Assembly: GCF_001865575.2 (NCBI RefSeq)
Contig: NZ_CP017565.2
Span: 186,001-250,000 of the forward strand
DNA from: Paraburkholderia sprentiae WSM5005
GTDB taxonomy: Bacteria > Pseudomonadota > Gammaproteobacteria > Burkholderiales > Burkholderiaceae
Length of the DNA: 64,000 nucleotides
Direction of reading: 5' to 3'
The notes beneath the pieces were generated by a model. The model did no database searches and had not been told where the DNA came from. It saw only the letters and a program-made list of their open reading frames with translations. This document shows, piece by piece, positions 1-64,000 of the stretch (positions are counted from its first letter, which is position 1; each line of letters starts with the position of its first letter). The position numbers and the translations under genes were made by a program.

Positions 1-564
1 TTGCGTGAAAGGCGCAGTGATATTCCGCTCCTCGCCGTTGAGTTTCTCAAGAATTTCAACAGCGAGAACGGCCGTACCCTGACCTTCGATGCGAGTGCGA
101 TTGAAGTATTGATGAACTGCGGTTTTCCCGGCAATGTCCGCGAGCTCGAAAATTGCGTGCAGCGAAGCGCGACCTTGGCGCCGGGACCAGCGATCGTGAG
201 AAACGACTTTGGTTGCTGCCACGGCCAGTGCCTGTCCGCGCTGCTGTGGAAGAGCGGATCGGACGAAATCGCGCTGCAGCCCGGGCGAATCGTACCAGTG
301 CCCGGGAAGCCGGCTACGCCTCGGGTTGAGGCTGTTACGTCGGGCGCAATTGCGGTCCAGCCTGTCGGCAGCGAGAGGGCTCCGTTAACGGCTGGTGGGG
401 CAGTCCTCGGAAGTGATGCGAAGATGACCAACCGCGAGCGTCTCATCGCCGCCATGGAAAGATCCGGCTGGGTGCAGGCAAAGGCGGCGCGGCTGCTTGG
501 ACTGACGCCGCGCCAGATTGGCTACGCGCTGAGAAAATACGGTGTCGAGATCAAGCGTCTCTGA
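1..564 (+). CDS. nifA: NifA nitrogen fixation activator, C-terminal part
   Basis: This is the 3' end of a sigma54-dependent activator; the gene begins before the window. The visible part has the end of the AAA+ domain (RERRSDIPLL, then FPGNVRELENCV), an interdomain linker with a Cys pair and further Cys (DFGCCHGQC) and a Fis-type helix-turn-helix at the C-terminus (AARLLGLTPRQIGYAL). The Cys-bearing linker is typical of oxygen-sensitive NifA of rhizobia and Burkholderia. NifA switches on sigma54 promoters through TGT-N10-ACA sites, several of which are readable in this window. A second, broken nifA copy lies near 9566-10130, so this copy is the likely working one. Confidence 0.93.
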   Translation: MRERRSDIPLLAVEFLKNFNSENGRTLTFDASAIEVLMNCGFPGNVRELENCVQRSATLAPGPAIVRNDFGCCHGQCLSALLWKSGSDEIALQPGRIVPVPGKPATPRVEAVTSGAIAVQPVGSERAPLTAGGAVLGSDAKMTNRERLIAAMERSGWVQAKAARLLGLTPRQIGYALRKYGVEIKRL

Positions 565-1052
565 AAGGACTGCCTGACTTGCGGCGTGTCGGGGCCGCGA
601 CATCGCGACTGAGGCGAATGGCTCTGACAAGTCAAATCTGGATTTGACGTGGACGTTGGCACGATCACGATCGTGGATGGCACGACAGGTTAGAGCGTGG
701 TCGGCAAAGCCGGGAATGTCCGAGCACCGTCGAGTGCGCGAAAGCGACAAGGAACCGACCAGCGAAACCCGTCAGGCTCAGCGGCACAGCCACCTTGAAA
801 GTCCGAATGTACGGTTGCAATCTACCTACCCATCATCATCGATTGAAAAGTTGGCAAACTGGCGGCGTCCATGTACTGACATTCGTTGAGTCGAAGTTGG
901 GATCGACGGCGGCTGGCCGCAATGGCCAACATTAAGACATTCAGTAAAAGCGATTAACAACGCAAGTTTGTTCCTCACGCATCACTACCCGTCTACCTGG
1001 CCCGGCTTTATTCCGCCAAGGTATCGTGTGAGAATTCGCCCGGAATTCCTCA
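565..1052. other. Intergenic region between nifA and the fix operon end
   Basis: No convincing gene is seen. Short open frames here lack a plausible ribosome site or recognisable domain. The stretch separates the end of nifA (plus strand) from the end of the minus-strand nif-fix operon, so it should hold terminators for both, but I see no strong hairpin followed by a T run. Two TGGCAC strings near 650-680 resemble -24 elements but have no GC at the -12 distance. Confidence 0.4.
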
Positions 1053-1714
1053 CTATCTCCGCCCGGAGTCCAGTCTCTCGCGGGGCATGGTCAGCGTAAT
1101 GACACCGGCGAGTTGCCCGGACGGGCCGAACACCGGCGCGGCGATACCTGTCAATTGCGGATCGAGGTCTCCTGCTAAGGCGATGACCTGCTGGCGGCGG
1201 ATCTGTTGACCGAGTGCCTCGTTGCCCTCATGGCAGTAGGCTTGCAACACCCGGCCTCCTGTGCCACGATCCAGCGGCAGTAGCTCGCCCACGCGGATGT
1301 GATCTCGCACAGGCTGTGGCGAGTCGACGCGATACAGGCATAGCCGTTGCGCACCTTGACGTACGTGAAACGCGGCGCTTTCACGGGTTGCGGCCACCAG
1401 TTCCTGCAGCACGGGCATCACCAGCGACTCGCTGGAGGACGATTGCGCATGGACGGCATGCAGCCTTGCGACGCCGGACCCGAGCACGTAGCAGCCATCG
1501 GCGCGACGTACCACGAGATGCGCATGTTCCAGCGACGCGCGCAGGCGCAGCACGGTGCTCTTTACACGCGCGTGCGTTCCGCGAGCGCGCTCAATGACAG
1601 CACGGGCGTGCCGTTGCCGAAGGAAGCCAGCAGGGTCAGCGCACGGTCGACTGCTGCCACGCCGGCTGCCAGATTGTCGTCGGCCAACGATGCGATGGCG
1701 GGCTGTTTGGACAT
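1053..1714 (-). pseudogene. IclR-family transcription regulator, frameshifted
   Basis: The N-terminal winged helix starts at an ATG at 1714 (MSKQPAIASL) and reads in one frame to LSALAERT. The rest of the helix-turn-helix (KSTVLRLRASLE) and the effector domain continue in another frame to 1053. The 8 bases between the two parts (1563-1570) should be 9, so one base is missing. The effector domain is otherwise well kept (HVRQGAQRLCLYRVDS, LPLDRGTGGRVL). It is the last gene of the minus-strand nifV-fixX operon. Either it is a recent pseudogene or the base was lost in sequencing. Confidence 0.75.
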
Positions 1715-1725
1715 CGTGCTTCTCC

Positions 1726-2209
1726 TCAGACGGACCGTTGCAGCAACGCTTCCACTGCGCCGAAGCCGATGTGATCCGCCGGATCGAGCTGCCGTAGTTG
1801 TGCGACCAACTGTGTGGCGGTTTCGCGTTCGCCGCGCCGCAGGCCGATGAAGGCGAGCGCCTTTAGCGTGAACAGCCAGAAGCAGGCGGGACCGGGCGCG
1901 TGGAAGTTCGCGTCGCCGGCTTGTACCATCCGCCAGTTCTCATTCAACCCGGCGGCATGCGCAGATGCTATTAGTCCCAGATGGGCCGCGTGCTCTGCCT
2001 ATCGAGTTCGCAGCGTCCGGCATGGAACTTGTAGAGCAGATAGTAGGCGGCAAGGCTTTGCGGAGACGTCAGCGTGACGCTCCACAGGACCGCGACGATC
2101 TGCTCGGCCGGCGCGCCGTGCAGGCCTTCGATGAGGCGCCGCACGGCGGCCGACACCTCGCCGCCGAACAGTTCGGTCGACTCGACCCGACCCCGGACAG
2201 CAGGTTCAC
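1726..2209 (-). pseudogene. TPR-like nif-associated protein, frameshifted
   Basis: Pieces in different frames join into one protein: EVSAAVRRLIEGLHGAP and SVTLTSPQSLAAYYLLYKF, then HAAHLGLIASAHAAGLNENW, then FWLFTLKALAFIGLRRGE to LLQRSV. At least two indels are needed, near 2170-2190 and near 2000-2010, where a G seems missing. The C-terminal third is clearly paralogous to the intact protein at 12608-13195 (FYLFTLKGLAYLNMRLGD). The GTG start overlaps the stop of the ferredoxin gene upstream. Function unknown; helical-repeat proteins of this kind recur in Burkholderia-type nif clusters. Confidence 0.65.
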
Positions 2210-2528
2210 CACACCGTCTCCGCAGGGATGAGGCGCTGCACCCGTTCGCCGCCTTCGAGGTGACGCGTGAAGATTTTCTCCACGTCGGCCATCGTCACGC
2301 CGCTGTAGAGCACCGCGTCGGGATAGACGAGCCCGTGCGCGCCCTGATCGCACGGGCCGAGACAGCCCCGAAGACGTGATCGCGACTGTATCGGGCGCCT
2401 GGCGTTTCTGTTGTTCCGCCCAGAAGGCCTTCAGCAGCGCGGTCGAGCCCTTGCCGCCCGGCGCCCCGCGGATGCGGCGGCGGCCGGTTCTCGGCGCAAG
2501 CAAACACATGTCGTTCTGGTCCGGCCAT
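2206..2528 (-). pseudogene. Thioredoxin-like [2Fe-2S] ferredoxin, frameshifted
   Basis: The reading frame starts at ATG 2528 (MAGPERHVFACAENRPP, then HPRG), shifts to GGKGSTALLKAFW and AITSSG, and shifts again to CLGPCDQGAHGLVYP, ending with VQRLIPAETVW. These are the conserved blocks of thioredoxin-fold [2Fe-2S] ferredoxins, including the Cys residues near both ends. Two single-base indels break the gene, one near 2455-2465 and one at a G run near 2370. It sits directly after fixX, so a role in low-potential electron transfer to nitrogenase is likely for the ancestral protein. Confidence 0.7.
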
Positions 2529-2539
2529 GACGATGTTCC

Positions 2540-2839
2540 TCAACCGAACTTGAACAGGATGCCGTGACCACCGCGCGGGTAGTCCCACTCGATATTTTGG
2601 TGGTCGGTACAAAGGATGCGGCAACTGCCGCATTCGAGGCAGCCGTCGGTGATCAGCGTCACCGCGCCGTTGCCTTCGGCCTTGTAGCACGAGGCCGGGC
2701 AGACGAAGGTGCAACTCTTCGCGGTGCATTCGCTCTGGCAGACGTCGGCATCCTTGATGTGGACGTGCGGCCGTCCTGCATCGACGCGATAACGGTTCTG
2801 GAACAGCTTTTCCTCTACGTTGACGGGTAGGGTGCTCAT
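2540..2839 (-). CDS. fixX: FixX ferredoxin-like protein
   Basis: A 99-residue ferredoxin-like protein of the FixX/ETF-QO family, with Cys motifs [15 protein letters not shown] and [11 protein letters not shown] for one or more Fe-S clusters. Together with FixABC it forms a membrane-associated flavin-based electron-bifurcating complex that delivers low-potential electrons from NADH to nitrogenase reductase. Its ATG overlaps the fixC stop (ATGA type), so translation is coupled. The length and the C-terminal aromatic stretch fit the family. Intact. Confidence 0.95.
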
Positions 2840-4146
2840 CGGAAGGCCCTCAGGAGTTTGTAGGCGTCACCCACGATGCCGGAAAGCGAACGGGCTGTGC
2901 GGAAGCTCGAAAAAATCTCGCGCTCCTTGCTTTTCTTGTCCTTACCGTCGACTGTGATCATCGTGCGCGCGGCGCGCGCCACGAGGTCGGGGTAGGTCGT
3001 AAAGAACTGCGGATTCTGGTGCAGCACGGCCGGCATGTCGCGGTACTTGTGCAGGTCTTTCATCACGAAGCTCTGATCGAGCGCGGCCTTGTAGGCCTTG
3101 AGCGTGCCGGCGCGGTAGCCGTGGCCCGCGGCTTTCGCGTGGATCACCGTTTCGGCGGCGAGGCGTCCCGTGGTCATCGCGAGATTCGATCCTTCTCGGT
3201 GCGCAGCGTTCACGAAACCGCCTGAATCACCAACGATCATCCAGCCGTTGCCGTAGACCTGCGGGATTGCGTGAAAACCGCCTTCGGGAATCAGATGCGC
3301 GCAATACTCCTTCATCTCGCCGCCCGCAATCAGCGGTGCGATCGACGGGTGCTGCTTCATCTTTTCGAGGAGCACGTAGGGGCTCGTGCGGTTGGGGTTT
3401 TTCTTGAAGTCGCTCAGCATGCAGCCCACGCCTATGGTGAGCGATTCCTTGTTGGTATAGAGGAAGCCAGTGCCCATCATGCCGTCGGTGATCCTGCCGA
3501 CCATCTCGATCACGACGCCGTCGTCCTCGCCGACGTTGAAGCGCTGACGGATCGTCTCCTCTGGCATGAAGAGAATCTCCTTGACGGCGAGCGCAACGTT
3601 GCCGGCCCCGATCTCTCCATGAAAGCCCGCCTTGCGCGCGAGCGTCGAATTCACGCCGTCGGCGAGCACCACCACGTCGGCATAGACATCGCCGTGCTCG
3701 CGGTCGCACTGCACGCCGACCACCCGGTCGCCGTCCATGATCAGTTCCTTCACCGTGGTCTCGCAGAGCAGCAGTGCGCCGGCTTCGCGCACTTTCGATG
3801 AAAACCACTTGTCGAACTGCGCGCGGATGATCGTGTAGCGGTTATAGGGCGGCTTGTTGTAATCCTCGCTGCGCACATGCGTACCGACAAACGACGTATC
3901 GTCGAGCATCCACATCCGCTGCTCGATGATGTGGCGCTCCAGCGGCGCATCGTCGCGGAAGTCCGGGATGATCTCTTCGAGCGCCTTCGCGTACAGGATC
4001 GCGCCCTGAACGTTTTTGCTGCCCGGATATTCGCCCCGCTCGATCTGCAGCACTTCCAGACCTGCCTTGGCCATCGTGTAAGCGGCAGCGTTGCCGGACG
4101 GACCGGCGCCGACCACAACCACATCGAACTGTGAAGGTTTTCTCAT
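2836..4146 (-). CDS. fixC: FixC flavoprotein dehydrogenase
   Basis: A 436-residue FAD protein related to electron-transfer-flavoprotein:quinone oxidoreductase. The dinucleotide-binding motif GAGPSG is at residues 13-18, and an FAD contact block ([16 protein letters not shown]) lies in the C-terminal half. The open frame runs further upstream, but ATG 4146 starts the standard N-terminus ([13 protein letters not shown]) and has AGGAG before it. FixC is the subunit that takes electrons from FixAB and passes them to quinone and FixX. It overlaps fixX downstream and follows fixB by 11 bases. Confidence 0.95.
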
Positions 4147-4157
4147 CGTGATTCTCC

Positions 4158-5261
4158 TCAGGCAGCCTGCTCGCGGCGTCGGGTCAAATGCTCCACAAAA
4201 GCCTGCTTCAGCGCGGGCAACACTTGCAACGCATTGCCGACAATCCCGTAGTGTGCAAAATCGAAGATGGGTGCGTTCGGGTCGGTGTTGATCGCCACGA
4301 TCACGTCTGCGCTTTCCATGCCCACGCGGTGCTGGATCGCGCCGGATATGCCGGCGGCGATGTAGAGCTTGGGCCGCACCGTCTTGCCGGTCTGTCCCAC
4401 CTGGCGCTCCCCCTCGACCCAGCCGGCCTGCACGCATGGCCGGGTCGCACCCACTTCGCCGCCGAGCACGTTCGCCAGTTCGAACGCCAGCTGGAAGTTC
4501 TCCGGGCTCTTCAACCCCTTGCCGCCGCTCACGATCACATCGGCATAGGGAAGGTTGATCCGGTTGCTGCTCGCATCCGGGATAAAGTCGAGCAGCCTCG
4601 TGACGATGTCCGTCTCGATCATCCCCAGCGTTCCATGGACGATGTTGCCGGTGCGTTCGGCGTCACGCAGCGGCATCGGCATCACGCGCGGGCGCACCGT
4701 CGCCATCTGCGGACGGTACGCGAGCGTCATGATCGTGCACAACAGCGAGCCGCCGAAGGTGGGGCGCGTCGCCGCCAGCGCCCGCGACGCGGGATCGATG
4801 TTGAGTTCGGTGCAATCGGCGGTCAGCCCGGTCAGCAAGGTCGTCGCTACGGAGCCGGCGAGGTCTCGGCCCATCGACGTCGCGCCCAGCAGCAGGATCT
4901 CGGGCTGATGCCGGTTGACGAGGTCAGTCAGCCCTTTCGTGAACGGCTCGTTGCGATAGCCTTGCAAGACCGGGTCGTGGACGATGTACGCATCGTCCGC
5001 GCCGTAAGTGAAGGCTTCTGCGGCGAACTGTTCGAGCGGTTCATTCGCGCCGCCGAGCACCGCGATGCCCACTCGGCTGCCGAGCGTGTCGGCCAATCTG
5101 CGCGCTTCACCGAGTAGTTCCCACGAGACGCTGTGGACGTGTCCACGGTCGTGCTCGATAAAGACCCAGACGCCTTTGTAGGCCTTCAGGTGTTCCGGCA
5201 GTTCGAGGTTGCGTCCTGCGCGGCCGACGGGTTTCTTCGCGGGGGCGGCGGGTGCGTTCAT
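4158..5261 (-). CDS. fixB: FixB, electron transfer flavoprotein alpha subunit
   Basis: A 367-residue ETF-alpha family protein that binds FAD and pairs with FixA. The N-terminal half holds the ETF domain ([20 protein letters not shown]) and the C-terminal half the FAD-binding domain ([46 protein letters not shown]). Its start overlaps the fixA stop (ATGA at 5258-5261). It has a charged Ala/Lys-rich N-terminal extension before the ETF fold, as usual for Fix versions. Intact. Confidence 0.96.
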
Positions 5262-6106
5262 GACCCCTCCTTCATCAGCAGGTCAGCTTCCAGGGTTGGA
5301 TGGCGCGTGAAGATCTTTTGCAGCAGGTTCACCGACACGTCGCGCAGACTCGATGCGTCGAGCTCGAGCATCTCCGCTTTCTCGCTGCGCGGCGTCGGTC
5401 CAAAGACTTTTCTGACCGCTGTCGGCGAGCCCTTCAGGCCGATCTTGCTGAGGTCTTCGATGCCGGCCTGTTCGCAGTTCCATTTGCGCACCGGGTAGCC
5501 GGCCGCATGAATCATCGCGGGCAGCGTCGCAAAACGCAGTTCGTTGGTGTTCTCCAGCATTGTGATCAGGCACGGCAGCGCAGTCCTGAGCACGTGCACG
5601 CCGCCCTCGGCGCGGCGCTCGACGGTGATCGTGCGCGCGTCGAGAGCGGTCTCGACGATGCGCGACACGTAGGTCAGCAGTTGCAGCCCGAGGCGTTTGG
5701 CGATACCGGGGCCGACTTGCGCGGTGTCGCCGTCGATCGTCTGCTTGCCAGTGAACACGATGTCCACCGCCTGCTCCTTCGCGATCTGCTGGATACCCGC
5801 TGCCAGCGCGTACGACGTAGCGAGCGTATCCGCGCCAGCGAATGCACGGTCGGTGAGCAGCACGGCGTCGTCCGCGCCGAAGCTGATGCACTTGCGCAGC
5901 GCTTCCTCGGCCTGCGGCGGGCCCATGCAAAGCAACGTGACCTTGCCGCCGAAGTGGTCCTTCAGTCGCAGCGCCTCTTCGAGTGAAAACAGGTCATACG
6001 GGTTGACGATCGCCGGAACACCCTGGCGCATGATCGTGTTGGTGACCGGATGAACGCGGATCTGCGTCGAGTCCGGGACCTGCTTGATGCAGACGACAAT
6101 GTGCAT
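5258..6106 (-). CDS. fixA: FixA, electron transfer flavoprotein beta subunit
   Basis: A 282-residue ETF-beta family protein that pairs with FixB. The start chosen is ATG 6106 ([13 protein letters not shown]), the standard ETF-beta N-terminus; the frame stays open to 6187 without family similarity. The ETF signature is visible ([22 protein letters not shown]). Bifurcating EtfAB proteins carry a second flavin here; which flavins this one holds cannot be read directly. It follows nifW by 16 bases and leads the fixABCX block. Confidence 0.96.
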
Positions 6107-6122
6107 GGTCTTGCTCCACCTG

Positions 6123-6461
6123 TCAGGCAAGGGTGCGCGCGGGCAGCGACGCGCGCAGACTGTCGAGTGAAACGTGCTGTCGTCCATTTGTGTCCCGGAA
6201 CACCTTGAACACTTTTTCCTGCGCCGGCGTGGAGGTGACGAAGTCGCCGTAAGCCTTCAGCAGCAGCGCGTGATATGACGCGAACAGGGCGGGTTCGTCG
6301 CCTTCCGGCAGCGCGTCCTGCTGCTGGATGTACTGAAAGAAGCGCTTCAGGATGTGCAGTCGACTCACGTTGACGACCTTCTGGTCGAACGGAACGCCGA
6401 AGAACTGCAGGAAGTCCTCGGCTGAGGACAGCGCCTTGAGTTGCTGGACAAAGCTTTCCAT
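6123..6461 (-). CDS. nifW: NifW nitrogenase-stabilising/protective protein
   Basis: A 112-residue NifW family protein (MESFVQQLKALSSAEDFLQFF, then FDQKVVNVSRLHILKRF). NifW associates with the MoFe protein and helps its maturation or protects it from oxygen; length fits the family. The ribosome site AAGGAG overlaps the stop region of the small gene upstream, which indicates tight coupling in the nifV-fix operon. Intact. Confidence 0.93.
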   Translation of the reverse strand: MESFVQQLKALSSAEDFLQFFGVPFDQKVVNVSRLHILKRFFQYIQQQDALPEGDEPALFASYHALLLKAYGDFVTSTPAQEKVFKVFRDTNGRQHVSLDSLRASLPARTLA

Positions 6462-6466
6462 CACGT

Positions 6467-6619
6467 TTACTCCTTGCAAGCGGATGAGGATAGGTGTGGA
6501 CAGAACGTCGGCTCGGCGAAGTACTTGTCGCAGGCGCCGCTGGTGGCGCACGGCGTCGTCGTGCCCGACTGTTCGGGTTGCGCGACGCACTTCGTGAAGC
6601 CGACCACAGCGCCGCTCAT
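6467..6619 (-). CDS. Small Cys-rich protein between nifV and nifW
   Basis: A 50-residue reading frame starting [19 protein letters not shown] and ending [10 protein letters not shown]. Its ATG overlaps the nifV stop (ATGA), and its stop is 5 bases before nifW while containing the nifW ribosome site, so it is very likely translated. It holds five Cys residues (about positions 11, 24, 30, 40 and 48) and no predicted membrane segment. I do not recognise the family. Possible roles are a small metal- or cluster-handling factor for nitrogenase assembly, but nothing in the sequence proves this. Confidence 0.7.
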
Positions 6620-7752
6620 GACAATTCTCCGACGGTGTAGCGCAACTCGATCAGGAAGCGATACAGGTCGGCGGCGCTGGGCGTTTGCTTATGCTGGGTG
6701 GCATGGTGGCGGATACGGGTCAGCAGCAGCACGAGCAGCTTTTCACTGACGGCCAGACCGAGCGCGTCATAAGCCCGGCGCACGCTTTGCGAACTCGAAT
6801 GCTTGCCGAGCACGACCGAGCGTTCGCGACCGAGTTCGGCGGGATCGAAGCTCTCGTAGGTCGATGCATTCTTCGCGAGCCCGTCTGTGTGGATGCCGGA
6901 CTCGTGCGTGAATACGCTGGCGCCGACAATGCTTTTGTTCAGCGCGACCGGGCGTCCTGAAGCCCGTTCGACAAGCCGCGAGATGCTCAACAGCGCGGTC
7001 GTGTCGACGCCGGTGTTGCGACCCATGATATGGCGCACGCCCATCACGATCTCCTCCAGCGCGGCATTTCCGGCGCGTTCGCCGAGACCATTGACAGTGG
7101 TGTTGGAGTGGGTTGCGCCGGCGCGCAGTGCGGCAAGGGTGTTCGCGGTTGCGAGTCCGAGGTCGTTGTGCGCGTGGATTTCGATTTCCAGATCGACCGC
7201 GTCGTGCAATCGCGCAATCGCTTCATAGGTCGAAAAAGGATCGAGGACGCCGAGCGTGTCCGCAAAGCGGATGCGCTGCGCACCGCACCGTTGCGCGTGC
7301 CGCGCCACGTCGGCAAGGAACGCGGGGTCCGCGCGCGAGGCATCCTCCGCGCCCAGCGAAACCTTGCGGCCGCTTTTGACGGCGGCGCTGACCACGCGAT
7401 TCACCTGCGCGAGCACCCACGAGCGCGGCTGGCGCAATTTGTGTTGAAGGTGGATATCGGACACGGGGATCGACAGGTGAATGATGTCGGGATTGCAGCA
7501 CAAGGCCGACGCCAAGTCCGCGTCGGTGAGGCGGCCCCAGACCATCAGATCGGCGTCGAGATTCAGCGCGACGATGGTCTGGATGCAATCGATTTCCTCG
7601 GCACCCATCGCGGGGATACCGATCTCCAGTTCGGGTACGCCGGCGCTTGAGAGCGCCTCGGCAATCGCGCATTTTTCGGCAACCGTGAATGCGACGCCAG
7701 CGGTCTGTTCGCCGTCGCGCAGTGTGGTGTCGTTGATGATCGGATTCGACAC
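6616..7752 (-). CDS. nifV: NifV homocitrate synthase
   Basis: Condenses acetyl-CoA with 2-oxoglutarate to make R-homocitrate, the organic ligand of FeMo-cofactor. It belongs to the isopropylmalate/homocitrate synthase TIM-barrel family: the DTTLRDGEQ motif is near the N-terminus and HAHNDLGLA carries metal-binding His residues. The start chosen is GTG 7752 ([11 protein letters not shown]), with AAAGGA 7 bases upstream; ATG 7773 lies too close to the promoter at 7788. That makes 378 residues. Many rhizobia lack nifV and depend on plant homocitrate, so its intact state here is notable. Confidence 0.94.
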
Positions 7753-7787
7753 GGGAAGTTGTCCTTTAGGCATTTGATCATACGGTT

Positions 7788-7803
7788 TGCAAGTACTGCG
7801 CCA
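7788..7803 (-). promoter_or_regulatory. Sigma54 (-24/-12) promoter of the nifV-fix operon
   Basis: Read on the minus strand the site is TGGCGC-AGTAC-TTGCA, a GG-N10-GC match to the RpoN consensus. Transcription should start about 12 bases downstream, near 7776, giving a leader of about 25 bases before the GTG start of nifV. A perfect NifA site lies about 95 bases upstream. Confidence 0.85.
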
Positions 7804-7895
7804 TGCACGGTTAGTGCGAATAGCCGCTTGCCGCGGGGCTTTCCGGTGTTCGCTGGCGCTGTGATGAAGCGGTACCAACGAAGACCTGTCGCGAA

Positions 7896-7911
7896 TGTCG
7901 TGTTTCGAACA
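7896..7911. promoter_or_regulatory. NifA upstream activating site for nifV
   Basis: TGTCGTGTTTCGAACA is an exact TGT-N10-ACA NifA site, 93 bases upstream of the -24 element at 7788-7803. Spacing fits activation by DNA looping. Confidence 0.8.
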
Positions 7912-8148
7912 GCCAGGTGTAGCGATGAACACGGCGCTGCAGAAAGCGATGCGATGCGATGGGCGTGGTCAGCCAGGACGTGCGGACGCGGTCGGCGCGA
8001 TGCAAACGCTGTATGGATTGGCTATCCATTGCAACGGCGATGCGGGAAGATAAACACAGGCGGCGGCTATCAGCGCGGCTATGCGCTCGCGGCGATGACC
8101 GCTATGGCGCTTGAAGAGGCCGCACAGCGCTAAGGACGCATGCCCCCA

Positions 8149-8295
8149 ATGCTCACGCGCGAGCTCGCGCGTATGTGGCGGCTGTTCGATCGTCAGGTCG
8201 GCGTCGCGCAGCTTCACGCAGCACGCGAGACGCGGTTGCACGTCGAGGCCTCACGCATTGTCGAACTGGTCGTTCTCCTCGTCGGGAGGCGCCAG
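8149..8295 (-). pseudogene. fdx: Isc-type [2Fe-2S] ferredoxin, C-terminal remnant
   Basis: The reading PPDEENDQFDNA, then GLDVQPRLACCVKLRDADL and TIEQPPHTRELAREH matches the C-terminal third of the ISC-operon adrenodoxin-type ferredoxin. A TGA stands where these proteins have Trp (8251-8253), and no N-terminal part with the first three cluster Cys is found. With the IscS/IscU remnant and the A-type carrier next to it, this marks an eroded isc operon. It cannot make a working ferredoxin. Confidence 0.7.
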
Positions 8296-8318
8296 TCAGT
8301 GAGATTTTCATGATTGCC

Positions 8319-8693
8319 TCATACGGAAAACGAACTGCCGCAGCCACAGGTGCTCTGCGCATTGGGGTTGTGAATGACGAAGCGCGAACCTTCCAGGCCG
8401 TCTTCGTAGTCGACGCGCGCGCCGGGCAGGTATTGCTGGCTCATCGAATCGACCAGCAGCGTGACGCTGTCCGTCACGATCTGCATGTCGTCGTCCGCCA
8501 CCTGGTCGTCGAACGCGAAGCCGTACTGCAAGCCCGAACAGCCGCCGCCGGACACGTACAGCCGCAGCCTCAGGTTGGGATTGCCTTCCTCCTCGATCAG
8601 CGAAGCCACTTTCGCAGCGGCCTGAGGCGTGAATTCGAGTAGACGGGGCATGACGCCGGGTGTGGCGGAAGCCGGTTGGGCGAGCGTTTCCAT
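8319..8693 (-). CDS. A-type iron-sulfur carrier (IscA/ErpA family)
   Basis: A 124-residue HesB/IscA family protein with the three conserved Cys, one in [11 protein letters not shown] and two in the C-terminal TCGCGSSF. Such proteins carry Fe-S clusters from the scaffold to targets. The N-terminal block ([22 protein letters not shown]) resembles ErpA. It is the only intact member of an isc-like block whose cysteine desulfurase, scaffold and ferredoxin genes are broken. A sigma54-like promoter at 9302-9317 may drive it. Confidence 0.88.
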
Positions 8694-8759
8694 GGAGGTT
8701 CCTCTCAGGCTTGAATGGACTCACTTCGGGCTAGACGAGCAGGTCGGTTGCTCGGCGAG

Positions 8760-9230
8760 TTACAGGTCGTCGGCTGCTGCGCCTCGAATCGTCTGGCGCG
8801 AGCGAAAGTCAGACACGGCCGCCTTGATCGCGTCCTCGGCGAGAATCGAGCAGTGGATCTCGACCGGCGGCAATGGCAGTTCCTCGAGGATCTGATGCGT
8901 GCACAACGTCCCGAGCCCATGCCGCGCTCGTGGACGCCGCCGTGCATTTGGCACGCGATCGGCATGCGCGGCCGGAGCTCCACATACAGCGCGCCAATGT
9001 CTTTGGAGCCGTCGATCTTGTGAGCCGAGGACGACATCAGATCGACCGGCAGAGCGGCGAGATCGATCGACACCTTGCCGGCGGCCTGCGCGCTATCCAC
9101 GTGCGGCAGAATGCCCCGGGCGCGGCGGGGCGCGCCGATTGCGGCGATGTCCTGGATCACGCCCGTCTTGTTGTTGACGAACATCACCGACGCAAGCACG
9201 GCGCCCGGCTGGAGCGCTGCTTCGAACATG
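8760..9230 (-). pseudogene. Cysteine desulfurase (iscS) fragment fused to iscU tail
   Basis: The middle of an IscS/NifS desulfurase is readable ([59 protein letters not shown]), including the SAHK block with the PLP lysine. After a frameshift near 8930 the text jumps to the end of an IscU scaffold ([26 protein letters not shown]). The N-terminus of IscS, its catalytic Cys loop and most of IscU are missing, so a deletion fused iscS to iscU. Gene order fits an ancestral iscS-iscU-iscA operon. Confidence 0.75.
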
Positions 9231-9301
9231 GCGAGACCGGTACTGACGCGTTGGAAATCCGACATCGCAGGCTCCTGAAAACGGGGTAATGCGACCTTAA
9301 G

Positions 9302-9317
9302 GGCAACTTCCATGCCA
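9302..9317 (-). promoter_or_regulatory. Sigma54-like promoter before the isc remnant
   Basis: On the minus strand: TGGCAT-GGAAG-TTGCC, a GG-N10-GC match. It points at the broken iscS/iscU fragment and the intact A-type carrier. No TGT-N10-ACA site was found in the 250 bases upstream, so NifA control is less certain. Confidence 0.55.
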
Positions 9318-9565
9318 GTGGATTTTCACGCTCTGGTGGCCTCTTTCAGCTGGGCCGCTGTTGTTTCGCTGTTGTTTTTGTGTCGATGCGCCCGACGAGT
9401 GAGGATTGTCGCCGTTCTTTTTGTCGGATTTGTCGTTACGCGCGCGGGATTGCCATGCGCGATGGCTTGCGTGGAAATGCGCTTACTTCAAACGCCGTGT
9501 CTTTGCGTCGATCGTGCGCCTTGCGCTGGTACATCGAAAGCGCTCAGCGCACGAAGGGGAAGTCA

Positions 9566-10130
9566 ATGGTGAACATTCAGGCAAGCGTTGCCCGGCAAGC
9601 GCTGGACGGCATCTACTAGGTGAGCAAGACGCTGGTTTCGTCGCTCGATGTGGCGAAAGCCTTCCGCGAGTCCCTGAACTATCTTGTGCAGACGATGGAG
9701 TGGCGGCGCGCCTTTGTGGTGCTGGCCGAATCGGACGGGCAACTGCGCGCCCTGAGCGCTAAGGGTCTTTCGCGTGACGAGCAGTAGGGTCTTCAGTTCC
9801 GGCCCGGCGAAGGCACCGTCGGCCGCGCGTGAAGGAGCGGCATTGGGGTGATCGTGCCCAACGTGAACGATGAACCGGCGCTCCTGTTCGCATGGGTGGC
9901 GCGGTCCAGATAGCAGCGAGTCGTTCGTCGCGACAATTGCGCGGCGTTGATGGAGTGCCTGCGGGAAAGCGGGCTGTTCGGCCACGAGAACGGTGCGTTC
10001 ACCGGCGCGGAGGGGCCAAGTAAGCGCTGCTTCGAACTGGCGCACGGCGGTAGGCTGTTCCTTGACGAGATCGGCGATATCTCGCCGTCGTTTCAGGCCT
10101 CGCTGGTTCAGAACATGCTGTCCGGGTCGT
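9566..10130 (+). pseudogene. nifA: Second NifA copy, degraded
   Basis: A ribosome site (GAAGGGGA) and ATG 9566 begin a NifA-type GAF domain (MVNIQASVARQALDGIY), interrupted by TAG after residue 17, then SKTLVSSLDVAKAFRESLNY and SAKGLSRDEQ. More stops follow, and the text jumps to part of the AAA+ domain with the sigma54-contact loop GAFTGA ([16 protein letters not shown]) and the Walker B region ([11 protein letters not shown]). Walker A, most of the AAA+ domain and the DNA-binding domain are absent. It lies directly before nifB, a common place for nifA. Confidence 0.85.
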
Positions 10131-10138
10131 GTGAGATT

Positions 10139-10154
10139 TGTCGCAACACCGACA
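10139..10154. promoter_or_regulatory. NifA upstream activating site for nifB
   Basis: TGTCGCAACACCGACA is an exact TGT-N10-ACA site, 95 bases upstream of the -24 element at 10250. It closely resembles the nifH site (TGTCGCGAAATCGACA). Confidence 0.78.
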
Positions 10155-10249
10155 CGACGCAACGAAATTGTAGGGATACGTCGCGCGCCGGGATCAAACA
10201 GAACTGCGAAATATATCCTAACCCGTTGATTCCTGGCGTTCTTGTCGAG

Positions 10250-10265
10250 TGGCATGGATCTGGCT
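10250..10265 (+). promoter_or_regulatory. Sigma54-like promoter of nifB
   Basis: TGGCAT-GGATC-TGGCT keeps the GG-N10-GC core but has TGGC rather than TTGC at -12. The expected start near 10277 leaves a leader of about 32 bases before the nifB ATG. A perfect NifA site upstream supports the call. Confidence 0.6.
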
Positions 10266-10308
10266 CTATGGCTTGCGCGCGGCCGCCGTTGGTTGCGAGG
10301 AGATATCC

Positions 10309-11904
10309 ATGCAAGCGAGTTCAAATGCGAGCGACTTGCCCGCAGCGGCCTACATCAGCGTCGGGCAGATTAAATCGCTCGGCGTGAAGATCGAAGACCC
10401 GTCCACCGGTGGCGGCTGCGGCACGCACGGTGGCGAGGGTAGGACCAGCTGCGGCGCGTCGGGTAGTCTCGACGACATGCCGCCGGACATCTGGGAGAAG
10501 GTCAAGAATCACCCGTGCTACTCGGAAGAAGCCCATCATCACTATGCGCGCATGCATGTGGCGGTGGCGCCAGCTTGCAACGTCCAGTGCAACTACTGCA
10601 ACCGCAAATACGACTGCGCGAACGAGTCGCGTCCCGGCGTGGTCTCTCAGAAGCTAACGCCGCAACAGGCAGTGAAGAAGGTCGTGGCGGTCGCAAGCGA
10701 GATTCCGCAGATGACGGTGCTTGGCATCGCCGGTCCCGGTGATTCGCTGGCGAGCCCGAAGAAGACCTTTGAGACGTTCCGGATGCTGCAGGAACAGGCG
10801 CCGGACATCAAGCTGTGCCTGTCGACCAATGGCCTGGCGTTGCCCGACCTCGTGGACGAAATCTGCAAGTACAACATCGACCACGTGACAATTACCATCA
10901 ACATGGTCGACCCGGCGGTGGGCGAGAAAATCTATCCGTGGATTTTCTGGAAGCACAAGCGCGTGACCGGTTACGAAGCAGCCTGCATCCTTCATGACCG
11001 GCAGATGAAGGGTCTCGAGATGCTCACCGCACGCGGCGTGCTGACCAAGATCAACTCGGTGCTGATTCCCGGCATCAACGAGGAGCACCTGATCGAGGTC
11101 AACCGCGACGTCAAGAAACGCGGCGCGTTCCTGCATAACATCATGCCGCTGATCTCGGAGCCCGAGCACGGCACTCACTTTGGCCTGAGCGGCCAGCGCG
11201 GACCGACTGCGCAGGAACTCAAGGCCGTGCAGGACGCCTGCATGGGCGGCGCCAACCTGATGCGTCATTGCCGCCAGTGCCGCGCGGATGCGGTTGGCCT
11301 GCTGGGCGAGGACCGCAGCGAGGATTTCACGCTCGACAAGTTCGAGCAGATGGAAGTGGTCTACGACCTCGTCCGCCGCCGTGAATACCAGCAGCGCGTC
11401 GAAGCCGAGCGTCAGGCGCAGCACGACGCGAAGCAAGAAGCGCTGGCTGTCTCTCGCGAGATCGACGTCGCCGACGACATTAAGGTGCTGGTCGCGGTCG
11501 CAACGAAGGGCGGCGGCCGGGTCAACGAGCACTTCGGCCACGTCACGGAGTTTCAGATCTTCGAGGTCTCGGCAGCCGAAGCGCTGTTCGTCGGCCATCG
11601 CCGGGTGGACCTGTATTGCCGGGGCGGATACGGCGACGACGAGCAACTACCGTCGGTCGTGCGCGCGCTCCACGACTGCCACGCGGTGCTGGTCGCGAAG
11701 ATCGGCGCCTGCCCGAAGGACGAACTTGCACAAGCGGGCATCGAGCCGGTCGATCAGTACGTCGGCGAATTTATCGAAAAAGCGGTGCTTGCTTGGTTCA
11801 ACGACTACCGCAGTCGCATCGCCAGCGGCGCCATCGTGCACCGGGACCGCGGCGATGCTTCGATCCGCCAGGGTGCTTACACCTCGTCAGCCTCAGCGGC
11901 GTGA
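10309..11904 (+). CDS. nifB: NifB, FeMo-cofactor biosynthesis radical SAM protein
   Basis: Fuses two [4Fe-4S] clusters and adds the central carbide to make NifB-co, the FeMo-co precursor. The radical SAM cluster motif CNVQCNYC follows an N-terminal Gly/Cys-rich stretch, and a NifX-like domain forms the C-terminus ([20 protein letters not shown]). At 531 residues it is a full-length two-domain NifB. ATG 10309 was chosen because GAGGAGA sits 8 bases upstream, although the frame is open earlier. It leads the operon running to the DegT-like gene. Confidence 0.96.
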
Positions 11905-11945
11905 CAACCCCACACCCTTCCAGACAGGACAACAGGAGAGCCTCC

Positions 11946-12140
11946 ATGCCTCTGAAGATTATTGCGTCCACCTGTACGGGATGCTCGGCCTGCGAACCGG
12001 AATGCCCCAATGTCGCGATCATCGAGAAAAGCGGCGTGTTCGCGATCGACCCCAAGAAATGCACCGAATGCGAAGGCCACTTCGACGACCCGCAGTGCGT
12101 CGCCGTGTGTCCCGTGGACGGCTGCATCGTTCAGGTTTGA
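11946..12140 (+). CDS. fdxN: FdxN-type 2[4Fe-4S] ferredoxin
   Basis: A 64-residue bacterial ferredoxin with two cluster motifs, [12 protein letters not shown] and [18 protein letters not shown]. The longer loop in the second motif is typical of nif-linked ferredoxins. FdxN-type proteins beside nifB supply electrons or cluster transfer for NifB-co synthesis and can feed nitrogenase. It lies 41 bases after nifB with AGGAGA before the ATG. Confidence 0.92.
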
Positions 12141-12190
12141 GTCTGGCTCGTGGCCGGGCCGGCCATTGATCCATCAGGAGACTACGCATC

Positions 12191-12598
12191 ATGCTGTCCA
12201 ACGTAACTGTTACGAGCGCCGCCGAGAAGTTCATGCGTCGTATCGTGCGCTTTTCGGGCCTGCCGGCTGGCGCCGGCTTTCGTCTGGTGGTGAACGCCGG
12301 CGGCTGTTCCGGCTATACCGCGGAATTCACCGCCGAGCCGGCGCTGCAACCAGGCGAACAGGAACTCGACATCAACGGCCTGCGCATATTCCTGCCGGCT
12401 GAGAGCCGGCTGATGCTCGAAGGCATAACGATCGATTTCGCCGACACGCCAACCCAGTCCGGCTTGATCTTCTTCAATCCGAACCAGGCCGCTTGTGGTT
12501 GCAGCAGCAGTGCGGAGTCGGCGCCGCCGGGCCTGGCGACCATCGATGTCAGCGCGATTGGCCGCGGGCGGCCGCCGCTGCCGCGTCAGATCTCCTGA
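12191..12598 (+). CDS. Nif-associated IscA/HesB-family protein
   Basis: A 135-residue A-type carrier with the conserved Cys in NAGGCSGYTAEF and ACGCSSSAE. Versions of this protein next to nifB are thought to pass [4Fe-4S] clusters to NifB. The last 30 residues (GLATIDVSAIGRGRPPLPRQI) extend past the usual C-terminal Cys motif. Start ATG 12191 follows CAGGAGACTACGCATC. It differs clearly in sequence from the carrier at 8319-8693. Confidence 0.88.
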   Translation: MLSNVTVTSAAEKFMRRIVRFSGLPAGAGFRLVVNAGGCSGYTAEFTAEPALQPGEQELDINGLRIFLPAESRLMLEGITIDFADTPTQSGLIFFNPNQAACGCSSSAESAPPGLATIDVSAIGRGRPPLPRQIS

Positions 12599-12607
12599 AG
12601 AGGAGCG

Positions 12608-13195
12608 ATGGCGATGGACTCCGGCGACCGTGCCCTCGACGACGCAATGACCGCGTTTGCGCAAAGGGCGATTGGCGGCGGCTTGCCGTCGGGCGTCAAT
12701 GCATTGATCGCCGAGGCGGGTCGGTTGCGCGAGCGCCCCGACGAGGCGCTCGCGCTGTTGCAACGCGCCCGCGCCGCCGCGCCGCGCCATCCGGTGCCGT
12801 TGATCGCGCTGTACCGTTTTTACTTCTACGGCCATCAATTGGCGCAGGCGCGTGCGATCGGCGAAGACGCGCTGGCGGTCGCCCGCACCGCGCTGGGCTC
12901 AGATTTCGGCGACGAACCGCTTGCTGCCGCGATCGTGACCACGCGTTATGACGCGGCCGCGCGTTTTTATCTGTTCACTCTGAAAGGCCTCGCGTACCTC
13001 AACATGCGTCTCGGCGACTTTGAAGAAGCGCGCATGCTACTGCGCGAATTGCGCCGGCTCGATCCCGAAGACCGGGTGGGGGGCGCGCTGCTTTCGCAGG
13101 TCTTGTATCGTCATGAGACCGGAGTCGGGTCCGACGATGCAATGGATGCGCTGAGTGAGTATCCGACGCGCGGCTGGACGGGGACGCAACCATGA
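12608..13195 (+). CDS. TPR-like nif-associated protein
   Basis: A 195-residue soluble protein made of helical repeats, rich in Ala, Leu and Arg (RPDEALALLQRARAAAPRHP, QARAIGEDALAVARTALG, GDFEEARMLLRELRRLDP). These look like degenerate tetratricopeptide repeats, which usually bind other proteins. Similar genes sit between iscA and the LRV gene in several betaproteobacterial nif clusters; the exact job is not known to me. It begins 9 bases after the IscA-like gene and overlaps the LRV gene by 4 bases. A broken paralogue is at 1726-2209. Confidence 0.75.
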   Translation: MAMDSGDRALDDAMTAFAQRAIGGGLPSGVNALIAEAGRLRERPDEALALLQRARAAAPRHPVPLIALYRFYFYGHQLAQARAIGEDALAVARTALGSDFGDEPLAAAIVTTRYDAAARFYLFTLKGLAYLNMRLGDFEEARMLLRELRRLDPEDRVGGALLSQVLYRHETGVGSDDAMDALSEYPTRGWTGTQP

Positions 13196-13911
13196 GCGTA
13201 CAGAACGTGCGCGTACCAGGCGGCGACATTGCACCGCGCCACTGCCAGGGCGGCCCGCTCGACTGCGCCGGCTGCGGGTATGTGCGGTTCCGCGAGTTGC
13301 CGGCGGAGCACGGTTGCGGGCCAGCGAGTCACGCTGGTGTGTTTTGTCTGCCCGCATTGCTCGGCGACCCGGACGAGATGGTCCGGCTGCAGCTCGCGTT
13401 GCGATTGCCGCAGGCGCAATTGGCGCGCCTGATCCACGATCCACATCGCGAGGTGCGGATTCTCGTGGTGCAGCGCCTGTCGCCTGCTGCATTGGTCGGC
13501 ATGCGGGGCGATTCCGACTACGGCGTGCGCGAATGGGTGGCGCAGCGTCTGCCGCTCGCGCTGCTGCGGCAGATGATCGGCGACCCTGATCGCGTAGTCC
13601 GGATGCGACTGGCAGAGCGTCTTGAGATGCCTGCGCTGCTGCGTATTACCGACGACAGCGAGGCCGAGGTACGCCGCATCGTCGCCGAGCGTCTGCCCGC
13701 GACGCTGCTATCGCGCCTCGCGTTCGATCCCGATTGGCGAGTGCGCTGGGAAGTCGCGCGGCGCGCCGCTGGCGATATCGTGGCGTCGCTGGTGGATGAC
13801 GCGGACGAAGAGGTGCGCGCGCTCGCGCGGCAGCGCCGGCAGTCGGGCGAGGTCGCTAACCTGATGACCACCGGACAGACGCAACGATCAGCAGGAGTGA
13901 AGCATGGCTGA
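13192..13911 (+). CDS. LRV protein with [4Fe-4S] cluster motif
   Basis: A 239-residue protein like the leucine-rich-repeat-variant (LRV) protein of Azotobacter. The N-terminal part has Cys residues for an Fe-S cluster (HCQGGPLDCAGCGYV, then HGCGPASHAGVFC). After it come tandem alpha-helical repeats of about 24 residues with the pattern DPDEMVRLQLALRLP, DSDYGVREWVAQRLP, DPDRVVRMRLAERLE. The repeats form a right-handed superhelix and probably bind a partner. Coupled to the TPR-like gene upstream and overlapping nifZ downstream, so a role in nitrogenase maturation is inferred. Confidence 0.85.
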   Translation: MSVQNVRVPGGDIAPRHCQGGPLDCAGCGYVRFRELPAEHGCGPASHAGVFCLPALLGDPDEMVRLQLALRLPQAQLARLIHDPHREVRILVVQRLSPAALVGMRGDSDYGVREWVAQRLPLALLRQMIGDPDRVVRMRLAERLEMPALLRITDDSEAEVRRIVAERLPATLLSRLAFDPDWRVRWEVARRAAGDIVASLVDDADEEVRALARQRRQSGEVANLMTTGQTQRSAGVKHG

Positions 13912-14284
13912 CATCAATCGCGACGACGACCTGATCGAGGTCGCGTTTCCCCCGCGCTTCAACTACGGCGAGCGCGTGATCGCACGCGCGGTGATCCGCA
14001 ACGACGGCACCTACAACGGCAAAGACATGGGCGAAGTGCTGGTGAACAAGGGCGAGATCGGCTACGTCACCAGCATCGACACCTTCCTTCAGCAGTTCTA
14101 TATCTACGCGGTGGATTTCGTCGAGAGCGGCCACCGTGTCGGCATGCGCGCGAAAGAGCTATGCACGCTCGACAACCTGCCCGACGACGTGCTGCAAGGC
14201 CTGGGCGAGCGGGCCGAAGCGCTGCACAAGATCGGCACGCGGGTCCAGCCGGAAACGTCGCAACCGCAGGAGCCGTCAGCATGA
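13904..14284 (+). CDS. nifZ: NifZ, nitrogenase P-cluster assembly protein
   Basis: A 126-residue NifZ family protein (FNYGERVIARAVIRNDGTYN, VNKGEIGYVTSIDTFLQQFY). NifZ acts with NifH in forming the second P-cluster of the MoFe protein. Its start overlaps the end of the LRV gene and its stop overlaps the next gene (ATGA), so the block is translationally coupled. Intact and of normal length. Confidence 0.92.
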   Translation: MADINRDDDLIEVAFPPRFNYGERVIARAVIRNDGTYNGKDMGEVLVNKGEIGYVTSIDTFLQQFYIYAVDFVESGHRVGMRAKELCTLDNLPDDVLQGLGERAEALHKIGTRVQPETSQPQEPSA

Positions 14285-14556
14285 GTATCGAACCGGTTCA
14301 GCCTGCTTATCAGTGGGGCATGCGCGTGATCGCGCTGGATGACCTGTGCAACGACGGCAGCTTTCCGGAGCGCGGCCAGGACGATTGTCTGGCCGAGGCG
14401 GGTACGGTCGGCGAAATCGTCAACGTCGGCCAGGTGGTTGAGAGCGGCGAGCCGGTCTATCTGGTGGAGTTCGGCAACTGTGTCGTCGGATGCACGGAGA
14501 ATGAAATTGCGCCCGCACCCGCCGGCCTGCTACCCGAAGAAGGAGCCATGTCATGA
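14281..14556 (+). CDS. Second NifZ-domain protein
   Basis: A 91-residue protein that keeps the NifZ core layout: YQWGMRVIALDDLCNDGSFP corresponds to YGERVIARAVIRNDGTYN, and AGTVGEIVNVGQVVESGEPV to the second NifZ block. It has extra Cys residues (DDC, NCVVGC) not present in the first NifZ. Tandem NifZ-like genes occur in some betaproteobacterial clusters. Start overlaps the nifZ stop and its end overlaps the next gene. Confidence 0.8.
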   Translation: MSIEPVQPAYQWGMRVIALDDLCNDGSFPERGQDDCLAEAGTVGEIVNVGQVVESGEPVYLVEFGNCVVGCTENEIAPAPAGLLPEEGAMS

Positions 14557-14924
14557 CGGCTCAGGCGAGCGCGCCAGAAGCGGCGCCGCCGCGCGACGGT
14601 TTGCGCGCGGGCCGCCCGTTCGACCTGACCCAGCGCCAGATCGAGCAAGCGTTGCGCGAGCGTACCCGCTACCGCTATGTGCAGCCGCGCGTGCTGCGCG
14701 ATGGGCGGGGGTTCCGTGTCGAGAGCCCGTGCTGCTCCCGCAATGTCGACGCGAATGGCGGGATGATCGACATAGCCTGGCTCACGCGCGATGAAGACGG
14801 TATGTGGCACCTGAGCGCGCGCGATCATGCGTCGCACCGATGGATGCCCCAGCATGAGAGCACCGATCTGGGCGAGCTGCTGGACACGCTGTGCATCGAT
14901 CGCGAATGCGTGTTCTGGCCGTGA
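14553..14924 (+). CDS. Conserved nif-cluster protein of unknown function
   Basis: A 123-residue soluble protein I cannot place. Features: an Arg-rich middle (LTQRQIEQALRERTRYRYVQ), a CC pair in VESPCCSRNVDANGGMIDIA and a C-terminal Cys (CIDRECVFWP). It overlaps the second nifZ gene by 4 bases (ATGA), and the nifS remnant follows directly. The position among nifZ, nifS and nifT suggests a helper in MoFe protein or cluster maturation, but that is inference from context only. Confidence 0.65.
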   Translation: MTAQASAPEAAPPRDGLRAGRPFDLTQRQIEQALRERTRYRYVQPRVLRDGRGFRVESPCCSRNVDANGGMIDIAWLTRDEDGMWHLSARDHASHRWMPQHESTDLGELLDTLCIDRECVFWP

Positions 14925-14949
14925 AGCAAACTAACGGAGCCGGGCGACG

Positions 14950-15392
14950 ATCTATTCCGACCACAACGCGACCATGCCGCCAGCCTCCGCCGTGGCAGGC
15001 GACGCTGTACATCCTGACGGATGTGTGGGGCAACGCGTCGTCGCAGCATGCCGTCGGTCAGCAGGCGAAGGGCACGCTCGCTGCGGCCCGCGCGACGATC
15101 GCGCGAGCGCTCGGTTGCAAGCCCACAGAGCTGAGCTTCGCCAACGGCGCCACCGAAGCCAATCACCTCGCCGTGTGCGGGCTGCACGCGGCGGCGCCGG
15201 AGGGCCGGCACCGTGGCGTATTCAGCGCGATCGAACATGCTGCGCACCTGAAGCTGGTGCGTGCGCTGGCTGCACGCGGCGGTGCGGCTGTCGCTCGGCG
15301 AAATCACTACGGCGCAGGATATTGAGTACGTGCTCGCCCATCTGCCGCCGTTGCTTCGTCCCTTGCTGGAGGAAGCAGCGCATCTCGCTTGA
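14950..15392 (+). pseudogene. nifS: NifS cysteine desulfurase remnant with internal deletion
   Basis: The N-terminal quarter of NifS is readable (DHNAT, then LTDVWGNASSQHAVGQQAKG, ARATIARALGCKPTELSF, NGATEANHLAVCGLHAA, FSAIEHAAHLKLVRALAARG) and then the text jumps to the C-terminus (VRLSLGEITTAQDIEYVLAH, LPPLLRPLLEEA). The middle of the protein, with the PLP lysine and the catalytic Cys, is deleted, and the start is frameshifted near 14970-15010. No intact nifS or nifU is in the window, so sulfur supply must come from elsewhere in the genome. Confidence 0.85.
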
Positions 15393-15433
15393 ACCTGGTT
15401 TGAACCTCTCATCAATCTCCGGAGTCCGCAACC

Positions 15434-15652
15434 ATGAAAGTCATAATCCGCAAGGACAGCAAGGGCGCGCTGAGCGCCTACCTGCCAAAGAAGGACCTGG
15501 AAGAGCCCATTGTCGCGATGGCGCAGCCCGAGATGTGGGGCGGTCTCGTCACGCTCGCGAACGGCTGGCAACTCGAATTGCCCGCGATGGCCGACGATAC
15601 GCCACTGCCCATCACGGTCGAAGCGCGGCGCATTACTGGCGTGGAGGAGTGA
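15434..15652 (+). CDS. nifT: NifT/FixU family protein
   Basis: A 72-residue NifT/FixU protein (MKVIIRKDSKGALSAYLPKK, MWGGLVTLANGWQLELP). The family is found almost only in nif clusters and is thought to help nitrogenase maturation, although mutants usually show little defect. Intact, 41 bases after the nifS remnant. The ATG lies 9 bases after a CTCCGG-type stretch without a strong ribosome site. Confidence 0.92.
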   Translation: MKVIIRKDSKGALSAYLPKKDLEEPIVAMAQPEMWGGLVTLANGWQLELPAMADDTPLPITVEARRITGVEE

Positions 15653-15653
15653 G

Positions 15654-15932
15654 ATGAGCCTGAACGCCGAGCAATTGGACTTTGCGGCGGACCTGCTCCG
15701 CACGGCACCGACGCTACGCGACGCTGCCGCGCAATGGCACGAACGTTATCCCGAGGTGCGCACAATGCATGTCAGCGCAACGGTGATGCGCGACCAGACA
15801 GCAGCGCTCCGGTTCGGTGTGCGCAGTATCTATTTCGCGATATCGGCCGGGTATTACAGGTCCATCACGCAGCGGCCTGAAGAGGCCGATGCGTTGATCC
15901 TGACTGAGGACAAGGCGCATGGAAATCGATGA
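15654..15932 (+). CDS. Small conserved nif-cluster protein
   Basis: A 92-residue helical protein that I recognise only as a frequent neighbour of nifT (MSLNAEQLDFAADLLRTAPT, LRDAAAQWHERYPEVRTMHV). No Cys-rich motif or membrane segment is seen. GGAGTGAG precedes the ATG, its start follows the nifT stop at once, and its end overlaps the DegT-like gene by 14 bases, so the three are translated together. Function unknown. Confidence 0.65.
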   Translation: MSLNAEQLDFAADLLRTAPTLRDAAAQWHERYPEVRTMHVSATVMRDQTAALRFGVRSIYFAISAGYYRSITQRPEEADALILTEDKAHGNR

Positions 15933-17082
15933 GATCGCGTTGAGCGAACCGGCTTGCGCGGCGCGCGAGATCGGTCTCGTCAACGCGGTGCTGCAATCCT
16001 CACGTTGGAGCGACGGGCCGATGCTTGATTCGTTCGAGCGCGCGTTTGCGGGCTGGGTTGGCCGGGAGTATGCGGTCGCGGTCGCGAGCGGCACGCTCGC
16101 GACCTGGATTGCGTTGCGCGCGACGGGGATCGGCCCGGGAGACGAGGTGGTCTGCGCGTCGCACACCTGGCATCAGGTGGCGCAGGCGATCACGCTGGCG
16201 GGAGCCGTGCCGGTGTTCGCCGACATCGACTACTGGAGCGGTTGTCTGAGCGCCGAAAAAGCCGCGCAGAAGATCGGCCCTCGCACGCGCGCGATCCTCG
16301 CCGGCAACACCAACGGCCACCCGGCCGCGTGGGCGCTGCTGCGCGAACTGGCCGACGCGCAGCGCTTGCGGCTGATCGAAGACAGTACTGAGGCGTTGGG
16401 CTCGCGCTACCGGGGCCGCAACGTGGGCTGTTTCGGCGACGTATCTGTGTTCGACTTCTCCAGCCCGTCCGCGCTGTGCACAGGAGCGGGCGGCATGCTT
16501 GTCACCGACGATGACGAACTCGTCCATGAACTGCGTTATCTGCGCGAGCGGCGCGTCACGGACCGCGCGTCCGTCTCGGTCGGCTCGTGGGTGCCGCTGC
16601 AGGCGGGCATCAGTGATCTGACCGCCGCGCTCGGTCTCGCGCAACTGGCCGAACTCGACACGCGCCTCGCGCAGCGAAAGCAGGTCGAGACTTGGTATCA
16701 CGAAGAGATGCAAAGCTTCGAAGGGATCAAGCCGGCCTACGTGGCCGAGGACGTCGAAGAAGTGCACTGGATGCTCTATGTTGTGCATTTGGGCAAGCGT
16801 TTTACGCAGAGCGCGCGCGCCCAGATGATAGACGACATGAAATCTTGCGGCATTGAGACGGTGGCCTACAGCCATCCGCTGCATCAGCAGTTTCACTACA
16901 TGAACGCGGGCGATGCGATCAGCCGCAGGAGCGGCCTGTTGCCCGACACCGAGCGCATCGGCGATCGCGCGCTGGCGCTGCCGCTGCACACGCTGCTCGA
17001 CACCGACCAGGTCAAGTACATCGTCAAGACGCTGAAAGACACCGCGACCAACGTGGGCGCCGGCGCCGCCATTTATCTGTGA
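15919..17082 (+). CDS. DegT/DnrJ-type aminotransferase fold lacking the PLP lysine
   Basis: A 387-residue fold-type-I protein of the DegT/DnrJ/EryC1/StrS family, with the cofactor region (VASGTLATWIALRATGIGPG, VFADIDYWSG, LIEDSTEALGSRYRG) and the C-terminal domain. In active members a lysine binds PLP in a block like FSFHGSKxxTTGEGG; here that block reads FDFSSPSALCTGAGG, so the lysine is replaced. It may therefore be a non-catalytic or dehydratase-like variant. It ends the nifB-nifT operon; similar genes occur in other Burkholderia nif clusters, but the substrate is unknown. Confidence 0.78.
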   Translation: MEIDEIALSEPACAAREIGLVNAVLQSSRWSDGPMLDSFERAFAGWVGREYAVAVASGTLATWIALRATGIGPGDEVVCASHTWHQVAQAITLAGAVPVFADIDYWSGCLSAEKAAQKIGPRTRAILAGNTNGHPAAWALLRELADAQRLRLIEDSTEALGSRYRGRNVGCFGDVSVFDFSSPSALCTGAGGMLVTDDDELVHELRYLRERRVTDRASVSVGSWVPLQAGISDLTAALGLAQLAELDTRLAQRKQVETWYHEEMQSFEGIKPAYVAEDVEEVHWMLYVVHLGKRFTQSARAQMIDDMKSCGIETVAYSHPLHQQFHYMNAGDAISRRSGLLPDTERIGDRALALPLHTLLDTDQVKYIVKTLKDTATNVGAGAAIYL

Positions 17083-17092
17083 GGCGCACTCC

Positions 17093-17425
17093 ATGAACGT
17101 TTCAGTCCAGACCATCGCCGAACGCCTGTGTGCGGGCGGCGTCATTCCGTACCTGGGACCAGCGCTGCTCGCGCTGTGCCCCGATACGGCCGTCCCAGCC
17201 ACGCCGCTCGCGCTCGCCGAAATCATCACGGCCAAGGTCAGCGTGCTGCACAAGATCCGCACCCGGCTGACCCAGGCGGCGCAGTTCATCGAGAACTTCA
17301 AGCATCGCAAGTCGCTGGTGAGCGTCATGAATGAGGCCTTCGCAATGACGCCGACGCCGTCGGCACTGCGCAACCCGCACTGGCCGCGTGAAGCGTGGCC
17401 GCTTTTCATCGTTCTTTATCCGTAG
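17093..17425 (+). pseudogene. SIR2-like nif-associated protein, truncated
   Basis: The N-terminal 100 residues resemble the SIR2-like proteins that follow DegT-type genes in betaproteobacterial nif clusters (ERLCAGGVIPYLGPALLAL). The frame ends after PHWPREAWPLFIVLYP, less than half the expected length, just where a substrate-binding core should continue. A deletion joined it to the ferredoxin gene that follows 20 bases later. A working short protein cannot be excluded. Confidence 0.55.
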
Positions 17426-17445
17426 CCTTTTATGAAGATCCCATC

Positions 17446-17753
17446 ATGACCACAATGACCGTACTGCCTTCGGGCAAGACCTACGACGTTGCCGCCGGCG
17501 CGACCCTGCTGCAGGCACTGCTCGCCGTAGGCGAGAGCATCGAGCACAAGTGCAACGGCAAGGCCGACTGCGGATCTTGCCACCTGTTCGTACAGGAAGG
17601 GCGCAAGAGCCTGTCGAAGATCCAGCGGCTCGAAAACGACAAGCTCGATAGGCTCGTCGGCGTCGGCTCCAAGTTGCGCCTCGCCTGTCAAGCCGTGCTG
17701 GCCGAAGAGCCGGTGACCATCGAACTGCTGACTTCGTCTGAGCGGCGAGATGA
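17446..17753 (+). CDS. Plant-type [2Fe-2S] ferredoxin
   Basis: A [2Fe-2S] ferredoxin (MTTMTVLPSGKTYDVAAGAT) with the cluster Cys in CNGKADCGSC and a fourth in LRLACQAV. It is likely an electron carrier serving nitrogenase or cofactor assembly. The frame as given runs on to 17892 with Arg/Gly-rich nonsense; one extra base near 17741-17745 would give an end SSEAAR and a stop overlapping the next ATG (ATGA). I therefore place the natural end at 17753 and suspect a frameshift in the last codons. Confidence 0.75.
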
Positions 17754-17898
17754 CCGCGGTCGAATCGCTGGTGGTCGACGTGGCCATCGTCGGCGCGGGT
17801 CTAGGCGGCCTCGCGCTGGCGCGCGTACTGCATGCGCAGGACGTTTCCGTCGTGGTCATCGAAGCGCGCGAGCGCGAGGGCGGCCGTGCTGACGCAAT
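17750..17898 (+). pseudogene. FAD-dependent amine oxidase, N-terminal remnant
   Basis: About 50 residues of an NAD(P)/FAD-binding flavoprotein remain (SLVVDVAIVGAGLGGLALAR, VLHAQDVSVVVIEARERE), with the GxGxxG motif and the following acidic strand end and GGR block of amine oxidases. Homology stops at about 17898, where minus-strand sequence of another gene begins. So most of the gene was deleted. Confidence 0.7.
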
Positions 17899-18036
17899 GT
17901 TGCGAAGCCACGCGTCGAGATACGGGCAGATGCCCTTCGCGCGTTCCAGCAGGCTGTCGGCGGTGGCCTGATCCAGCGTGCCGGCCATGGAGACGGTGAG
18001 ACTGAGTGCCATCCCGTAGGCGCCCTCGAGGCTCAT
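17899..18036 (-). pseudogene. OsmC/Ohr-family C-terminal remnant
   Basis: The minus strand reads GAYGMALSLTVSMAGTLDQA, TADSLLERAKGICPYLDAWL, like the C-terminus of OsmC/Ohr peroxide-resistance proteins, including the CPY motif with the second redox Cys. The N-terminal half is missing, and the fragment abuts the flavoprotein remnant head-on at about 17898, a deletion or inversion junction. Confidence 0.5.
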
Positions 18037-18066
18037 CTACATCGACAGCGCGATTCCCCGTTGGGC

Positions 18067-18303
18067 TCAGCGCAGCAGCTTGCGGCGCTCGGCCGGCGAA
18101 TAGTTGCTGAGGTGCCCTTCGCGCGCCGCCTGACGCCGCGCGCAGGAGATGATCGCGCGGCTCTTGCCGGGCGAGGCCGGCGCGCTGACCTGCTTGTCCA
18201 GCGCGGTGCCGCCGCATTGCGGGCAGACGGGCGCGTGGCCGGCGCGCACCAGCGTTTCGAATGCGTGGCCGCAGGCCGCGCAGCGATAGTCGTACAGGGG
18301 CAT
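18067..18303 (-). CDS. FmdB-type zinc ribbon protein
   Basis: A 78-residue zinc-ribbon protein with two CxxC pairs (YRCAACGHAF and CPQCGG) and an N-terminal MPLYDYRCAACG typical of the FmdB regulatory family. The C-terminal tail (SNYSPAERRKLLR) is basic. Zn ribbons of this family occur beside nif and other metalloenzyme genes, but no function is proven. It appears intact although both neighbours are broken. Confidence 0.75.
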   Translation of the reverse strand: MPLYDYRCAACGHAFETLVRAGHAPVCPQCGGTALDKQVSAPASPGKSRAIISCARRQAAREGHLSNYSPAERRKLLR

Positions 18304-18321
18304 AGTGATCAGATCTCCGTT

Positions 18322-18764
18322 TCAGGTGGATGCGGCGCAGCGGATCGCCCGTTGGTGCGAGCTGTGGTCCGTCATTGCGGCGCAGCCTTCGTACGGCATG
18401 TCCGGGGCCGGTGCTTGCGCGCCGAGCCCGATCCAGGTGTTCACCAAGGCCGCATTGAAGCCGACCATGCGGCGCTCGTCGCATTGCATCCGCGGCCGGC
18501 GGATCAGCAGCGGCTCGGCCAGCAACAGCGCCAGGGCGACATTGGCGCCGATCGTTTCCGGCACCACTTCGCTCGACTTGATGCGCGGTGCCGCGCGGTA
18601 GAACCTCTCGCTGACCGGCCGCGGCGCCATGAAGGCCCGCAGCGTGCGGCGATCCAGAGCCAGCTCAATAGGTTGCGCACGTCGAGTGTGTGGCCGGCTA
18701 TGCGCAGCAGGGCTTTCTGGCGCGCATTGCCGGAGCAGCCGGGTTTTTGGGTGAGGTGGGCCAT
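18322..18764 (-). pseudogene. ArsC-like nitrogenase-associated protein (NifO type), frameshifted
   Basis: The start MAHLTQKPGCSGNARQKALL and AGHTLDVRNLL matches ArsC-family NifO proteins; after an indel near 18660-18680 the other frame continues RRTLRAFMAPRPVSERFYRA, KSSEVVPETIGANVALALLL and ends near 18322. The Cys of PGC corresponds to the ArsC active site. In Azotobacter NifO influences molybdenum use, but this copy is broken. The first residues may also have lost three codons (usually FYE before KPGC). Confidence 0.72.
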
Positions 18765-18785
18765 TGCCGGGGTTTTCAGGTTTGA

Positions 18786-18895
18786 CGCAGCAGTTGCAGG
18801 CAGTCGAGGCTAGCCGCCATGTCGTTGGCAGTGAAGTCGTCCTGGTAACGCACAGCCGGATCGGCGACCAGCCTGAGCAGCGTGCGCACTTGACA
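18786..18895 (-). pseudogene. Unrecognised protein, C-terminal remnant
   Basis: The minus strand reads VRTLLRLVADPAVRYQDDFT, ANDMAASLDCLQLLRQT followed by a stop, a coherent protein end with normal codon use for this region. No start or upstream homology is visible and I do not recognise the family. It probably belonged to the operon that held the NifO-like and FmdB genes. Confidence 0.35.
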
Positions 18896-18921
18896 ACGGA
18901 ATGGGACACTCGCTGCGCTCG

Positions 18922-19596
18922 CTAGAACTTCATCCCGACGCCTATTCCCAGTACCAGTGGGTCGATGTCCAGTCGGCCCAATGAACTGCCGCCGACCGAG
19001 GCGTCCGTGTGCATCCAGATCTTCTTGATATCCGCGTTGAGAAAGACGGTCTTCGTGATCTGCACGTCGACGCCAGCCTGCACCGCCGGACCGAAGCTGC
19101 TGCGTGACACCTGGATGCCTTCGGATCTCGCGCTCAGGCCGTCGTTGTAGAAGTACGTGTAGTTGACCCCCGCGCCGACATACGGTCGGATCATGCCAGC
19201 ATGGTTGAAGTGATATTGCAGCAGCAGCGTCGGTGGCAGCACGTTCACGCCACCGAGATCGCCGAGGTCAGACGTCACGTGGTGCCGCGGGGTGGCGAGA
19301 ATCAGCTCGATGCCGATCGCGTCGCGGATCATATAGGTCAGGTCCAACTCCGGCACGAGTGCGTTATTGACACTCACGCCGAGCGACGACAACGTGCCGC
19401 TGGTGTGTACTTCGGGCTCGATCGAGATGGCACGCAGACGCACAAGCACGTCACCGGCGTGGATCCCATCCGCCGGCACCTCGCCTGCCATCGTGCTTCC
19501 GTTCGCGCTTACGTCATCCGCGTATGCCCGCACTTCGAACAAACCGGTAGCGCACAGGCTTGCCACGATCATCACGGCCTTAATCACGTGCTTCAT
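18922..19596 (-). CDS. ompW: OmpW-family outer membrane protein
   Basis: A 224-residue eight-strand beta-barrel of the OmpW family. It has a signal peptide (MKHVIKAVMIVASLCATGLF to A-YAD), the LVRLRAISIEPE start of the mature part, a middle TPPTLLLQYHF-like strand (VLPPTLLLQYHFNHAGMIRP) and the C-terminal aromatic residue (GVGMKF). OmpW forms a narrow hydrophobic channel and is often induced under low oxygen. It is divergent from hemN and may share the FNR-type box at 19952. Confidence 0.88.
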   Translation of the reverse strand: MKHVIKAVMIVASLCATGLFEVRAYADDVSANGSTMAGEVPADGIHAGDVLVRLRAISIEPEVHTSGTLSSLGVSVNNALVPELDLTYMIRDAIGIELILATPRHHVTSDLGDLGGVNVLPPTLLLQYHFNHAGMIRPYVGAGVNYTYFYNDGLSARSEGIQVSRSSFGPAVQAGVDVQITKTVFLNADIKKIWMHTDASVGGSSLGRLDIDPLVLGIGVGMKF

Positions 19597-20044
19597 CGCT
19601 TTCCCCTTGTTGATGTATGCGGGGAATTGTCGACGCGCAAATCAGGGCTGCCCTTGCGCGGGATCAACCGGTCCCGATCCCGAAGTCAAGATGCGACATC
19701 GGGTCACGCGTAGGAATGTCGAGATAGCGGGAGCCTTGAGGCCGGACTTCTGCCGTCGCCACCAACACGAGCTCGCCGGGGCGTGCCGTCCCGTTGCCCG
19801 GTCGCAGGCACGTAATTTCAGGCGGCCGCCTTCGCGAGATTGCGCGCCTGAGCGTAGCGCTATTCCAGAACGAACGTCCGTGTATATCACGAACACGTCC
19901 CGCGCCTCGCCTCTCACCTACACAGGACTATCGTGCTCACGACACCTCGTATTGATACAGATCAGCGCTTTCCAGGCTCCATGCAGGACAATCGGGGCAG
20001 CCGTGTTCGCCGCGCTGTCCGCGCAGAAGGTTCTGGAGATGGGG
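19597..20044. other. Divergent ompW-hemN control region
   Basis: A 448-base gap between divergent ompW and hemN. It carries an FNR/Anr-type box (19952-19965) about 80 bases before the hemN start. I see no convincing gene; the frame that stays open upstream of hemN has no family similarity. Confidence 0.5.
19952..19965. promoter_or_regulatory. FNR/Anr-type box upstream of hemN
   Basis: TTGATACAGATCAG matches the TTGAT-N4-ATCAA anaerobic box with one change at the last base. It predicts induction of hemN under low oxygen by an FNR-like regulator. Confidence 0.65.
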
Positions 20045-21502
20045 ATGAAGAAACGAATACACCGCGAAGCAGACTATCAGCCGAAGCAGCGCGCGCGGAT
20101 GCGGGAAGCGGCATCCCGAGCGCCTGACAGTCCGGAGATTCCCGCGGAGGTGGTTCGCCACTTCGACCGTTCGGGGCCTCGCTATACCTCATATCCCACC
20201 GCAGATCGATTTCACCCCGGGTTCGAGGAGCGGGCATACGAACGTCAGCTTGCCGCTCGTGCTACTGCTGAGAATAATCCGCCGCTCTCGCTATATGTTC
20301 ATCTGCCGTTTTGCAGATCGCTCTGCTACTTCTGCGCATGCAACAAGGTCATTACGCACGACCATGGCTGCAGCGCTAGATATCTGAGCTACCTCGTTCG
20401 TGAGATGGACCTGGTCGCGTCACATCTCGGACCTGACCGGCGAACCGTGCAGCTGCATCTGGGAGGTGGAACGCCGACCTTCTTCCCCGTTGCCGAGCTC
20501 GAAGAGCTTGTCCAGCAACTGCAGAACCGCTTCGCGTTCTCGATCGACGCAGAACTCGCCATCGAAATTGACCCGCGAACCGTCAGCACTAAAACGCTTT
20601 CACCACTCGCGCGCCTCGGCTTCAACCGAGCGAGCTTCGGCGTACAGGACTTTGCTACCAACGTCCAGCAGGCTGTCAATCGCATCCAGCCACTCGATGT
20701 GGTGGAACGCGCACTCAGCGGCGCACGCGATGCGGGATTTTCCTCAATTAACGTCGACCTGATCTACGGTTTGCCACAGCAGACTGTCGCCAGCTTTGCC
20801 CACACACTGGACGAGGTGATCCGGCTGGCGCCCGATCGCGTCGCGCTCTACAACTACGCGCACCTGCCAGACCGCTTCAAGGCCCAGCGATTAATTGACG
20901 CAGCCCGATTGCCATCGACCGAGGAGCGCCTGCGCATATTTATGCTCTCGGCCCAGCGCTTTCTCGATGCCGGATACATCTATATCGGTCTCGACCATTT
21001 CGCCAGACCCGACGACGAGCTGAGCATTGCGTTGCGCAACGGTAGCCTCCATCGCAATTTCCAAGGCTACACGACGTACGCGGAGTGCGATCTGGTCGGC
21101 TTCGGTGTGTCGGCCATCGGCAAGATCGGCAGCGCGTACAGTCAGTCGACGAGCTCGTTGCAAAGCTACTACCGATCACTCGACGAAGGCCGGCTTCCGG
21201 TCGAACGCGGAATTGCCCTGTCGCCTGACGATGCGTTGCGTCGGGAGGTGATCATGACGCTCATGTGCAGCGTGCCGCTGAATTTCGCGGCGATCTCGCT
21301 AGCGCATCAGATCGACTTCGTCCGCTATTTCTCAAGTGAGCTTACCGCCCTGGAACCATACCGGGAGGCGGGACTGGTGAGCATCGATGGAAACGGCATC
21401 TCGATTCCCCCAAAAGGCCGGTTCTTCGTGCGCGCAGTGGCCATGGTGTTCGACGGTTATCTGGAGCGCCCCTCGAGCGCGTCCTGGTCAAAACTGATCT
21501 AG
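20045..21502 (+). CDS. hemN: Oxygen-independent coproporphyrinogen III dehydrogenase
   Basis: A 485-residue HemN radical SAM enzyme that makes protoporphyrinogen IX for haem without oxygen. The cluster motif CRSLCYFC (plus a following Cys) is present, preceded by FDRSGPRYTSYPTADRFHPG, the HemN signature; GGGTPTF is the SAM-binding Gly motif. The start at ATG 20045 follows GGAG at 7 bases; the frame is open far upstream but without similarity. Haem made this way would feed the neighbouring oxidase and the truncated haemoglobin under microaerobic conditions. Confidence 0.93.
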   Translation: MKKRIHREADYQPKQRARMREAASRAPDSPEIPAEVVRHFDRSGPRYTSYPTADRFHPGFEERAYERQLAARATAENNPPLSLYVHLPFCRSLCYFCACNKVITHDHGCSARYLSYLVREMDLVASHLGPDRRTVQLHLGGGTPTFFPVAELEELVQQLQNRFAFSIDAELAIEIDPRTVSTKTLSPLARLGFNRASFGVQDFATNVQQAVNRIQPLDVVERALSGARDAGFSSINVDLIYGLPQQTVASFAHTLDEVIRLAPDRVALYNYAHLPDRFKAQRLIDAARLPSTEERLRIFMLSAQRFLDAGYIYIGLDHFARPDDELSIALRNGSLHRNFQGYTTYAECDLVGFGVSAIGKIGSAYSQSTSSLQSYYRSLDEGRLPVERGIALSPDDALRREVIMTLMCSVPLNFAAISLAHQIDFVRYFSSELTALEPYREAGLVSIDGNGISIPPKGRFFVRAVAMVFDGYLERPSSASWSKLI

Positions 21503-21979
21503 CGGCACGACCGTCGGTGGCTGGCGCAAACAACGCGACAAGAAGTGTTCGTCGAACTCCGAAATAGCAACGCCAAGGTGCGTATTTGCTGATCCGGATC
21601 AGATTGTCCCGCGCATCGAGAATGCTGCGAGCGTTGCATTACCCGCAAACTGCGCCGTCAGCAAGGTGTTCCCCTGTTCACACGGGCGCCGTAAAGTCTG
21701 TCCTTCGTTCCCCGCCACGTGCCCCGTTACGATCCTCGATTGCCAGATCGAGGCCATCCCTCGCAGCCTGGCTCTGCTTCAGTTCAGCCATGAAGACATG
21801 GGCGATCGCCTGATATAGCCCGCGCACTGCGTCAGTGCACCGCACCCGCCGCTTTGTTCATCCTTGATCGACATCAATCACAAAGCTGGCCGGTTGTCGG
21901 ACCATGACGCTGCGAGTGTGATGCCGCATGCGTCAAGCCAGCCTCAGGTCAAAAGTGCCACAACCCGGACTTAACCACT
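21503..21979. other. Region between hemN and cyoA with a LysR-like scrap
   Basis: A 477-base gap. Around 21660-21705 the reading LRRQQGVPLFTRAP then a stop resembles the end of a LysR helix-turn-helix, probably a remnant. The only clear functional site is the FNR-type box at 21864-21877. No other gene is seen. Confidence 0.4.
21864..21877. promoter_or_regulatory. Perfect FNR/Anr box upstream of cyoABCD
   Basis: TTGATCGACATCAA is an exact TTGAT-N4-ATCAA palindrome, 102 bases before the cyoA start. At that position it can act as an activator site for low-oxygen expression, or as a repressor site depending on the transcription start. Confidence 0.8.
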
Positions 21980-22876
21980 ATGACAGACAGAAAAGCCTTA
22001 AGGAAACGGTCGATAGCCATCGTCACGACATTGAGCGCCTGTCTATCGGGATGTGATCTGACTGTGCTTGATCCAAAAGGGAGCGTCGGCGCGGCCGAGA
22101 AGTCGCTGATCGCCACTGCCACGTGGGCGATGCTGATCGTCGTGATCCCGGTGATCCTGCTGACGCTGTTCTTCGCGTGGCGCTACCGTGCGTCGAACCG
22201 TCACGCGGTCTATGCACCCAAATGGGCGCACTCGACGGCGATCGAGATCGTCGTCTGGACGATCCCCGCCCTGATCATCCTGTACCTCGGTATCCTGACG
22301 TGGCGCACCACGCATGAGCTCGACCCGTACCAGCCGCTGCAGTCGAGCGTGAAGCCGATCGACGTCGAGGTGGTCGCGCTCGACTGGAAGTGGCTCTTCA
22401 TCTACCCGGACCTCGGCATTGCGTCGGTGAACCAGCTCGCCGTGCCAGTCGATACGCCGGTGAATTTCCGGATCACGTCGGACTCGGTGATGAACTCATT
22501 CTTCATCCCGCAACTCGGCACCCAGGCGTATGCAATGGTCGGCATGCAGACCCGTCTGCACCTGATCGCGGATGCACCGGGAAATTTCGAAGGTATGTCC
22601 GCCAACTTCAGCGGCAAGGGATTCGCCGACATGAAGTTCCGCACGCTCGCGACGAGCGCCACCGACTTCGACGCATGGGTGCGGAAGGTCAAGGCTTCGC
22701 CGGACCGCCTGAGCATGGACGAATACGCCGAAGTCGCGAAGCCGAGCGAGAAGCAGTCGGTACGCTACTTCTCATCGATCGACCAGCACCTGTTCCGCAA
22801 CATCGTTGCCCGATACAACAACGGCAACGTCACGGCCTTCCGCGACGCCGCCTGTCGCACGCAGACCACGGAGTAA
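21980..22876 (+). CDS. cyoA: Cytochrome bo3-type ubiquinol oxidase subunit II
   Basis: A 298-residue subunit II with a lipoprotein signal (lipobox LSGC, residues 22-25), two transmembrane helices (around 40-65 and 85-105) and a periplasmic cupredoxin domain (VEVVALDWKWLFIYPDLGIA, FFIPQLGTQAYAMVGMQTRL, SANFSGKGFADM). The CuA ligands of cytochrome c oxidases are absent, as expected for a quinol oxidase. First gene of the cyoABCD operon; an FNR box lies upstream. Confidence 0.93.
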   Translation: MTDRKALRKRSIAIVTTLSACLSGCDLTVLDPKGSVGAAEKSLIATATWAMLIVVIPVILLTLFFAWRYRASNRHAVYAPKWAHSTAIEIVVWTIPALIILYLGILTWRTTHELDPYQPLQSSVKPIDVEVVALDWKWLFIYPDLGIASVNQLAVPVDTPVNFRITSDSVMNSFFIPQLGTQAYAMVGMQTRLHLIADAPGNFEGMSANFSGKGFADMKFRTLATSATDFDAWVRKVKASPDRLSMDEYAEVAKPSEKQSVRYFSSIDQHLFRNIVARYNNGNVTAFRDAACRTQTTE

Positions 22877-22879
22877 GCC

Positions 22880-24886
22880 ATGTTTGGAAAACTCACGCCC
22901 GGCGCGATCCCGTTCGATCAGCCGATCATCATGGGCGCGGCCGCGTTCATGGCGCTCATCGTGCTGGCGGTGATCGCCACGCTCACGAAGCTCTGCCGCT
23001 GGAAGTGGCTCTGGACCGAGTGGCTGACAAGCGTCGATCACAAGAAGATTGGCATCATGTACATCATCGTCGCGGTGCTGATGCTCGTGCGCGGTTTTGT
23101 CGACGCCGTAATGATGCGGCTTCAGCTCGCGATCGCGTTTCACGGCCCCGGTTACCTGCCGCCGCACCACTACGACCAGATATTCACCGCGCACGGTGTC
23201 ATCATGATCTTTTTCATGGCGATGGCGCTGATGGTCGGCCTCTTCAATCTTGTCGTGCCGCTGCAGATCGGCGCGCGCGACGTCGCCTTCCCATTCCTGA
23301 ATTCGCTGAGCTTCTGGATGACGGCGATCAGCGCGATCCTGATCAATCTGTCGCTCGTGGTCGGCGAGTTCGCGCAGGTCGGCTGGCTCGCGTATCCACC
23401 GCTGTCGGAGCTGCAGTTTAGTCCCGGCGTCGGGGTCGACTACTACATCTGGAGTCTGCAGCTCTCTGGCGTCGGTACGCTGATTACCGCGATCAACTTC
23501 TTCGTGACGATAGTGAAGCTGCGCGCGCCCGGCATGACGCTGATGAAGATGCCGGTGTTCACGTGGACCGCGCTGTGCTCGAACGTGCTGATCATGGCAA
23601 CGTTCCCGATCCTGACCGTGACGCTCGCACTGCTCGGCCTCGACCGCTACGCAGGCATGCACTTTTTCACAAATGAGCTCGGCGGCAACGCGATGCTGTA
23701 CTTGAACCTGATCTGGGCGTGGGGCCACCCGGAGGTGTACATCCTCGTGCTGCCCGCGTTCGGCATCTATTCGGAAGTGATCGCGACCTTCGCGAAGAAA
23801 CCGCTGTTTGGCTACAGAACGATGGTCTACGCGTCGTGCGCGATCACGGTGCTCGCATTCCTCGTGTGGGCGCACCACTTCTTCACGATGGGTTCCGGCG
23901 CGGACGTTAACGCGTTCTTCGGCATTATGACGATGGTCATCGCGATCCCCACCGGCGTGAAAATCTTCAACTGGCTGTTCACGATGTACCGCGGTCGCAT
24001 CGAGTTCACCGCACCCGTGCTGTGGACGATCGGCTTCATGGTCACGTTCACGATCGGCGGCATGACGGGCGTGATGATGGCGATCCCGGGCGTGGACTTC
24101 GTGCTGCACAACAGCCTGTTCCTGATCGCGCACTTTCACAACGCGATCATAGGCGGCGTCGTGTTCGGCTATCTCGCGGGCTTCCATTACTGGTTCCCGA
24201 AGGCGTTCGGCTTCAGGCTTAACGAGAAGCTCGGCAAGCGGGCGTTCTGGTGCTGGTTCGTCGGCTTCTACGTGTCGTTCGTGCCGCTCTACGTGCTCGG
24301 CTTCATGGGCATGACCCGGCGCCTGAATCACTACGACAACCCGGCCTGGCATCCCTGGCTGTTCGTCGCCGCATGCGGCGTGGCGCTGATCGCACTCGGT
24401 GTCGTGCACCAGATCGCCCAGGTCGCCGTGAGCGTGATCCATCGCAACGAGCCGGAATACGGCGACCTGACGGGCGACCCGTGGAACGGCCGCACGCTCG
24501 AATGGGCCACCGCGTCGCCGCCCGCTGTCTACAACTTCGCGCGCATACCGGTCGTCCACCAGCTCGACGCGTTCGCGCACATGAAGGAAAGCGGCGCAGC
24601 AAATGCCGCACTGGCGCATTACGAGGACATCCACCTACCGTCGAACACCGCGGACGGGTTCCTGATCGGCGCATTCAGCCTTGTGCTCGGCTTCGCTGGC
24701 GTCTGGCACATCACGTGGCTCGCCGTGCTGGCCTTCGTCGCGATCGTCGCCGCGCTGATCGCGCGTAGCTTCCGCGACGACCATGGCTACGTGATTCCGG
24801 CCTCGCGCGTGCGCGAAATCGAAGCACGACGCGGCAGCGCACCCACCCCGGCCGACCTTGAATTACCCGAATCCGCGGAGACCTGA
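22880..24886 (+). CDS. cyoB: Cytochrome bo3-type ubiquinol oxidase subunit I
   Basis: A 668-residue haem-copper oxidase subunit I, the catalytic, proton-pumping part. It follows the quinol-oxidase pattern: [23 protein letters not shown] with a haem b His, WGHPEVYI with the His-Tyr pair near residue 282, HHFFTMG with the CuB His residues, and LIAHFHN with the haem o3 and haem b ligands. It starts 3 bases after cyoA. This is normally a low-affinity oxidase, so its place inside a nif cluster under an FNR box is unusual. Confidence 0.95.
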
Positions 24887-24889
24887 TCC

Positions 24890-25498
24890 ATGACGCAACC
24901 TGCATTACTCGTCTATCACGGCAGGTCGAGCGCTGACCACGGCCCAACGCCCACCGTGTTCGGCTTCTGGCTGTACCTGATGACCGACTGCATGCTGTTC
25001 GCGTCGCTGTTCGCCGTGTTCGCCGTAATGGCGCACCAGTTCGCGGGTGGCGCGTCCGGACGGGACCTGTTCGACATCCCGGGTGTCGCACTTGAAACCG
25101 GCGCGCTGCTGCTGAGCAGCACCACCTACGGCTTCGCGATGCTCGGCGCGCAGCGCCAGGGGCGTGGTGCCGTGATCGGCTGGCTCCTCGTGACGTTCGT
25201 GCTTGGCGCGCTGTTCCTCGCGTTAGAGCTGCGCGAATTCTCGCACCTGGTCGCCAACGGTGCTGGGCCCAGTCGCAGCGCCTTCCTGTCGTCGTTCTTC
25301 ACGCTGGTCGGCACCCACGGCCTGCACGTGACAGCGGGCCTCGTCTGGATGGCCGTGCTCGTCGTGCATGTCGTCCGCTCACCTGAACTGTCCGGTCGCG
25401 ACCTCACGAGTCTGACATGCCTGAGCCTCTTCTGGCACTTCCTCGACATCGTGTGGATCTGCGTGTTTTCGTTTGTCTATCTCGGGAGCATGCTCTAA
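24890..25498 (+). CDS. cyoC: Cytochrome bo3-type ubiquinol oxidase subunit III
   Basis: A 202-residue membrane protein with five predicted helices, matching subunit III of quinol oxidases (FGFWLYLMTDCMLFASLFAV, FTLVGTHGLHVTAGLVWMAV, SLFWHFLDIVWICVFSFVYL). It stabilises the catalytic subunit. It follows cyoB by 3 bases. Confidence 0.93.
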   Translation: MTQPALLVYHGRSSADHGPTPTVFGFWLYLMTDCMLFASLFAVFAVMAHQFAGGASGRDLFDIPGVALETGALLLSSTTYGFAMLGAQRQGRGAVIGWLLVTFVLGALFLALELREFSHLVANGAGPSRSAFLSSFFTLVGTHGLHVTAGLVWMAVLVVHVVRSPELSGRDLTSLTCLSLFWHFLDIVWICVFSFVYLGSML

Positions 25499-25831
25499 AT
25501 GGTCCATTCACACTCGACGTCCACGACCGCCTCGCGTGGTGACGTCGCCGGTTATATCACCGGTTTCGTGCTTGCCGTGGCGCTGACTGCTGGCTCATTC
25601 TCGATCGTCACGCAACGGTTGCTGCCGTCCGGTTCCGCGATTATGGCGCTCGCGTTGCTGGCGTTCGTGCAGATCGTCGTGCATCTGGTGACGTTCCTGC
25701 ATCTCGACCTGTCGCGCGGCCAGCGCTGGAACGCGCTGGCGTTATGCTACACCGCGCTCGCCGCGCTGTTCCTGATCTTCGGCACGATCTGGGTAATGCA
25801 CAATGTCAGCATGAACATGATGTCGCGCTGA
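25499..25831 (+). CDS. cyoD: Cytochrome bo3-type ubiquinol oxidase subunit IV
   Basis: A 110-residue protein with three transmembrane helices, the normal size and layout of CyoD (GYITGFVLAVALTAGSFSIV, VQIVVHLVTFLHLDLSRGQR, FGTIWVMHNVSMNMM). It begins directly after the cyoC stop codon. No cyoE (haem o synthase) follows, so haem o must be made by a gene elsewhere. Confidence 0.92.
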   Translation: MVHSHSTSTTASRGDVAGYITGFVLAVALTAGSFSIVTQRLLPSGSAIMALALLAFVQIVVHLVTFLHLDLSRGQRWNALALCYTALAALFLIFGTIWVMHNVSMNMMSR

Positions 25832-25936
25832 CTCGCCACCAGCGCGAAACTGTCTGGTCACGTCATCGCGGACCCGGCATGCAGCCGTCGACCGCGCGCG
25901 TAGTGTTGTGCTGCACCGTTCTACCGGTCTTTCTTC

Positions 25937-27019
25937 ATGAACAGTCCGAATCACCCTGTTCCCGCCAATGAGCAATTGCCCCATCGCAAGGTCATCCGCT
26001 CGTGGCTGACACCGTTCGCCGAACGCCGCACCGCCTACGCGCTTCTGCTGCTCGTGTTCGACTACGTTTTGCTATTGTGTGCGCTCGCCGCGAGCGTGTT
26101 CGCGCACAGGTTCATGCTGAAGACCGTATTCGGATGCATGGCGGGCTTCGTCATCGGACGGCTCTTCGTCATCGGTCACGACGCATGTCATGAGAGCCTG
26201 ACCCGGCACCGCACGCTTAACCGCTGGCTGGGCCGGATCGCCTTCCTGCCGTCGCTCACGCCTTACAGCCTGTGGCAAGTGGGTCACAACGTGGTGCATC
26301 ACGGCTACACGAACCTGAAAGGCGTCGATTTTGTGTGGGCACCGCTGACGATCCAAGAATATCGCGCCTTGAGTGGGCCACGGCGCGCACTGGAACGTAT
26401 GTATCGCAGCGGCTGGGCGCCCGGTCTCTACTACATGATCGAAATTTGGTGGACGAAGATGTTTTTCCCGTCGCGGGCCGCAATGCCGACGCGGCGCCCC
26501 GTGTTCTTCCGTGACTGCACGCTGGTATCGGTGTTCGCACTGCTGTGGATCGGCGCGCTCGCGTGGATCGCTCGCGCGACGCAGCGGGGGGTGGTCCCGT
26601 CAATCGCATGCGGGTTCGGGGTGCCGTTCCTGTTCTGGTGCGCGATGGTGGGTTTCGTCGTGTACGCGCACCACACGCATCCGCAAATCCGCTGGTACGA
26701 CGATCGCGCGAAATGGGGGCGTTCGGATCCGTTCGTATCTACGACGGTGCACTTGACCTTTCGCTGGCGTTTTGGCGCGCTGTTTCATCACATCATGGAG
26801 CACACCGCGCATCACGTCGACATGAGTCTCCCTCTATACGGGCTCGTCGGTGCTCAGCGAACCCTCGAAGCGATGCTTCCGGAACGGATCGTCGTGCAGC
26901 GGTTTTCGTGGCGTTGGTACTTCGACACCGCACGAGGCTGCAAACTATACGATTTTTCGACTGATCAGTGGACCGATTTCGCTGGTCGCGCGACGTACGT
27001 TCCTCTTAAGACTCGCTAA
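25937..27019 (+). CDS. Membrane fatty acid desaturase
   Basis: A 360-residue membrane di-iron desaturase/hydroxylase with the three His boxes HDACHE, HNVVHH and HTAHH and four to six transmembrane helices. It would introduce a double bond into an acyl chain using oxygen and reductant. It lies about 105 bases after cyoD and before the nif haemoglobin block. The box pattern is of the FA_desaturase superfamily; other substrates are possible. An oxygen-using membrane enzyme beside an oxidase may tune membranes to low oxygen, which is inference. Confidence 0.85.
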   Translation: MNSPNHPVPANEQLPHRKVIRSWLTPFAERRTAYALLLLVFDYVLLLCALAASVFAHRFMLKTVFGCMAGFVIGRLFVIGHDACHESLTRHRTLNRWLGRIAFLPSLTPYSLWQVGHNVVHHGYTNLKGVDFVWAPLTIQEYRALSGPRRALERMYRSGWAPGLYYMIEIWWTKMFFPSRAAMPTRRPVFFRDCTLVSVFALLWIGALAWIARATQRGVVPSIACGFGVPFLFWCAMVGFVVYAHHTHPQIRWYDDRAKWGRSDPFVSTTVHLTFRWRFGALFHHIMEHTAHHVDMSLPLYGLVGAQRTLEAMLPERIVVQRFSWRWYFDTARGCKLYDFSTDQWTDFAGRATYVPLKTR

Positions 27020-27028
27020 CAAAGCCTG

Positions 27029-27565
27029 TCATCCGAAAGCAAGCAGCAGTTGCAGCCCGAGGTCGGCTGCCATGTCGAGCGCGCTGCGGCCATCCGGTGC
27101 GCACAGTTCTGCGTTCGCCCCATGCGCAAGCAGCGTGTGCAGGACGTCGAGGCGACCGCTCGCGGCTGCCTGCATCAGGCATGTGATGTCTTCGTCGTTC
27201 ACATAGTCGATCGGCGCGCCGGCGTCGATCAGCCGCAGGATGGTCGCGGGGCCGCCGTGCAGGCACGCGAACCAGAGCGCATGGTTGCCGTCGTCATCGA
27301 GCGCGTCGGCGCGTGCGCCGAGTTCGAGCAACGCTTCGACGACCGCGTCCTCGCCATGCTGCGCGGCGCGCATCAACGGGGTTTCGCCGTTCACGCAGCG
27401 CGAATGCGGATCAGGGAAGCCGTGGTACTCCAGCCAAGTGGAAAGTGCGGCGGGCGCGATCGTTTCGAGTTGTGCATCGGCGTTCCGGACAACGCGTGAG
27501 GCCAGGCGTTCGCGGACGACGAAAGCAGTGTCGGTGTGCATGATCATGGTCGCGTTCGGGTGCAA
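27029..27565 (-). CDS. Ankyrin-repeat nif-associated protein
   Basis: A 178-residue protein with about three ankyrin repeats in the C-terminal two-thirds (NGETPLMRAAQHGEDAVVEA, DDGNHALWFACLHGGPATIL, EDITCLMQAAASGRLDVLHT) and a unique N-terminal part. Ankyrin repeats bind proteins. Genes of this kind lie near nifH in several proteobacteria. The start may be ATG 27565 or the later in-frame ATG codons around 27541-27550. It ends the minus-strand unit that begins at the haemoglobin gene. Confidence 0.82.
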   Translation of the reverse strand: MHPNATMIMHTDTAFVVRERLASRVVRNADAQLETIAPAALSTWLEYHGFPDPHSRCVNGETPLMRAAQHGEDAVVEALLELGARADALDDDGNHALWFACLHGGPATILRLIDAGAPIDYVNDEDITCLMQAAASGRLDVLHTLLAHGANAELCAPDGRSALDMAADLGLQLLLAFG

Positions 27566-27617
27566 GGGAACATCGGTTGGCGCAGCCGCGCGGGCGGCAG
27601 CCGTCGGGACCCGCGCC

Positions 27618-28226
27618 TCAGACGGGCCGGTTCTCGTTGGGGTTGCGCACCGGCCCCATCAATTCAAGTCCTTCGCGGTAGCTGATCATGTCGAAGGTCA
27701 CGTCGAACTTGATGGCCGCGTCCGCTACCGCATCCAGCTTGCCGCCTGAGTCCTTTTTCTTCAATTCGTTCTTTTCGAGGTACAGCAGTTCGAGCATCTC
27801 GTTGTAGACGGTGGACTCGAGAATCGGCAGCACATAGAACATCGCGCCCTTGTACGGCACCTGATATCGCTTGCTCAGGTCGATGTTGTCGCAAAACAGA
27901 AAGTACTTGCCATCCGCCGAGAGCGTGTCGCTGAGTACCTCGGCCACATCCTTCAGATGCTCGAAGCTCAACAGATACCCGGCGAAGAACGGCAAGTGCT
28001 TATGTCCGATCGTCGCGCATGCCATCACCTGATCGCAGGTCAGCTCAGGAGGCCGCGCTTCGTCGGCGAGCTTTGAGGCAAACCGCAGCGCAAGTTCGCC
28101 GCGGAAGCCGACCCGGCCGGACTTGTTCGTCAGCCCCTTGAGAACCGGATTGAGCAGACGGCCTTCGTGTTCGAGACGGGCGAACGCGGTGTCGTCGATC
28201 TCCTTGTGGGCGAGCGTTTCGGTCAT
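27618..28226 (-). CDS. Conserved nif-linked protein of unknown function
   Basis: A 202-residue soluble protein (MTETLAHKEIDDTAFARLEH, ADEARPPELTCDQVMACATI, GKYFLFCDNIDLSKRYQVPY). ATG 28226 is preceded by AAGGA at a good distance. No known catalytic motif or membrane segment is visible to me; two Cys and a Lys-rich stretch (YLEKNELKKKD) stand out. It lies between genes for a truncated haemoglobin and an ankyrin protein and opposite nifH, so a protective or accessory nitrogenase role is plausible but unproven. Confidence 0.7.
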   Translation of the reverse strand: MTETLAHKEIDDTAFARLEHEGRLLNPVLKGLTNKSGRVGFRGELALRFASKLADEARPPELTCDQVMACATIGHKHLPFFAGYLLSFEHLKDVAEVLSDTLSADGKYFLFCDNIDLSKRYQVPYKGAMFYVLPILESTVYNEMLELLYLEKNELKKKDSGGKLDAVADAAIKFDVTFDMISYREGLELMGPVRNPNENRPV

Positions 28227-28262
28227 CACAGATCCTTGGGTTAAACAGCGTTGAAGAGGAAT

Positions 28263-28682
28263 TCACGTCTGCGCATTTCGCATCCGGTCGGCGATTTTGA
28301 AAAAGGCCTGCATCAGTTCGTCGCGCAGCGCCGGATCGACACCCGTCTCGTCGAACGCGGCGCGCATGCAAGCTAGCCACGCATCCCGTTCGGCGGTGCC
28401 GATCGCGAATGTGGCATGACGCCTGCGCAGCCGTGGTTGGCCGCGCGGTGCCGAGTACTGCTTGTCGGCGCCGAGCCATTCGCACAGATACAGCACCAGC
28501 ACGGCCTTCGTCGAAGACAGGTCCGGGTGATGCATCGCCCGAATGCGCTGCGCGTCGGCCCGCGTATCCATGTGCCGATAGAACGCATCGACCAGGCGGA
28601 TGACGGCGGTCTCGCCGCCTAGACGGTCGAAGTGTGTCTCGCGCGGCACGGGTCGAGAAGGTTGGGTGGCTGGTGAGTCCAT
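28263..28682 (-). CDS. Truncated haemoglobin, group 2 (HbO) type
   Basis: A 139-residue globin of the truncated HbO family (HFDRLGGETAVIRLVDAFYR, then LGADKQY, RLRRRHATFAIGTAERDAWL with the haem-side His and the Trp of the G helix). Such globins bind oxygen or NO tightly. ATG 28682 is used, but the sigma54-like promoter would start transcription right there, so a GTG about 12 codons later could be the true start. It is transcribed away from nifH and likely buffers oxygen or removes NO when nitrogenase is made. Confidence 0.85.
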   Translation of the reverse strand: MDSPATQPSRPVPRETHFDRLGGETAVIRLVDAFYRHMDTRADAQRIRAMHHPDLSSTKAVLVLYLCEWLGADKQYSAPRGQPRLRRRHATFAIGTAERDAWLACMRAAFDETGVDPALRDELMQAFFKIADRMRNAQT

Positions 28683-28693
28683 GGCGCGATCAA

Positions 28694-28709
28694 CGCAATA
28701 ACCGAACCA
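28694..28709 (-). promoter_or_regulatory. Sigma54-like promoter for the haemoglobin unit
   Basis: On the minus strand: TGGTTC-GGTTA-TTGCG, a GG-N10-GC match. The NifA site at 28813 lies about 104 bases upstream and could serve both this promoter and nifH. Confidence 0.5.
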
Positions 28710-28812
28710 GGCCGCAACCCGGCGATTGTCCGGCTGCACGCAGGCCAATGCGACAGAAATCGCACGACAACCGCGCCCGAATGGTTTCATTGGCGACGAA
28801 GTTCGCGTGGTT

Positions 28813-28828
28813 TGTCGCGAAATCGACA
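28813..28828. promoter_or_regulatory. NifA upstream activating site for nifH
   Basis: TGTCGCGAAATCGACA is an exact TGT-N10-ACA site 82 bases upstream of the nifH -24 element, standard spacing for NifA. Confidence 0.85.
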
Positions 28829-28910
28829 AGACAGAACAGGAGTCCGAAAAAGTCCCGAACCAACCGCCGCAGCGCGGCGGGTCGGACGCGTCGCAGTACC
28901 GCCGGTGACG

Positions 28911-28926
28911 TGGCACAGAAGCTGCG
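28911..28926 (+). promoter_or_regulatory. Sigma54 promoter of nifHDK
   Basis: TGGCAC-AGAAG-CTGCG has a perfect -24 element and GC at -12. The expected start near 28938 gives a leader of about 124 bases. A weaker candidate, TGGTCG-CGGTT-ACGCA, lies nearer to nifH (about 29007) but fits poorly. Confidence 0.8.
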
Positions 28927-29004
28927 TTTGGAGTCCATCGCGGACACAGGTCCGGCCGATGCGTGACTCGATATAAGAAGACCCATACAGGCACGACAGG
29001 CTGA

Positions 29005-29943
<939 letters not shown>

Positions 29944-29960
29944 GCGAGCGCCGCTGCGCG

Positions 29961-29997
29961 CGGCCCGGTGTTCTTCTGCACGCGATGAACCGGGCCG
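29961..29997 (+). other. Stem-loop between nifH and nifD
   Basis: CGGCCCGGT (29961-29969) and ACCGGGCCG (29989-29997) form a perfect 9-base-pair GC-rich stem with a 19-base loop and no T run. Such intergenic hairpins commonly stabilise the nifH message end and lower nifDK expression relative to nifH. Confidence 0.65.
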
Positions 29998-30046
29998 TGC
30001 CGGTTACCCGCTGCCAGGCTTGATACTCACCCTATGGAGCATTCCC

Positions 30047-31510
30047 ATGAGCGTCACTGTTGAAGAGCGCAAGGCCGCGAACAAGGCCCTGATCGATGAA
30101 GTGCTGAAGGCCTATCCGGAGAAGATGGCCAAACGGCGCGCCAAGCATTTGGGCACCTTCGATGACGGCAAGCCCGACTGTGGCGTGAAATCAAACATCA
30201 AGTCATTGCCGGGTGTGATGACGATTCGCGGTTGCGCGTACGCCGGCTCGAAGGGCGTGGTCTGGGGGCCCATCAAGGACATGATCCACATCAGTCATGG
30301 TCCGGTCGGTTGCGGCCAGTACTCGTGGGGCGCGCGTCGCAACTACTACATCGGCACTACCGGTATCGACACCTTCGTGACGATGCAGTTCACGTCAGAC
30401 TTTCAGGAAAAGGACATCGTCTTCGGCGGCGACAAGAAGCTCGACAAGATCATCGACGAGCTTCAGGAACTGTTTCCGCTGAACAAGGGCATCTCGATCC
30501 AGAGTGAATGCCCGATCGGCCTGATCGGCGACGACATCGAGGCCGTCTCGAAGAAGAAGAGTGTCCAGTATGAAGGGCACACCATTTTGCCGGTGCGCTG
30601 CGAAGGTTTTCGCGGCGTCAGCCAGTCGCTGGGCCACCATCTCGCTAACGATGCGATTCGAGACTGGATATTCGACAGGGCCGATCCGGACAAGAGGCCT
30701 GAATTTGTTTCGACGCCTTACGATGTTGCGATCATCGGCGATTACAACATCGGCGGCGATGCTTGGTCGAGCCGGATTCTGCTCGAAGAGATCGGCCTGC
30801 GCGTGATCGCGCAATGGTCGGGCGACGGCTCGATCGCCGAGCTCGAGAACACGCCTAAGGCCAAGCTCAATTTGCTGCATTGCTACCGCTCGATGAACTA
30901 TATCAGCCGGCACATGGAAGAGAAGTACCGCATTCCGTGGGTGGAATACAACTTCTTCGGCCCGTCGATGATCGAGAAGAGCCTGCGCGAGATCGCCAGC
31001 CACTTCGACGACACCATCAAAGCCAACGCGGAGAGGGTGATCGCCAAGTATCGTCCGCTGGTCGATGCGGTGAACGCGAAGTTCAGAGCGCGCCTGCAGG
31101 ACAAGACCGTGATGCTGTTCGTTGGCGGCCTGCGTCCGCGCCACGTGATCGGCGCCTACGAGGACCTCGGCATGAACGTGGTCGGCACCGGCTACGAATT
31201 CGGCCACAACGACGACTATCAGCGCACCACGCACTACGTGAAGGACGGCACACTGATTTACGACGACGTGACCGGCTACGAGTTCGAGAGGTTCGTCGAA
31301 CAGGTCCAGCCCGATCTGGTCGGTTCCGGCATCAAGGAAAAGTACGTATTCCAGAAGATGGGCGTGCCGTTTCGCCAGATGCACAGCTGGGACTATTCCG
31401 GTCCATATCACGGTTACGACGGCTACGCCATTTTCGCGCGCGACATGGACATGGCCATTTCCAGCCCGGTATGGGGGCTCGCCAAGGCGCCCTGGAAGGC
31501 AACCCCCTAA
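30047..31510 (+). CDS. nifD: NifD, nitrogenase MoFe protein alpha chain
   Basis: A 487-residue subunit that holds FeMo-co and half of the P-cluster. P-cluster ligand regions are visible ([28 protein letters not shown]), and the cofactor His lies in the C-terminal [19 protein letters not shown]. The start [13 protein letters not shown] follows TATGGAGC; the open frame starts slightly earlier. Intact and of family length. Confidence 0.99.
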
Positions 31511-31572
31511 GCGCCGGCCACCGCACTGATCGCCGGCCGGAAGGCCTTTGAATTGAATATCAGGAGCATCCC

Positions 31573-33132
31573 GTGCCCCAATCCGCAGACCAGATTCTCG
31601 ATCAGGAACTCCTGTTCCGTGAGCCCGAATACCAGAAAATTTTCCAGGCGAAAAAGGAAAATTTCGAGTTCAACCATTCAGACGAGCAGGTCAAGCAGAT
31701 CGTCGAGTGGACCAAGAGCGAAGACTACCGGCAAAAGAACTTTGCACGCGACTCGCTCACCATCAACCCAGCCAAGGCCTGCCAGCCGCTCGGCGCAGTG
31801 TACGTGGCCAACGGCTTTCACAAGACGCTCAGTTTTGTGCATGGCTCGCAGGGCTGTGTAGCGTTTTACCGCTCGCACTTCTCGCGTCACTTCAAGGAGC
31901 CGACCTCATGCGTCAGCTCGTCGATGACCGAGGACGCGGCGGTGTTCGGCGGCACGAACAACATGATCGACGGGCTCGCAAATGCGTACAACCTGTACAA
32001 ACCCGACATGATCGCGGTCTCCACGACCTGCATGGCGGAAGTGATCGGCGATGACCTCGACGCGCTCATCAAGAACAGCAAGCAGAAGGGCAGCGTGCCG
32101 GAAGACTATGACGTGCCGTTCGCGCACACGCCGGCCTTCGTCGGCAGCCACGTGACCGGCTACGACAACGCGCTCCTCGGCATCCTCAAGCACTTCTGGG
32201 ACGGCAAGGCCGGCACAGCGATGCCGCTTGAGCGCGTGCCCGACGACAGCGTCAACTTCATCGGCGGCTTCGACGGCTACGTGGTCGGCAACATGAAGGA
32301 AATTCGCCGCATCTTCGATCTGTTCGGCGTGACGGTGAACATCATCTGCGACCCATCCGAAACCTGGAATACGCCGACCGACGGCAAGTTCCGGATGTAC
32401 GAAGGCGGCACGACCAAGGAGGAAGTCGAGCGCGCGTTGAACGCGAAGGCGACCTTCGTGTTCCAGGAATACTGCTGCGAGAAGACCAGTAAGTTCATTG
32501 GCGAGCATGGCCAGGAAGTGGTGGTGCTGAACTCGCCGGTTGGCGTCGCGGGCACCGATCAGTTCCTGATGGAAATCTCGCGCGTGACCGGCAAGTCGAT
32601 TCCGGCGCAACTGGAGAAGGAGCGAGGCCAGCTCGTCGATGCGATGGCCGACAGTCAGGCCCACCTGCACGGCAAGCGCTTTGCACTCTACGGCGACCCG
32701 GACCAGATGCTAGGCTACACGCAGTTCTTGCTGGAACTCGGCGCCGAGCCGGCTCACGTGCTGGCGACCAACGGCAACGAAACCTGGGCTGCGAAGGTGC
32801 AGGCGCTGTTCGACGCGTCGCCCTACGGCGCCGGCTGCAAGGTGTATCCGAAACGCGATCTGTGGCACATGCGCTCACTGCTGTTTACCGAGCCGGTGGA
32901 TTTCCTGATCGGCAACACCTACGGCAAATATCTCGAGCGCGATACCAAAACGCCGCTGATACGCATGGTGTTCCCGATCTTCGATCGCCACCATTACCAT
33001 CGCTTCCCGACCTGGGGCTATGAAGGTGGGTTGCGGGTGCTGGTCACGCTGCTGGACGAGTTCTTCGAAGCGCTCGACGCCAACACGATTGACGTGGCGA
33101 AGACCGACTACAGCTACGACATCATTCGCTGA
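31573..33132 (+). CDS. nifK: NifK, nitrogenase MoFe protein beta chain
   Basis: A 519-residue beta subunit that completes the P-cluster. Landmark blocks: [40 protein letters not shown] and [13 protein letters not shown]. The start is GTG 31573 ([12 protein letters not shown]) with CAGGAG upstream. The protein is intact, closing the nifHDK operon. Confidence 0.98.
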
Positions 33133-33148
33133 CGAGGAGAGCGCGGCT

Positions 33149-33498
33149 ATGGCAGACACAGCGGATGTATCGGGCGCGGCAGACGCAGCTCTGGTCAAGA
33201 TGACGCAGGACGGCCATAACGTCGAGGTCATCAACGACTAGGTTTGCCTGGCCGGTGTGGGCGAGGCCGACCACCTCGTCCCGCTGCCCGAACACCGGAA
33301 CTCGCAGATGATCGCCCACGGGCTGCCCGGGGGCCCGCGCATGTGGCCGGCCGGTTGCCATTGACGCACGAGGAGATTGCGATTGCACAGCGTGCGATGT
33401 CGGCGGCTCGACGGCAGTTCGACGCGAGCCCGGCGGGCATCGCGCCGCGGTTACCTCGTGCGGTGTGGGCGAAGATTGCGGCGGAGGGTGTCGAGTAG
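33149..33498 (+). pseudogene. Unrecognised gene after nifK, interrupted
   Basis: A ribosome site (GAGGAG) and ATG 33149 start a 30-residue frame (MADTADVSGAADAALVKMTQ, DGHNVEVIND) that hits TAG; the same frame continues CLAGVGEADHLVPLPEH before another stop, and a shifted frame reads LTHEEIAIAQRAMSAARRQF, APRLPRAVWAKIAAEGVE to 33498. Together they look like one decayed gene of about 115 codons. I do not recognise the family. The 30-residue part could still be translated. Confidence 0.45.
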
Positions 33499-33612
33499 CG
33501 GGGCACCGCTGAAAACGAAATTGCTGCGCTGCATGTAGCTAGCTGTAGCGACTCGTTGTTGCGCGTTCGCATCGGTACTTGGCGCCGCCATCTAATGTCA
33601 AGGAGTCCGTTC

Positions 33613-35020
33613 ATGAACCAGTTCACCGATATTGATCACAAGAACCTTGACCCGGTAAGGCAGCAATTTGCATGGGAAGCGCTAGCTGCGCATTTTGATG
33701 ATCGGTCCCCGGAAGAGCTCACCTCCTCGCAGCGGCAGTTTCCCCATCACACGCGCCCCGAGCTTCAACAGACGCTCTCCCGCCTGCTGACGCCGTTCGC
33801 TCCGCGCCTTCTCGGCCTCAATCAGGTTCATGAGCGGTTTCCGTTGACAATTTCCTCGCTGTTTGTGCAGAGTACCGGCCCGATGTCTACCACGGTGTCC
33901 CTTGCTCCTGTGAAATACCGGGATGTCGATGTCGGAGAAGAAACACCGGTCGCGGTACTCGACAACGGCTTGTGGCTGATCACCGATGGCGAGCTGAGAG
34001 CCGCTGTGCTGTTCGAGCAGCACATGGAAGGAATGAACACGTCTATCGCGAGCGTGGAGATTGTCAGTCTGCCCAACGCGCGCGGGCTGGCCTTCGGCAG
34101 CGAGGTGTATGCGGGGGCTGGAGCAGGCAATTCGCGAGTCCCGTCTGTACCGGGGCAAGGTTCTTTCCCTCGAGGTAACCGAGGATTATTCAGGCCAGCC
34201 CCGCAGCATCGTCGTGCACCGTCTGCCTGCCGTGGAGCGTCAGGACGTCATCCTGTCACCGCAAACCATGGAGCTGCTGGATCGCAATATTTTTGAATTC
34301 GCACGCACCAGAGAAGGATTAAAGATATTACGCCAGTCGTTGCAAAAGGGTGTCCTGCTGTACGGGCCGCCCGGAACGGGCAAAACCCATACGATCAAGT
34401 ACCTCGCCAGCAATCTGCCAGCGCATACCACCCTTCTGATCAGCGCCAATCAAGTGGGGCAACTCGACAACTATATGCTGCTGGCCCGGTTGCTACAGCC
34501 AAGCATGGTGGTCATCGAGGACGTCGATCTGATCGGGAGACATCGCACCGAGATGCGCGGCCCGAAGGAAGAGAGTCTGCTCAACCGCTTGCTCAACGAA
34601 ATGGACGGACTTCACCAGGACGCCGAGATCCTGTTCGTGCTTACCACCAACCGGCCGGAGGAAATCGAGGAGGCGCTCGCGGCCCGTCCAGGCCGGGTTG
34701 ATCAGGCCATTGAAATACCGGCACCTGATGCGGATTGCCGGGCGCGCCTGCTCCGGCTCTACGGTTCGAGGATGAGCATCCCGGCAGACGTCGCAGCGTT
34801 TGCAGTGGAGCGGACTGAAGGCGTCAGCGCTGCATTCATCAAGGAACTGGTGCGCCGGTTGGCCCAGCAAAGTATTGCGCGTAAGGCACAGGGCGAAGTG
34901 AGCATGGAGGATGCTGAAAACGCGTTGCAGGACATGCGGGTGCGCAGCGGATACCTGAGTCAGGCGCTCCTTGGCGGCGCACCCGCACGGGAAAAAACCG
35001 CAAGTACGAATCGTGGGTGA
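33613..35020 (+). pseudogene. AAA+ ATPase (p97/FtsH-type), frameshifted
   Basis: The N-terminal half (MNQFTDIDHKNLDPVRQQFA to ARGLAFGSEVY) and the C-terminal half (RGLEQAIRESRLYRGKVLSL onward) are in different frames; a base has been gained in the GCGGGGG run near 34105-34113. The second half has a full AAA+ module: Walker A GPPGTGKT, Walker B MVVIEDVD, sensor TTNRPEE and the Arg-finger region AARPGRVDQ. AGGAG precedes ATG 33613. Such ATPases remodel proteins; one near nifHDK could aid nitrogenase or Rubisco-activase-like cofactor clearance, which is inference. Confidence 0.75.
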
Positions 35021-35351
35021 CCGGTGCTTCTGAGCGTTGCAGGGAACGAGGGGTCCGGTCCGGAAGAATGGTCGGAAAGGGCCGGCGGCCCATATGCCGC
35101 CCCTGACTCACCATTTCATCTGCTGGCTACCGGCGTGCCCGTCGAGCATTCTCACTGATTGTGGATCCTGGCCGATGTTATCGAGCCGTTCTCAGTTAAC
35201 GTGACCCCGCTCTCACTTAATGTGGACCTGGACGCGCCGATATTCTCAGCCAATGTAATCCCAAAAAGGCGCTGTTATCGGGCCTTGGAGATTTATGTTA
35301 TCGAGCCGCTACAGCTAGCCTGCGTGACGAACCTCAGCGAGGGAGCGGGGC
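35021..35351. other. Intergenic region with IS-end-like repeats
   Basis: A 331-base gap after the AAA+ gene. From 35147 to about 35265 a motif like TCTCA-xTxAxTGTGGA recurs four times, and GATGTTATCGAGCCG-like text occurs twice (35176 and 35296). This looks like the end of an IS21-type element with multiple terminal repeats, without its transposase. No gene is seen. Confidence 0.45.
35147..35312. repeat. Remnant of an IS21-type end (multiple short repeats)
   Basis: Repeated units TCTCACTGATTGTGGATCC, TCTCAGTTAACGTGACC, TCTCACTTAATGTGGACC and TCTCAGCCAATGTAATCC follow one another, and TGTTATCGAGCCG appears at both sides. Multiple terminal repeats are typical of IS21-family ends. No istA or istB is nearby, so it is a relic. 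Confidence 0.45.
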
Positions 35352-35513
35352 ATGATCTATGTAGTCGAGCAGTCTGACTCAGTGCCGCTGCGTGTGTGGT
35401 TCGCCTACGACGACTTTGAGCGCGAGGTGGCGGCGTCCGACCCGTTGAGCCTCGCGGAGATCAATGACGAGGTAACGCCGCGCAAACTGCTCGCGCTGGT
35501 CGACGACGACTGA
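35352..35513 (+). CDS. Small protein of unknown function
   Basis: A 53-residue frame, MIYVVEQSDSVPLRVWFAYD ending LLALVDDD, acidic (many Asp and Glu). ATG 35352 follows GGGAGCGGGG. No family recognised. It sits between an IS relic and a broken gene ahead of nifE, so it may be a real small gene or a fragment. Confidence 0.4.
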   Translation: MIYVVEQSDSVPLRVWFAYDDFEREVAASDPLSLAEINDEVTPRKLLALVDDD

Positions 35514-35539
35514 GCCGCCCAGCGGGGCAGGCGGCGCGA

Positions 35540-35844
35540 ATGGCGCATACACACTGGAAGAGCGTTCGGGATATGCGCACAGGCGCGCTCGGTGCATTGC
35601 TCGAACGCGTACCGGCCGAGATCAGGCCTGAGCGCTTCGAGCGCTTGCTGGAAGTCTGTCTCTGCGACTTTGCGGCGTATCCCGGTCATGGTAGACGGAC
35701 TACGCGAAAGCTCCACGGAGGCGCCGCGCGCTGACTGCTTACCTGGCGGTTCGCGAACCCTTGAGGCCGGATGCGTTGCTGGAGGCGCGCGCGAATGCGA
35801 TCGCACGGGTCCTGCTCAATACGGAACGGCAAGGCAGGCAGTGA
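35540..35844 (+). pseudogene. Unrecognised protein before nifE, frameshifted
   Basis: The first frame reads TGALGALLERVPAEIRPERF, ERLLEVCLCDFAAYPGHGRR and ends in TGA at 35734; a shifted frame continues LTAYLAVREPLRPDALLEAR, ANAIARVLLNTERQGRQ to 35844. The two parts look like one helical protein of about 100 residues broken by an indel near 35715. Function unknown. Confidence 0.4.
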
Positions 35845-35864
35845 ACGTGTGTTGTCGTTTTCTG

Positions 35865-35894
35865 TGTCGCGAACCGTCTGTCGCAAACCGTTCA
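35865..35894. promoter_or_regulatory. Tandem imperfect NifA-like sites before nifE
   Basis: TGTCGCGAACCGTCTG (35865-35880) and TGTCGCAAACCGTTCA (35879-35894) overlap by two bases. Both keep the left half and core of the nifH and nifB sites (TGTCGCRA) but lack the right ACA. They lie 71-85 bases before the nifE promoter, the right distance for NifA. Confidence 0.45.
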
Positions 35895-35964
35895 AACTCG
35901 CCATGACGATGCGCGCGAGCGACTGCTTCAGCGCCAATTGGCACGTCTCCAAGGCGTTTCCCGG

Positions 35965-35980
35965 TGGTATGGAACTTGCC
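35965..35980 (+). promoter_or_regulatory. Sigma54 promoter of nifENX operon
   Basis: TGGTAT-GGAAC-TTGCC matches the GG-N10-GC rule with a good -12 element. A start near 35992 leaves a short leader before nifE at 36014. Confidence 0.7.
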
Positions 35981-36013
35981 ACTAGAGAAACGTCCATCCA
36001 TCAGGAGCACGTC

Positions 36014-37471
36014 ATGTCTGCTTCGCTCAATGCCCAAATCGCCGAAGTTTTCGACGAGCCGGGTTGCGACAAGAATCAAGGCAAGAGCGAGAAGGAACGC
36101 AAAAGGGGCTGCACGAAGCAGCTTTCGCCGGGTTCGGCCGCAGGCGGGTGCGCGTTCGACGGCGCGAAGATCGCTTTGCAGCCGGTGGTGGACGTCGCAC
36201 ACCTCGTGCACGGGCCGATTGCTTGTGAAGGTAACTCGTGGGACAACCGGCACGCCGCTTCGTCCGGTCCGCAACTCTATCGCACGGGCTTCACCACCGA
36301 TATCAACGAACTCGACGTGGTGTACGGCGGCGAGAAGCGCCTGTTCAGGAGCGTGCGCGAAATCATCGAGAAATACGATCCGCCCGCAGTGTTCGTCTAC
36401 CAGACCTGCGTCACTGCGCTGATCGGCGACGACATCGAGGCAGTCTGCAAGCGCGCCACCGAACAATTTTGCAAGCCGGTGATTCCGGTCATTTCCCCCG
36501 GTTTCGCGGGGCCGAAGAATCTGGGCAACAAGCTTGGCGGCGAGGCGATCCTCAACTATGTGATCGGCACGCGCGAGCCCGAGTTCACGACGCCGTATGA
36601 CATCAACGTCATTGGCGAATACAACCTGTCGGGCGAACTTTGGCAGACCAAGCCCCTGCTCGACGCGCTGGGCATCCGTATCCTCTCGTGCATCTCCGGC
36701 GACGGGCGCTACAACGAGATCGCAAGTTCGCATCGCGCCAAGGTCAACATGATGGTCTGCTCGAAGTCGATGATCAACATCGCGACAAAGATGCAGCGGC
36801 GCTACGGCATCCCTTACTTCGAGGGCTCGTTCTATGGCATCGGCGACATGAGCAACACGCTGCGCCATATCGCCAGCCTGCTCGTGCAGCAGGGCGCACC
36901 GGACGATCTGCTCGAGCGGACCGAGCGCCTGATCGCCGTCGAGGAAGCGCGCGCGTGGGAGCGCATCGCGCACTACAAAGCGCGCCTTACCGGCAAGCGG
37001 GTGTTGCTCATCACAGGTGGCGTGAAGTCTTGGTCGGTGGTTTCCGCGCTGCAGGAAGCGGGGCTCGAAATCGTCGGTACCAGCGTCAAGAAGAGCACTA
37101 AGGAAGACAAGGACAAGATCAAGGAGATCATGGGCGACGACGCCCGCATGATCGACAGCATGACTCCGCGCGAGATGTACGCGATGCTCAGGGACGCGCG
37201 GGCCGACATCATGCTGTCGGGTGGCCGCTCACAGTTCGTCGCACTGAAGGCCCGCATACCGTGGCTCGACATCAATCAGGAACGCCACCACCCTTATGGC
37301 GGCTACGAGGGGATCGTCGAGCTGGTGCATGAGATCGACCGCGCGATCTACAACCCGGTATGGCAACAGGTGCGGATCCCTGCTCCGTGGGGCGACGACG
37401 GGGGAGCGCTCGGTGTGGTCCAAGCGGAAGCCGCGCGCCCGCCGTCGAGCGCCCCGGTGTGGGGGCGATGA
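36014..37471 (+). CDS. nifE: NifE, FeMo-cofactor scaffold alpha chain
   Basis: A 485-residue homologue of NifD. NifEN is the scaffold on which NifB-co is matured with molybdenum and homocitrate. Conserved blocks: [50 protein letters not shown] and the C-terminal HPYGGYEGIVELV. The frame is open far upstream, but AGGAGC and ATG 36014 (MSASLNAQIAEVF) give the usual N-terminus. A Cys/Lys-rich stretch near residues 18-40 is typical of NifE. Confidence 0.97.
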   Translation: MSASLNAQIAEVFDEPGCDKNQGKSEKERKRGCTKQLSPGSAAGGCAFDGAKIALQPVVDVAHLVHGPIACEGNSWDNRHAASSGPQLYRTGFTTDINELDVVYGGEKRLFRSVREIIEKYDPPAVFVYQTCVTALIGDDIEAVCKRATEQFCKPVIPVISPGFAGPKNLGNKLGGEAILNYVIGTREPEFTTPYDINVIGEYNLSGELWQTKPLLDALGIRILSCISGDGRYNEIASSHRAKVNMMVCSKSMINIATKMQRRYGIPYFEGSFYGIGDMSNTLRHIASLLVQQGAPDDLLERTERLIAVEEARAWERIAHYKARLTGKRVLLITGGVKSWSVVSALQEAGLEIVGTSVKKSTKEDKDKIKEIMGDDARMIDSMTPREMYAMLRDARADIMLSGGRSQFVALKARIPWLDINQERHHPYGGYEGIVELVHEIDRAIYNPVWQQVRIPAPWGDDGGALGVVQAEAARPPSSAPVWGR

Positions 37472-37521
37472 GCCTCGAACCCGGTATACCGACCTGACGC
37501 CCCCGAACTCGAGAACATGCC

Positions 37522-38913
37522 ATGGCCGATGTCGTCGAATCTATGAAAGCCTGTGCGGTCAATCCGCTCAAGATGAGCCAGCCGCTGGGCGCGAGCCTCG
37601 CGTTCCTTGGGCTCGATGCCTGCATGCCCGTGATGCACGGCTCGCAGGGCTGCACGTCGTTCGGCCTCGTGCTGCTGGTGCGCCACTTCAGGGAGGCGAT
37701 CCCGCTGCAGACGACAGCCATGGACGAAGTCACCGCGGTGCTCGGCGGCTATGAGAACATCGAGGCCGCGCTGCTCAACATCCGCAAGCGCGCTGCGCCG
37801 AAGGTCATCGCGATCTGTTCAACAGGTCTCACCGAGACCGAGGGCGACGACGTGGCCGGCTATCTCGTTACCGTGCGCAAGCGCAAGCCCGAACTCAACG
37901 ACACTGAGATCGTCCATGTGTCGACCCCCGACTATGTCGGCGCATTCGAAGACGGCTACCGGCATGCGATTACCGGCATCGTCAACGCGCTGGTCAAGGC
38001 GTTGCCAACGGTGGCCAATCAGGTGACGCTGCTGCCCGGCAGCCATCTGTCGCCTGGCGACATCGACGAACTGCGCGAGATCATCGAAGCGTTCGGCTTC
38101 GATGTCATTGTGCTGCCCGACATTTCCGGCTCGCTCGACGGCCATATCGCGCCGGACTGGCGCGGCACCACACTGGGCGGTACCACGCTCGCGGAGATCC
38201 GGGCCGCGGGTGCATCGGCATTTACGATCGGCGTGGGCGAGCAGACGCGCGACGGCGCGGAGGCATTGCATGCTATCGCCGGCACACCGTTCGAAGTGTT
38301 CGGGCGGCTCACCGGACTGGAACCCAACGATCGTCTGCTGCAATTGCTCGCGCAGCGCTCCGGACGACCTGTTCCCGCGAAATACCGGCGTCAGCGCAGC
38401 CAATTGCTCGATGCGATGCTAGACGGCCATTTCTACACTGGAGGCATCAAGGTCGCGATCGGCGCAGAGCCCGATCTGCTGTTCGCGGTCGGCAGCATGC
38501 TGCACGAGATGGGCGCGCAGTTGCGCTGCTGCATCAGCACGACGCGATCGCCCGCGCACGCGTTGCTGCCCGCTGATCAGGTCGTGATCGGCGATCTCGA
38601 AGACATGGAGCGCTCCGCGGCGGACTGCGACCTGCTGATCACGCATTCGCACGGCAGGCAGATGGCCGAGCACCTACAAAAGCCGCTCTTCCGGATCGGT
38701 TTTCCGGTCTTCGACCGGGTTGGGAACTCACATCGACGCTACGTCGGCTACCGCGGCACGATGAACCTGATCTTCGAGATCGCCAACCTGATGATCGAAC
38801 GGATTCCGCATCACGATCCGGCCGACTGGCCGCTGCCGCAGGCCGCTATCGATATGGCCGCGCGCGATCCGGCGCGGGAAGCGAACATTCCTGTCGTCGC
38901 GGCCGGTGCTTGA
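37522..38913 (+). CDS. nifN: NifN, FeMo-cofactor scaffold beta chain
   Basis: A 463-residue homologue of NifK that pairs with NifE. Conserved blocks: MKACAVNPLKMSQPLGASLA, MPVMHGSQGCTSFGLVLLVR and STGLTETEGDDVAGYL. It follows nifE by 50 bases and is intact. Confidence 0.97.
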   Translation: MADVVESMKACAVNPLKMSQPLGASLAFLGLDACMPVMHGSQGCTSFGLVLLVRHFREAIPLQTTAMDEVTAVLGGYENIEAALLNIRKRAAPKVIAICSTGLTETEGDDVAGYLVTVRKRKPELNDTEIVHVSTPDYVGAFEDGYRHAITGIVNALVKALPTVANQVTLLPGSHLSPGDIDELREIIEAFGFDVIVLPDISGSLDGHIAPDWRGTTLGGTTLAEIRAAGASAFTIGVGEQTRDGAEALHAIAGTPFEVFGRLTGLEPNDRLLQLLAQRSGRPVPAKYRRQRSQLLDAMLDGHFYTGGIKVAIGAEPDLLFAVGSMLHEMGAQLRCCISTTRSPAHALLPADQVVIGDLEDMERSAADCDLLITHSHGRQMAEHLQKPLFRIGFPVFDRVGNSHRRYVGYRGTMNLIFEIANLMIERIPHHDPADWPLPQAAIDMAARDPAREANIPVVAAGA

Positions 38914-38935
38914 CCCACCTAAAGGAGCACACAGC

Positions 38936-39349
38936 ATGAAGATCGCCTTCGCCACCCAGGACAGGCAGTTCGTCGATGCGCATTTTGGCTGGGCGAGGAG
39001 CATCGTCACCTACAACGTCACACCGGACGGCTACCAGTTCGTCGAGGCGTTCGACTTTGGTGGCAAGCTCGAAGAGGACGGCGACGAGGACAAGCTCGTG
39101 CCCAAGCTCGAAGCCGTCAAGGATTGCGCGATCCTGTACGTCGCCGCAATCGGCGGCTCGGCCGCGGCGCGAGTGGTCGCGCTGAAGATTCACCCGATCA
39201 AGGTGCCGCGGCCCGAGTCCATCGAGGAGACTCTCGGCAAGTTGCAACAGGTGCTGAAGGGCACGCCGCCGCCGTGGCTGCGCAAGGCGCTGGTGAAGGG
39301 TGGCGAGCGTGTATACGACTTTGAAGACGATGAGGTATCCCATGGCTGA
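38936..39349 (+). CDS. nifX: NifX, NifB-co/FeMo-co carrier
   Basis: A 137-residue protein of the dinitrogenase iron-molybdenum cofactor family ([20 protein letters not shown]). NifX binds NifB-co and the VK-cluster and hands them to NifEN. AAAGGAG precedes ATG 38936. Its end overlaps the DUF269 gene by 8 bases. The fold matches the C-terminal domain of NifB. Confidence 0.95.
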
Positions 39350-39827
39350 ATCATCCGCAATTCCGTCCAAGGCCAGCGATGAAATGCTGCTGGTCGCACC
39401 GTTTGTGCAGCAGCTCGTCAGGCAGTTGCGCGCGCAGGACGCCCGCGGCGTGTGGGACGGAAAGACCGACCTGCAACTGCTCAAGCCGTACATCCACACG
39501 CCGGAGGAACGCCGCGCGATTCCGATCATGGGCGACCCCGACCCCGAAACGCTGTGGCGGCTCGAGCTTTTCTATAGCGCGATTGCGGTGGCGATCGAGC
39601 GTGAGACCGGCCAAATGGTTTCGCCGATGATGAAGGTGAGCCACGAGGGCTTCGGGCGCATGGTGTTGCTCGCGGGGCGGCTCGTTGTCGTCAACAAGCA
39701 GTTGCGCGACGTACACCGGTTCGGCTTCGCTTCGCTGGAGAAGCTCGCCGAGGCGGGCGCAAAGCTTCTTGACGAAGCGGTCGAGGTGATCCGGAGGTAC
39801 CCCGCCGTCGCACAGTACGGAGCATGA
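39342..39827 (+). CDS. NifX-associated protein (DUF269)
   Basis: A 161-residue DUF269 family protein, almost always found directly after nifX ([40 protein letters not shown]). The biochemical role is unknown; gene context ties it to FeMo-co trafficking. It overlaps nifX and precedes the DUF683 gene by 24 bases. Confidence 0.93.
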
Positions 39828-39851
39828 AGGAATCGTGAGGGGACCGAGACG

Positions 39852-40052
39852 ATGAGCACCGATGCCGATGAACTCAAGGCGCACCTGAAGAAACTCAACG
39901 CGCAAGCGACCCAGGCGAAGTTGGACCTGCACGACCTCTCAGAGGAACTCCCGACCAACTGGGAGAACATTCTCGCTGTCGCCCAGCGCTGTCATGACGC
40001 CCACGCCGCGCTGATGGCAGCCCGCAAGGCTGCCGCTGAGGCAGCTGCCTGA
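39852..40052 (+). CDS. DUF683/CCE_0567-type small metalloprotein
   Basis: A 66-residue helical hairpin protein (ELKAHLKKLNAQATQAKLDL, HDLSEELPTNWENILAVAQR). The family is nif-specific and was shown in a cyanobacterial member to bind metal; the conserved HDLxEELPxxW block is present. Preceded by GAGGGGACCGAGACG. Confidence 0.88.
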   Translation: MSTDADELKAHLKKLNAQATQAKLDLHDLSEELPTNWENILAVAQRCHDAHAALMAARKAAAEAAA

Positions 40053-40077
40053 ACCAGCGAAGCCACGGAGCCACATC

Positions 40078-40389
40078 ATGAGCGATACCTTCAGCGTTAC
40101 GCTGCCGAGCGGCGCCACCTGGACGCCGACCTTCGTCAACAGGCTCGACGAAGAAAAATGCATTGGTTGCGGACGTTGTTTCCGTGTCTGTCCGCGTGGC
40201 GTGCTGCAACTCGTCGGGCTTAACGAGGACGGCGCGCACATCGCACTGGACGGCGACGACGAAGACGAAGACGACGAGTACGAGAAGAAGGTGATGACTA
40301 TCGTGCATCGGGAACTGTGCGTCGGCTGCACCGCGTGCGCGAAGATCTGCCCGAAAAAGTGCTACACGCACGCCGCGGCCGTTCTCTGA
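40078..40389 (+). CDS. fdxB: FdxB-type 2[4Fe-4S] ferredoxin III
   Basis: A 103-residue nif-specific ferredoxin III with CIGCGRCFRVCP and CVGCTACAKICP motifs separated by a long acidic insert (LDGDDEDEDDEYEKK). It can donate electrons to nitrogenase or take part in cofactor assembly. It starts 25 bases after the DUF683 gene and precedes nifQ. Confidence 0.92.
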   Translation: MSDTFSVTLPSGATWTPTFVNRLDEEKCIGCGRCFRVCPRGVLQLVGLNEDGAHIALDGDDEDEDDEYEKKVMTIVHRELCVGCTACAKICPKKCYTHAAAVL

Positions 40390-40400
40390 GCGATGCCGCG

Positions 40401-40961
40401 ATGAACGCCTATGCAACCCTGATGGCGTGCGCGGTGGAAGCGGGCGATCCCACCGTGCTAGCACTGGCCGGCGTGCTATCGAGCGGGTTCGAGCACCACG
40501 GCGTCGATGTGCTGCCGATGCCCGGACTGGACGCCGACCAGACGCGCCGAATGCTCGCGCGCTGGTTCCCGGGTGCCGGGCCGGCGCTCGGTCTTACGTG
40601 CGTCTTGTCGCCCGCCACGATGCCGCGTGACGACGAACTGGAAGACCTGGTGGCGTTGCTCAATCACCATGCCGATCCGCGCGCCGGCCCGGCAGACGAG
40701 GCGAACTGCGTGGCCCATGCATTGGCCTGCGCGAGCCTCGGGCAAAACCACCTTTGGCAAGACCTGCTTCTGCCGTCGCGGCGCGAGTTGTCAGCATTGA
40801 TCAGCCACTGGTTTCCGCGGCTGGCCGCGAAGAATACGCATGGCATGAAGTGGAAGAAGTTCTTCTACAAGCAACTGTGCGAGCGCGAGGGCCTGGTCAT
40901 CTGCAAGACGCCGAGTTGTGGCGTCTGTTCTGACCATCCGCTTTGCTTTGGCGCGGAGTAG
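40401..40961 (+). CDS. nifQ: NifQ, molybdenum donor for FeMo-co
   Basis: A 186-residue NifQ protein that carries a Mo-Fe-S cluster and supplies molybdenum to NifEN/NifH. The C-terminal Cys motif CKTPSCGVCSDHPLC (Cx4Cx2Cx5C) is complete, with HGMKWKKFFYKQLCEREGL before it. ATG 40401 is chosen because an earlier ATG runs into a stop after three codons. Last gene of the nifENX operon. Confidence 0.95.
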   Translation: MNAYATLMACAVEAGDPTVLALAGVLSSGFEHHGVDVLPMPGLDADQTRRMLARWFPGAGPALGLTCVLSPATMPRDDELEDLVALLNHHADPRAGPADEANCVAHALACASLGQNHLWQDLLLPSRRELSALISHWFPRLAAKNTHGMKWKKFFYKQLCEREGLVICKTPSCGVCSDHPLCFGAE

Positions 40962-41129
40962 CAAAAATGCCCGGCCCGCGCCCCCCGTTGAGCAGGTGCG
41001 TCGCCGGTCCGCCTTGCCGGGCTTCTTCGGTAGATTCACAGTGAGAAAGCGCGGGACCTGCTAAAGCATGCTCATCGTTATCTATTCAGGCATCCAACCG
41101 AGAAATCGCACCACAAACCTTACATACCT

Positions 41130-41762
41130 ATGGATTCGTTCCAACCTGCTGCGTCTCCGGGGCCCCGCCCTCGCTATACACCCTGCACCCGGGCCTGCTA
41201 CCTGACGCTGCAATGGCCCGTTGCGGAGTCGCAGCAGCAAGGGCCGCGCGCCCGGGCATTGCCGCCCGCTTGCGTGCCCGCGCTGCCGCAACCGCCGCAC
41301 CGGCTACTCGCGATCTGCGACGAAGCGGGGTTGCGCGATCTGGCGCTGTGCCAGTTGCAGCGGCTCAGGCTTATGCTGCTGTTTGCACGCGTCGGTCACC
41401 GCTTCAAGTGCGTCGCGTCGCAGGTGGCCGACTTCGTGGTCGAGTCCTGCGGCAGGCTGCTGTATTACGGCGAGCGGCATGCGCATCTGCAGGCGGGCTC
41501 CAAGCCGCCGTTGCTGCTTGACGAAGAGGGCCGCGAACCCTGGCTGGTTCAACTTTGGTATGCGTTCGACGACGTCGGTTTCCCGCCCGCGCTGCGCGCC
41601 GACTTCTGGGGCTGGGCGAAGCCGCTGTCCGAGCATTGGCTGGCGCCGCACGCGCGTCATGCCGGCCCGACGCGCTACACGTACGACACGGTGCGTAGCT
41701 GGTTTCTCACTCCGGCAGCGGGCGAACGGCTTGCGGGCCATGCCACGAGGCGCTCGCCATGA
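41130..41762 (+). CDS. Nif-region protein of unknown function
   Basis: A 210-residue soluble protein. After a Pro/Arg-rich N-terminal 60 residues comes a helical core (CDEAGLRDLALCQLQRLRLM, LLFARVGHRFKCVASQVADF, LYYGERHAHLQAGSKPPLLL) and a Trp-rich end (LRADFWGWAKPLSEHW). The helices, size and a central His could fit a globin-like fold, but I cannot identify the family with confidence. It overlaps the next gene (ATGA), so the two form a pair. Confidence 0.6.
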   Translation: MDSFQPAASPGPRPRYTPCTRACYLTLQWPVAESQQQGPRARALPPACVPALPQPPHRLLAICDEAGLRDLALCQLQRLRLMLLFARVGHRFKCVASQVADFVVESCGRLLYYGERHAHLQAGSKPPLLLDEEGREPWLVQLWYAFDDVGFPPALRADFWGWAKPLSEHWLAPHARHAGPTRYTYDTVRSWFLTPAAGERLAGHATRRSP

Positions 41763-42307
41763 GACCCATGCCGCCTGCCGTTGCCGTAACGGTGCGATCC
41801 GAAGCGCAGCCCGTCATGAATCAGAACCGCGGCACATGCGTTCCCGACAGCAGTGCGAGCCTGTCGCAGGAGCGCACGCGGGCACATGTCGCGAGCCTGC
41901 AGCACGAGTTGTTCGCGGTTGAGCAGGCGCTGCTCGACGACCGCGCATTGAGCGGGCGTCGATGGGTTTATGTGGGCGGGCGGCCAAGCATCAACGCCGT
42001 GCTGCGTGCGCTGGTGGATGCGGCGGGAGGCGAGTTCGTTCATCACACCGGGACCATCGACGACGATAGCCGTGCCGAAGGCTTCGAGGCTTTGCTCTCA
42101 GGCGCCTACCGGGTGCTGTGCCCATTGGATCTGATCGACCCGGACTCGCTGGTCGCGCCGCGGCGGTTGTGCGCGCGTCACCGCGCGCCGTGGTCCGCTT
42201 TGCGTTCGTCGAGCGTGACGAGCTTCATCGCGGGCGTGTTCCGGGCTCGGCCTGCCCAGCGGCGCGGCGTGGTCGCAGCGTCGCGCTTCTGCCTGAGGCA
42301 TGGCTGA
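41759..42307 (+). CDS. DUF2325 domain protein
   Basis: A 182-residue protein. The N-terminal third is a predicted coiled coil (SLSQERTRAHVASLQHELFA, VEQALLDD); the rest is a DUF2325 domain (RRWVYVGGRPSINAVLRALV, EFVHHTGTIDDDS, SSVTSFIAGVF). Proteins of this type occur near nif genes, but their function is unknown to me. The last 20 residues look atypical, so an indel near 42240 may have changed the end. Confidence 0.7.
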   Translation: MRPMPPAVAVTVRSEAQPVMNQNRGTCVPDSSASLSQERTRAHVASLQHELFAVEQALLDDRALSGRRWVYVGGRPSINAVLRALVDAAGGEFVHHTGTIDDDSRAEGFEALLSGAYRVLCPLDLIDPDSLVAPRRLCARHRAPWSALRSSSVTSFIAGVFRARPAQRRGVVAASRFCLRHG

Positions 42308-42386
42308 CGTCGTCAAGACTTTACGTACCGCGAGATGTGGGCGCAAAACTTGCCTTTGACGTGGTCTTTCCACGAGAGGGCCTGCC

Positions 42387-42620
42387 ATGTCGGATTCCGC
42401 ACAACGCTACGGCCTTTTCCTCAACGTCGAGAACCCCGACGGCGACGCGCGCGATGCGCTGACGCAAGCGGTGCGTAACGCGCCGGCCGCCCGAACGTTC
42501 GGCTACCACGAGGTGTGGCTCGCCGAGCATAACTACAGGTCGTACGCGAACAGCAGCGCGCTGGCGCTGCTGTTCGCCCACATCGCGGCTCGTTTCCGTT
42601 GCCATATCGGGCTGCGGGGA
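42387..42620 (+). pseudogene. Luciferase-like monooxygenase, N-terminal remnant
   Basis: About 70 residues match the start of an FMN-dependent luciferase-like monooxygenase (RYGLFLNVENPDGDARDAL, FGYHEVWLAEHNYRSYANSS, ALALLFAHIA). The next 20 codons are unrelated and a stop follows at 42671, so at least three-quarters of the gene is missing. It faces nodJ and marks the junction between the nif and nod blocks. Confidence 0.75.
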
Positions 42621-42715
42621 TATTGTCGGCGCATGAGTCGCGTGCGCGGATGCACGAAGCGTTCGCGTTGATACGACATGGTGTTTTCCCACTCATTCGT
42701 ACTGGCCATAGCAGA

Positions 42716-43504
42716 TTAAGACATGAGGCGTCGACGTAACAGCGCCACTGACAGGAAGAACGGCAACACCGTGCAAATGCAGAGAGCGCCAATATGCAGG
42801 GCAACATAGCTCACCGGGCGTCCGAGCATCGGGGGACGGATAAGGTCGACGGAATGTGCCAGCGGTAAGAAGCGCGCTACGTCACAAAAAACGGCAGGTA
42901 GCTTACTGATCGGGAAGATCACGCCGCTCAGGAGCACCATGGGCGTGAGAACGAGCGTTTGATAGAACACGAAGTAATCGTGACTGGGTGCAAGCGCCGC
43001 GAGGATCATCGCCAGACTCGCGAAGGCGAGGCCAGTCAGGGCGATGGCAGGCGATGCGTAGAGAATGGATGACCACGCTGCATAACCCAGCACGGTGGCT
43101 ACCACCATGACGGCAATGCCGGCAAAAAAAGCCCTGGTGGCGGCCCATGCCAGTTCACCGAGAACGATATCGCCGAGCGTGAGCTGTGTACAGAGGATCG
43201 CTTCCCACATGCGCTGAACATGCATGCGAGAGAAGGCTGCGTAAATCGTTTCGAAGGTCGCGGCGGTCATTGCGCTCGTCGCGACCATACCCGCCGCGAG
43301 AAACGCGATATAAGATGCGCCATCGACGCGACCTACCATTATCCCGAAACCAAAGCCGAGGCCGAACAGATAAATCATAGGATCGGCAAGGTTACCGAGA
43401 ATCGAGGCAAACGCGACTTTTTTCCATGCCAGATAGTTGTGGCGCCACACTGCAACCCAGTTCCACAGGTTCGCGGGCAGGGCCGCTGCATAAAACTCTC
43501 TCAT
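42716..43504 (-). CDS. nodJ: NodJ, lipochitooligosaccharide export permease
   Basis: A 262-residue ABC-2 type permease with six predicted helices, matching NodJ ([60 protein letters not shown]). With NodI it exports Nod factors. It starts 3 bases after the nodI stop. Intact; last gene of nodBCIJ here. Confidence 0.94.
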
Positions 43505-43507
43505 CGT

Positions 43508-44422
43508 TCACTCCTTCATCCCGCGCCCGGTTAGCTGCAAAAAGACATCCTCGAGATTTGCTGGGCGCTGTAAAAGGCGCAGCGCCGTGCGCCCGCGCAA
43601 CTGTATGCACACCCGTTCCGGATCGGACACATAGCAGAAGAGGGTCTCACCACTGACCTCGATACGCTGCGCGTGCGGCGCGATCAACGTGCGCAGCTCA
43701 TGCGGATTGCCGCCGTGGATCTCGATCACGTGGCTCCCGATCTGTTCTGCGATCAGCGCGCGAGGCCCGCCTTCGGCGATCTTTCGACCCTCCGCCAGCA
43801 CACACAGTCGGTCGCACAACCGCTCGGCCTCTTCCATGAAATGGGTGGTCAAGAGGATCGTGGTGCCGCGCGCCAGCAGGGAACGCAGCCGTTCCCAGAT
43901 CAGGTGGCGAGCATGCGGGTCGAGACCCGTTGTTGGCTCGTCCATGACCAACAACTGTGGATCGTTGATCAGCGCGCGAGCCAGCATTAGCCGCCGCTTC
44001 ATGCCGCCGGATAGCTCGGTGACGCGCGCATTGACCTTGCTTTCGAGGCGGGCGAATTCGAGCAGCGATGGCACGACCGCTTCAATTTCACGTGTGCTCA
44101 TGCCAAAGTAGCGGCCAAACACCAGAAGGTTCTCGCGCACGGTGAACCCGGGCTCGAGGTTGTCGAATTGCGGCACTACGCCAATGCGCATACGTGCCGA
44201 GCGAGCGCGAGCCGGCACTGGCTCCCCGAGCACGATGATCTTGCCTGCGTCGGGCGGCGCCATGCCGAGAACCATACGCACCGTCGTGCTCTTGCCCGCG
44301 CCATTTGGCCCTAGCAGGCCGAAGCACTCTCCAGGCGCGACGCTGAACGATAATCCGTCGACTACGATCTTGTTGCCATATGACTTCCTTACGCTAGCGA
44401 AGCTGATTGCTGCCTTGGACAT
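43508..44422 (-). CDS. nodI: NodI, Nod factor export ATPase
   Basis: A 304-residue ABC ATPase with Walker [10 protein letters not shown], signature [15 protein letters not shown] and Walker [14 protein letters not shown]. It powers export of lipochitooligosaccharides through NodJ. A 271-base gap with no recognisable gene separates it from nodC. Confidence 0.95.
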
Positions 44423-44693
44423 GGGGATAAGAAGGAAAATTACGCGCTCGTCTTGGAGAAAAAGAAGCAGTTCTGCTGCCGCGGCCCGATTGAAAACGCC
44501 CTGTCCGATAGAAGATCCTTACCTGCTGCGGAATAGTTACTCACAATGGAGTACCAGTACTCCGGTGAATGCACTCGCGTTCGGAAGGCGCCAATTGAGC
44601 CATTGCGTGAGACGATCGCACTCAAGCGGGCCGCTGCCGATGGTGCGCGGTTCTGGGTTGGCGCAAGGGTCGAGGTCCTATATGTACGATTAA
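44423..44693 (-). other. Spacer between nodC and nodI
   Basis: A 271-base gap inside the nodBCIJ operon. A 61-codon open frame on the minus strand shows no similarity and no good ribosome site. nodI is usually closer to nodC, so a small gene or remnant may have been lost here. I see no promoter or nod box. Confidence 0.4.
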
Positions 44694-46052
44694 CTAATTG
44701 CCATCGAATGCTTCGTCAGACGTTGCTAACGTTGAGGACTCACACGCGTGATCCGGTCGACGGTGCGGAGTCGCAAGTCTTGACGCTGAAGTCATGATCG
44801 GCTTCGTAACCGGATCCGGAGTATCGGGCTGTTTTTCTCGAACGTTCGATACGTTGCCTGAAGAGCCACGGGACAGCCAATCGCTATTGCTCAATGTGCA
44901 CAGCGCATAGGCTTTCAGCGGGAGCAAGAGAAAGAGGTTAATGGGTGTGTGAAAAGAAAAGCCAAGAAATCGAATCTGGCGAGCGCGAACCGATGCCACG
45001 CTACAGCGGATCATCGTCAATGATGCGATTATCAGGGCAGTCCACCACGGCACTGTCGCTGTTAATGCGAGCTGCGCGAGCGCCGCTAGAAGCGATAAGG
45101 CGAGAAATAGCGAGCCCACATTCAGTCCGATCACGTCCAGCGTAAGGTAGCGATGGAGACAGGGCAGCAGGCGCAGCGAAAGCAACGTGTCCCGATAAGT
45201 ACTGCGCGCCCAGCGCAGTTGTTGGCGCAGATACGCCCCCAGTCTGTCCGGAACCACTGTCGCCGCAATGGCGTCCGGAACGTACTCGGTCCGATAACCT
45301 GCGGTCAGCATGAGAATCGTGAGATGGCGGTCCTCGCCGAAGTCGCTCGGTTTCCCGCGAAAAAACTGCGTCTCGTACTGGTCTAATAGCAAAAGAAGCA
45401 CGGACCGTCGGTACATGGTACACGGACCGCAGCAACACATAACAGCGCCGAAGCGAGCCTGTGCCGCGCGTTCTTCGTTGCAAGCCAACCAGTACTCCAT
45501 ATCGATCAGGCGGGTCAGCCAAGTGTCGCTCCGGTTGCTGGCCGTCAACTGCCCCATGGCGGCGCCTATCGTCGTGTCTCGCATTGTCAATACGAGCTTC
45601 TTGACGACATCGGGCGCCAGCGTCGTGTCCGAGTCGACGTTGAGTACCAGTTCCCCGGATGAAGAGCGTATCGCGGCGATCTGTGCCTTGCGCTTTCCCA
45701 TATTTTGGGGAAGCGTAATGAAGTTGAATCTCGGGTCGCGTGTGTACGCATCGTATACCGGCCTCACGGCGTCGAGATTCGCAGAACCATCATCAACCAC
45801 ATAGACCCGCAGTTTTCCGGCGTAGTCCTGGTTTGCAATGGACTCCAGGCACGCCGAGAGTGTGCGCGGTTGCTCGTTAAAGCACGGCACGATGACGTCC
45901 ACGTCCGGCAGAAAGTTGGAGTCGGCGGCATTGGGCGACTTCGGCGGAGCACTCGTGGGTAGGCCATGGAGGGCCTGTGCGCTTTTGTAAACAGTCGAGA
46001 GTAGTGCATACAATAAAACCGGGGCAGTGCTGATTGTGGCAATGGCATTCAT
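44694..46052 (-). CDS. nodC: NodC, N-acetylglucosaminyltransferase
   Basis: A 452-residue membrane glycosyltransferase (GT2) that builds the chitin oligomer backbone of Nod factors. Catalytic features: VVDDGS, NVDSDT, the acceptor region SDFGEDRHLT and the processive motif QQLRW. One N-terminal and three C-terminal membrane helices are predicted. It starts 14 bases after nodB. The C-terminal tail beyond the last helix is long and polar. Confidence 0.97.
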   Translation of the reverse strand: MNAIATISTAPVLLYALLSTVYKSAQALHGLPTSAPPKSPNAADSNFLPDVDVIVPCFNEQPRTLSACLESIANQDYAGKLRVYVVDDGSANLDAVRPVYDAYTRDPRFNFITLPQNMGKRKAQIAAIRSSSGELVLNVDSDTTLAPDVVKKLVLTMRDTTIGAAMGQLTASNRSDTWLTRLIDMEYWLACNEERAAQARFGAVMCCCGPCTMYRRSVLLLLLDQYETQFFRGKPSDFGEDRHLTILMLTAGYRTEYVPDAIAATVVPDRLGAYLRQQLRWARSTYRDTLLSLRLLPCLHRYLTLDVIGLNVGSLFLALSLLAALAQLALTATVPWWTALIIASLTMIRCSVASVRARQIRFLGFSFHTPINLFLLLPLKAYALCTLSNSDWLSRGSSGNVSNVREKQPDTPDPVTKPIMTSASRLATPHRRPDHACESSTLATSDEAFDGN

Positions 46053-46066
46053 AGATGTCGGTTTGT

Positions 46067-46726
46067 TCAGTGTGGTTGGGGTAGCGAGCTGATTACAAAT
46101 CCGCTCTCATGCAGTGCTGGAATCAGGCGGGAATGCGCCATGAGGGTTTGGTCGCGCAGCCCAGCATGACTGCACCGTCCTGACTCGCCGGGAGGACATC
46201 CGTCGTGAAAGAGCACAATTGCGCCAGGCTGGACAGAGGCCAGCACTGCGCTGACAATCGCATCGACGCCGGGGCGAGACCAGTCACGCGGGTCTACCGA
46301 CCAGTCAAGAGCCGCCAGCCCCGCCTTTGCCACTTCAGCGACCACTTCGTCCGTCCATATTCCGTAAGGGGCACGCATATGCCGAACTGCGGCCTGGGGA
46401 CATGCCATCCTGATGATCCTGTTCACGTCCAATATTTCGCGTCGTACTTCATCAGGTTCGCATCCGGACAAATCCGGATGAGTCATCGTGTGATTGGCAA
46501 TCTCGTGTCCCTCGGCGAACACTCGCTCGATCAGCTTCGGCTGGTCCTCTACGTACGCGCCGATGACGCAGAACGTTGCTGGCACCCGGTGTTCTGCCAG
46601 CACATCGAGGACGTCCGGTGTGCAAAGTGGATTAGAACCGTCGTCAAACGTCAAATAGACGTCGCGACGTCCGGCGCGATCGTGGCACTCGTCGCGCACC
46701 TCGGATACGCAATCGAAGACCTTCAC
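46067..46726 (-). CDS. nodB: NodB, chitooligosaccharide deacetylase
   Basis: A 219-residue polysaccharide deacetylase that removes the acetyl group from the non-reducing end of the chitin oligomer so an acyl chain can be attached. Metal and catalytic residues: TFDDG at residues 26-30 and NHTMTH at about 79-83, with RAPYG and VLFHDG further on. First gene after the nod box. No nodA is found before or after it in the window. Confidence 0.96.
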   Translation of the reverse strand: MKVFDCVSEVRDECHDRAGRRDVYLTFDDGSNPLCTPDVLDVLAEHRVPATFCVIGAYVEDQPKLIERVFAEGHEIANHTMTHPDLSGCEPDEVRREILDVNRIIRMACPQAAVRHMRAPYGIWTDEVVAEVAKAGLAALDWSVDPRDWSRPGVDAIVSAVLASVQPGAIVLFHDGCPPGESGRCSHAGLRDQTLMAHSRLIPALHESGFVISSLPQPH

Positions 46727-46980
46727 AGCTCTGGCCCGTTTCGTTCAATTATCGAGCCAGTAAGCCGCTCCACAGTCGATCGTCCCATCCGGAAGGCCGC
46801 CACGGGCAGGGTTTCGGTAAGCTTAGGTGGCGTGTCGAGAGATACATCCAAAAGTGTGGGCATTATGGAGACATGCCTAAATATGTCGTACTACTTAGGT
46901 TTACAAAATACGAAGTATTCGATCAATCAACTTCTATTTCCATTTCCGCAACGACCGGTTTCACTGTGCAACACAAAGAT
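46727..46980. other. Leader between nod box and nodB
   Basis: About 250 bases separate the nod box from nodB. In many rhizobia nodA occupies this place, but no acyltransferase fragment could be read here on either strand. The base composition is lower in GC than the nif block. No other gene is seen. Confidence 0.45.
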
Positions 46981-47028
46981 CGATTTGTAAAATTGATTGT
47001 GTTGATGCCTTACATCTATAACGTGGAT
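46981..47028 (-). promoter_or_regulatory. nod box upstream of nodBCIJ
   Basis: The 48-base minus-strand sequence starts ATCCACGTTATAGATG, has ATCAACACAATCAATTTTAC in the middle and ends ACAAATCG. It holds the LysR-type ATC-N9-GAT motif and nearly all conserved positions of the rhizobial nod box bound by NodD. Transcription would run leftward into nodB. Confidence 0.93.
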
Positions 47029-47094
47029 ACGTTGAAAAATGCGTTTCACAGTAAGTGGATGAAATGGGTGACAGATCTTGCCCCCAAGTGATCG

Positions 47095-47310
47095 TTGGGC
47101 GCGTGAGAGGTTCGCGATGACCGTCCCGGCCGTGTCGGATTGCATAGCGCAGATGGTGGTACGGCGATATCTCGAACCGCTTCTGGAGCCAGTGTGCCAT
47201 GACGACTCGTATGGTTATCGGCCGCGCCGCTCAGCGCATCAGGCGCTCACAGTCGCGCGTCAGCGTTGCTGGCGCTCAGACTGGGTGCTTGGATCTTGAT
47301 ATTAAAGCAG
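47095..47310 (+). pseudogene. Group II intron reverse transcriptase fragment
   Basis: The plus strand reads MTVPAVSDCIAQMVVRRYLE, PLLEPVCHDDSYGYRPRRSA, HQALTVARQRCW, part of the palm domain of a group II intron maturase. The start and everything after the palm start are missing; a frameshift precedes DLDIKA just before an IS element cuts the gene at 47313. Confidence 0.8.
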
Positions 47311-47312
47311 TG

Positions 47313-48598
47313 GTGTCCGGTTTATTTGAGGTCGACAGGCGCGAGAGCGGTTGTTGACAGGGCATTCGGGGGTTTCATGGGTATCCACGATTTGAATTTT
47401 GAAATCAGCATTTGCGATCCTTTCGGGTTTGCGCGACTTGGGGTAGCGCATGAACGTGGGCAAGACGCTGTTTGCGCAAGTCATGGAGTTTGTGCCGTAT
47501 GGAAGACGTTTGGCCGCATCATCGAGCGACATCGCGGCGACGCGGGGGCGCATGCTTGAATGTGCCGATTTGTTCCGCATCATGGTCTTCGCGCAGTTGA
47601 CCTGGCGCGAGTCCATGCGCGACATCGAGGCCCGCCTGTCTGCGAATCGAGACAAGCTGTTTGATATGAGATTGAAGAACGTCCCGGCACTCTCGACGTT
47701 GTCGGATGCGTTGAATCTGCGCGACTGGAGCATCTATCACGCGCTGGCAATGCGCCTTGTCACCCGCGCCCGAGCGCTTTACGCGACCCAGCCGCTGGAC
47801 ATAGATCTCGATGCGACGGTCTATGCGCTCGATGCCACGACCATAGATTTGCGCCTGTCCCTGTTCGAGTGGGCGCCGTTTCGCACGACCAAGGCGGCGG
47901 TCAAGATGCATACGCTGCTGGATTTGCGCGGCGCGATCCGCGCCTTCATCCACATCAGCGATGGCAAGATGCACGAGGTGGGCGTGCTAAATTTTCTGCC
48001 CATCGAAGCTGGCACGTTTCACGTCATGGAACGCGGCTATCTGGACTTCGCGCCGCTGTTCGAGCTGCATCAGGCAGGCGCCTTCTTCGTCGCACGAGCC
48101 AAACGCAACATGAACGCATGTCGCGTCTATTCGGATGCCACCGACCGCAGCACGGGCGTGATCTGCGACCAGAGCATCGCCTGAACTGCTTTTACGCCGC
48201 GCAGGACTATCCCGAGCGTTTGCGGCGCATCCGCTGATTTTTCTGACCAACAACCCGACGCTGCCGCCGCTGACCGTTGCACCGCTGTGCAAGAACCGCT
48301 GGCTTGTCGACCTGTTCTTCAAGTGGATCAAGCGGCACCTGCGCATCAAGCGATTCCTCGGCACAAGCGAGAACGCGGTGAAGACGCAAGTCTGGTGCGC
48401 CGTCTGCACCTACGAGTTGATCGCCATCGTCAAAAAGGAGCTTCAACTCGATGCCTCGCTCTATACGTTGCTACAGATTCTTTCGGTCTCCGTATTCGAG
48501 AAAGCCGAGATTTCAAGCGCCTTGCGGCCCGATCTATCACTCCCGGAAATGCCTCAATCTGGTGAGCAACTGAATTTGTTCGAAATTTAACCGGACAC
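47313..48598 (+). mobile_element. IS4-family insertion sequence, degraded
   Basis: Ends carry inverted repeats GTGTCCGGTTTATTTG (left) and, on the other strand, GTGTCCGGTTAAATTT (right), giving a 1286-base element. No clear target duplication flanks it. The transposase inside is broken. It inserted into, or deleted into, a group II intron gene next to the nod box. Confidence 0.75.
47450..48590 (+). pseudogene. IS4-family transposase, frameshifted
   Basis: Blocks of an IS4 DDE transposase are readable: CADLFRIMVFAQLTWRESMR, DATVYALDATTIDLRLSLFE (first Asp), TKAAVKMHTLLDLRGAI and, after a stop and frameshift at 48182-48240, LVDLFFKWIKRHLRIKRFLG with the catalytic Glu region altered. Two compensating indels also occur near 47493-47560. 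It is not functional. Confidence 0.78.
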
Positions 48599-48779
48599 TA
48601 CTGTGTTAAAGGCTTCTTGGATATCTCATAGCAATGCCCTCGAGTTCATGAAGTGTGTTCGAAGAAGTCCGGCTGATCGTTGGAGACCTTGATGCGCAAG
48701 CCTTTGCATCGTCCGCGACGAACCAGCACGGCGTCGAGCTCGCCGCGCTTTACACGCTGCAACACCGTTTGACGGGCAC

Positions 48780-49055
48780 GCTTCACTGCTCTTGAAGATT
48801 TTAGCTATCTCGGCAGCAAGTTCGTCGAGCCATTGCTGCAGTGCCTTCAGTTGCTCGAGGTACATCGAGCCACGCAGTCTGAGCAACGTGGTAATGGGGG
48901 AATCGGGATTGTTGACGAGCTCAACCACTCCTTTTCTCAATTGCGGAAGCTCGACCGGGAAGATCACACTCTCTTCAGCAAACATGCTCCAGATCTGATT
49001 CGATTTCGCTGTATTCCCAATACCGTGAACATAGGTCGCGGTGCGGGGTCCACTG
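48780..49055 (-). pseudogene. IS110-family transposase fragment
   Basis: The minus strand reads FPVELPQLRKGVVELVNNPD, SPITTLLRLRGSMYLEQLKA, LQQWLDELAAEIAKI, like the middle of IS110-type DEDD transposases. The rest is degraded. The IS4/IS50-type element at 49056 is inserted in its upstream part, and the same sequence appears to continue beyond that element at 50520-50560. Confidence 0.5.
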
Positions 49056-50519
49056 CATCTCCTTATACACAACTCGACGCTTGCGGAAACGATGGTGGAG
49101 TAGCAAAGCAGTCAGAAGGGGGTTGTTAACAACGCGGATTTCGCGTTTACTCTCGGATTTTCGGCATGAAGATCCGAGACGACGCGGGAGCATGGGTGGA
49201 CGAGGAATTTGAGACGCTGGATTTGGGTGATCCACGGAGAGACCGGCGCGCGAAGGAGCTGGTCAAGCGGTTCGCCAGCCGGCCCACGGCCAGCATTCCG
49301 GGCGCGTGCGAAGGCTGGGCCGAGACGATGGCGGCATATCGCTTTCTGGGCAATGAGCGCATCGACTGGCGCGACATGATGCAGCCGCATTGGGACCGTA
49401 CCACGGCACGCATGGGGCAGTTGCCGGTGGTGCTGTGCATTGCCGATACGACAGAGCTGAACTTTAACGGTCAGGATATCGAAGGGGCCGGCCCGCTCAG
49501 TTATGAAGCACAGGTGGGCATGCATCTTCACGCGACCTATGCGGTGACACCGGATCGGGAGCCGCTGGGTGTGATGAACGCATGGATGTGGGCGCGCGAG
49601 CCACGCGATGCAAACGGCAGGCGTGGCGGTGTCAGGGAAAGTGTGCGGTGGATCGAAAGCTATGAGATCGTGGCCGAACAGGCACGGGCCCTGCCTGGCA
49701 CGCGACTGGTGTATGTGGCCGATCGTGAAGGTGACATCGCCGCGCTCATGCAGCGTGCGCAGGACCTGGGTGAACCGGCGGACTGGCTGATCCGGTCCCA
49801 GCACAATCGTGCCCTGAGGGACGAAGAAAAGCTGTGGGAAAAGGTCCATGCGAGTAACGTGCTCGGCCATATCAGCTTCGTACTGGCCGGGCGCAGTGGC
49901 CAGAAGGCGCGTGGAGTGAGGCAGGAACTGCGTAGCCAGCGCGTCACGCTGCCCGGGCGCGCCGGTGTCACGCTCACCTGCGTCGAGGCGTATGAAGTGG
50001 ATGCGCCAGCGGGTGTGAAGCCCGTCATCTGGCGTCTTGTGACCAACCGCGAAGCGGGCGATGCGCATGCGCTCATCGAAGTCGTTGACTGGTACCGCGC
50101 GAGATGGGAAATAGAAATGTTCTTCAATGTCCTGAAGAACGCCTGCCGGGTTGAGGCGCTGCAACTCTCACAGATGGAGCGCGTGGAAAAGGCGCTCGCG
50201 CTGTACATGGACGTATCGTGGCGTATCGCGCGGCTCATGCGTGTCGGCAGGACGTGTCCGGAGCTGGAGGCGTCGCTGTTCTTCGCGGCTGACGAGATAC
50301 ACGGCGCTCACGTGCTCTGTAAGAAGGCACGTCCGAAAAAACCACCGACGCTCAACCAGGTGATACGGATGGTCGCGTCACTGGGCGGATTCCTCGGGCG
50401 CAAGAGCGACGGCGAACCGGGCGCGAAGACGCTTTGGATTGGCACGCAGCGAGTCATGGATGCTGTCATCACCATCCAGATCTTGCGCGACGGCTACGAC
50501 ACTTCTGTATAACGAAATG
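49056..50519 (+). mobile_element. Intact IS4/IS50-type insertion sequence with 9-bp duplication
   Basis: The element has imperfect 19-base inverted ends, CATCTCCTTATACACAACT (left) and CATTTCGTTATACAGAAGT (right, other strand), 15 of 19 matching and similar to Tn5 ends. GGTCCACTG occurs on both sides (49047-49055 and 50520-50528), a 9-base target duplication as in Tn5. The transposase is complete, so this is the youngest element seen in the window. Confidence 0.9.
49166..50512 (+). CDS. IS4-family (IS50-type) transposase
   Basis: A 448-residue Tn5-like DDE transposase. The N-terminal DNA-binding part (WVDEEFETLDLGDPRRDRRA), the first Asp in CIADTTELNF, the second in YVADREGDIAAL, and the YREK-like block with Glu in WYRARWEIEMFFNVLKNACR are all present. 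Intact, with no frameshift. It lies inside the element at 49056-50519. Confidence 0.93.
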   Translation: MKIRDDAGAWVDEEFETLDLGDPRRDRRAKELVKRFASRPTASIPGACEGWAETMAAYRFLGNERIDWRDMMQPHWDRTTARMGQLPVVLCIADTTELNFNGQDIEGAGPLSYEAQVGMHLHATYAVTPDREPLGVMNAWMWAREPRDANGRRGGVRESVRWIESYEIVAEQARALPGTRLVYVADREGDIAALMQRAQDLGEPADWLIRSQHNRALRDEEKLWEKVHASNVLGHISFVLAGRSGQKARGVRQELRSQRVTLPGRAGVTLTCVEAYEVDAPAGVKPVIWRLVTNREAGDAHALIEVVDWYRARWEIEMFFNVLKNACRVEALQLSQMERVEKALALYMDVSWRIARLMRVGRTCPELEASLFFAADEIHGAHVLCKKARPKKPPTLNQVIRMVASLGGFLGRKSDGEPGAKTLWIGTQRVMDAVITIQILRDGYDTSV

Positions 50520-50566
50520 GGTCCACTGGGCGGCCGCCATTTCGATGACACCGGGCACACGAGACG

Positions 50567-51955
50567 TCATCGAGTACATTGAGAAATGATTCGCCGCAGG
50601 TGCTTGCAAATTGCTTTACTGCCACCGCTAGCAACCAGTGACATGATCAGTGCGCTCGGCAGCAAACCAAAAAAAACGCCGCACCAGACCCCGGTTGCTG
50701 ACACGAGATTAACGCTGCCGAGCCAAAGCCGCTGCGTTGCGAACCCGTCTCCCAGAACTGCAACACCTATCCACAGGCTAATTATCTGCACAAATGCGGG
50801 AAACGCATTAATCCCAAGTGCACGCAGAGCCGCTGCGGCACTAGTTTGAAGGCAGTCAACGAAAATCACTAATGACAGGAAGATAAGAATTCTGTTCGAG
50901 ATCGACAAAACTCTCTCGTCCGCCGTATGAAGTCGGAAGACAGCGGCTCCAAAAAACATATGTAAGCTGGCAAGTAAGAAGCCGACTGCCATCGTGACGA
51001 AGATCGCTGTTCTTGCTTTGCGGCCCGCTGCAATTTGTCCCTCAAGCCCGAATGCTTGACTTATCTTGACAGAAAATAAAACCGCTAGGGAAACGACCAA
51101 TGTGTACCCGACGTTATAGACGTTAGAGACGATTTGATGGGCGCTCAGCTGGTCGGCGTCGAACTTGCTTATCAATATGGTCATGTATCCGAATGCTGCA
51201 ACTTCGGAAAGCGTCGAAAATGCGACGGGGAGGCCAGTTCTCAAGAGAAGCACCAACTGAGATGGCTCTCGAGACAGAAAAAAATCAAATCGGAATACGG
51301 AAAATCGCCTATCGAATAAAAACAAAAGCGTGGCGCCTATACCCATGATATAGAATGCAATGGTGGTTGACAGGCCACAACCAATCAGGCCAAGCTGGAA
51401 GTATGGGCTGTCGACCAGCGCTAGGGATAGGGTAATTTTTACTATTAAACCGATGCCTTGCAGTACTGTAATATAGGCTGTGGCCCGAATCGAGTTTGCG
51501 ATGCAGGCTATAATTCGAAAAAGGATGAACGGCAAAGCGCTAGACGTGAGAGCATCAAGATAATCTTGAGTCGCGACCACTAAATAGGGTGATTGGTTCG
51601 ACCAATGATGGACTGTCGAAAAATACTTCATAACAAAGAAAGAGAATGAAGCAGCAAAAATTCCAGACGCAAATCCGTAGTAAGCGATGTATTTAAGTGT
51701 TGCTACGGATTTCTCTGCGATAATTCTCGATGCATTTATTGTGATTGACGAAAAAAACGCGGTTATGATTACACCAAGTGGGCCGTAAATCGCGTTCCCC
51801 AATGCCAGCGCACCGAGGAGATCTGGTCTTCTGTTGCCGACGATAAGAACGTCTACTACGGCATAGGCAACTACGAACAGTTGCCCGACCCAAATCGAAA
51901 ATAAGAAAGAAAGATCGCGATTTAAATTGACTAAAAATGGTTCATGTTCGGACAC
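50567..51955 (-). CDS. MATE-family multidrug/metabolite exporter
   Basis: A 462-residue inner-membrane antiporter of the MATE family with about 12 transmembrane helices. The family pattern is clear (SIWVGQLFVVAYAVVDVLIV, LGALALGNAIYGPLGVIITA, RTGLPVAFSTLSEVAAFGYM). Codon use is AT-richer than the nif genes, suggesting separate origin. It follows the opine-type dehydrogenase gene on the same strand after 307 bases, and no own promoter was seen, so it probably exports the product of that enzyme. Confidence 0.88.
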   Translation of the reverse strand: MSEHEPFLVNLNRDLSFLFSIWVGQLFVVAYAVVDVLIVGNRRPDLLGALALGNAIYGPLGVIITAFFSSITINASRIIAEKSVATLKYIAYYGFASGIFAASFSFFVMKYFSTVHHWSNQSPYLVVATQDYLDALTSSALPFILFRIIACIANSIRATAYITVLQGIGLIVKITLSLALVDSPYFQLGLIGCGLSTTIAFYIMGIGATLLFLFDRRFSVFRFDFFLSREPSQLVLLLRTGLPVAFSTLSEVAAFGYMTILISKFDADQLSAHQIVSNVYNVGYTLVVSLAVLFSVKISQAFGLEGQIAAGRKARTAIFVTMAVGFLLASLHMFFGAAVFRLHTADERVLSISNRILIFLSLVIFVDCLQTSAAAALRALGINAFPAFVQIISLWIGVAVLGDGFATQRLWLGSVNLVSATGVWCGVFFGLLPSALIMSLVASGGSKAICKHLRRIISQCTR

Positions 51956-52262
51956 TTGAAATCTCCGGTGTCAAGAAACCAGTACCCTCGACGTGTATGC
52001 AAGGCGCAGCTCTACGTCGACGCCTTCTAGCGCTTCGCGATCATTAAGCGGAGTGACGCAAGTGTTCCGTCTCCGACGGCGGTTTCACAGAAAGCTGATC
52101 GACGAGATGTCCCGCAGGCGCAGTCTAGTTGGCAAGCGTGTCGAATAGGATGTCCAGAGGATGACGAGCAAATCGCTTGTCCAGGGCGATCGGTTTCCGG
52201 TAGGCCGACTGCATTCCTAGCGACTGCTCGCCCCTGCCGGCATTGCACTGTTTTCTCTAATG
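51956..52262 (-). other. Gap between dehydrogenase and exporter genes
   Basis: A 307-base stretch between the two genes of the putative opine unit. One minus-strand frame holds a coherent-looking scrap (FARHPLDILFDTLAN, stop, TAPAGHLVDQLSVKPP), perhaps a decayed gene. No sigma54 promoter or strong terminator was found, so read-through from the dehydrogenase promoter is likely but unproven. Confidence 0.4.
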
Positions 52263-53360
52263 TCACCGCGCCCATGGAAGGTGGCAAGTCGCGCTATCAA
52301 TAAACCGCAACAGTTCTGTTTTCGACATGTGATCCATGCCAAGGCGCTTCAAATTGCGGCCACTTTTAAAATAGTCAACGCCGTTGATGACCGACGCGAT
52401 GTCCACCACAGCCTTGATGGTCGGAGCCTGGACTTCTACTCTCGAGCCAAGCTCGTACCAAGGGACCAAAATATAGGGTACATCCTCTGACACGTATCTG
52501 TCTTGCATGTGAGTGGGCGTTATCTTGTGCGCATTGTGAACCTTAGTTTGTGACGCGAAATCCGAAAATGTCTCACAAGCTCCGCCGTAGAAACCGACCA
52601 TTTCCTGCAAAACCGTCTGCAGTCGAAACCCGAAGGCTTCCGCGATCTTCAGGCGCTCGGCGTCTACCGCCTCTATAACGTTCCCGACTGAGGGGGAAAT
52701 CCCATCACGATAGAACAGGAAGTCTCCTTTCCTACTTTCTATCCAACCTGTGTTGAGGATTCCTGCCGCCGGATGAATGACACCATTATTGGACTGCATT
52801 CCGATTTCAAAAACGTTGTTGCACCACAGGAGCGTCTTAGGAAATATCTCGGAGATTTGCGACCACTGCTTCTCCCCCATATTGTTCGGAAGCGCTGCGA
52901 TGGGGAGGCTGCTCTTGACTCCGGTGATCGACACTTCGCCGTCCTTGACCCAAGAGGCGTATGGAGAAGCGTTGGTTTCTAGGATGGCCTGCGCGTTCAA
53001 CTCGTTAGGACTGAGCAAGGCGAAGAAGTTGCCATTGATGACTACGATAACGTGATTACTGAGATCGAAGCCCTTCAAATCATTAATAATGTCGGCGTGC
53101 CCGTACGATGGCACAGTGACCACAAGAAAGTGTGAAAATTGTACCGCATCGGCCATCTCGGTGGTTAAAGTTGGATTAAATTCACCTTCTATCTCCATAC
53201 GAGAGGCAAGGCAACCTTTTTTCCGGATCGCGTCAATATTGCCTCGGTGTTTGGGATGACCATAAAGAAGAACATCAATTCCTCGGCTGGCAAGGTCAGC
53301 CGCGAAGGTGCACCCAGTATTTCCGGCGCCGATGATTGAAACAGACAGCTTTGAAGACAT
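52263..53360 (-). CDS. Opine-type (octopine/nopaline family) dehydrogenase
   Basis: A 365-residue NAD(P)-dependent enzyme of the octopine/nopaline dehydrogenase family, which reductively joins the amino group of an amino acid to a 2-oxo acid. The Rossmann motif GAGNTG is at residues 11-16; the C-terminal domain holds the catalytic-type His196 in GVIHPAAGILNTGWIE. ATG 53360 follows GGAGAGG. A sigma54 promoter (53472) and two NifA sites lie upstream, so it should be made together with nitrogenase. A MATE exporter follows. Substrates cannot be read from the sequence. Confidence 0.87.
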   Translation of the reverse strand: MSSKLSVSIIGAGNTGCTFAADLASRGIDVLLYGHPKHRGNIDAIRKKGCLASRMEIEGEFNPTLTTEMADAVQFSHFLVVTVPSYGHADIINDLKGFDLSNHVIVVINGNFFALLSPNELNAQAILETNASPYASWVKDGEVSITGVKSSLPIAALPNNMGEKQWSQISEIFPKTLLWCNNVFEIGMQSNNGVIHPAAGILNTGWIESRKGDFLFYRDGISPSVGNVIEAVDAERLKIAEAFGFRLQTVLQEMVGFYGGACETFSDFASQTKVHNAHKITPTHMQDRYVSEDVPYILVPWYELGSRVEVQAPTIKAVVDIASVINGVDYFKSGRNLKRLGMDHMSKTELLRFIDSATCHLPWAR

Positions 53361-53471
53361 CGCCTCTCCTTCTTCACAAATTGCAATTCGAATGATGGGT
53401 CTCGTAGACCCCTCGCCTAAAATGACAACGAATGTCGATGTGCAGATCCGACACCGCTGCCAATAGAGACT

Positions 53472-53487
53472 CGCAACAATCGCGCCA
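53472..53487 (-). promoter_or_regulatory. Sigma54 promoter of the opine dehydrogenase gene
   Basis: On the minus strand: TGGCGC-GATTG-TTGCG, a GG-N10-GC match very like the nifV promoter. The start expected near 53460 gives a 100-base leader. Confidence 0.78.
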
Positions 53488-53574
53488 ACTGCAAAAAAGC
53501 AGTCAAAAAAGTTTTCCGCTTGCCATGCCAATGGTCGAATAGAGCCCCGTTGGGCGCCCGGCCGATTACCACTG

Positions 53575-53590
53575 TGTCGCGGACTCGACA
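53575..53590. promoter_or_regulatory. NifA upstream activating site 1 (opine dehydrogenase)
   Basis: TGTCGCGGACTCGACA, an exact TGT-N10-ACA palindrome, 88 bases upstream of the -24 element. It differs from the nifH site at only three positions. Confidence 0.82.
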
Positions 53591-53612
53591 AAGCCCACAC
53601 CTGCTGCAGGGT

Positions 53613-53628
53613 TGTCGAGTTCGCGACA
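53613..53628. promoter_or_regulatory. NifA upstream activating site 2 (opine dehydrogenase)
   Basis: TGTCGAGTTCGCGACA, a second exact TGT-N10-ACA palindrome, 126 bases upstream of the -24 element and 38 bases (between centres) from site 1, so both lie near the same DNA face range. Confidence 0.82.
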
Positions 53629-53880
53629 TATCGGTAGGTGCTCTGGTCCGTCTATGAAAGCTCCCATTTTTGACAAGCGGATCTGATGGGGCGTCGCTCA
53701 AGATGTCGGGGGCGCGAATGGCGACGGGAGACTGGACGCGTGCACATGGCTCGGTGAAGAGAGGCGATAGTATTATTGCCGACAGTGCAGGATGTTTGCG
53801 AAAGCGGGGTCAAGGTCGAGGAGATAGATGCCAAAATCGTTGGTTAGGAGACCTTAGCGGATTCGTACCTTAGGGGAAGG

Positions 53881-54609
53881 ACGCGTGAGGGGATACCTGG
53901 CCATCGGCGTGAACATGGCCGGCCACAAGGAAGTCCTGGGACTGTGGATCGGCCCAGACCGAGGGGGCCAAGTTCTGGCTGCAGGTGGTCACTGGGCTCA
54001 AGACGCGCGGCGTGCAGGACATCTTTATCGCCTGCGTCGACGGGCTTAAAGGCTTTCCTGAAGCCATTGAAGCGGTCTACCCAAAAGCGGCCGTGCAACT
54101 GTGCATCGTGCATATGGTGCGCAACAGCCTAAACTTCGTACCGTGGAAAATGCAGCGGGAAGTCGCCGCCGACCTGAAGACGATTTACACTTCATCGACC
54201 GTCGAACTGGCCGAACAGATGCTGGGCGCCTTCGAGGCCAGGTGGAAGAAGGACTATCCGTCAATCGGGCAGAGCTGGCGACGCAACTGGGCACGGGTGA
54301 TTCCGTTCTTCGATTACCCGCCGGAGATCAGGAAAGTGATTTACGCCCCGGAGGAAGTCCCCTTGCGGGACACCACGAATGCCATAGAATCGATCAACAT
54401 GAGCCTGCGCAAGGTGATCAAGACCCGCAGCTCGTTCCCGACCGATGAGGCCGTCACGAAGCTGTTTTACCTGGCCCTGAATAACATCAGCACGAAGTGG
54501 ACGATGCCGATCCGCGACTGGAAGGCCGCACTGAACCGCTTCACGATCCAGTTCGAAGAGCGGCTGGTGTCGGGTTAAACCTCAACCCGTTTACACAAAA
54601 TTCCGGACA
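53881..54609 (+). mobile_element. IS256-family element, 5'-truncated
   Basis: The right end carries GTTTACACAAAATTCCGGACA-type inverted repeat (54589-54609). The left end and the first half of the transposase are absent. It lies upstream of the NifA sites of the opine dehydrogenase gene. Confidence 0.7.
53885..54578 (+). pseudogene. IS256-family transposase, truncated and frameshifted
   Basis: The text starts at GYLAIGVNMAGHKEVLGLWI, shifts frame near 53955, and continues VVTGLKTRGVQDIFIACVDG, QLCIVHMVRNSLNFVPWKMQ and TTNAIESINMSLRKVIKTRS with the catalytic Glu. The first catalytic Asp region is lost. Clear Mutator/IS256 family signature. Confidence 0.85.
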
Positions 54610-54718
54610 CCCGCAGGGGCGCTGAGCATCCCATTGGCCTTGCACGACTGCCCCTGATATCGATGCTCCATCGCCTAAAGCAGAAAACCCTTACGTCTTC
54701 TACGCGTGGTTGTCCTCG

Positions 54719-55117
54719 CTACTGCCAGTTTACGATTTCCCGTTCAAACTGGTCTCGCAACAGCGCAGCAAACTCCTCCGCCAACTGCGAGGCTGCTCCA
54801 TGTGGAGGGTAAAGAAGAAAGTTCGGGTAGTTGATGGATGGCGAAAACGGCAGTACCTTGATTCCCTGCCCTACGTAATCCGTAGCTACGAGGGGATGGG
54901 CCAATGTCACGCCGAGCCCCAGCTTTACCATCTCACAACACGTGGCACTGTATTGCGCTTCGAACGACAGCACACGTTCCACCCCCTCCTGATCAAAGAC
55001 ACGATCGGTTTCTTCTCTTGAGCCGTCTCCATGCACAAGCGAGATGTATTGCTCGCCGCGAAGGTCGGTAGCCTTCATTCTGAACCGCCCCGGATTTGGT
55101 CTCAGGATTACCCACAA
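54719..55117 (-). pseudogene. LysR-family regulator, C-terminal fragment
   Basis: About 125 residues of a LysR substrate-binding domain remain (LRPNPGRFRMKATDLRGEQY, SLVHGDGSREETDRVFDQEG, MVKLGLGVTLAHPLVATDY, EEFAALLRDQFEREIVNWQ). The DNA-binding half is missing, cut off by the IS element at about 55120. What it regulated cannot be told. Confidence 0.75.
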
Positions 55118-55131
55118 GTAATGTGATGGTG

Positions 55132-56510
55132 CTATTCGTTTTGCCTGAATATTCTGTACATCACCGTGATTTCGTGCAGGACTAGAAATCCACGCCAGAT
55201 GACGGTAGGGCCGGGCGGACGATCATGCTTTCGAGTGAGATATCCGCCGAGTCTGGCGATCCACAAGATGACCTGCGCCAGTGATGGCGGTTTATCAGGT
55301 ATTTCAGTACTGCCATGCGTACGACAGTAGAGGCTCGCCACTCGATTGGCTGCAGCAATACTTCGCATGGAAGGTTGCCATCAAGCCTTGCAAGCAACAT
55401 GGAGTACAGGATCCTCCAGCTTACTACGGCGAACAATGCGGTGGCGCGGACGAATCGATCGAGATTGCCAAATTGGCGGGCTTCAATGCGACAGCCACTT
55501 TTAAGCACACGATGCCACGATTCAATCGTCCATCGGCGCGCATACCATGCCAGACGCTCAAGGGCCTGAGCGTGCGTTTGTGTAGGCACCGAAGTCAGTA
55601 GAAGCCATTCCAATGGCTCTGCTCCTTCGTCCAAGTTCGTTTCCTGCGCATGAATTGCAAACACTTCAATTTCGGGAAGCTTCTCACGACGACGATTTTG
55701 CGGCTGACGAAGGCGTACGGGCATGCAGCGCACAAGCAGCCGTGCGGTGCGTGCCGGGCGGTTTTCGCGTGCAGGCACCTGCAGTTGCGCCTTTCCAAGC
55801 ACTGGCGAGGCCAGCACGGTTTGCCACAAATATCGATCGAGGTGAGCAACGCGTCGGTTCCACGATGCGCGCACCAACCAGTCGACGCCGGCAGGCCGCT
55901 GCGCCAGGAACACATCATAGACATCGCCTTCACGGTCGCTCACGCCGATGACATGCGTGCACGGACAGTGCGTCTTGAGTACGCCCAGTTGCTCGATGCC
56001 TTCGAGCCATTTTGCGCTCTCTTTCCGTTGTACGGTTCGTTGCCCGCGCAGATGTTTCTTGCCCAACTCCTCGTGCCTACGTATCCAGGTCTTCATCCCG
56101 ATCAGCCCGAGTGGCAGTCCCTCTGGCGTGAGCGCAAGCAGACTGTGTATCAGGAAACCACGCACGTGTGGATCGGAGCCGTATCCCAGACCTTCGGTTG
56201 CCCGCAAATGAGACAAATTGAACTCGGTGGTGTCCTGAACAGCAAGGACGACTGGCACCTGTTGCATACGACACAGCGTTTGACCGATATGCCCACCCAG
56301 CAAGCCATCGACATCCACGTGCGAGTTGTCGAAAAAACGATATGCCGCCTTCAGCTCCGAACCATTGAACGACTGCGGAAAAGAGCAATGTGGGCCCAAC
56401 GAAAGCTTGCGTGCCAGCGTCACGAGCCGTCTGGTCAGGCGAGCGTCGCCGAGCTCGGCGGTGCCAAACTCTTCATTTGCCCAATCATCAAGGTCAGAGG
56501 TGTCCGACAA
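55132..56510 (-). pseudogene. IS4-family (IS50-type) transposase, frameshifted
   Basis: A second Tn5-like transposase, different in sequence from that at 49166. From ATG 56510 (MSDTSDLDDWANEEFGTAEL) it keeps VVLAVQDTTEFNLS, HVIGVSDREGDVYDVF and RRWTIESWHRVLKSGCRIEA. A frameshift near 55290-55350 moves the end (IPDKPPSLAQVILWIARLGG, RPPGPTVIWRGFLVLHEITV) into another frame. Its insertion cut the LysR gene. The terminal repeats could not be fixed by eye. Confidence 0.85.
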
Positions 56511-56660
56511 TGCCCGGCATCACAGATCACGAACCGGATCAAAGTTAACATCGGTCATCACCGTTTACAAGCCATCGCCCTTCAATCGCACAGTCGCGAG
56601 CAACGCGTTGGTAGTCCTAATGGATTTGGTGGAGGCTCCAACTTTTGAGAAAATGGAGCC

Positions 56661-56984
56661 ATGAACAAGTTGAACACATTTTCTACTGAAGTCCGGGAAC
56701 GTGCAGTGCGCATGGTGCAAGAGCATCGGGGCGAGTATCCGTCACAGTGGGCGGCGATCGAATCCATCGCCCCCAAGATCGGCTGCACGAGCCAGACATT
56801 GCTGGGGTGGGTCAAACGAGATGAAGTCGATAGCGGCGAGCGCGAGGGCGTAAGCACGTCGGAACGCGAACGTCTTAAAGCACTGGAGCGCGAAGTCAAG
56901 GAACTGCGCCGCGCCAACGATATTCTGAGACTGGCGAGTGCGTTTTTCGCCCAGGCGGAGCTCGACCGCCGCCTGAAGTCCTGA
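56661..56984 (+). CDS. IS3-family transposase OrfA
   Basis: A 107-residue helix-turn-helix protein ([40 protein letters not shown]) followed by a leucine-zipper coiled coil ([20 protein letters not shown]). It binds the element ends and joins OrfB by programmed frameshifting. Intact. Confidence 0.9.
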
Positions 56985-58067
56985 CGGCCTTCATCGATCA
57001 GCATCGCGACACCTTCGGGGTCGAGCCGATCTGCAAGGTCTTGCGGATTGCCCCGTCGGGCTACCGGCGCCATGCTGCACAACTTCGCGATCCGTCGCGC
57101 CGCTGCGCTCGTGCTATAGGCGATGAACGACTGCGGTCCCGAGATCCAGCGTGTCTGGCAAGCCAACATGGGGGTCTACGGAGCGGATAAAGTCTGGAAG
57201 CAGATGAACCGGGAGCGTATCGCGGTGGCTCGCTGTACTGTCGAACGGCTGATGAAGCAACTGGGTTTGCGTGGCGTGATGCGAGGCAAACGTGTTCGCA
57301 CGACCATTTCCGATGCGGCGGCCGCGCGCCCGCTGGATCGGGTCAACCGGCAGCTCAGGGCAGACCGGCCAAACCGGCTCTGGCTTTCTGATTTCACCTA
57401 TGGTACGCCCAGCCAGCGTAGCCCGCCCGCATGGGGGTGAAGTTGCTTGAGCATGTTTGGAATGCAGGACTCCCGAGGAGTTGACGTTGCAGTACCGGGG
57501 CATGCCCTTCCTCTGCTGCGAGAGGAAGTGAGCCGAAGCGGCGGTGACTTGCCGACACTGGCAAGGTGACGTAGTCCGTGGGAAACGGGGCTTGAGGCGA
57601 AGCGGTTACGCCAAGATGAGCCTCTAGGCTGAGCATGGGACGGTTGAGGAACACGAACCTGTTGAACCGCATCTGAAAGTTGAAATGTCACCCCTGCCCA
57701 TACCGCTTTATGGGCAGGACGCGATCTGCGGCCGGTCACACGTATGGCCCGGCTGCACGAGTGCTGACTGGATATGTATGCCAGTCAGCATGGAACCACG
57801 GGGAGCGCGCAGCTAGACCGTGGTGATCGCGACGACTTGCGGCAAGCAAGGATAAAGACTGCGACAGGCAACCTCGCCCATGCGTTGAGTCCAGCATGTG
57901 AACTGGGGAAGGTCTGCACGGATGCCAAGGGAGTGTGCCCCCGATGACGTGCAGGCTGGCGGAGCCTCCGTAGTAGTCCGAGGTCGGGAAAGCCGGCTAC
58001 ATGGCGAAGGGAGGCAGTTTAAGTGGTTTGCGTGGCTAATTAGCTGACCGCAGTGAGGTGAAGACCT

Positions 58068-59600
58068 TTGATAATCAGTGAAATGCAAAGCAAACTGGCG
58101 ACATGGTCGACGGAGAACAAAGAACGCAAGTTCGATCGACTTCTGAGACTGATTGCTGATAGGGATTGGCTGAGCGAGGCGGCCCGTATCACGCTGGCTT
58201 CCAGCGGAGCCCGCACGCCGGGTGTGGACGGTGTCGACAAGCGCATGATGGAAGCGTATCTCCCTCATGAGCTGACGACGATACGCGAAGAACTGTTGGC
58301 GGGCTCGTATTGCCCGCTGCCCGCGCGACGCGTGTATATACCAAAAGCGAATGGCAAGCTCAGGCCGCTCGGTATCCCTTGTCTACGGAATCGGATCGTG
58401 CAAAGGGCCATGCTGATGGCGATGGAACCGATATGGGAGAGTGATTTCCATCCGGCTTCGTATGGCTTCAGGCCGGCCCGAAGCGTACATCATGCGATTC
58501 GCACGGTGAAGCTTCAGCTACAGGATGGCGGTGAACACAGTGTCTCCGGACGCTGGGTTATCGAGGGCGACCTCGCCAGCTACTTCGACACCGTTCACCA
58601 TCGTCTGCTTCTGAAGGGAATCCGCAAGCGGATCGCCGATCAGCGCTTCCTCGCCCTGCTCTGGAAGTTCATCAAGGCTGGATGTGTTGATCGTGATCTG
58701 TTTCGCGCCGCGAGCGAAGGGGTTCCCCAGGGTGGGGTCATCTCACCCCTCCTATCCAACATCATGCTGCACGAGTTCGATGCGTGGATGGAGAAGAACT
58801 ATCTGAGCAAGAAGGTGCGCAAGGATCGGTGGGCGTGGAACTTCGCGATTCTCAAGCAGCGTCCGATTGCTGTACGAGAAAACCGGCAGTGGAAACCAGC
58901 GATTGCCTACTGCCGGTATGCAGATGACTTTGTGATTGTAGTCAAGGGGACTCGCGAACATGCCGAAGCGGTACGCGAAGCATGCCGTGGGTTCCTCGAA
59001 GGCGAACTGAAGCTCACACTGAACATGGAGAAGACCCATATCACGCATGTGAACGACGGCTTCGTCTTCCTCGGTCACCGGATCGTCCGCAAGCGTGGTT
59101 CACGCGGTCGCATGCGACCTGTGACGACCATTCCGTGGGAGAAATATCGGGGCTTTGCCGAGCGGTTGGTCAAACAACTGTCGGGGAATTACAGCATCAA
59201 CCGGATGGATCTTATGGAAAGCCTGAATCGGCAGATTGCCGGCTGGGCCGCCTTTTATCAATACACCGACTTTACGGCCACCATGTTTAGAAAACTGGAC
59301 CGCGTGGTCTTCTGGAAATTCGGCTACTGGCTCGCGCGCAGGTATCGGCGCGGGTTCAGGTCGCTGATGCGCGATCATGTCCGGGCACCAGAACCGGGAC
59401 AGGCCAAGACATGGTTGCTTCATGGCCAGAATAGTCGGGGTTGGTACGGAGCGGTGGCGCTTCGGCGTCTCGTTACCAGCCGGAAGGGTCAATTCAGGTG
59501 GCGTAGCCCGTCGGAAAATCCGTACATTCTGCGCGATGAGACACGCAGCACCATCGAGTCGCGCTACGCTGATGTCGCCTTTGCTATGAGCAACGCTTGA
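58068..59600 (+). CDS. ltrA: Group II intron reverse transcriptase/maturase
   Basis: A 510-residue intron-encoded protein with the RT palm (IPKANGKLRPLGIPCLRNRI, YGFRPARSVHHAIRTVKLQL, GVPQGGVISPLLSNIMLHEF), the active-site YADD and a maturase X domain (AGWAAFYQYTDFTATMFRKL). No HNH endonuclease domain is visible at the end. The start may be TTG 58068, with GAGG upstream, or ATG 58083. It helps splicing and insertion of the intron. Confidence 0.93.
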   Translation: MIISEMQSKLATWSTENKERKFDRLLRLIADRDWLSEAARITLASSGARTPGVDGVDKRMMEAYLPHELTTIREELLAGSYCPLPARRVYIPKANGKLRPLGIPCLRNRIVQRAMLMAMEPIWESDFHPASYGFRPARSVHHAIRTVKLQLQDGGEHSVSGRWVIEGDLASYFDTVHHRLLLKGIRKRIADQRFLALLWKFIKAGCVDRDLFRAASEGVPQGGVISPLLSNIMLHEFDAWMEKNYLSKKVRKDRWAWNFAILKQRPIAVRENRQWKPAIAYCRYADDFVIVVKGTREHAEAVREACRGFLEGELKLTLNMEKTHITHVNDGFVFLGHRIVRKRGSRGRMRPVTTIPWEKYRGFAERLVKQLSGNYSINRMDLMESLNRQIAGWAAFYQYTDFTATMFRKLDRVVFWKFGYWLARRYRRGFRSLMRDHVRAPEPGQAKTWLLHGQNSRGWYGAVALRRLVTSRKGQFRWRSPSENPYILRDETRSTIESRYADVAFAMSNA

Positions 59601-59605
59601 ATGGA

Positions 59606-59639
59606 GAGCCGGATGCGCTGAGAGGTGCAAGTCCGGTTC
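59606..59639 (+). ncRNA. Group II intron domain V
   Basis: A 34-base hairpin from GAGCCGGATGCG to GTCCGGTTC, matching the catalytic domain V with the AGC triad near its 5' side, followed by a short domain VI and the intron end at 59691. Confidence 0.78.
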
Positions 59640-60205
59640 GGGGAGGAGGAGGCGGGGAAATAGTTCGACTACGCCCTGTCTCTTACTCCACTCTCGACGT
59701 GGCAGGGCTGGCTCTACGTGGCGTTCGTGATCGACGTGTTCGCCCGACGGATTGTCGGTTGGCGCGTCAGTTCGTCGATGACTACAGACTTCGTTCTGGA
59801 TGCACCTGAACAGGCACTTTATGCGCGACGCCCAGGCGGCGATGGAACGTTGATACATCACTCCGAGAGAGGCTCGCAATACGTTAGCATTCGCTATAGC
59901 GAGCGACTGGCCGAAGCGGGCATAGAGCCCTCGGTTGGTAGCCGTGGCGACAGTTACGGCAACGCACTGGCCGAGACAATCAACGGTTTGTACAAGGCCG
60001 AACTGATTCATCGCCGCACCTGGAAAACACGGGAGTCCATCGAGTTGGCTACGCTGGAATGGGTGGCCTGGTTCAATCATCATCGATTGATGGAACCCCT
60101 CGGCTACATCCCGCCTGCTGAAGCTGAGGCAAACTACTATCGGCAACTTGAAACATCGGTCGCCGAATCCGCATCAACTTAAACCAACCAGCCTCCACGA
60201 TTTCC

Positions 60206-60547
60206 GGGCGGTTCAGTGCCGGAAGGGCGATAAGGCGCGTCGCCATCTTGAACTTCGACTCGAGCTCCTGCCAGGTGACATGCTCGCCCTTGCCCTTCGG
60301 AGCAGTATCTCCAGAGGTAAACGTTCCGCTACCACACGTGATAGCCACGCGCGAATAGCGTTCTCTTGGATCGGGTGGGAAGATGCACAATTTTCCGTTT
60401 CGGTGTCGTCGCTGCGACAACCGGACCACCAGCGGAGTTGTGGGCCTCGGCTTGGCAGGCTTGTCGACCGTTTGATGGTGCCGGTTGGCCGCTACTTGGC
60501 TAACACGCAGAAGCACGATCGGGGCGGGTTCGGGTCGCCAGGCGATT
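60206..60547. other. Gap after the IS3 element
   Basis: A 342-base stretch. The minus strand has a scrap reading KGEHVTWQELESKFKMATRL, IALPALNR, cut by the IS3 end at 60205 and unidentified. No other gene is convincing. Confidence 0.35.
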
Positions 60548-61786
60548 CTATGGCCGCACGCGCCGGAGAAACGACGCGAACTGCCATGCGACCGGCACAC
60601 AGGCGGAGGCGAGCAGCCCCGCCGGAAGCGGGAGCCAACCGGGCAGATTGCCGATACCGGTCCAGTTCATTGCCGAAACGAGCAGGGAAACGATGGCGCC
60701 AGACAGCAACATCGCTGATGCGCAGCGCGGGGGGACCTGTCGACCACTCTCGTGCAAGAGGAACAGCAACCCGACGGCCGCAACGTAGACGATGTTCAGC
60801 GAAACGATGGTCGACAGAATCGCCTGACCATCCGTCGCGATTGCGCAGCCAATGGCGACGATCAGCAGGCGCGACGCATAGCCGTAACGACCGTCACAGG
60901 CATGCAGGCCCTCAAGCGCCGATGACATCGCGCGCGTGATCGCGGTCCCTGATCCGAGAGCAGAAAGCAGGATGACGCCGATGCAAACCGATCCCATCGC
61001 CCCACTCGTTTGCAGCATGATCCACGGGATCGCGCTCGCGGTGTCCGTCAGGCCGGACAGCTTGCCGGCATGAAACGCTGCGACGACTGTTGCGGCCGGG
61101 AGAAACCCGGTCACCATGAGGAAGAGGCTCGCAAGTACGCAGCCGAGCCACCCGTCTCGCGGTCGGCGCGCTGAGACGACAAACTGTTGATAGTCCGATC
61201 CCGTGACGACCAGAAAGCCGACTGCCGCGATGGTCACCAGTGTTTCAGCGCCTGGCGCGGCGCGTGTCTCCTGGATGAAGGACGTCCACGCGTGAACGTA
61301 CACGGTCAGGCCGTGCGATGCGACAAGCGCATGCAGGAGCGCGATGTTCATAGCCAGCAGGCAGCACGCGAAGAGCGCTGCGGCCATGCCGAGTTCGATG
61401 GAGGACATGACCAGCAGCGCCGCGGCGATCACCGCCAGTGCATGGGTTGCCGGCAGTCCCGTCGCGACTAGCACGGCGATACCGCCATGAATCTGGGCGG
61501 CCAGCACGCCAGACATCCAGACGAGCGAGAGCAGCGCGACGAGCTTGCGCACGACGGGACCGTAACGCTCGCCCAACACGTCCCAGATGAGTTCGCGTCC
61601 CCGCCAGAGCGTGGGTGCGGCCAGCGCGAGCGCGAGCACGCCTAGTGCGGTGACGATCGCATACAGACTGCCCGCCATACCGGCATGGAGTGCCATCTCG
61701 CCGGAGCCGAGCAGGAATGCGACGCCAAAGCTTGCCGAGACGAGCAGTGCGGCCACGTGAACCGCCCCGAGATTACGCTGCAACAT
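60548..61786 (-). CDS. Sodium:solute-symporter-like membrane protein
   Basis: A 412-residue inner-membrane protein with about 12 to 13 helices (NLGAVHVAALLVSASFGVAF, LLGSGEMALHAGMAGSLYAI, GFLVVTGSDYQQFVVSARRP, GVILLSALGSGTAITRAMSS). The SDYQQFVVSAR and GSGTAITRA blocks fit the SSS/LeuT-fold superfamily. The start may be ATG 61786 (MLQRNLGAV) or 61813. The substrate is unknown. A 35-base palindrome 75 bases upstream may be its operator. Confidence 0.7.
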   Translation of the reverse strand: MLQRNLGAVHVAALLVSASFGVAFLLGSGEMALHAGMAGSLYAIVTALGVLALALAAPTLWRGRELIWDVLGERYGPVVRKLVALLSLVWMSGVLAAQIHGGIAVLVATGLPATHALAVIAAALLVMSSIELGMAAALFACCLLAMNIALLHALVASHGLTVYVHAWTSFIQETRAAPGAETLVTIAAVGFLVVTGSDYQQFVVSARRPRDGWLGCVLASLFLMVTGFLPAATVVAAFHAGKLSGLTDTASAIPWIMLQTSGAMGSVCIGVILLSALGSGTAITRAMSSALEGLHACDGRYGYASRLLIVAIGCAIATDGQAILSTIVSLNIVYVAAVGLLFLLHESGRQVPPRCASAMLLSGAIVSLLVSAMNWTGIGNLPGWLPLPAGLLASACVPVAWQFASFLRRVRP

Positions 61787-61860
61787 TTTCGCCTCCATGG
61801 ACCTCCCATTCATACACGATCAAGGCTTTGTCGAATTATTGAACTCCGTGCCTTTGTCAG

Positions 61861-61895
61861 GCATAGATGTCCACCTAATAGGCGGACACCTATGC
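61861..61895. promoter_or_regulatory. Near-perfect 35-base palindrome
   Basis: GCATAGATGTCCACCTA and TAGGCGGACACCTATGC pair over 15 of 17 positions around a single central base. It lies 75 bases upstream of the symporter-like gene and 230 bases past the porin stop. No T run follows, so an operator is more likely than a terminator. Confidence 0.55.
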
Positions 61896-62128
61896 TCTTT
61901 GCCTCTGCCGCGAATCGCCAGACATCATCGAAGGGCCGCTTACGATCGATATCGAAACCCCTCGTACTCCAGGCGTATCGATGCCTGACCGGTGACGCGG
62001 ATAGTCGCGAGTCCAACTTAGGTATAAAAAGACACCCGGATCGCTCGGGATTCCACCGCTTAATTCTTGGTTGATTGAGGTATAAACACATTGTGGTAAG
62101 AAGTTCAAGCTACGTCCGAATGGCATGC

Positions 62129-63255
62129 TCAGAATTTGTGACGAATTGCGACACGAGCGACGACCTGGTTCTGGGCCGACGACACGTCAGCGGCACCTGG
62201 CACATAAGCGAAGTCGAGCACAGTTCCGGTTTGGTCGCCGCCAACGTGCTGATAGACGCCCTGAACGTATAGATCGGTGCGTTTGGACAGGTTGTAATCG
62301 GCCATCCAACCAACCATTTGGTAGCTTGGGTTAAGCTTGCCCGCGGTACTGTTGAAGTCGGCTCGCGTGTATGTGTACATGGCCCCCGCATAGAACGCCG
62401 AGGTGAACTGATACTTGCCGTTTATTTCGAAATTCTGAAAGCGCAGGCTGGAAAGCGTGCCTGCGGCGGGGGTAATGTCACCGACGTATCCGGATGCAGT
62501 CGGATTAGCTACGTACGTGTTCGTGTACGCGACGCCAACATTAGCGGACCCGAAGGTGTAGCTCGCGCCTGCGCCGAAAATACGCAATTTGCTTCCTACG
62601 AAGTTCTCGTCGCCTCCATTGTTGATCGCACCGCCGGCTGTAGCCGATGGATTGTTGGCCTGCAGATACGCCGCAGCGAGAAGCAGTCCACCGGTAGTGT
62701 ACTGCGCACCGAGGCTGTATTGGCGATTGTTGGCAAAGTTCGTATCGTTCGAGAAGCTATACGTGCCGCCAAACTGAAACCCTGCGATCGTCGGACTGGT
62801 GTACTTTACGGTATTGTTTACGCGGAAACTGTTGTCCGTGTTGTCATTGTCATAGGGGTGCGAAAAAAGATAGCCCGCCCAGTTGCCGTTCGCGGTGGTC
62901 TGCGCCAGGTAGTCGACGACCGAATCATACTGTCGACCCAATGTCACAAAACCGAACTGATTCGAGGAAATTCCGACGTATGCCTGACGGCCGAACATCA
63001 GCCCGCCTTGCCCGAGGCGACCATTGTTGACATTGAAGCCGTTCTCCAGTTTGAAAATCGCGCTCAGCCCGCTGCCAAGATCCTCTGTTCCTCTAAGACC
63101 CCAGCGGCTACCTTGAGCGTAGCCGCTCTGGAGTTCATACACGTTCGAACCTGCGACATTGTTGGTGTAATCGAAGCCTTCATCAATCAGACCGTAAAGC
63201 GTCACAGTAGATTGAGCGAATACCGGAGTTGTGATAGTGGAAATAAAAAGTATAG
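62129..63255 (-). pseudogene. Burkholderia-type general porin, start frameshifted
   Basis: A 16-strand porin: mature part from QSTVTLYGLIDEGFDYTNNV through GSRWGLRGTEDLGSGLSAIF to the C-terminal ARVAIRHKF with the final Phe. The signal peptide (KITLAILFISTITTPVFAQS) is in frame with the barrel, but the only start, ATG 63255 followed by AAAAAATC, is one A short, putting the ATG out of frame. This is a homopolymer indel: a sequencing error, a pseudogene or slippage. The barrel itself is intact. Confidence 0.82.
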
Positions 63256-63415
63256 CAAGTGTGATTTTTTCATTAAAGTCTCCGAATATTAAAATATAAC
63301 TACATGAAAACGTCTTTATCGACGGGCCGGATTAACCACGTATGATTCGTACCCGATCTATCAGTATTACTGATGAAATAGCAGATGTCGCCGGCAGTTT
63401 GCTCACGGTCGCGGG

Positions 63416-64000
63416 CTACTTCAGGCTACCAGAGAGAAACTGCCTGAGTCGTTCGCTGCATGGCTTACTCAATACTTCCTCGGGAAGCCCCTCTTCCTCC
63501 GTGCATCCTTGATGAAGAAACACCACATGATTCGATACATTGCGGGCGAACCCCATTTCATGCGTAACCACGATCATTGTGCGTCCTTCGTCTGCGAGCT
63601 TTTGCATTACCTTGAGAACTTCACCTACCAGCTCCGGGTCGAGTGCAGATGTTGGTTCATCGAACAGCATCACGTCAGGATTCATCGCCAACGCGCGCGC
63701 AATCGCGACACGTTGCTGCTGCCCTCCCGAGAGATGCGATGGATACTGCTTCTCCACGCGCGGCGCGAGTCCGACTTTCTCCAGGTATTCACGCGCGCGC
63801 TCTTCCGCCTCGCGACGTGGCAGCCCGAGCACATGTACCGGCGCTTCAACAATGTTCTCGAGAACGTTCATGTGCGCCCAAAGATTGAAATGCTGGAACA
63901 CCATCGAGAGTTTCGTCCGGATACGCTGCAGCTGCTTCGGGTCCGCGACGTCGAGATCGCCGGATTTATCGGCCTTCGTCTTTACGGCTTCGCCATCGAC
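63416..64000 (-). CDS. Polar amino acid ABC transporter ATPase (partial)
   Basis: The C-terminal 194 residues of a HisP/ArtP-type ATPase; the gene begins outside the window. Present: Q-loop region [18 protein letters not shown], signature [15 protein letters not shown], Walker [14 protein letters not shown] and the switch His in [10 protein letters not shown]. The Walker A lies beyond the window end. It powers uptake of an amino acid such as histidine, arginine or an opine-like compound; opine importers use the same ATPase family. Confidence 0.93.

Follow-up and report, generated by a model that had tools for sequence, protein, structure and literature searches.

The 64,000-nucleotide stretch analysed here (the window) belongs to C5, a 487.8-kb replicon of Paraburkholderia sprentiae WSM5005 (G000), a bacterium in which both nodulation and nitrogen-fixation genes are present. 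About 4 kb from genes that we take to be nodC and nodB, a gene for an exporter of the MATE family and one for a protein of the opine dehydrogenase family (ODH) lie behind predicted NifA and sigma-54 elements; the nod and nif names in the window, like the transposase names of neighbours in the window and on the replicon, are our own presumed assignments. The features are:

29062..33132, plus strand: presumed nifH, nifD and nifK; the nifH promoter served as the positive control
44694..46726, minus strand: presumed nodC and nodB, with a deacetylase domain found for nodB
50567..51955, minus strand: MATE family exporter, 462 aa, GTG start
51956..52262, minus strand: ODH–MATE spacer, of which the final 58 bases correspond to the leader of MATE in G077, another Paraburkholderia
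52263..53360, minus strand: ODH, opine dehydrogenase family, 365 aa, ATG start preceded by AAGAAGGAGAGG
53472..53488, minus strand: predicted sigma-54 (−24/−12) element, TTGGCGCGATTGTTGCG
53575..53590, minus strand: predicted NifA site 2, TGTCGAGTCCGCGACA, TGT-N10-ACA, 88 bases upstream
53613..53628, minus strand: predicted NifA site 1, TGTCGCGAACTCGACA, TGT-N10-ACA, 126 bases upstream

A preliminary description of this DNA had proposed an octopine/nopaline-family dehydrogenase with a GAGNTG motif and His196, and a MATE exporter on the same strand, and profile searches upheld both. ODH matched PF02317 with 143.8 bits (cut-off 30) over residues 179–325, GAGNTG occupies residues 11–16, and the protein has the layout of the family, a Rossmann domain followed by a C-terminal Octopine_DH helical domain. 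The closest fold is that of Arthrobacter CENDH (N-(1-D-carboxylethyl)-L-norvaline dehydrogenase, 1bg6), an enzyme for which we know of no nodule or nif link, and octopine dehydrogenase is also near. ODH H196 (invariant in 42 of 42 aligned sequences) and D293 (invariant across the same 42) align with H202 and D297 of 1bg6, and a His and an Asp have catalytic roles in opine dehydrogenases. Family, fold and the conserved His/Asp pair support an opine-type enzyme, the reaction of which is predicted. The MATE protein matched PF01554 with 79 bits in two stretches, corresponding to two MatE domains, and TIGR00797 with 126.1 bits, under the cut-off of 147.4; among the matches listed, its relatives of 58–97% were all four named Paraburkholderia.

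The GG-N10-GC promoter and the two exact TGT-N10-ACA sites of the preliminary description were likewise found in place. The promoter matches 11 of the 13 informative positions of the sigma-54 consensus, and the arrangement, TGT-N10-ACA about 100 bp before a −24/−12 element, is that of a predicted NifA regulon member: site-to-promoter spacing before ODH is 102 bp, with the second site at 140, and 97 bp in the nifH control, and one ODH-upstream site differs by a single base from the nifH NifA site on C5, TGTCGCGAAATCGACA. By itself TGT-N10-ACA shows no excess in the window (12 observed versus 8.8 ± 3.0 expected), and loose sigma-54 matches are equally common there (33) and in shuffles (34.5). 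When the 400 bp upstream were randomised 50,000 times with a Markov model, 2 versions had a promoter with one or more sites and none had two sites. The 487.8-kb replicon holds three site-plus-promoter combinations, whereas 40 Markov sequences averaged 0.375, with no more than 2 in any of them and never two sites in one combination. The combination before ODH is not a product of chance. The tighter form TGTCG-N6-CGACA was counted 18 times across the 7.84-Mb genome, compared with 4 for its reversed control; 6 of the 18 are on the window's replicon and 4 near a second nifH at 1.47–1.50 Mb of C2, and no two copies other than those before ODH lie within 100 bp of each other. A strict own-genome pattern of site plus promoter with a 40–70-bp gap gave 0 matches because the allowed gap is shorter than the true spacing. 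The two sites are near-perfect inverted copies, and a hairpin or insertion-sequence end was considered as their origin; it was rejected because G077 and a further Paraburkholderia, G096, keep both sites upstream of MATE, again 38 bp apart, and because such sites also lie upstream of ODH in three other genomes.

In both G077 and G096 the MATE gene stands behind the shared promoter without ODH. The upstream regions of G000 and G077 are identical at 395 of 473 bases (84%), with both sites 38 bp apart and the promoter kept, and the G077 MATE leader follows directly after the promoter with no ODH between; the region of G096 likewise keeps sites and promoter, amid an identity of 77% with the window and 81% with G077. 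Because this homologous promoter lies directly before MATE in genomes without the intervening gene, ODH and MATE are predicted to form one NifA-driven operon, and the comparison strongly supports the earlier proposal of NifA/sigma-54 control over the two genes as a unit. NifA control is further supported by P. phymatum, in which the MATE relative (Bphy_7634 matE, 58% identical to that of the window) depends on NifA in nodules: in the available part of one RNA-seq study it had a log2FC of −8.21 (~300-fold down) in nifA-mutant nodules, with −8.45 for its neighbour Bphy_7633 and −7.40 for nifH Bphy_7753 (PMC8305402), and the available part of another gives −3.7 for Bphy_7633 in rpoN nodules (PMC5979394).

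The same promoter type precedes ODH at four of the six ODH loci compared (G000, G139 and the alpha-rhizobial genomes G145 and G146, but not G058 or the alpha-rhizobial G144); the ODH–MATE pair itself was not found outside G000 among 144 genomes. Each of the four promoter-bearing loci gave at most 2 matches in 5,000 Markov controls, and promoter plus site occurred in 45 of 17,492 background tiles, the real sites counted in. In G145 a single NifA site lies between divergent sigma-54 elements, with ODH on one side and a methyltransferase on the other; the sigma-54 element of G146 lacks the −12 C. G144 has no ODH promoter, and its ornithine cyclodeaminase is split in pieces; no promoter motifs were found upstream of ODH in G058, a gene that is frameshifted, cut by the contig end and preceded by transposase-like sequence. 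The nodB match of G139 is in two pieces and was not called broken because both are in a single frame. Across the 144 genomes of the genus, ODH was found in 3 and MATE in 4, the two co-occurring in one (G000) of the six having either, and no MATE of the window type was found near ODH in G139, G144, G145 or G146. ODH has close relatives (70–74%) in Mesorhizobium and Ensifer, a distribution beyond what the first reading of the sequence could know; 15 ODH sequences form one clade (support 95/94), and 12 of them are placed in rhizobial genera.

In G145 and G146, ODH adjoins an octopine-type uptake and oxidase operon in which ABC uptake, ooxB, 2Fe-2S, ooxA, RidA and ocd genes stand in one row, preceded by a GntR gene. 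The G145 OoxA shares 66–68% identity with proteins annotated as OoxA on Agrobacterium-group plasmids, the one of pTiAF1/95 being at 66%; the G146 OoxA, compared with G145 alone, is 75% identical to that of G145, and the G145 OCD scored 566.6 bits (cut-off 350). No NifA site was found at the first operon genes tested (GntR in G145 and G146, ABC in G145), and the two GntR genes beside the G145 ODH scored 24–27 bits versus the MocR cut-off of 650. More widely, in each of the 5 genomes where this can be judged, the contig that carries ODH also carries an OoxA/OoxB-type oxidase, about 5–22 kb away, and the oxidases adjoining ODH form four separate lineages, 35–45% identical. A PRMT-like methyltransferase occurs near ODH in all three alpha-rhizobial genomes and is absent from the three beta genomes tested; at the alpha-rhizobial loci it is accompanied by DDAH-like, CtlX and ornithine cyclodeaminase genes. 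Given the chemistry of octopine breakdown and the methylation of free arginine by PRMT-like enzymes, this gene set near ODH suggests an N-methylated arginine opine in the alpha-rhizobia.

In the window genome, an opine-oxidase-like cluster of a more generic kind lies 10–23 kb from ODH on C5. It and related pieces are:

C5 249416-262492: linked cluster of uptake, LysR, OoxB-like, 2Fe-2S, OoxA-like, RidA-like, binding protein, MmgE/PrpD and MLE genes
63416..64000, minus strand: ABC transporter ATPase, the first gene of the linked cluster, running beyond the window end
62129..63205, minus strand: porin, with 77–78% relatives next to ODH in G139 and next to the P. phymatum ABC transporter cluster
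60190..60369, minus strand: MmgE/PrpD piece, 82% over 60 aa to the MmgE/PrpD gene of the cluster
54719..55117, minus strand: truncated LysR copy, 97.6% over 123 aa to the LysR regulator of the cluster

The C5 OoxA shares 49% identity with its pTiS4 counterpart and about 60% with Burkholderia-group proteins of a generic kind; with no OoxA close to those of Ti plasmids and no OCD at E 1e-12, the cluster was not classed as an octopine-type operon. At that threshold C5 held no ornithine cyclodeaminase, CtlX, DDAH-like gene or methyltransferase, the last being absent from the whole genome at E 1e-8, and the ATP-grasp ligase that adjoins ODH in Ensifer had only distant matches in the genome (best E 9.9e-11). 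Relatives of the C5 OoxA, OoxB and MLE were found, among the matches listed, in many bacteria not known to hold ODH, and for this reason and because the oxidase lineages are separate, the cluster may serve another substrate. MLE was also considered as an exclusive marker of ODH loci and rejected, its close relatives being widespread among the matches listed.

An opine-making family gene and an exporter family gene behind one nif-type promoter make it likely that an opine-like compound is made and secreted in nodules. In nitrogen-fixing bacteroids, NifA would switch on the operon through the sigma-54-type promoter, and ODH would then join a 2-oxo acid to an amino acid reductively, at the expense of NAD(P)H, to give an opine; a basic amino acid such as arginine would be the likeliest amine, because the alpha-rhizobial relatives adjoin octopine-type catabolic genes. 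MATE would export the opine, and free-living kin with opine uptake and oxidase genes may use it, as with mos/moc and Ti-plasmid opines, the latter being the food that Agrobacterium provides for its kin in tumours. We judge it probable that the locus encodes a nodule-specific, rhizopine-like opine system with Agrobacterium-type chemistry, of which we infer the product, the export and the kin use. The earlier suggestion that the product is destined for kin gains indirect support from the octopine-type operon beside ODH in two alpha-rhizobia and from the C5 oxidase cluster; it stays a proposal, since the beta-rhizobial transporter linked to the cluster has relatives that are themselves switched on in nodules.

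These transporter data speak for a rival reading, use of the product inside the nodule, as a plant-directed signal, nitrogen carrier or osmolyte, with bacteroids re-taking it or related basic amino acids and no feeding of kin, which we consider rather unlikely. The P. phymatum relatives of the linked ABC transporter (72–84% over main parts) are NifA-dependent and fall in nifA nodules, according to the available part of PMC8305402, so such uptake is on in bacteroids, which fits bacteroid uptake and not outside kin; P. phymatum has the MATE type yet no ODH at E 1e-60 (a threshold that weaker family members on its plasmids could escape). However, in two alpha-rhizobia ODH lies beside the GntR-preceded catabolic operon, whose tested first genes have no NifA site, and an oxidase cluster is linked in all five judged genomes. 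That MATE is the true NifA-driven unit and ODH a passenger between promoter and exporter, its product incidental, is improbable. G077 and G096 do have the promoter immediately ahead of MATE, and among 144 genomes the pair is unique to G000, but in three other genomes NifA/sigma-54 motifs precede ODH itself, and its frame is open with every invariant residue. In G096, moreover, a leader like that of ODH is retained along with about 45 bp of the G000 post-ODH spacer (75.6%), which suggests loss of ODH there and not gain in G000. A role of ODH in an opine metallophore pathway of the staphylopine/pseudopaline type, supplying metal to nitrogenase-making cells with MATE as exporter, is very improbable and was not borne out. 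In its favour, metallophore dehydrogenases share the fold, a 57% ODH relative on pAtAB2-73d adjoins siderophore uptake genes and a Mesorhizobium opine dehydrogenase gene is associated with growth on nickel in the available part of PMC5315480. However, CENDH and octopine dehydrogenase are the nearest folds, and no metallophore partner genes were seen in the neighbourhoods read; staphylopine dehydrogenases of the CntM type go with a nicotianamine-synthase-like partner.

Searches of one open-licence literature collection agree with the earlier statement that no such case has been described in beta-rhizobia: they found no report of a NifA-controlled opine dehydrogenase and no enzyme, metabolite or expression result for this ODH. 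The available parts of studies of the M. loti NifA regulon (PMC3538637) and the P. phymatum auxin/NifA regulon (PMC9554594) list no opine dehydrogenase, and a term search of the available part of PMC5748707 gave no match. As a tentative extension that we hold to be possible, both classes of nodule bacteria might run their own opine economy, in which a synthase driven by NifA during nitrogen fixation is paired with an exporter (Paraburkholderia) or an arginine methyltransferase (Mesorhizobium, Ensifer) and kin outside consume the exported product with a Ti-type operon. In Mesorhizobium this would yield an N-methylarginine opine that OoxAB opens and that the DDAH-like enzyme, CtlX and ornithine cyclodeaminase then break down. 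If the proposal is true, the Agrobacterium opine strategy exists within mutualistic nodules too; it would give a concrete enzyme, promoter and metabolite handle on the old question of how relatives may be rewarded by bacteroids that do not return, as well as a lead toward inoculant-specific nutrients.

Among known systems, P. phymatum Bphy_7633-7637 (D-ala-D-ala-ligase-like, matE, NRPS-like, SDR) shares a related MATE on a symbiotic plasmid that is NifA-dependent in nodules (PMC8305402, available part), but no opine dehydrogenase adjoins matE; because this MATE accompanies another biosynthetic set, the type of exporter does not by itself point to an opine as substrate. On two Agrobacterium-group plasmids (pAtAB2-73d, pAt2788a), a triplet of MATE, histidinol-phosphate-aminotransferase-like and ODH genes has a 57% identical ODH with MATE two genes upstream on the same strand, but this MATE is too distant to be aligned with that of the window by BLAST, and no nif genes were present in the 17 kb viewed. 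Rhizopines, which belong to inositol chemistry and are made by some Sinorhizobium and Rhizobium strains, are to our knowledge the main described nodule-made compounds tied to kin benefit. In Sinorhizobium the mos synthesis genes are under NifA and the moc genes are catabolic (PMC10107442, available part). Our locus resembles that system in predicted NifA-driven synthesis in bacteroids, a proposed kin benefit and linkage, on the symbiotic replicon, to putative genes of catabolic type, of which those tested have no NifA site plus promoter; it differs in that mos yields an inosamine by way of MosDEF and MosB, with an ononitol dehydrogenase and an aminotransferase, whereas here an opine dehydrogenase would be the synthase, with an exporter and a linked oxidase of the opine-oxidase type. 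With the octopine-type Ti system (occ/oox, pTiAF1/95) it shares predicted opine dehydrogenase chemistry and, in G145 and G146, the catabolic gene blocks. In those genomes, however, the regulator is GntR and not OccR, the ABC gene order is altered and an extra MLE gene is inserted, the alpha-rhizobial loci also carry extra CtlX, DDAH-like and PRMT-like genes, and the window version has no ocd on its replicon; the synthase here is predicted to be NifA-driven in the bacterium and not transferred to the plant.

The opine dehydrogenase family gene (PF02317; ODH) of replicon C5 lies upstream of a MATE exporter gene on the same strand and downstream of two NifA-type sites:

50567-51955, minus strand: MATE exporter gene
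52263-53360, minus strand: ODH
53575-53590: NifA-type site 2 (TGT-N10-ACA)
53613-53628: NifA-type site 1 (TGT-N10-ACA)

A sigma-54-type element 5′ of ODH scores 11/13 informative positions, and the two NifA-type sites are 102 and 140 bases above it. The nifH promoter of the same replicon shows a weaker sigma-54 match (9/13) and a NifA site 97 bases up, which differs from ODH site 1 by one base. Single motifs, either the site alone or the sigma-54 element alone, showed no excess over chance in the window; two sites together with a promoter occurred in 0 of 50,000 Markov sequences, so the combination exceeds chance. Across C5, 3 combinations of site and promoter were observed versus 0.375 expected, of which one more lies where a homocitrate-synthase-like gene begins and another approximately 0.7 kb before nifA. 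The tight NifA motif occurs 18 times genome-wide, with 4 occurrences near the second nifH, on replicon C2, and 3 adjoining nifA, nifB and nifH of C5. This second nif region (C2 1466622-1496575, outside the window) carries a 99% identical nifH, and three of its four NifA-type sites are identical to C5 sites.

Comparison of 144 genus genomes (E 1e-60) revealed MATE relatives in four and ODH in three, with both genes together only in the window's genome. MATE proteins of two other genomes, G077 and G096, are 82% and 78% identical to the window MATE, respectively, and in both a homologous promoter directly precedes MATE, with the two NifA sites (38-bp spacing) and the sigma-54 element conserved. 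The G077 MATE upstream region matches the window ODH upstream region at 395 of 473 bases, the G096 region is 77% identical to the window, and the 58-bp MATE leader of G077 reappears immediately 5′ of the window MATE (49/58). From the homologous promoter and the recurring leader, ODH therefore sits cleanly between the MATE promoter and MATE. Because G096 retains an ODH-like leader and approximately 45 bases of the window's post-ODH spacer (75.6%, E 2.4e-4), loss of ODH in the relatives appears more likely than gain in the window's genome, but is not proven. In G077, 2.8 kb separate MATE from nifK. By eye, transposase-like genes or remnants flank the window pair on both sides (47450-48565, 49166-50512, 53985-54578 and 55182-56510), and an additional, apparently truncated nodB/nodC-like copy precedes the window (C5 176817-177900).

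Published nodule data cover a P. phymatum MATE, Bphy_7634 (BPHY_RS37730), 58% identical to the window MATE. According to PMC8305402, log2 fold changes in nifA-mutant bacteroids were −8.21 for Bphy_7634, −8.45 for its upstream neighbour, the ligase gene Bphy_7633, −5.92 for Bphy_7636 and −7.21 for Bphy_7637, and −7.40 and −4.88 for the nifH genes Bphy_7753 and Bphy_7808; in rpoN nodules, PMC5979394 gives −3.7 for Bphy_7633. A sigma-54 element (11/13) lies 469 bases before the Bphy_7633 start and 94 bases below a NifA-type site. Our prediction rule therefore matches an independent data set at one locus. Predicted NifA control of the ODH–MATE unit is well supported.

Mesorhizobium and Paraburkholderia account for the named ODH relatives at 68–74% identity, joined by a single Ensifer locus (70%). 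At E 1e-60, ODH was detected in 2/146 genomes of the Mesorhizobium genus, 1/394 drawn from the Ensifer family and 2/398 drawn from the family of the window's genome; nifH was present in 6/6 ODH genomes examined. In a midpoint-rooted tree of 45 rows, 15 ODHs form one clade (support 95/94), 12 from rhizobial genera by name or genome and 3 unnamed metagenome proteins. The Paraburkholderia rows are a clade (99/98), placed in this drawing within the alpha-rhizobial rows (92/87). A promoter with a NifA site precedes ODH in the window's genome, G139 (one of the beta genomes), G145 (Mesorhizobium MAG) and G146 (Ensifer sp. IC4062; element without the −12 C), and was not found 5′ of ODH in G144 (Mesorhizobium WSM3859) or G058 (perhaps P. 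mimosarum). The G058 ODH (locus L065) is frameshifted, ended by a contig edge and preceded by transposase-like sequence, as expected of either gene decay or an error in assembly. Near ODH, G144 and G146 carry an ATP-grasp L-amino-acid-ligase-like gene; a paralog of it (64%) elsewhere in G144 (C7:99435-100631) has a sigma-54 element (12/13), with a NifA-type site another 99 bp upstream.

Catabolic genes accompany ODH in the alpha-rhizobia, as the following gene orders illustrate:

G145 locus: GntR, ABC ATPase, binding protein, two permeases, MLE, OoxB, 2Fe-2S, OoxA, RidA, ornithine cyclodeaminase, CtlX, DDAH-like, divergent methyltransferase, ODH
pTiAF1/95 octopine-type operon: occR, occQMPT, ooxB, 2Fe-2S, ooxA, RidA, ocd

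The G146 locus is similar, with an extra second MLE between methyltransferase and ODH; in G144 the corresponding genes are dispersed, and ornithine cyclodeaminase is fragmented. In G145, ornithine cyclodeaminase and CtlX score above their NCBIfam cut-offs, the DDAH-like gene is below that of the NCBIfam DDAH model, and OoxA is 66–68% identical to OoxA-annotated Agrobacterium-group plasmid rows among the matches listed. A further TGT-N10-ACA without a sigma-54 element (locus L057 of G145, 17435-17568) lies 133 bases 5′ of the GntR gene following ODH. The same octopine-type operon occurs on a plasmid of the nodule isolate Phyllobacterium zundukense Tri-48 (L105 5502-17204), with no ODH or methyltransferase annotated in the 25.5-kb stretch covered; this isolate is a possible opine consumer.

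The ODH-linked methyltransferase, present in 3/3 alpha and 0/3 beta genomes tested, is similar to PRMT9 and PRMT7 (best E 2.7e-22). It shares with ODH one NifA site between two divergent sigma-54 elements in G145, has a sigma-54 element (12/13) but no NifA site found in G146, and has neither in G144. We therefore propose, from inferred chemistry, that the alpha-rhizobial ODH product would be a methylarginine opine.

On C5, a cluster with oxidase and transporter genes starts at the window's end:

C5 249416-262492: amino-acid-type ABC transporter, LysR, OoxB-like, 2Fe-2S, OoxA-like, RidA-like, second binding protein, MmgE/PrpD, MLE

Between this cluster and ODH are fragments of the cluster's LysR and MmgE, and no NifA-type site was found in the 450 bases upstream of OoxB, both binding proteins, MLE or MmgE. 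An OoxA-type gene is located 4.8–22.4 kb from ODH in all five genomes that can be judged, which hold 1–3 such genes each (E 1e-20). The linked OoxAs form four lineages at 35–45% identity; G145 and G146 share one, so the five genomes represent four separate lineages. Against a tight functional tie between ODH and the C5 cluster stand the C5 oxidase and MLE, whose relatives are common among other bacteria, and the ABC transporter, whose P. phymatum relatives (ATPase 84%, binding protein 79%, permeases 72–79% in their main parts) are reported to be NifA-dependent in nodules (PMC8305402). P. phymatum has no ODH at E 1e-60, weaker family members being possible on its plasmids. Its relatives of the C5 ABC transporter and porin belong to a pBPHY02 cluster (L114 31088-44730) with reported NifA dependence in nodules, where no sigma-54 element with a NifA site at the usual spacing was found.

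That ODH makes an opine is a supported prediction from family and fold. Export is likewise supported, being predicted from the operon structure and from two Agrobacterium-group plasmids on which a MATE, not alignable to the window MATE, lies two genes from a 57%-identical ODH. Kin use of the product is plausible in view of the alpha-rhizobial loci, and unproven in the window's genome. Synthesis in the rhizopine system is defined by the mos enzymes; without claiming identity with that system, we liken ODH–MATE to it in its probable way of working.
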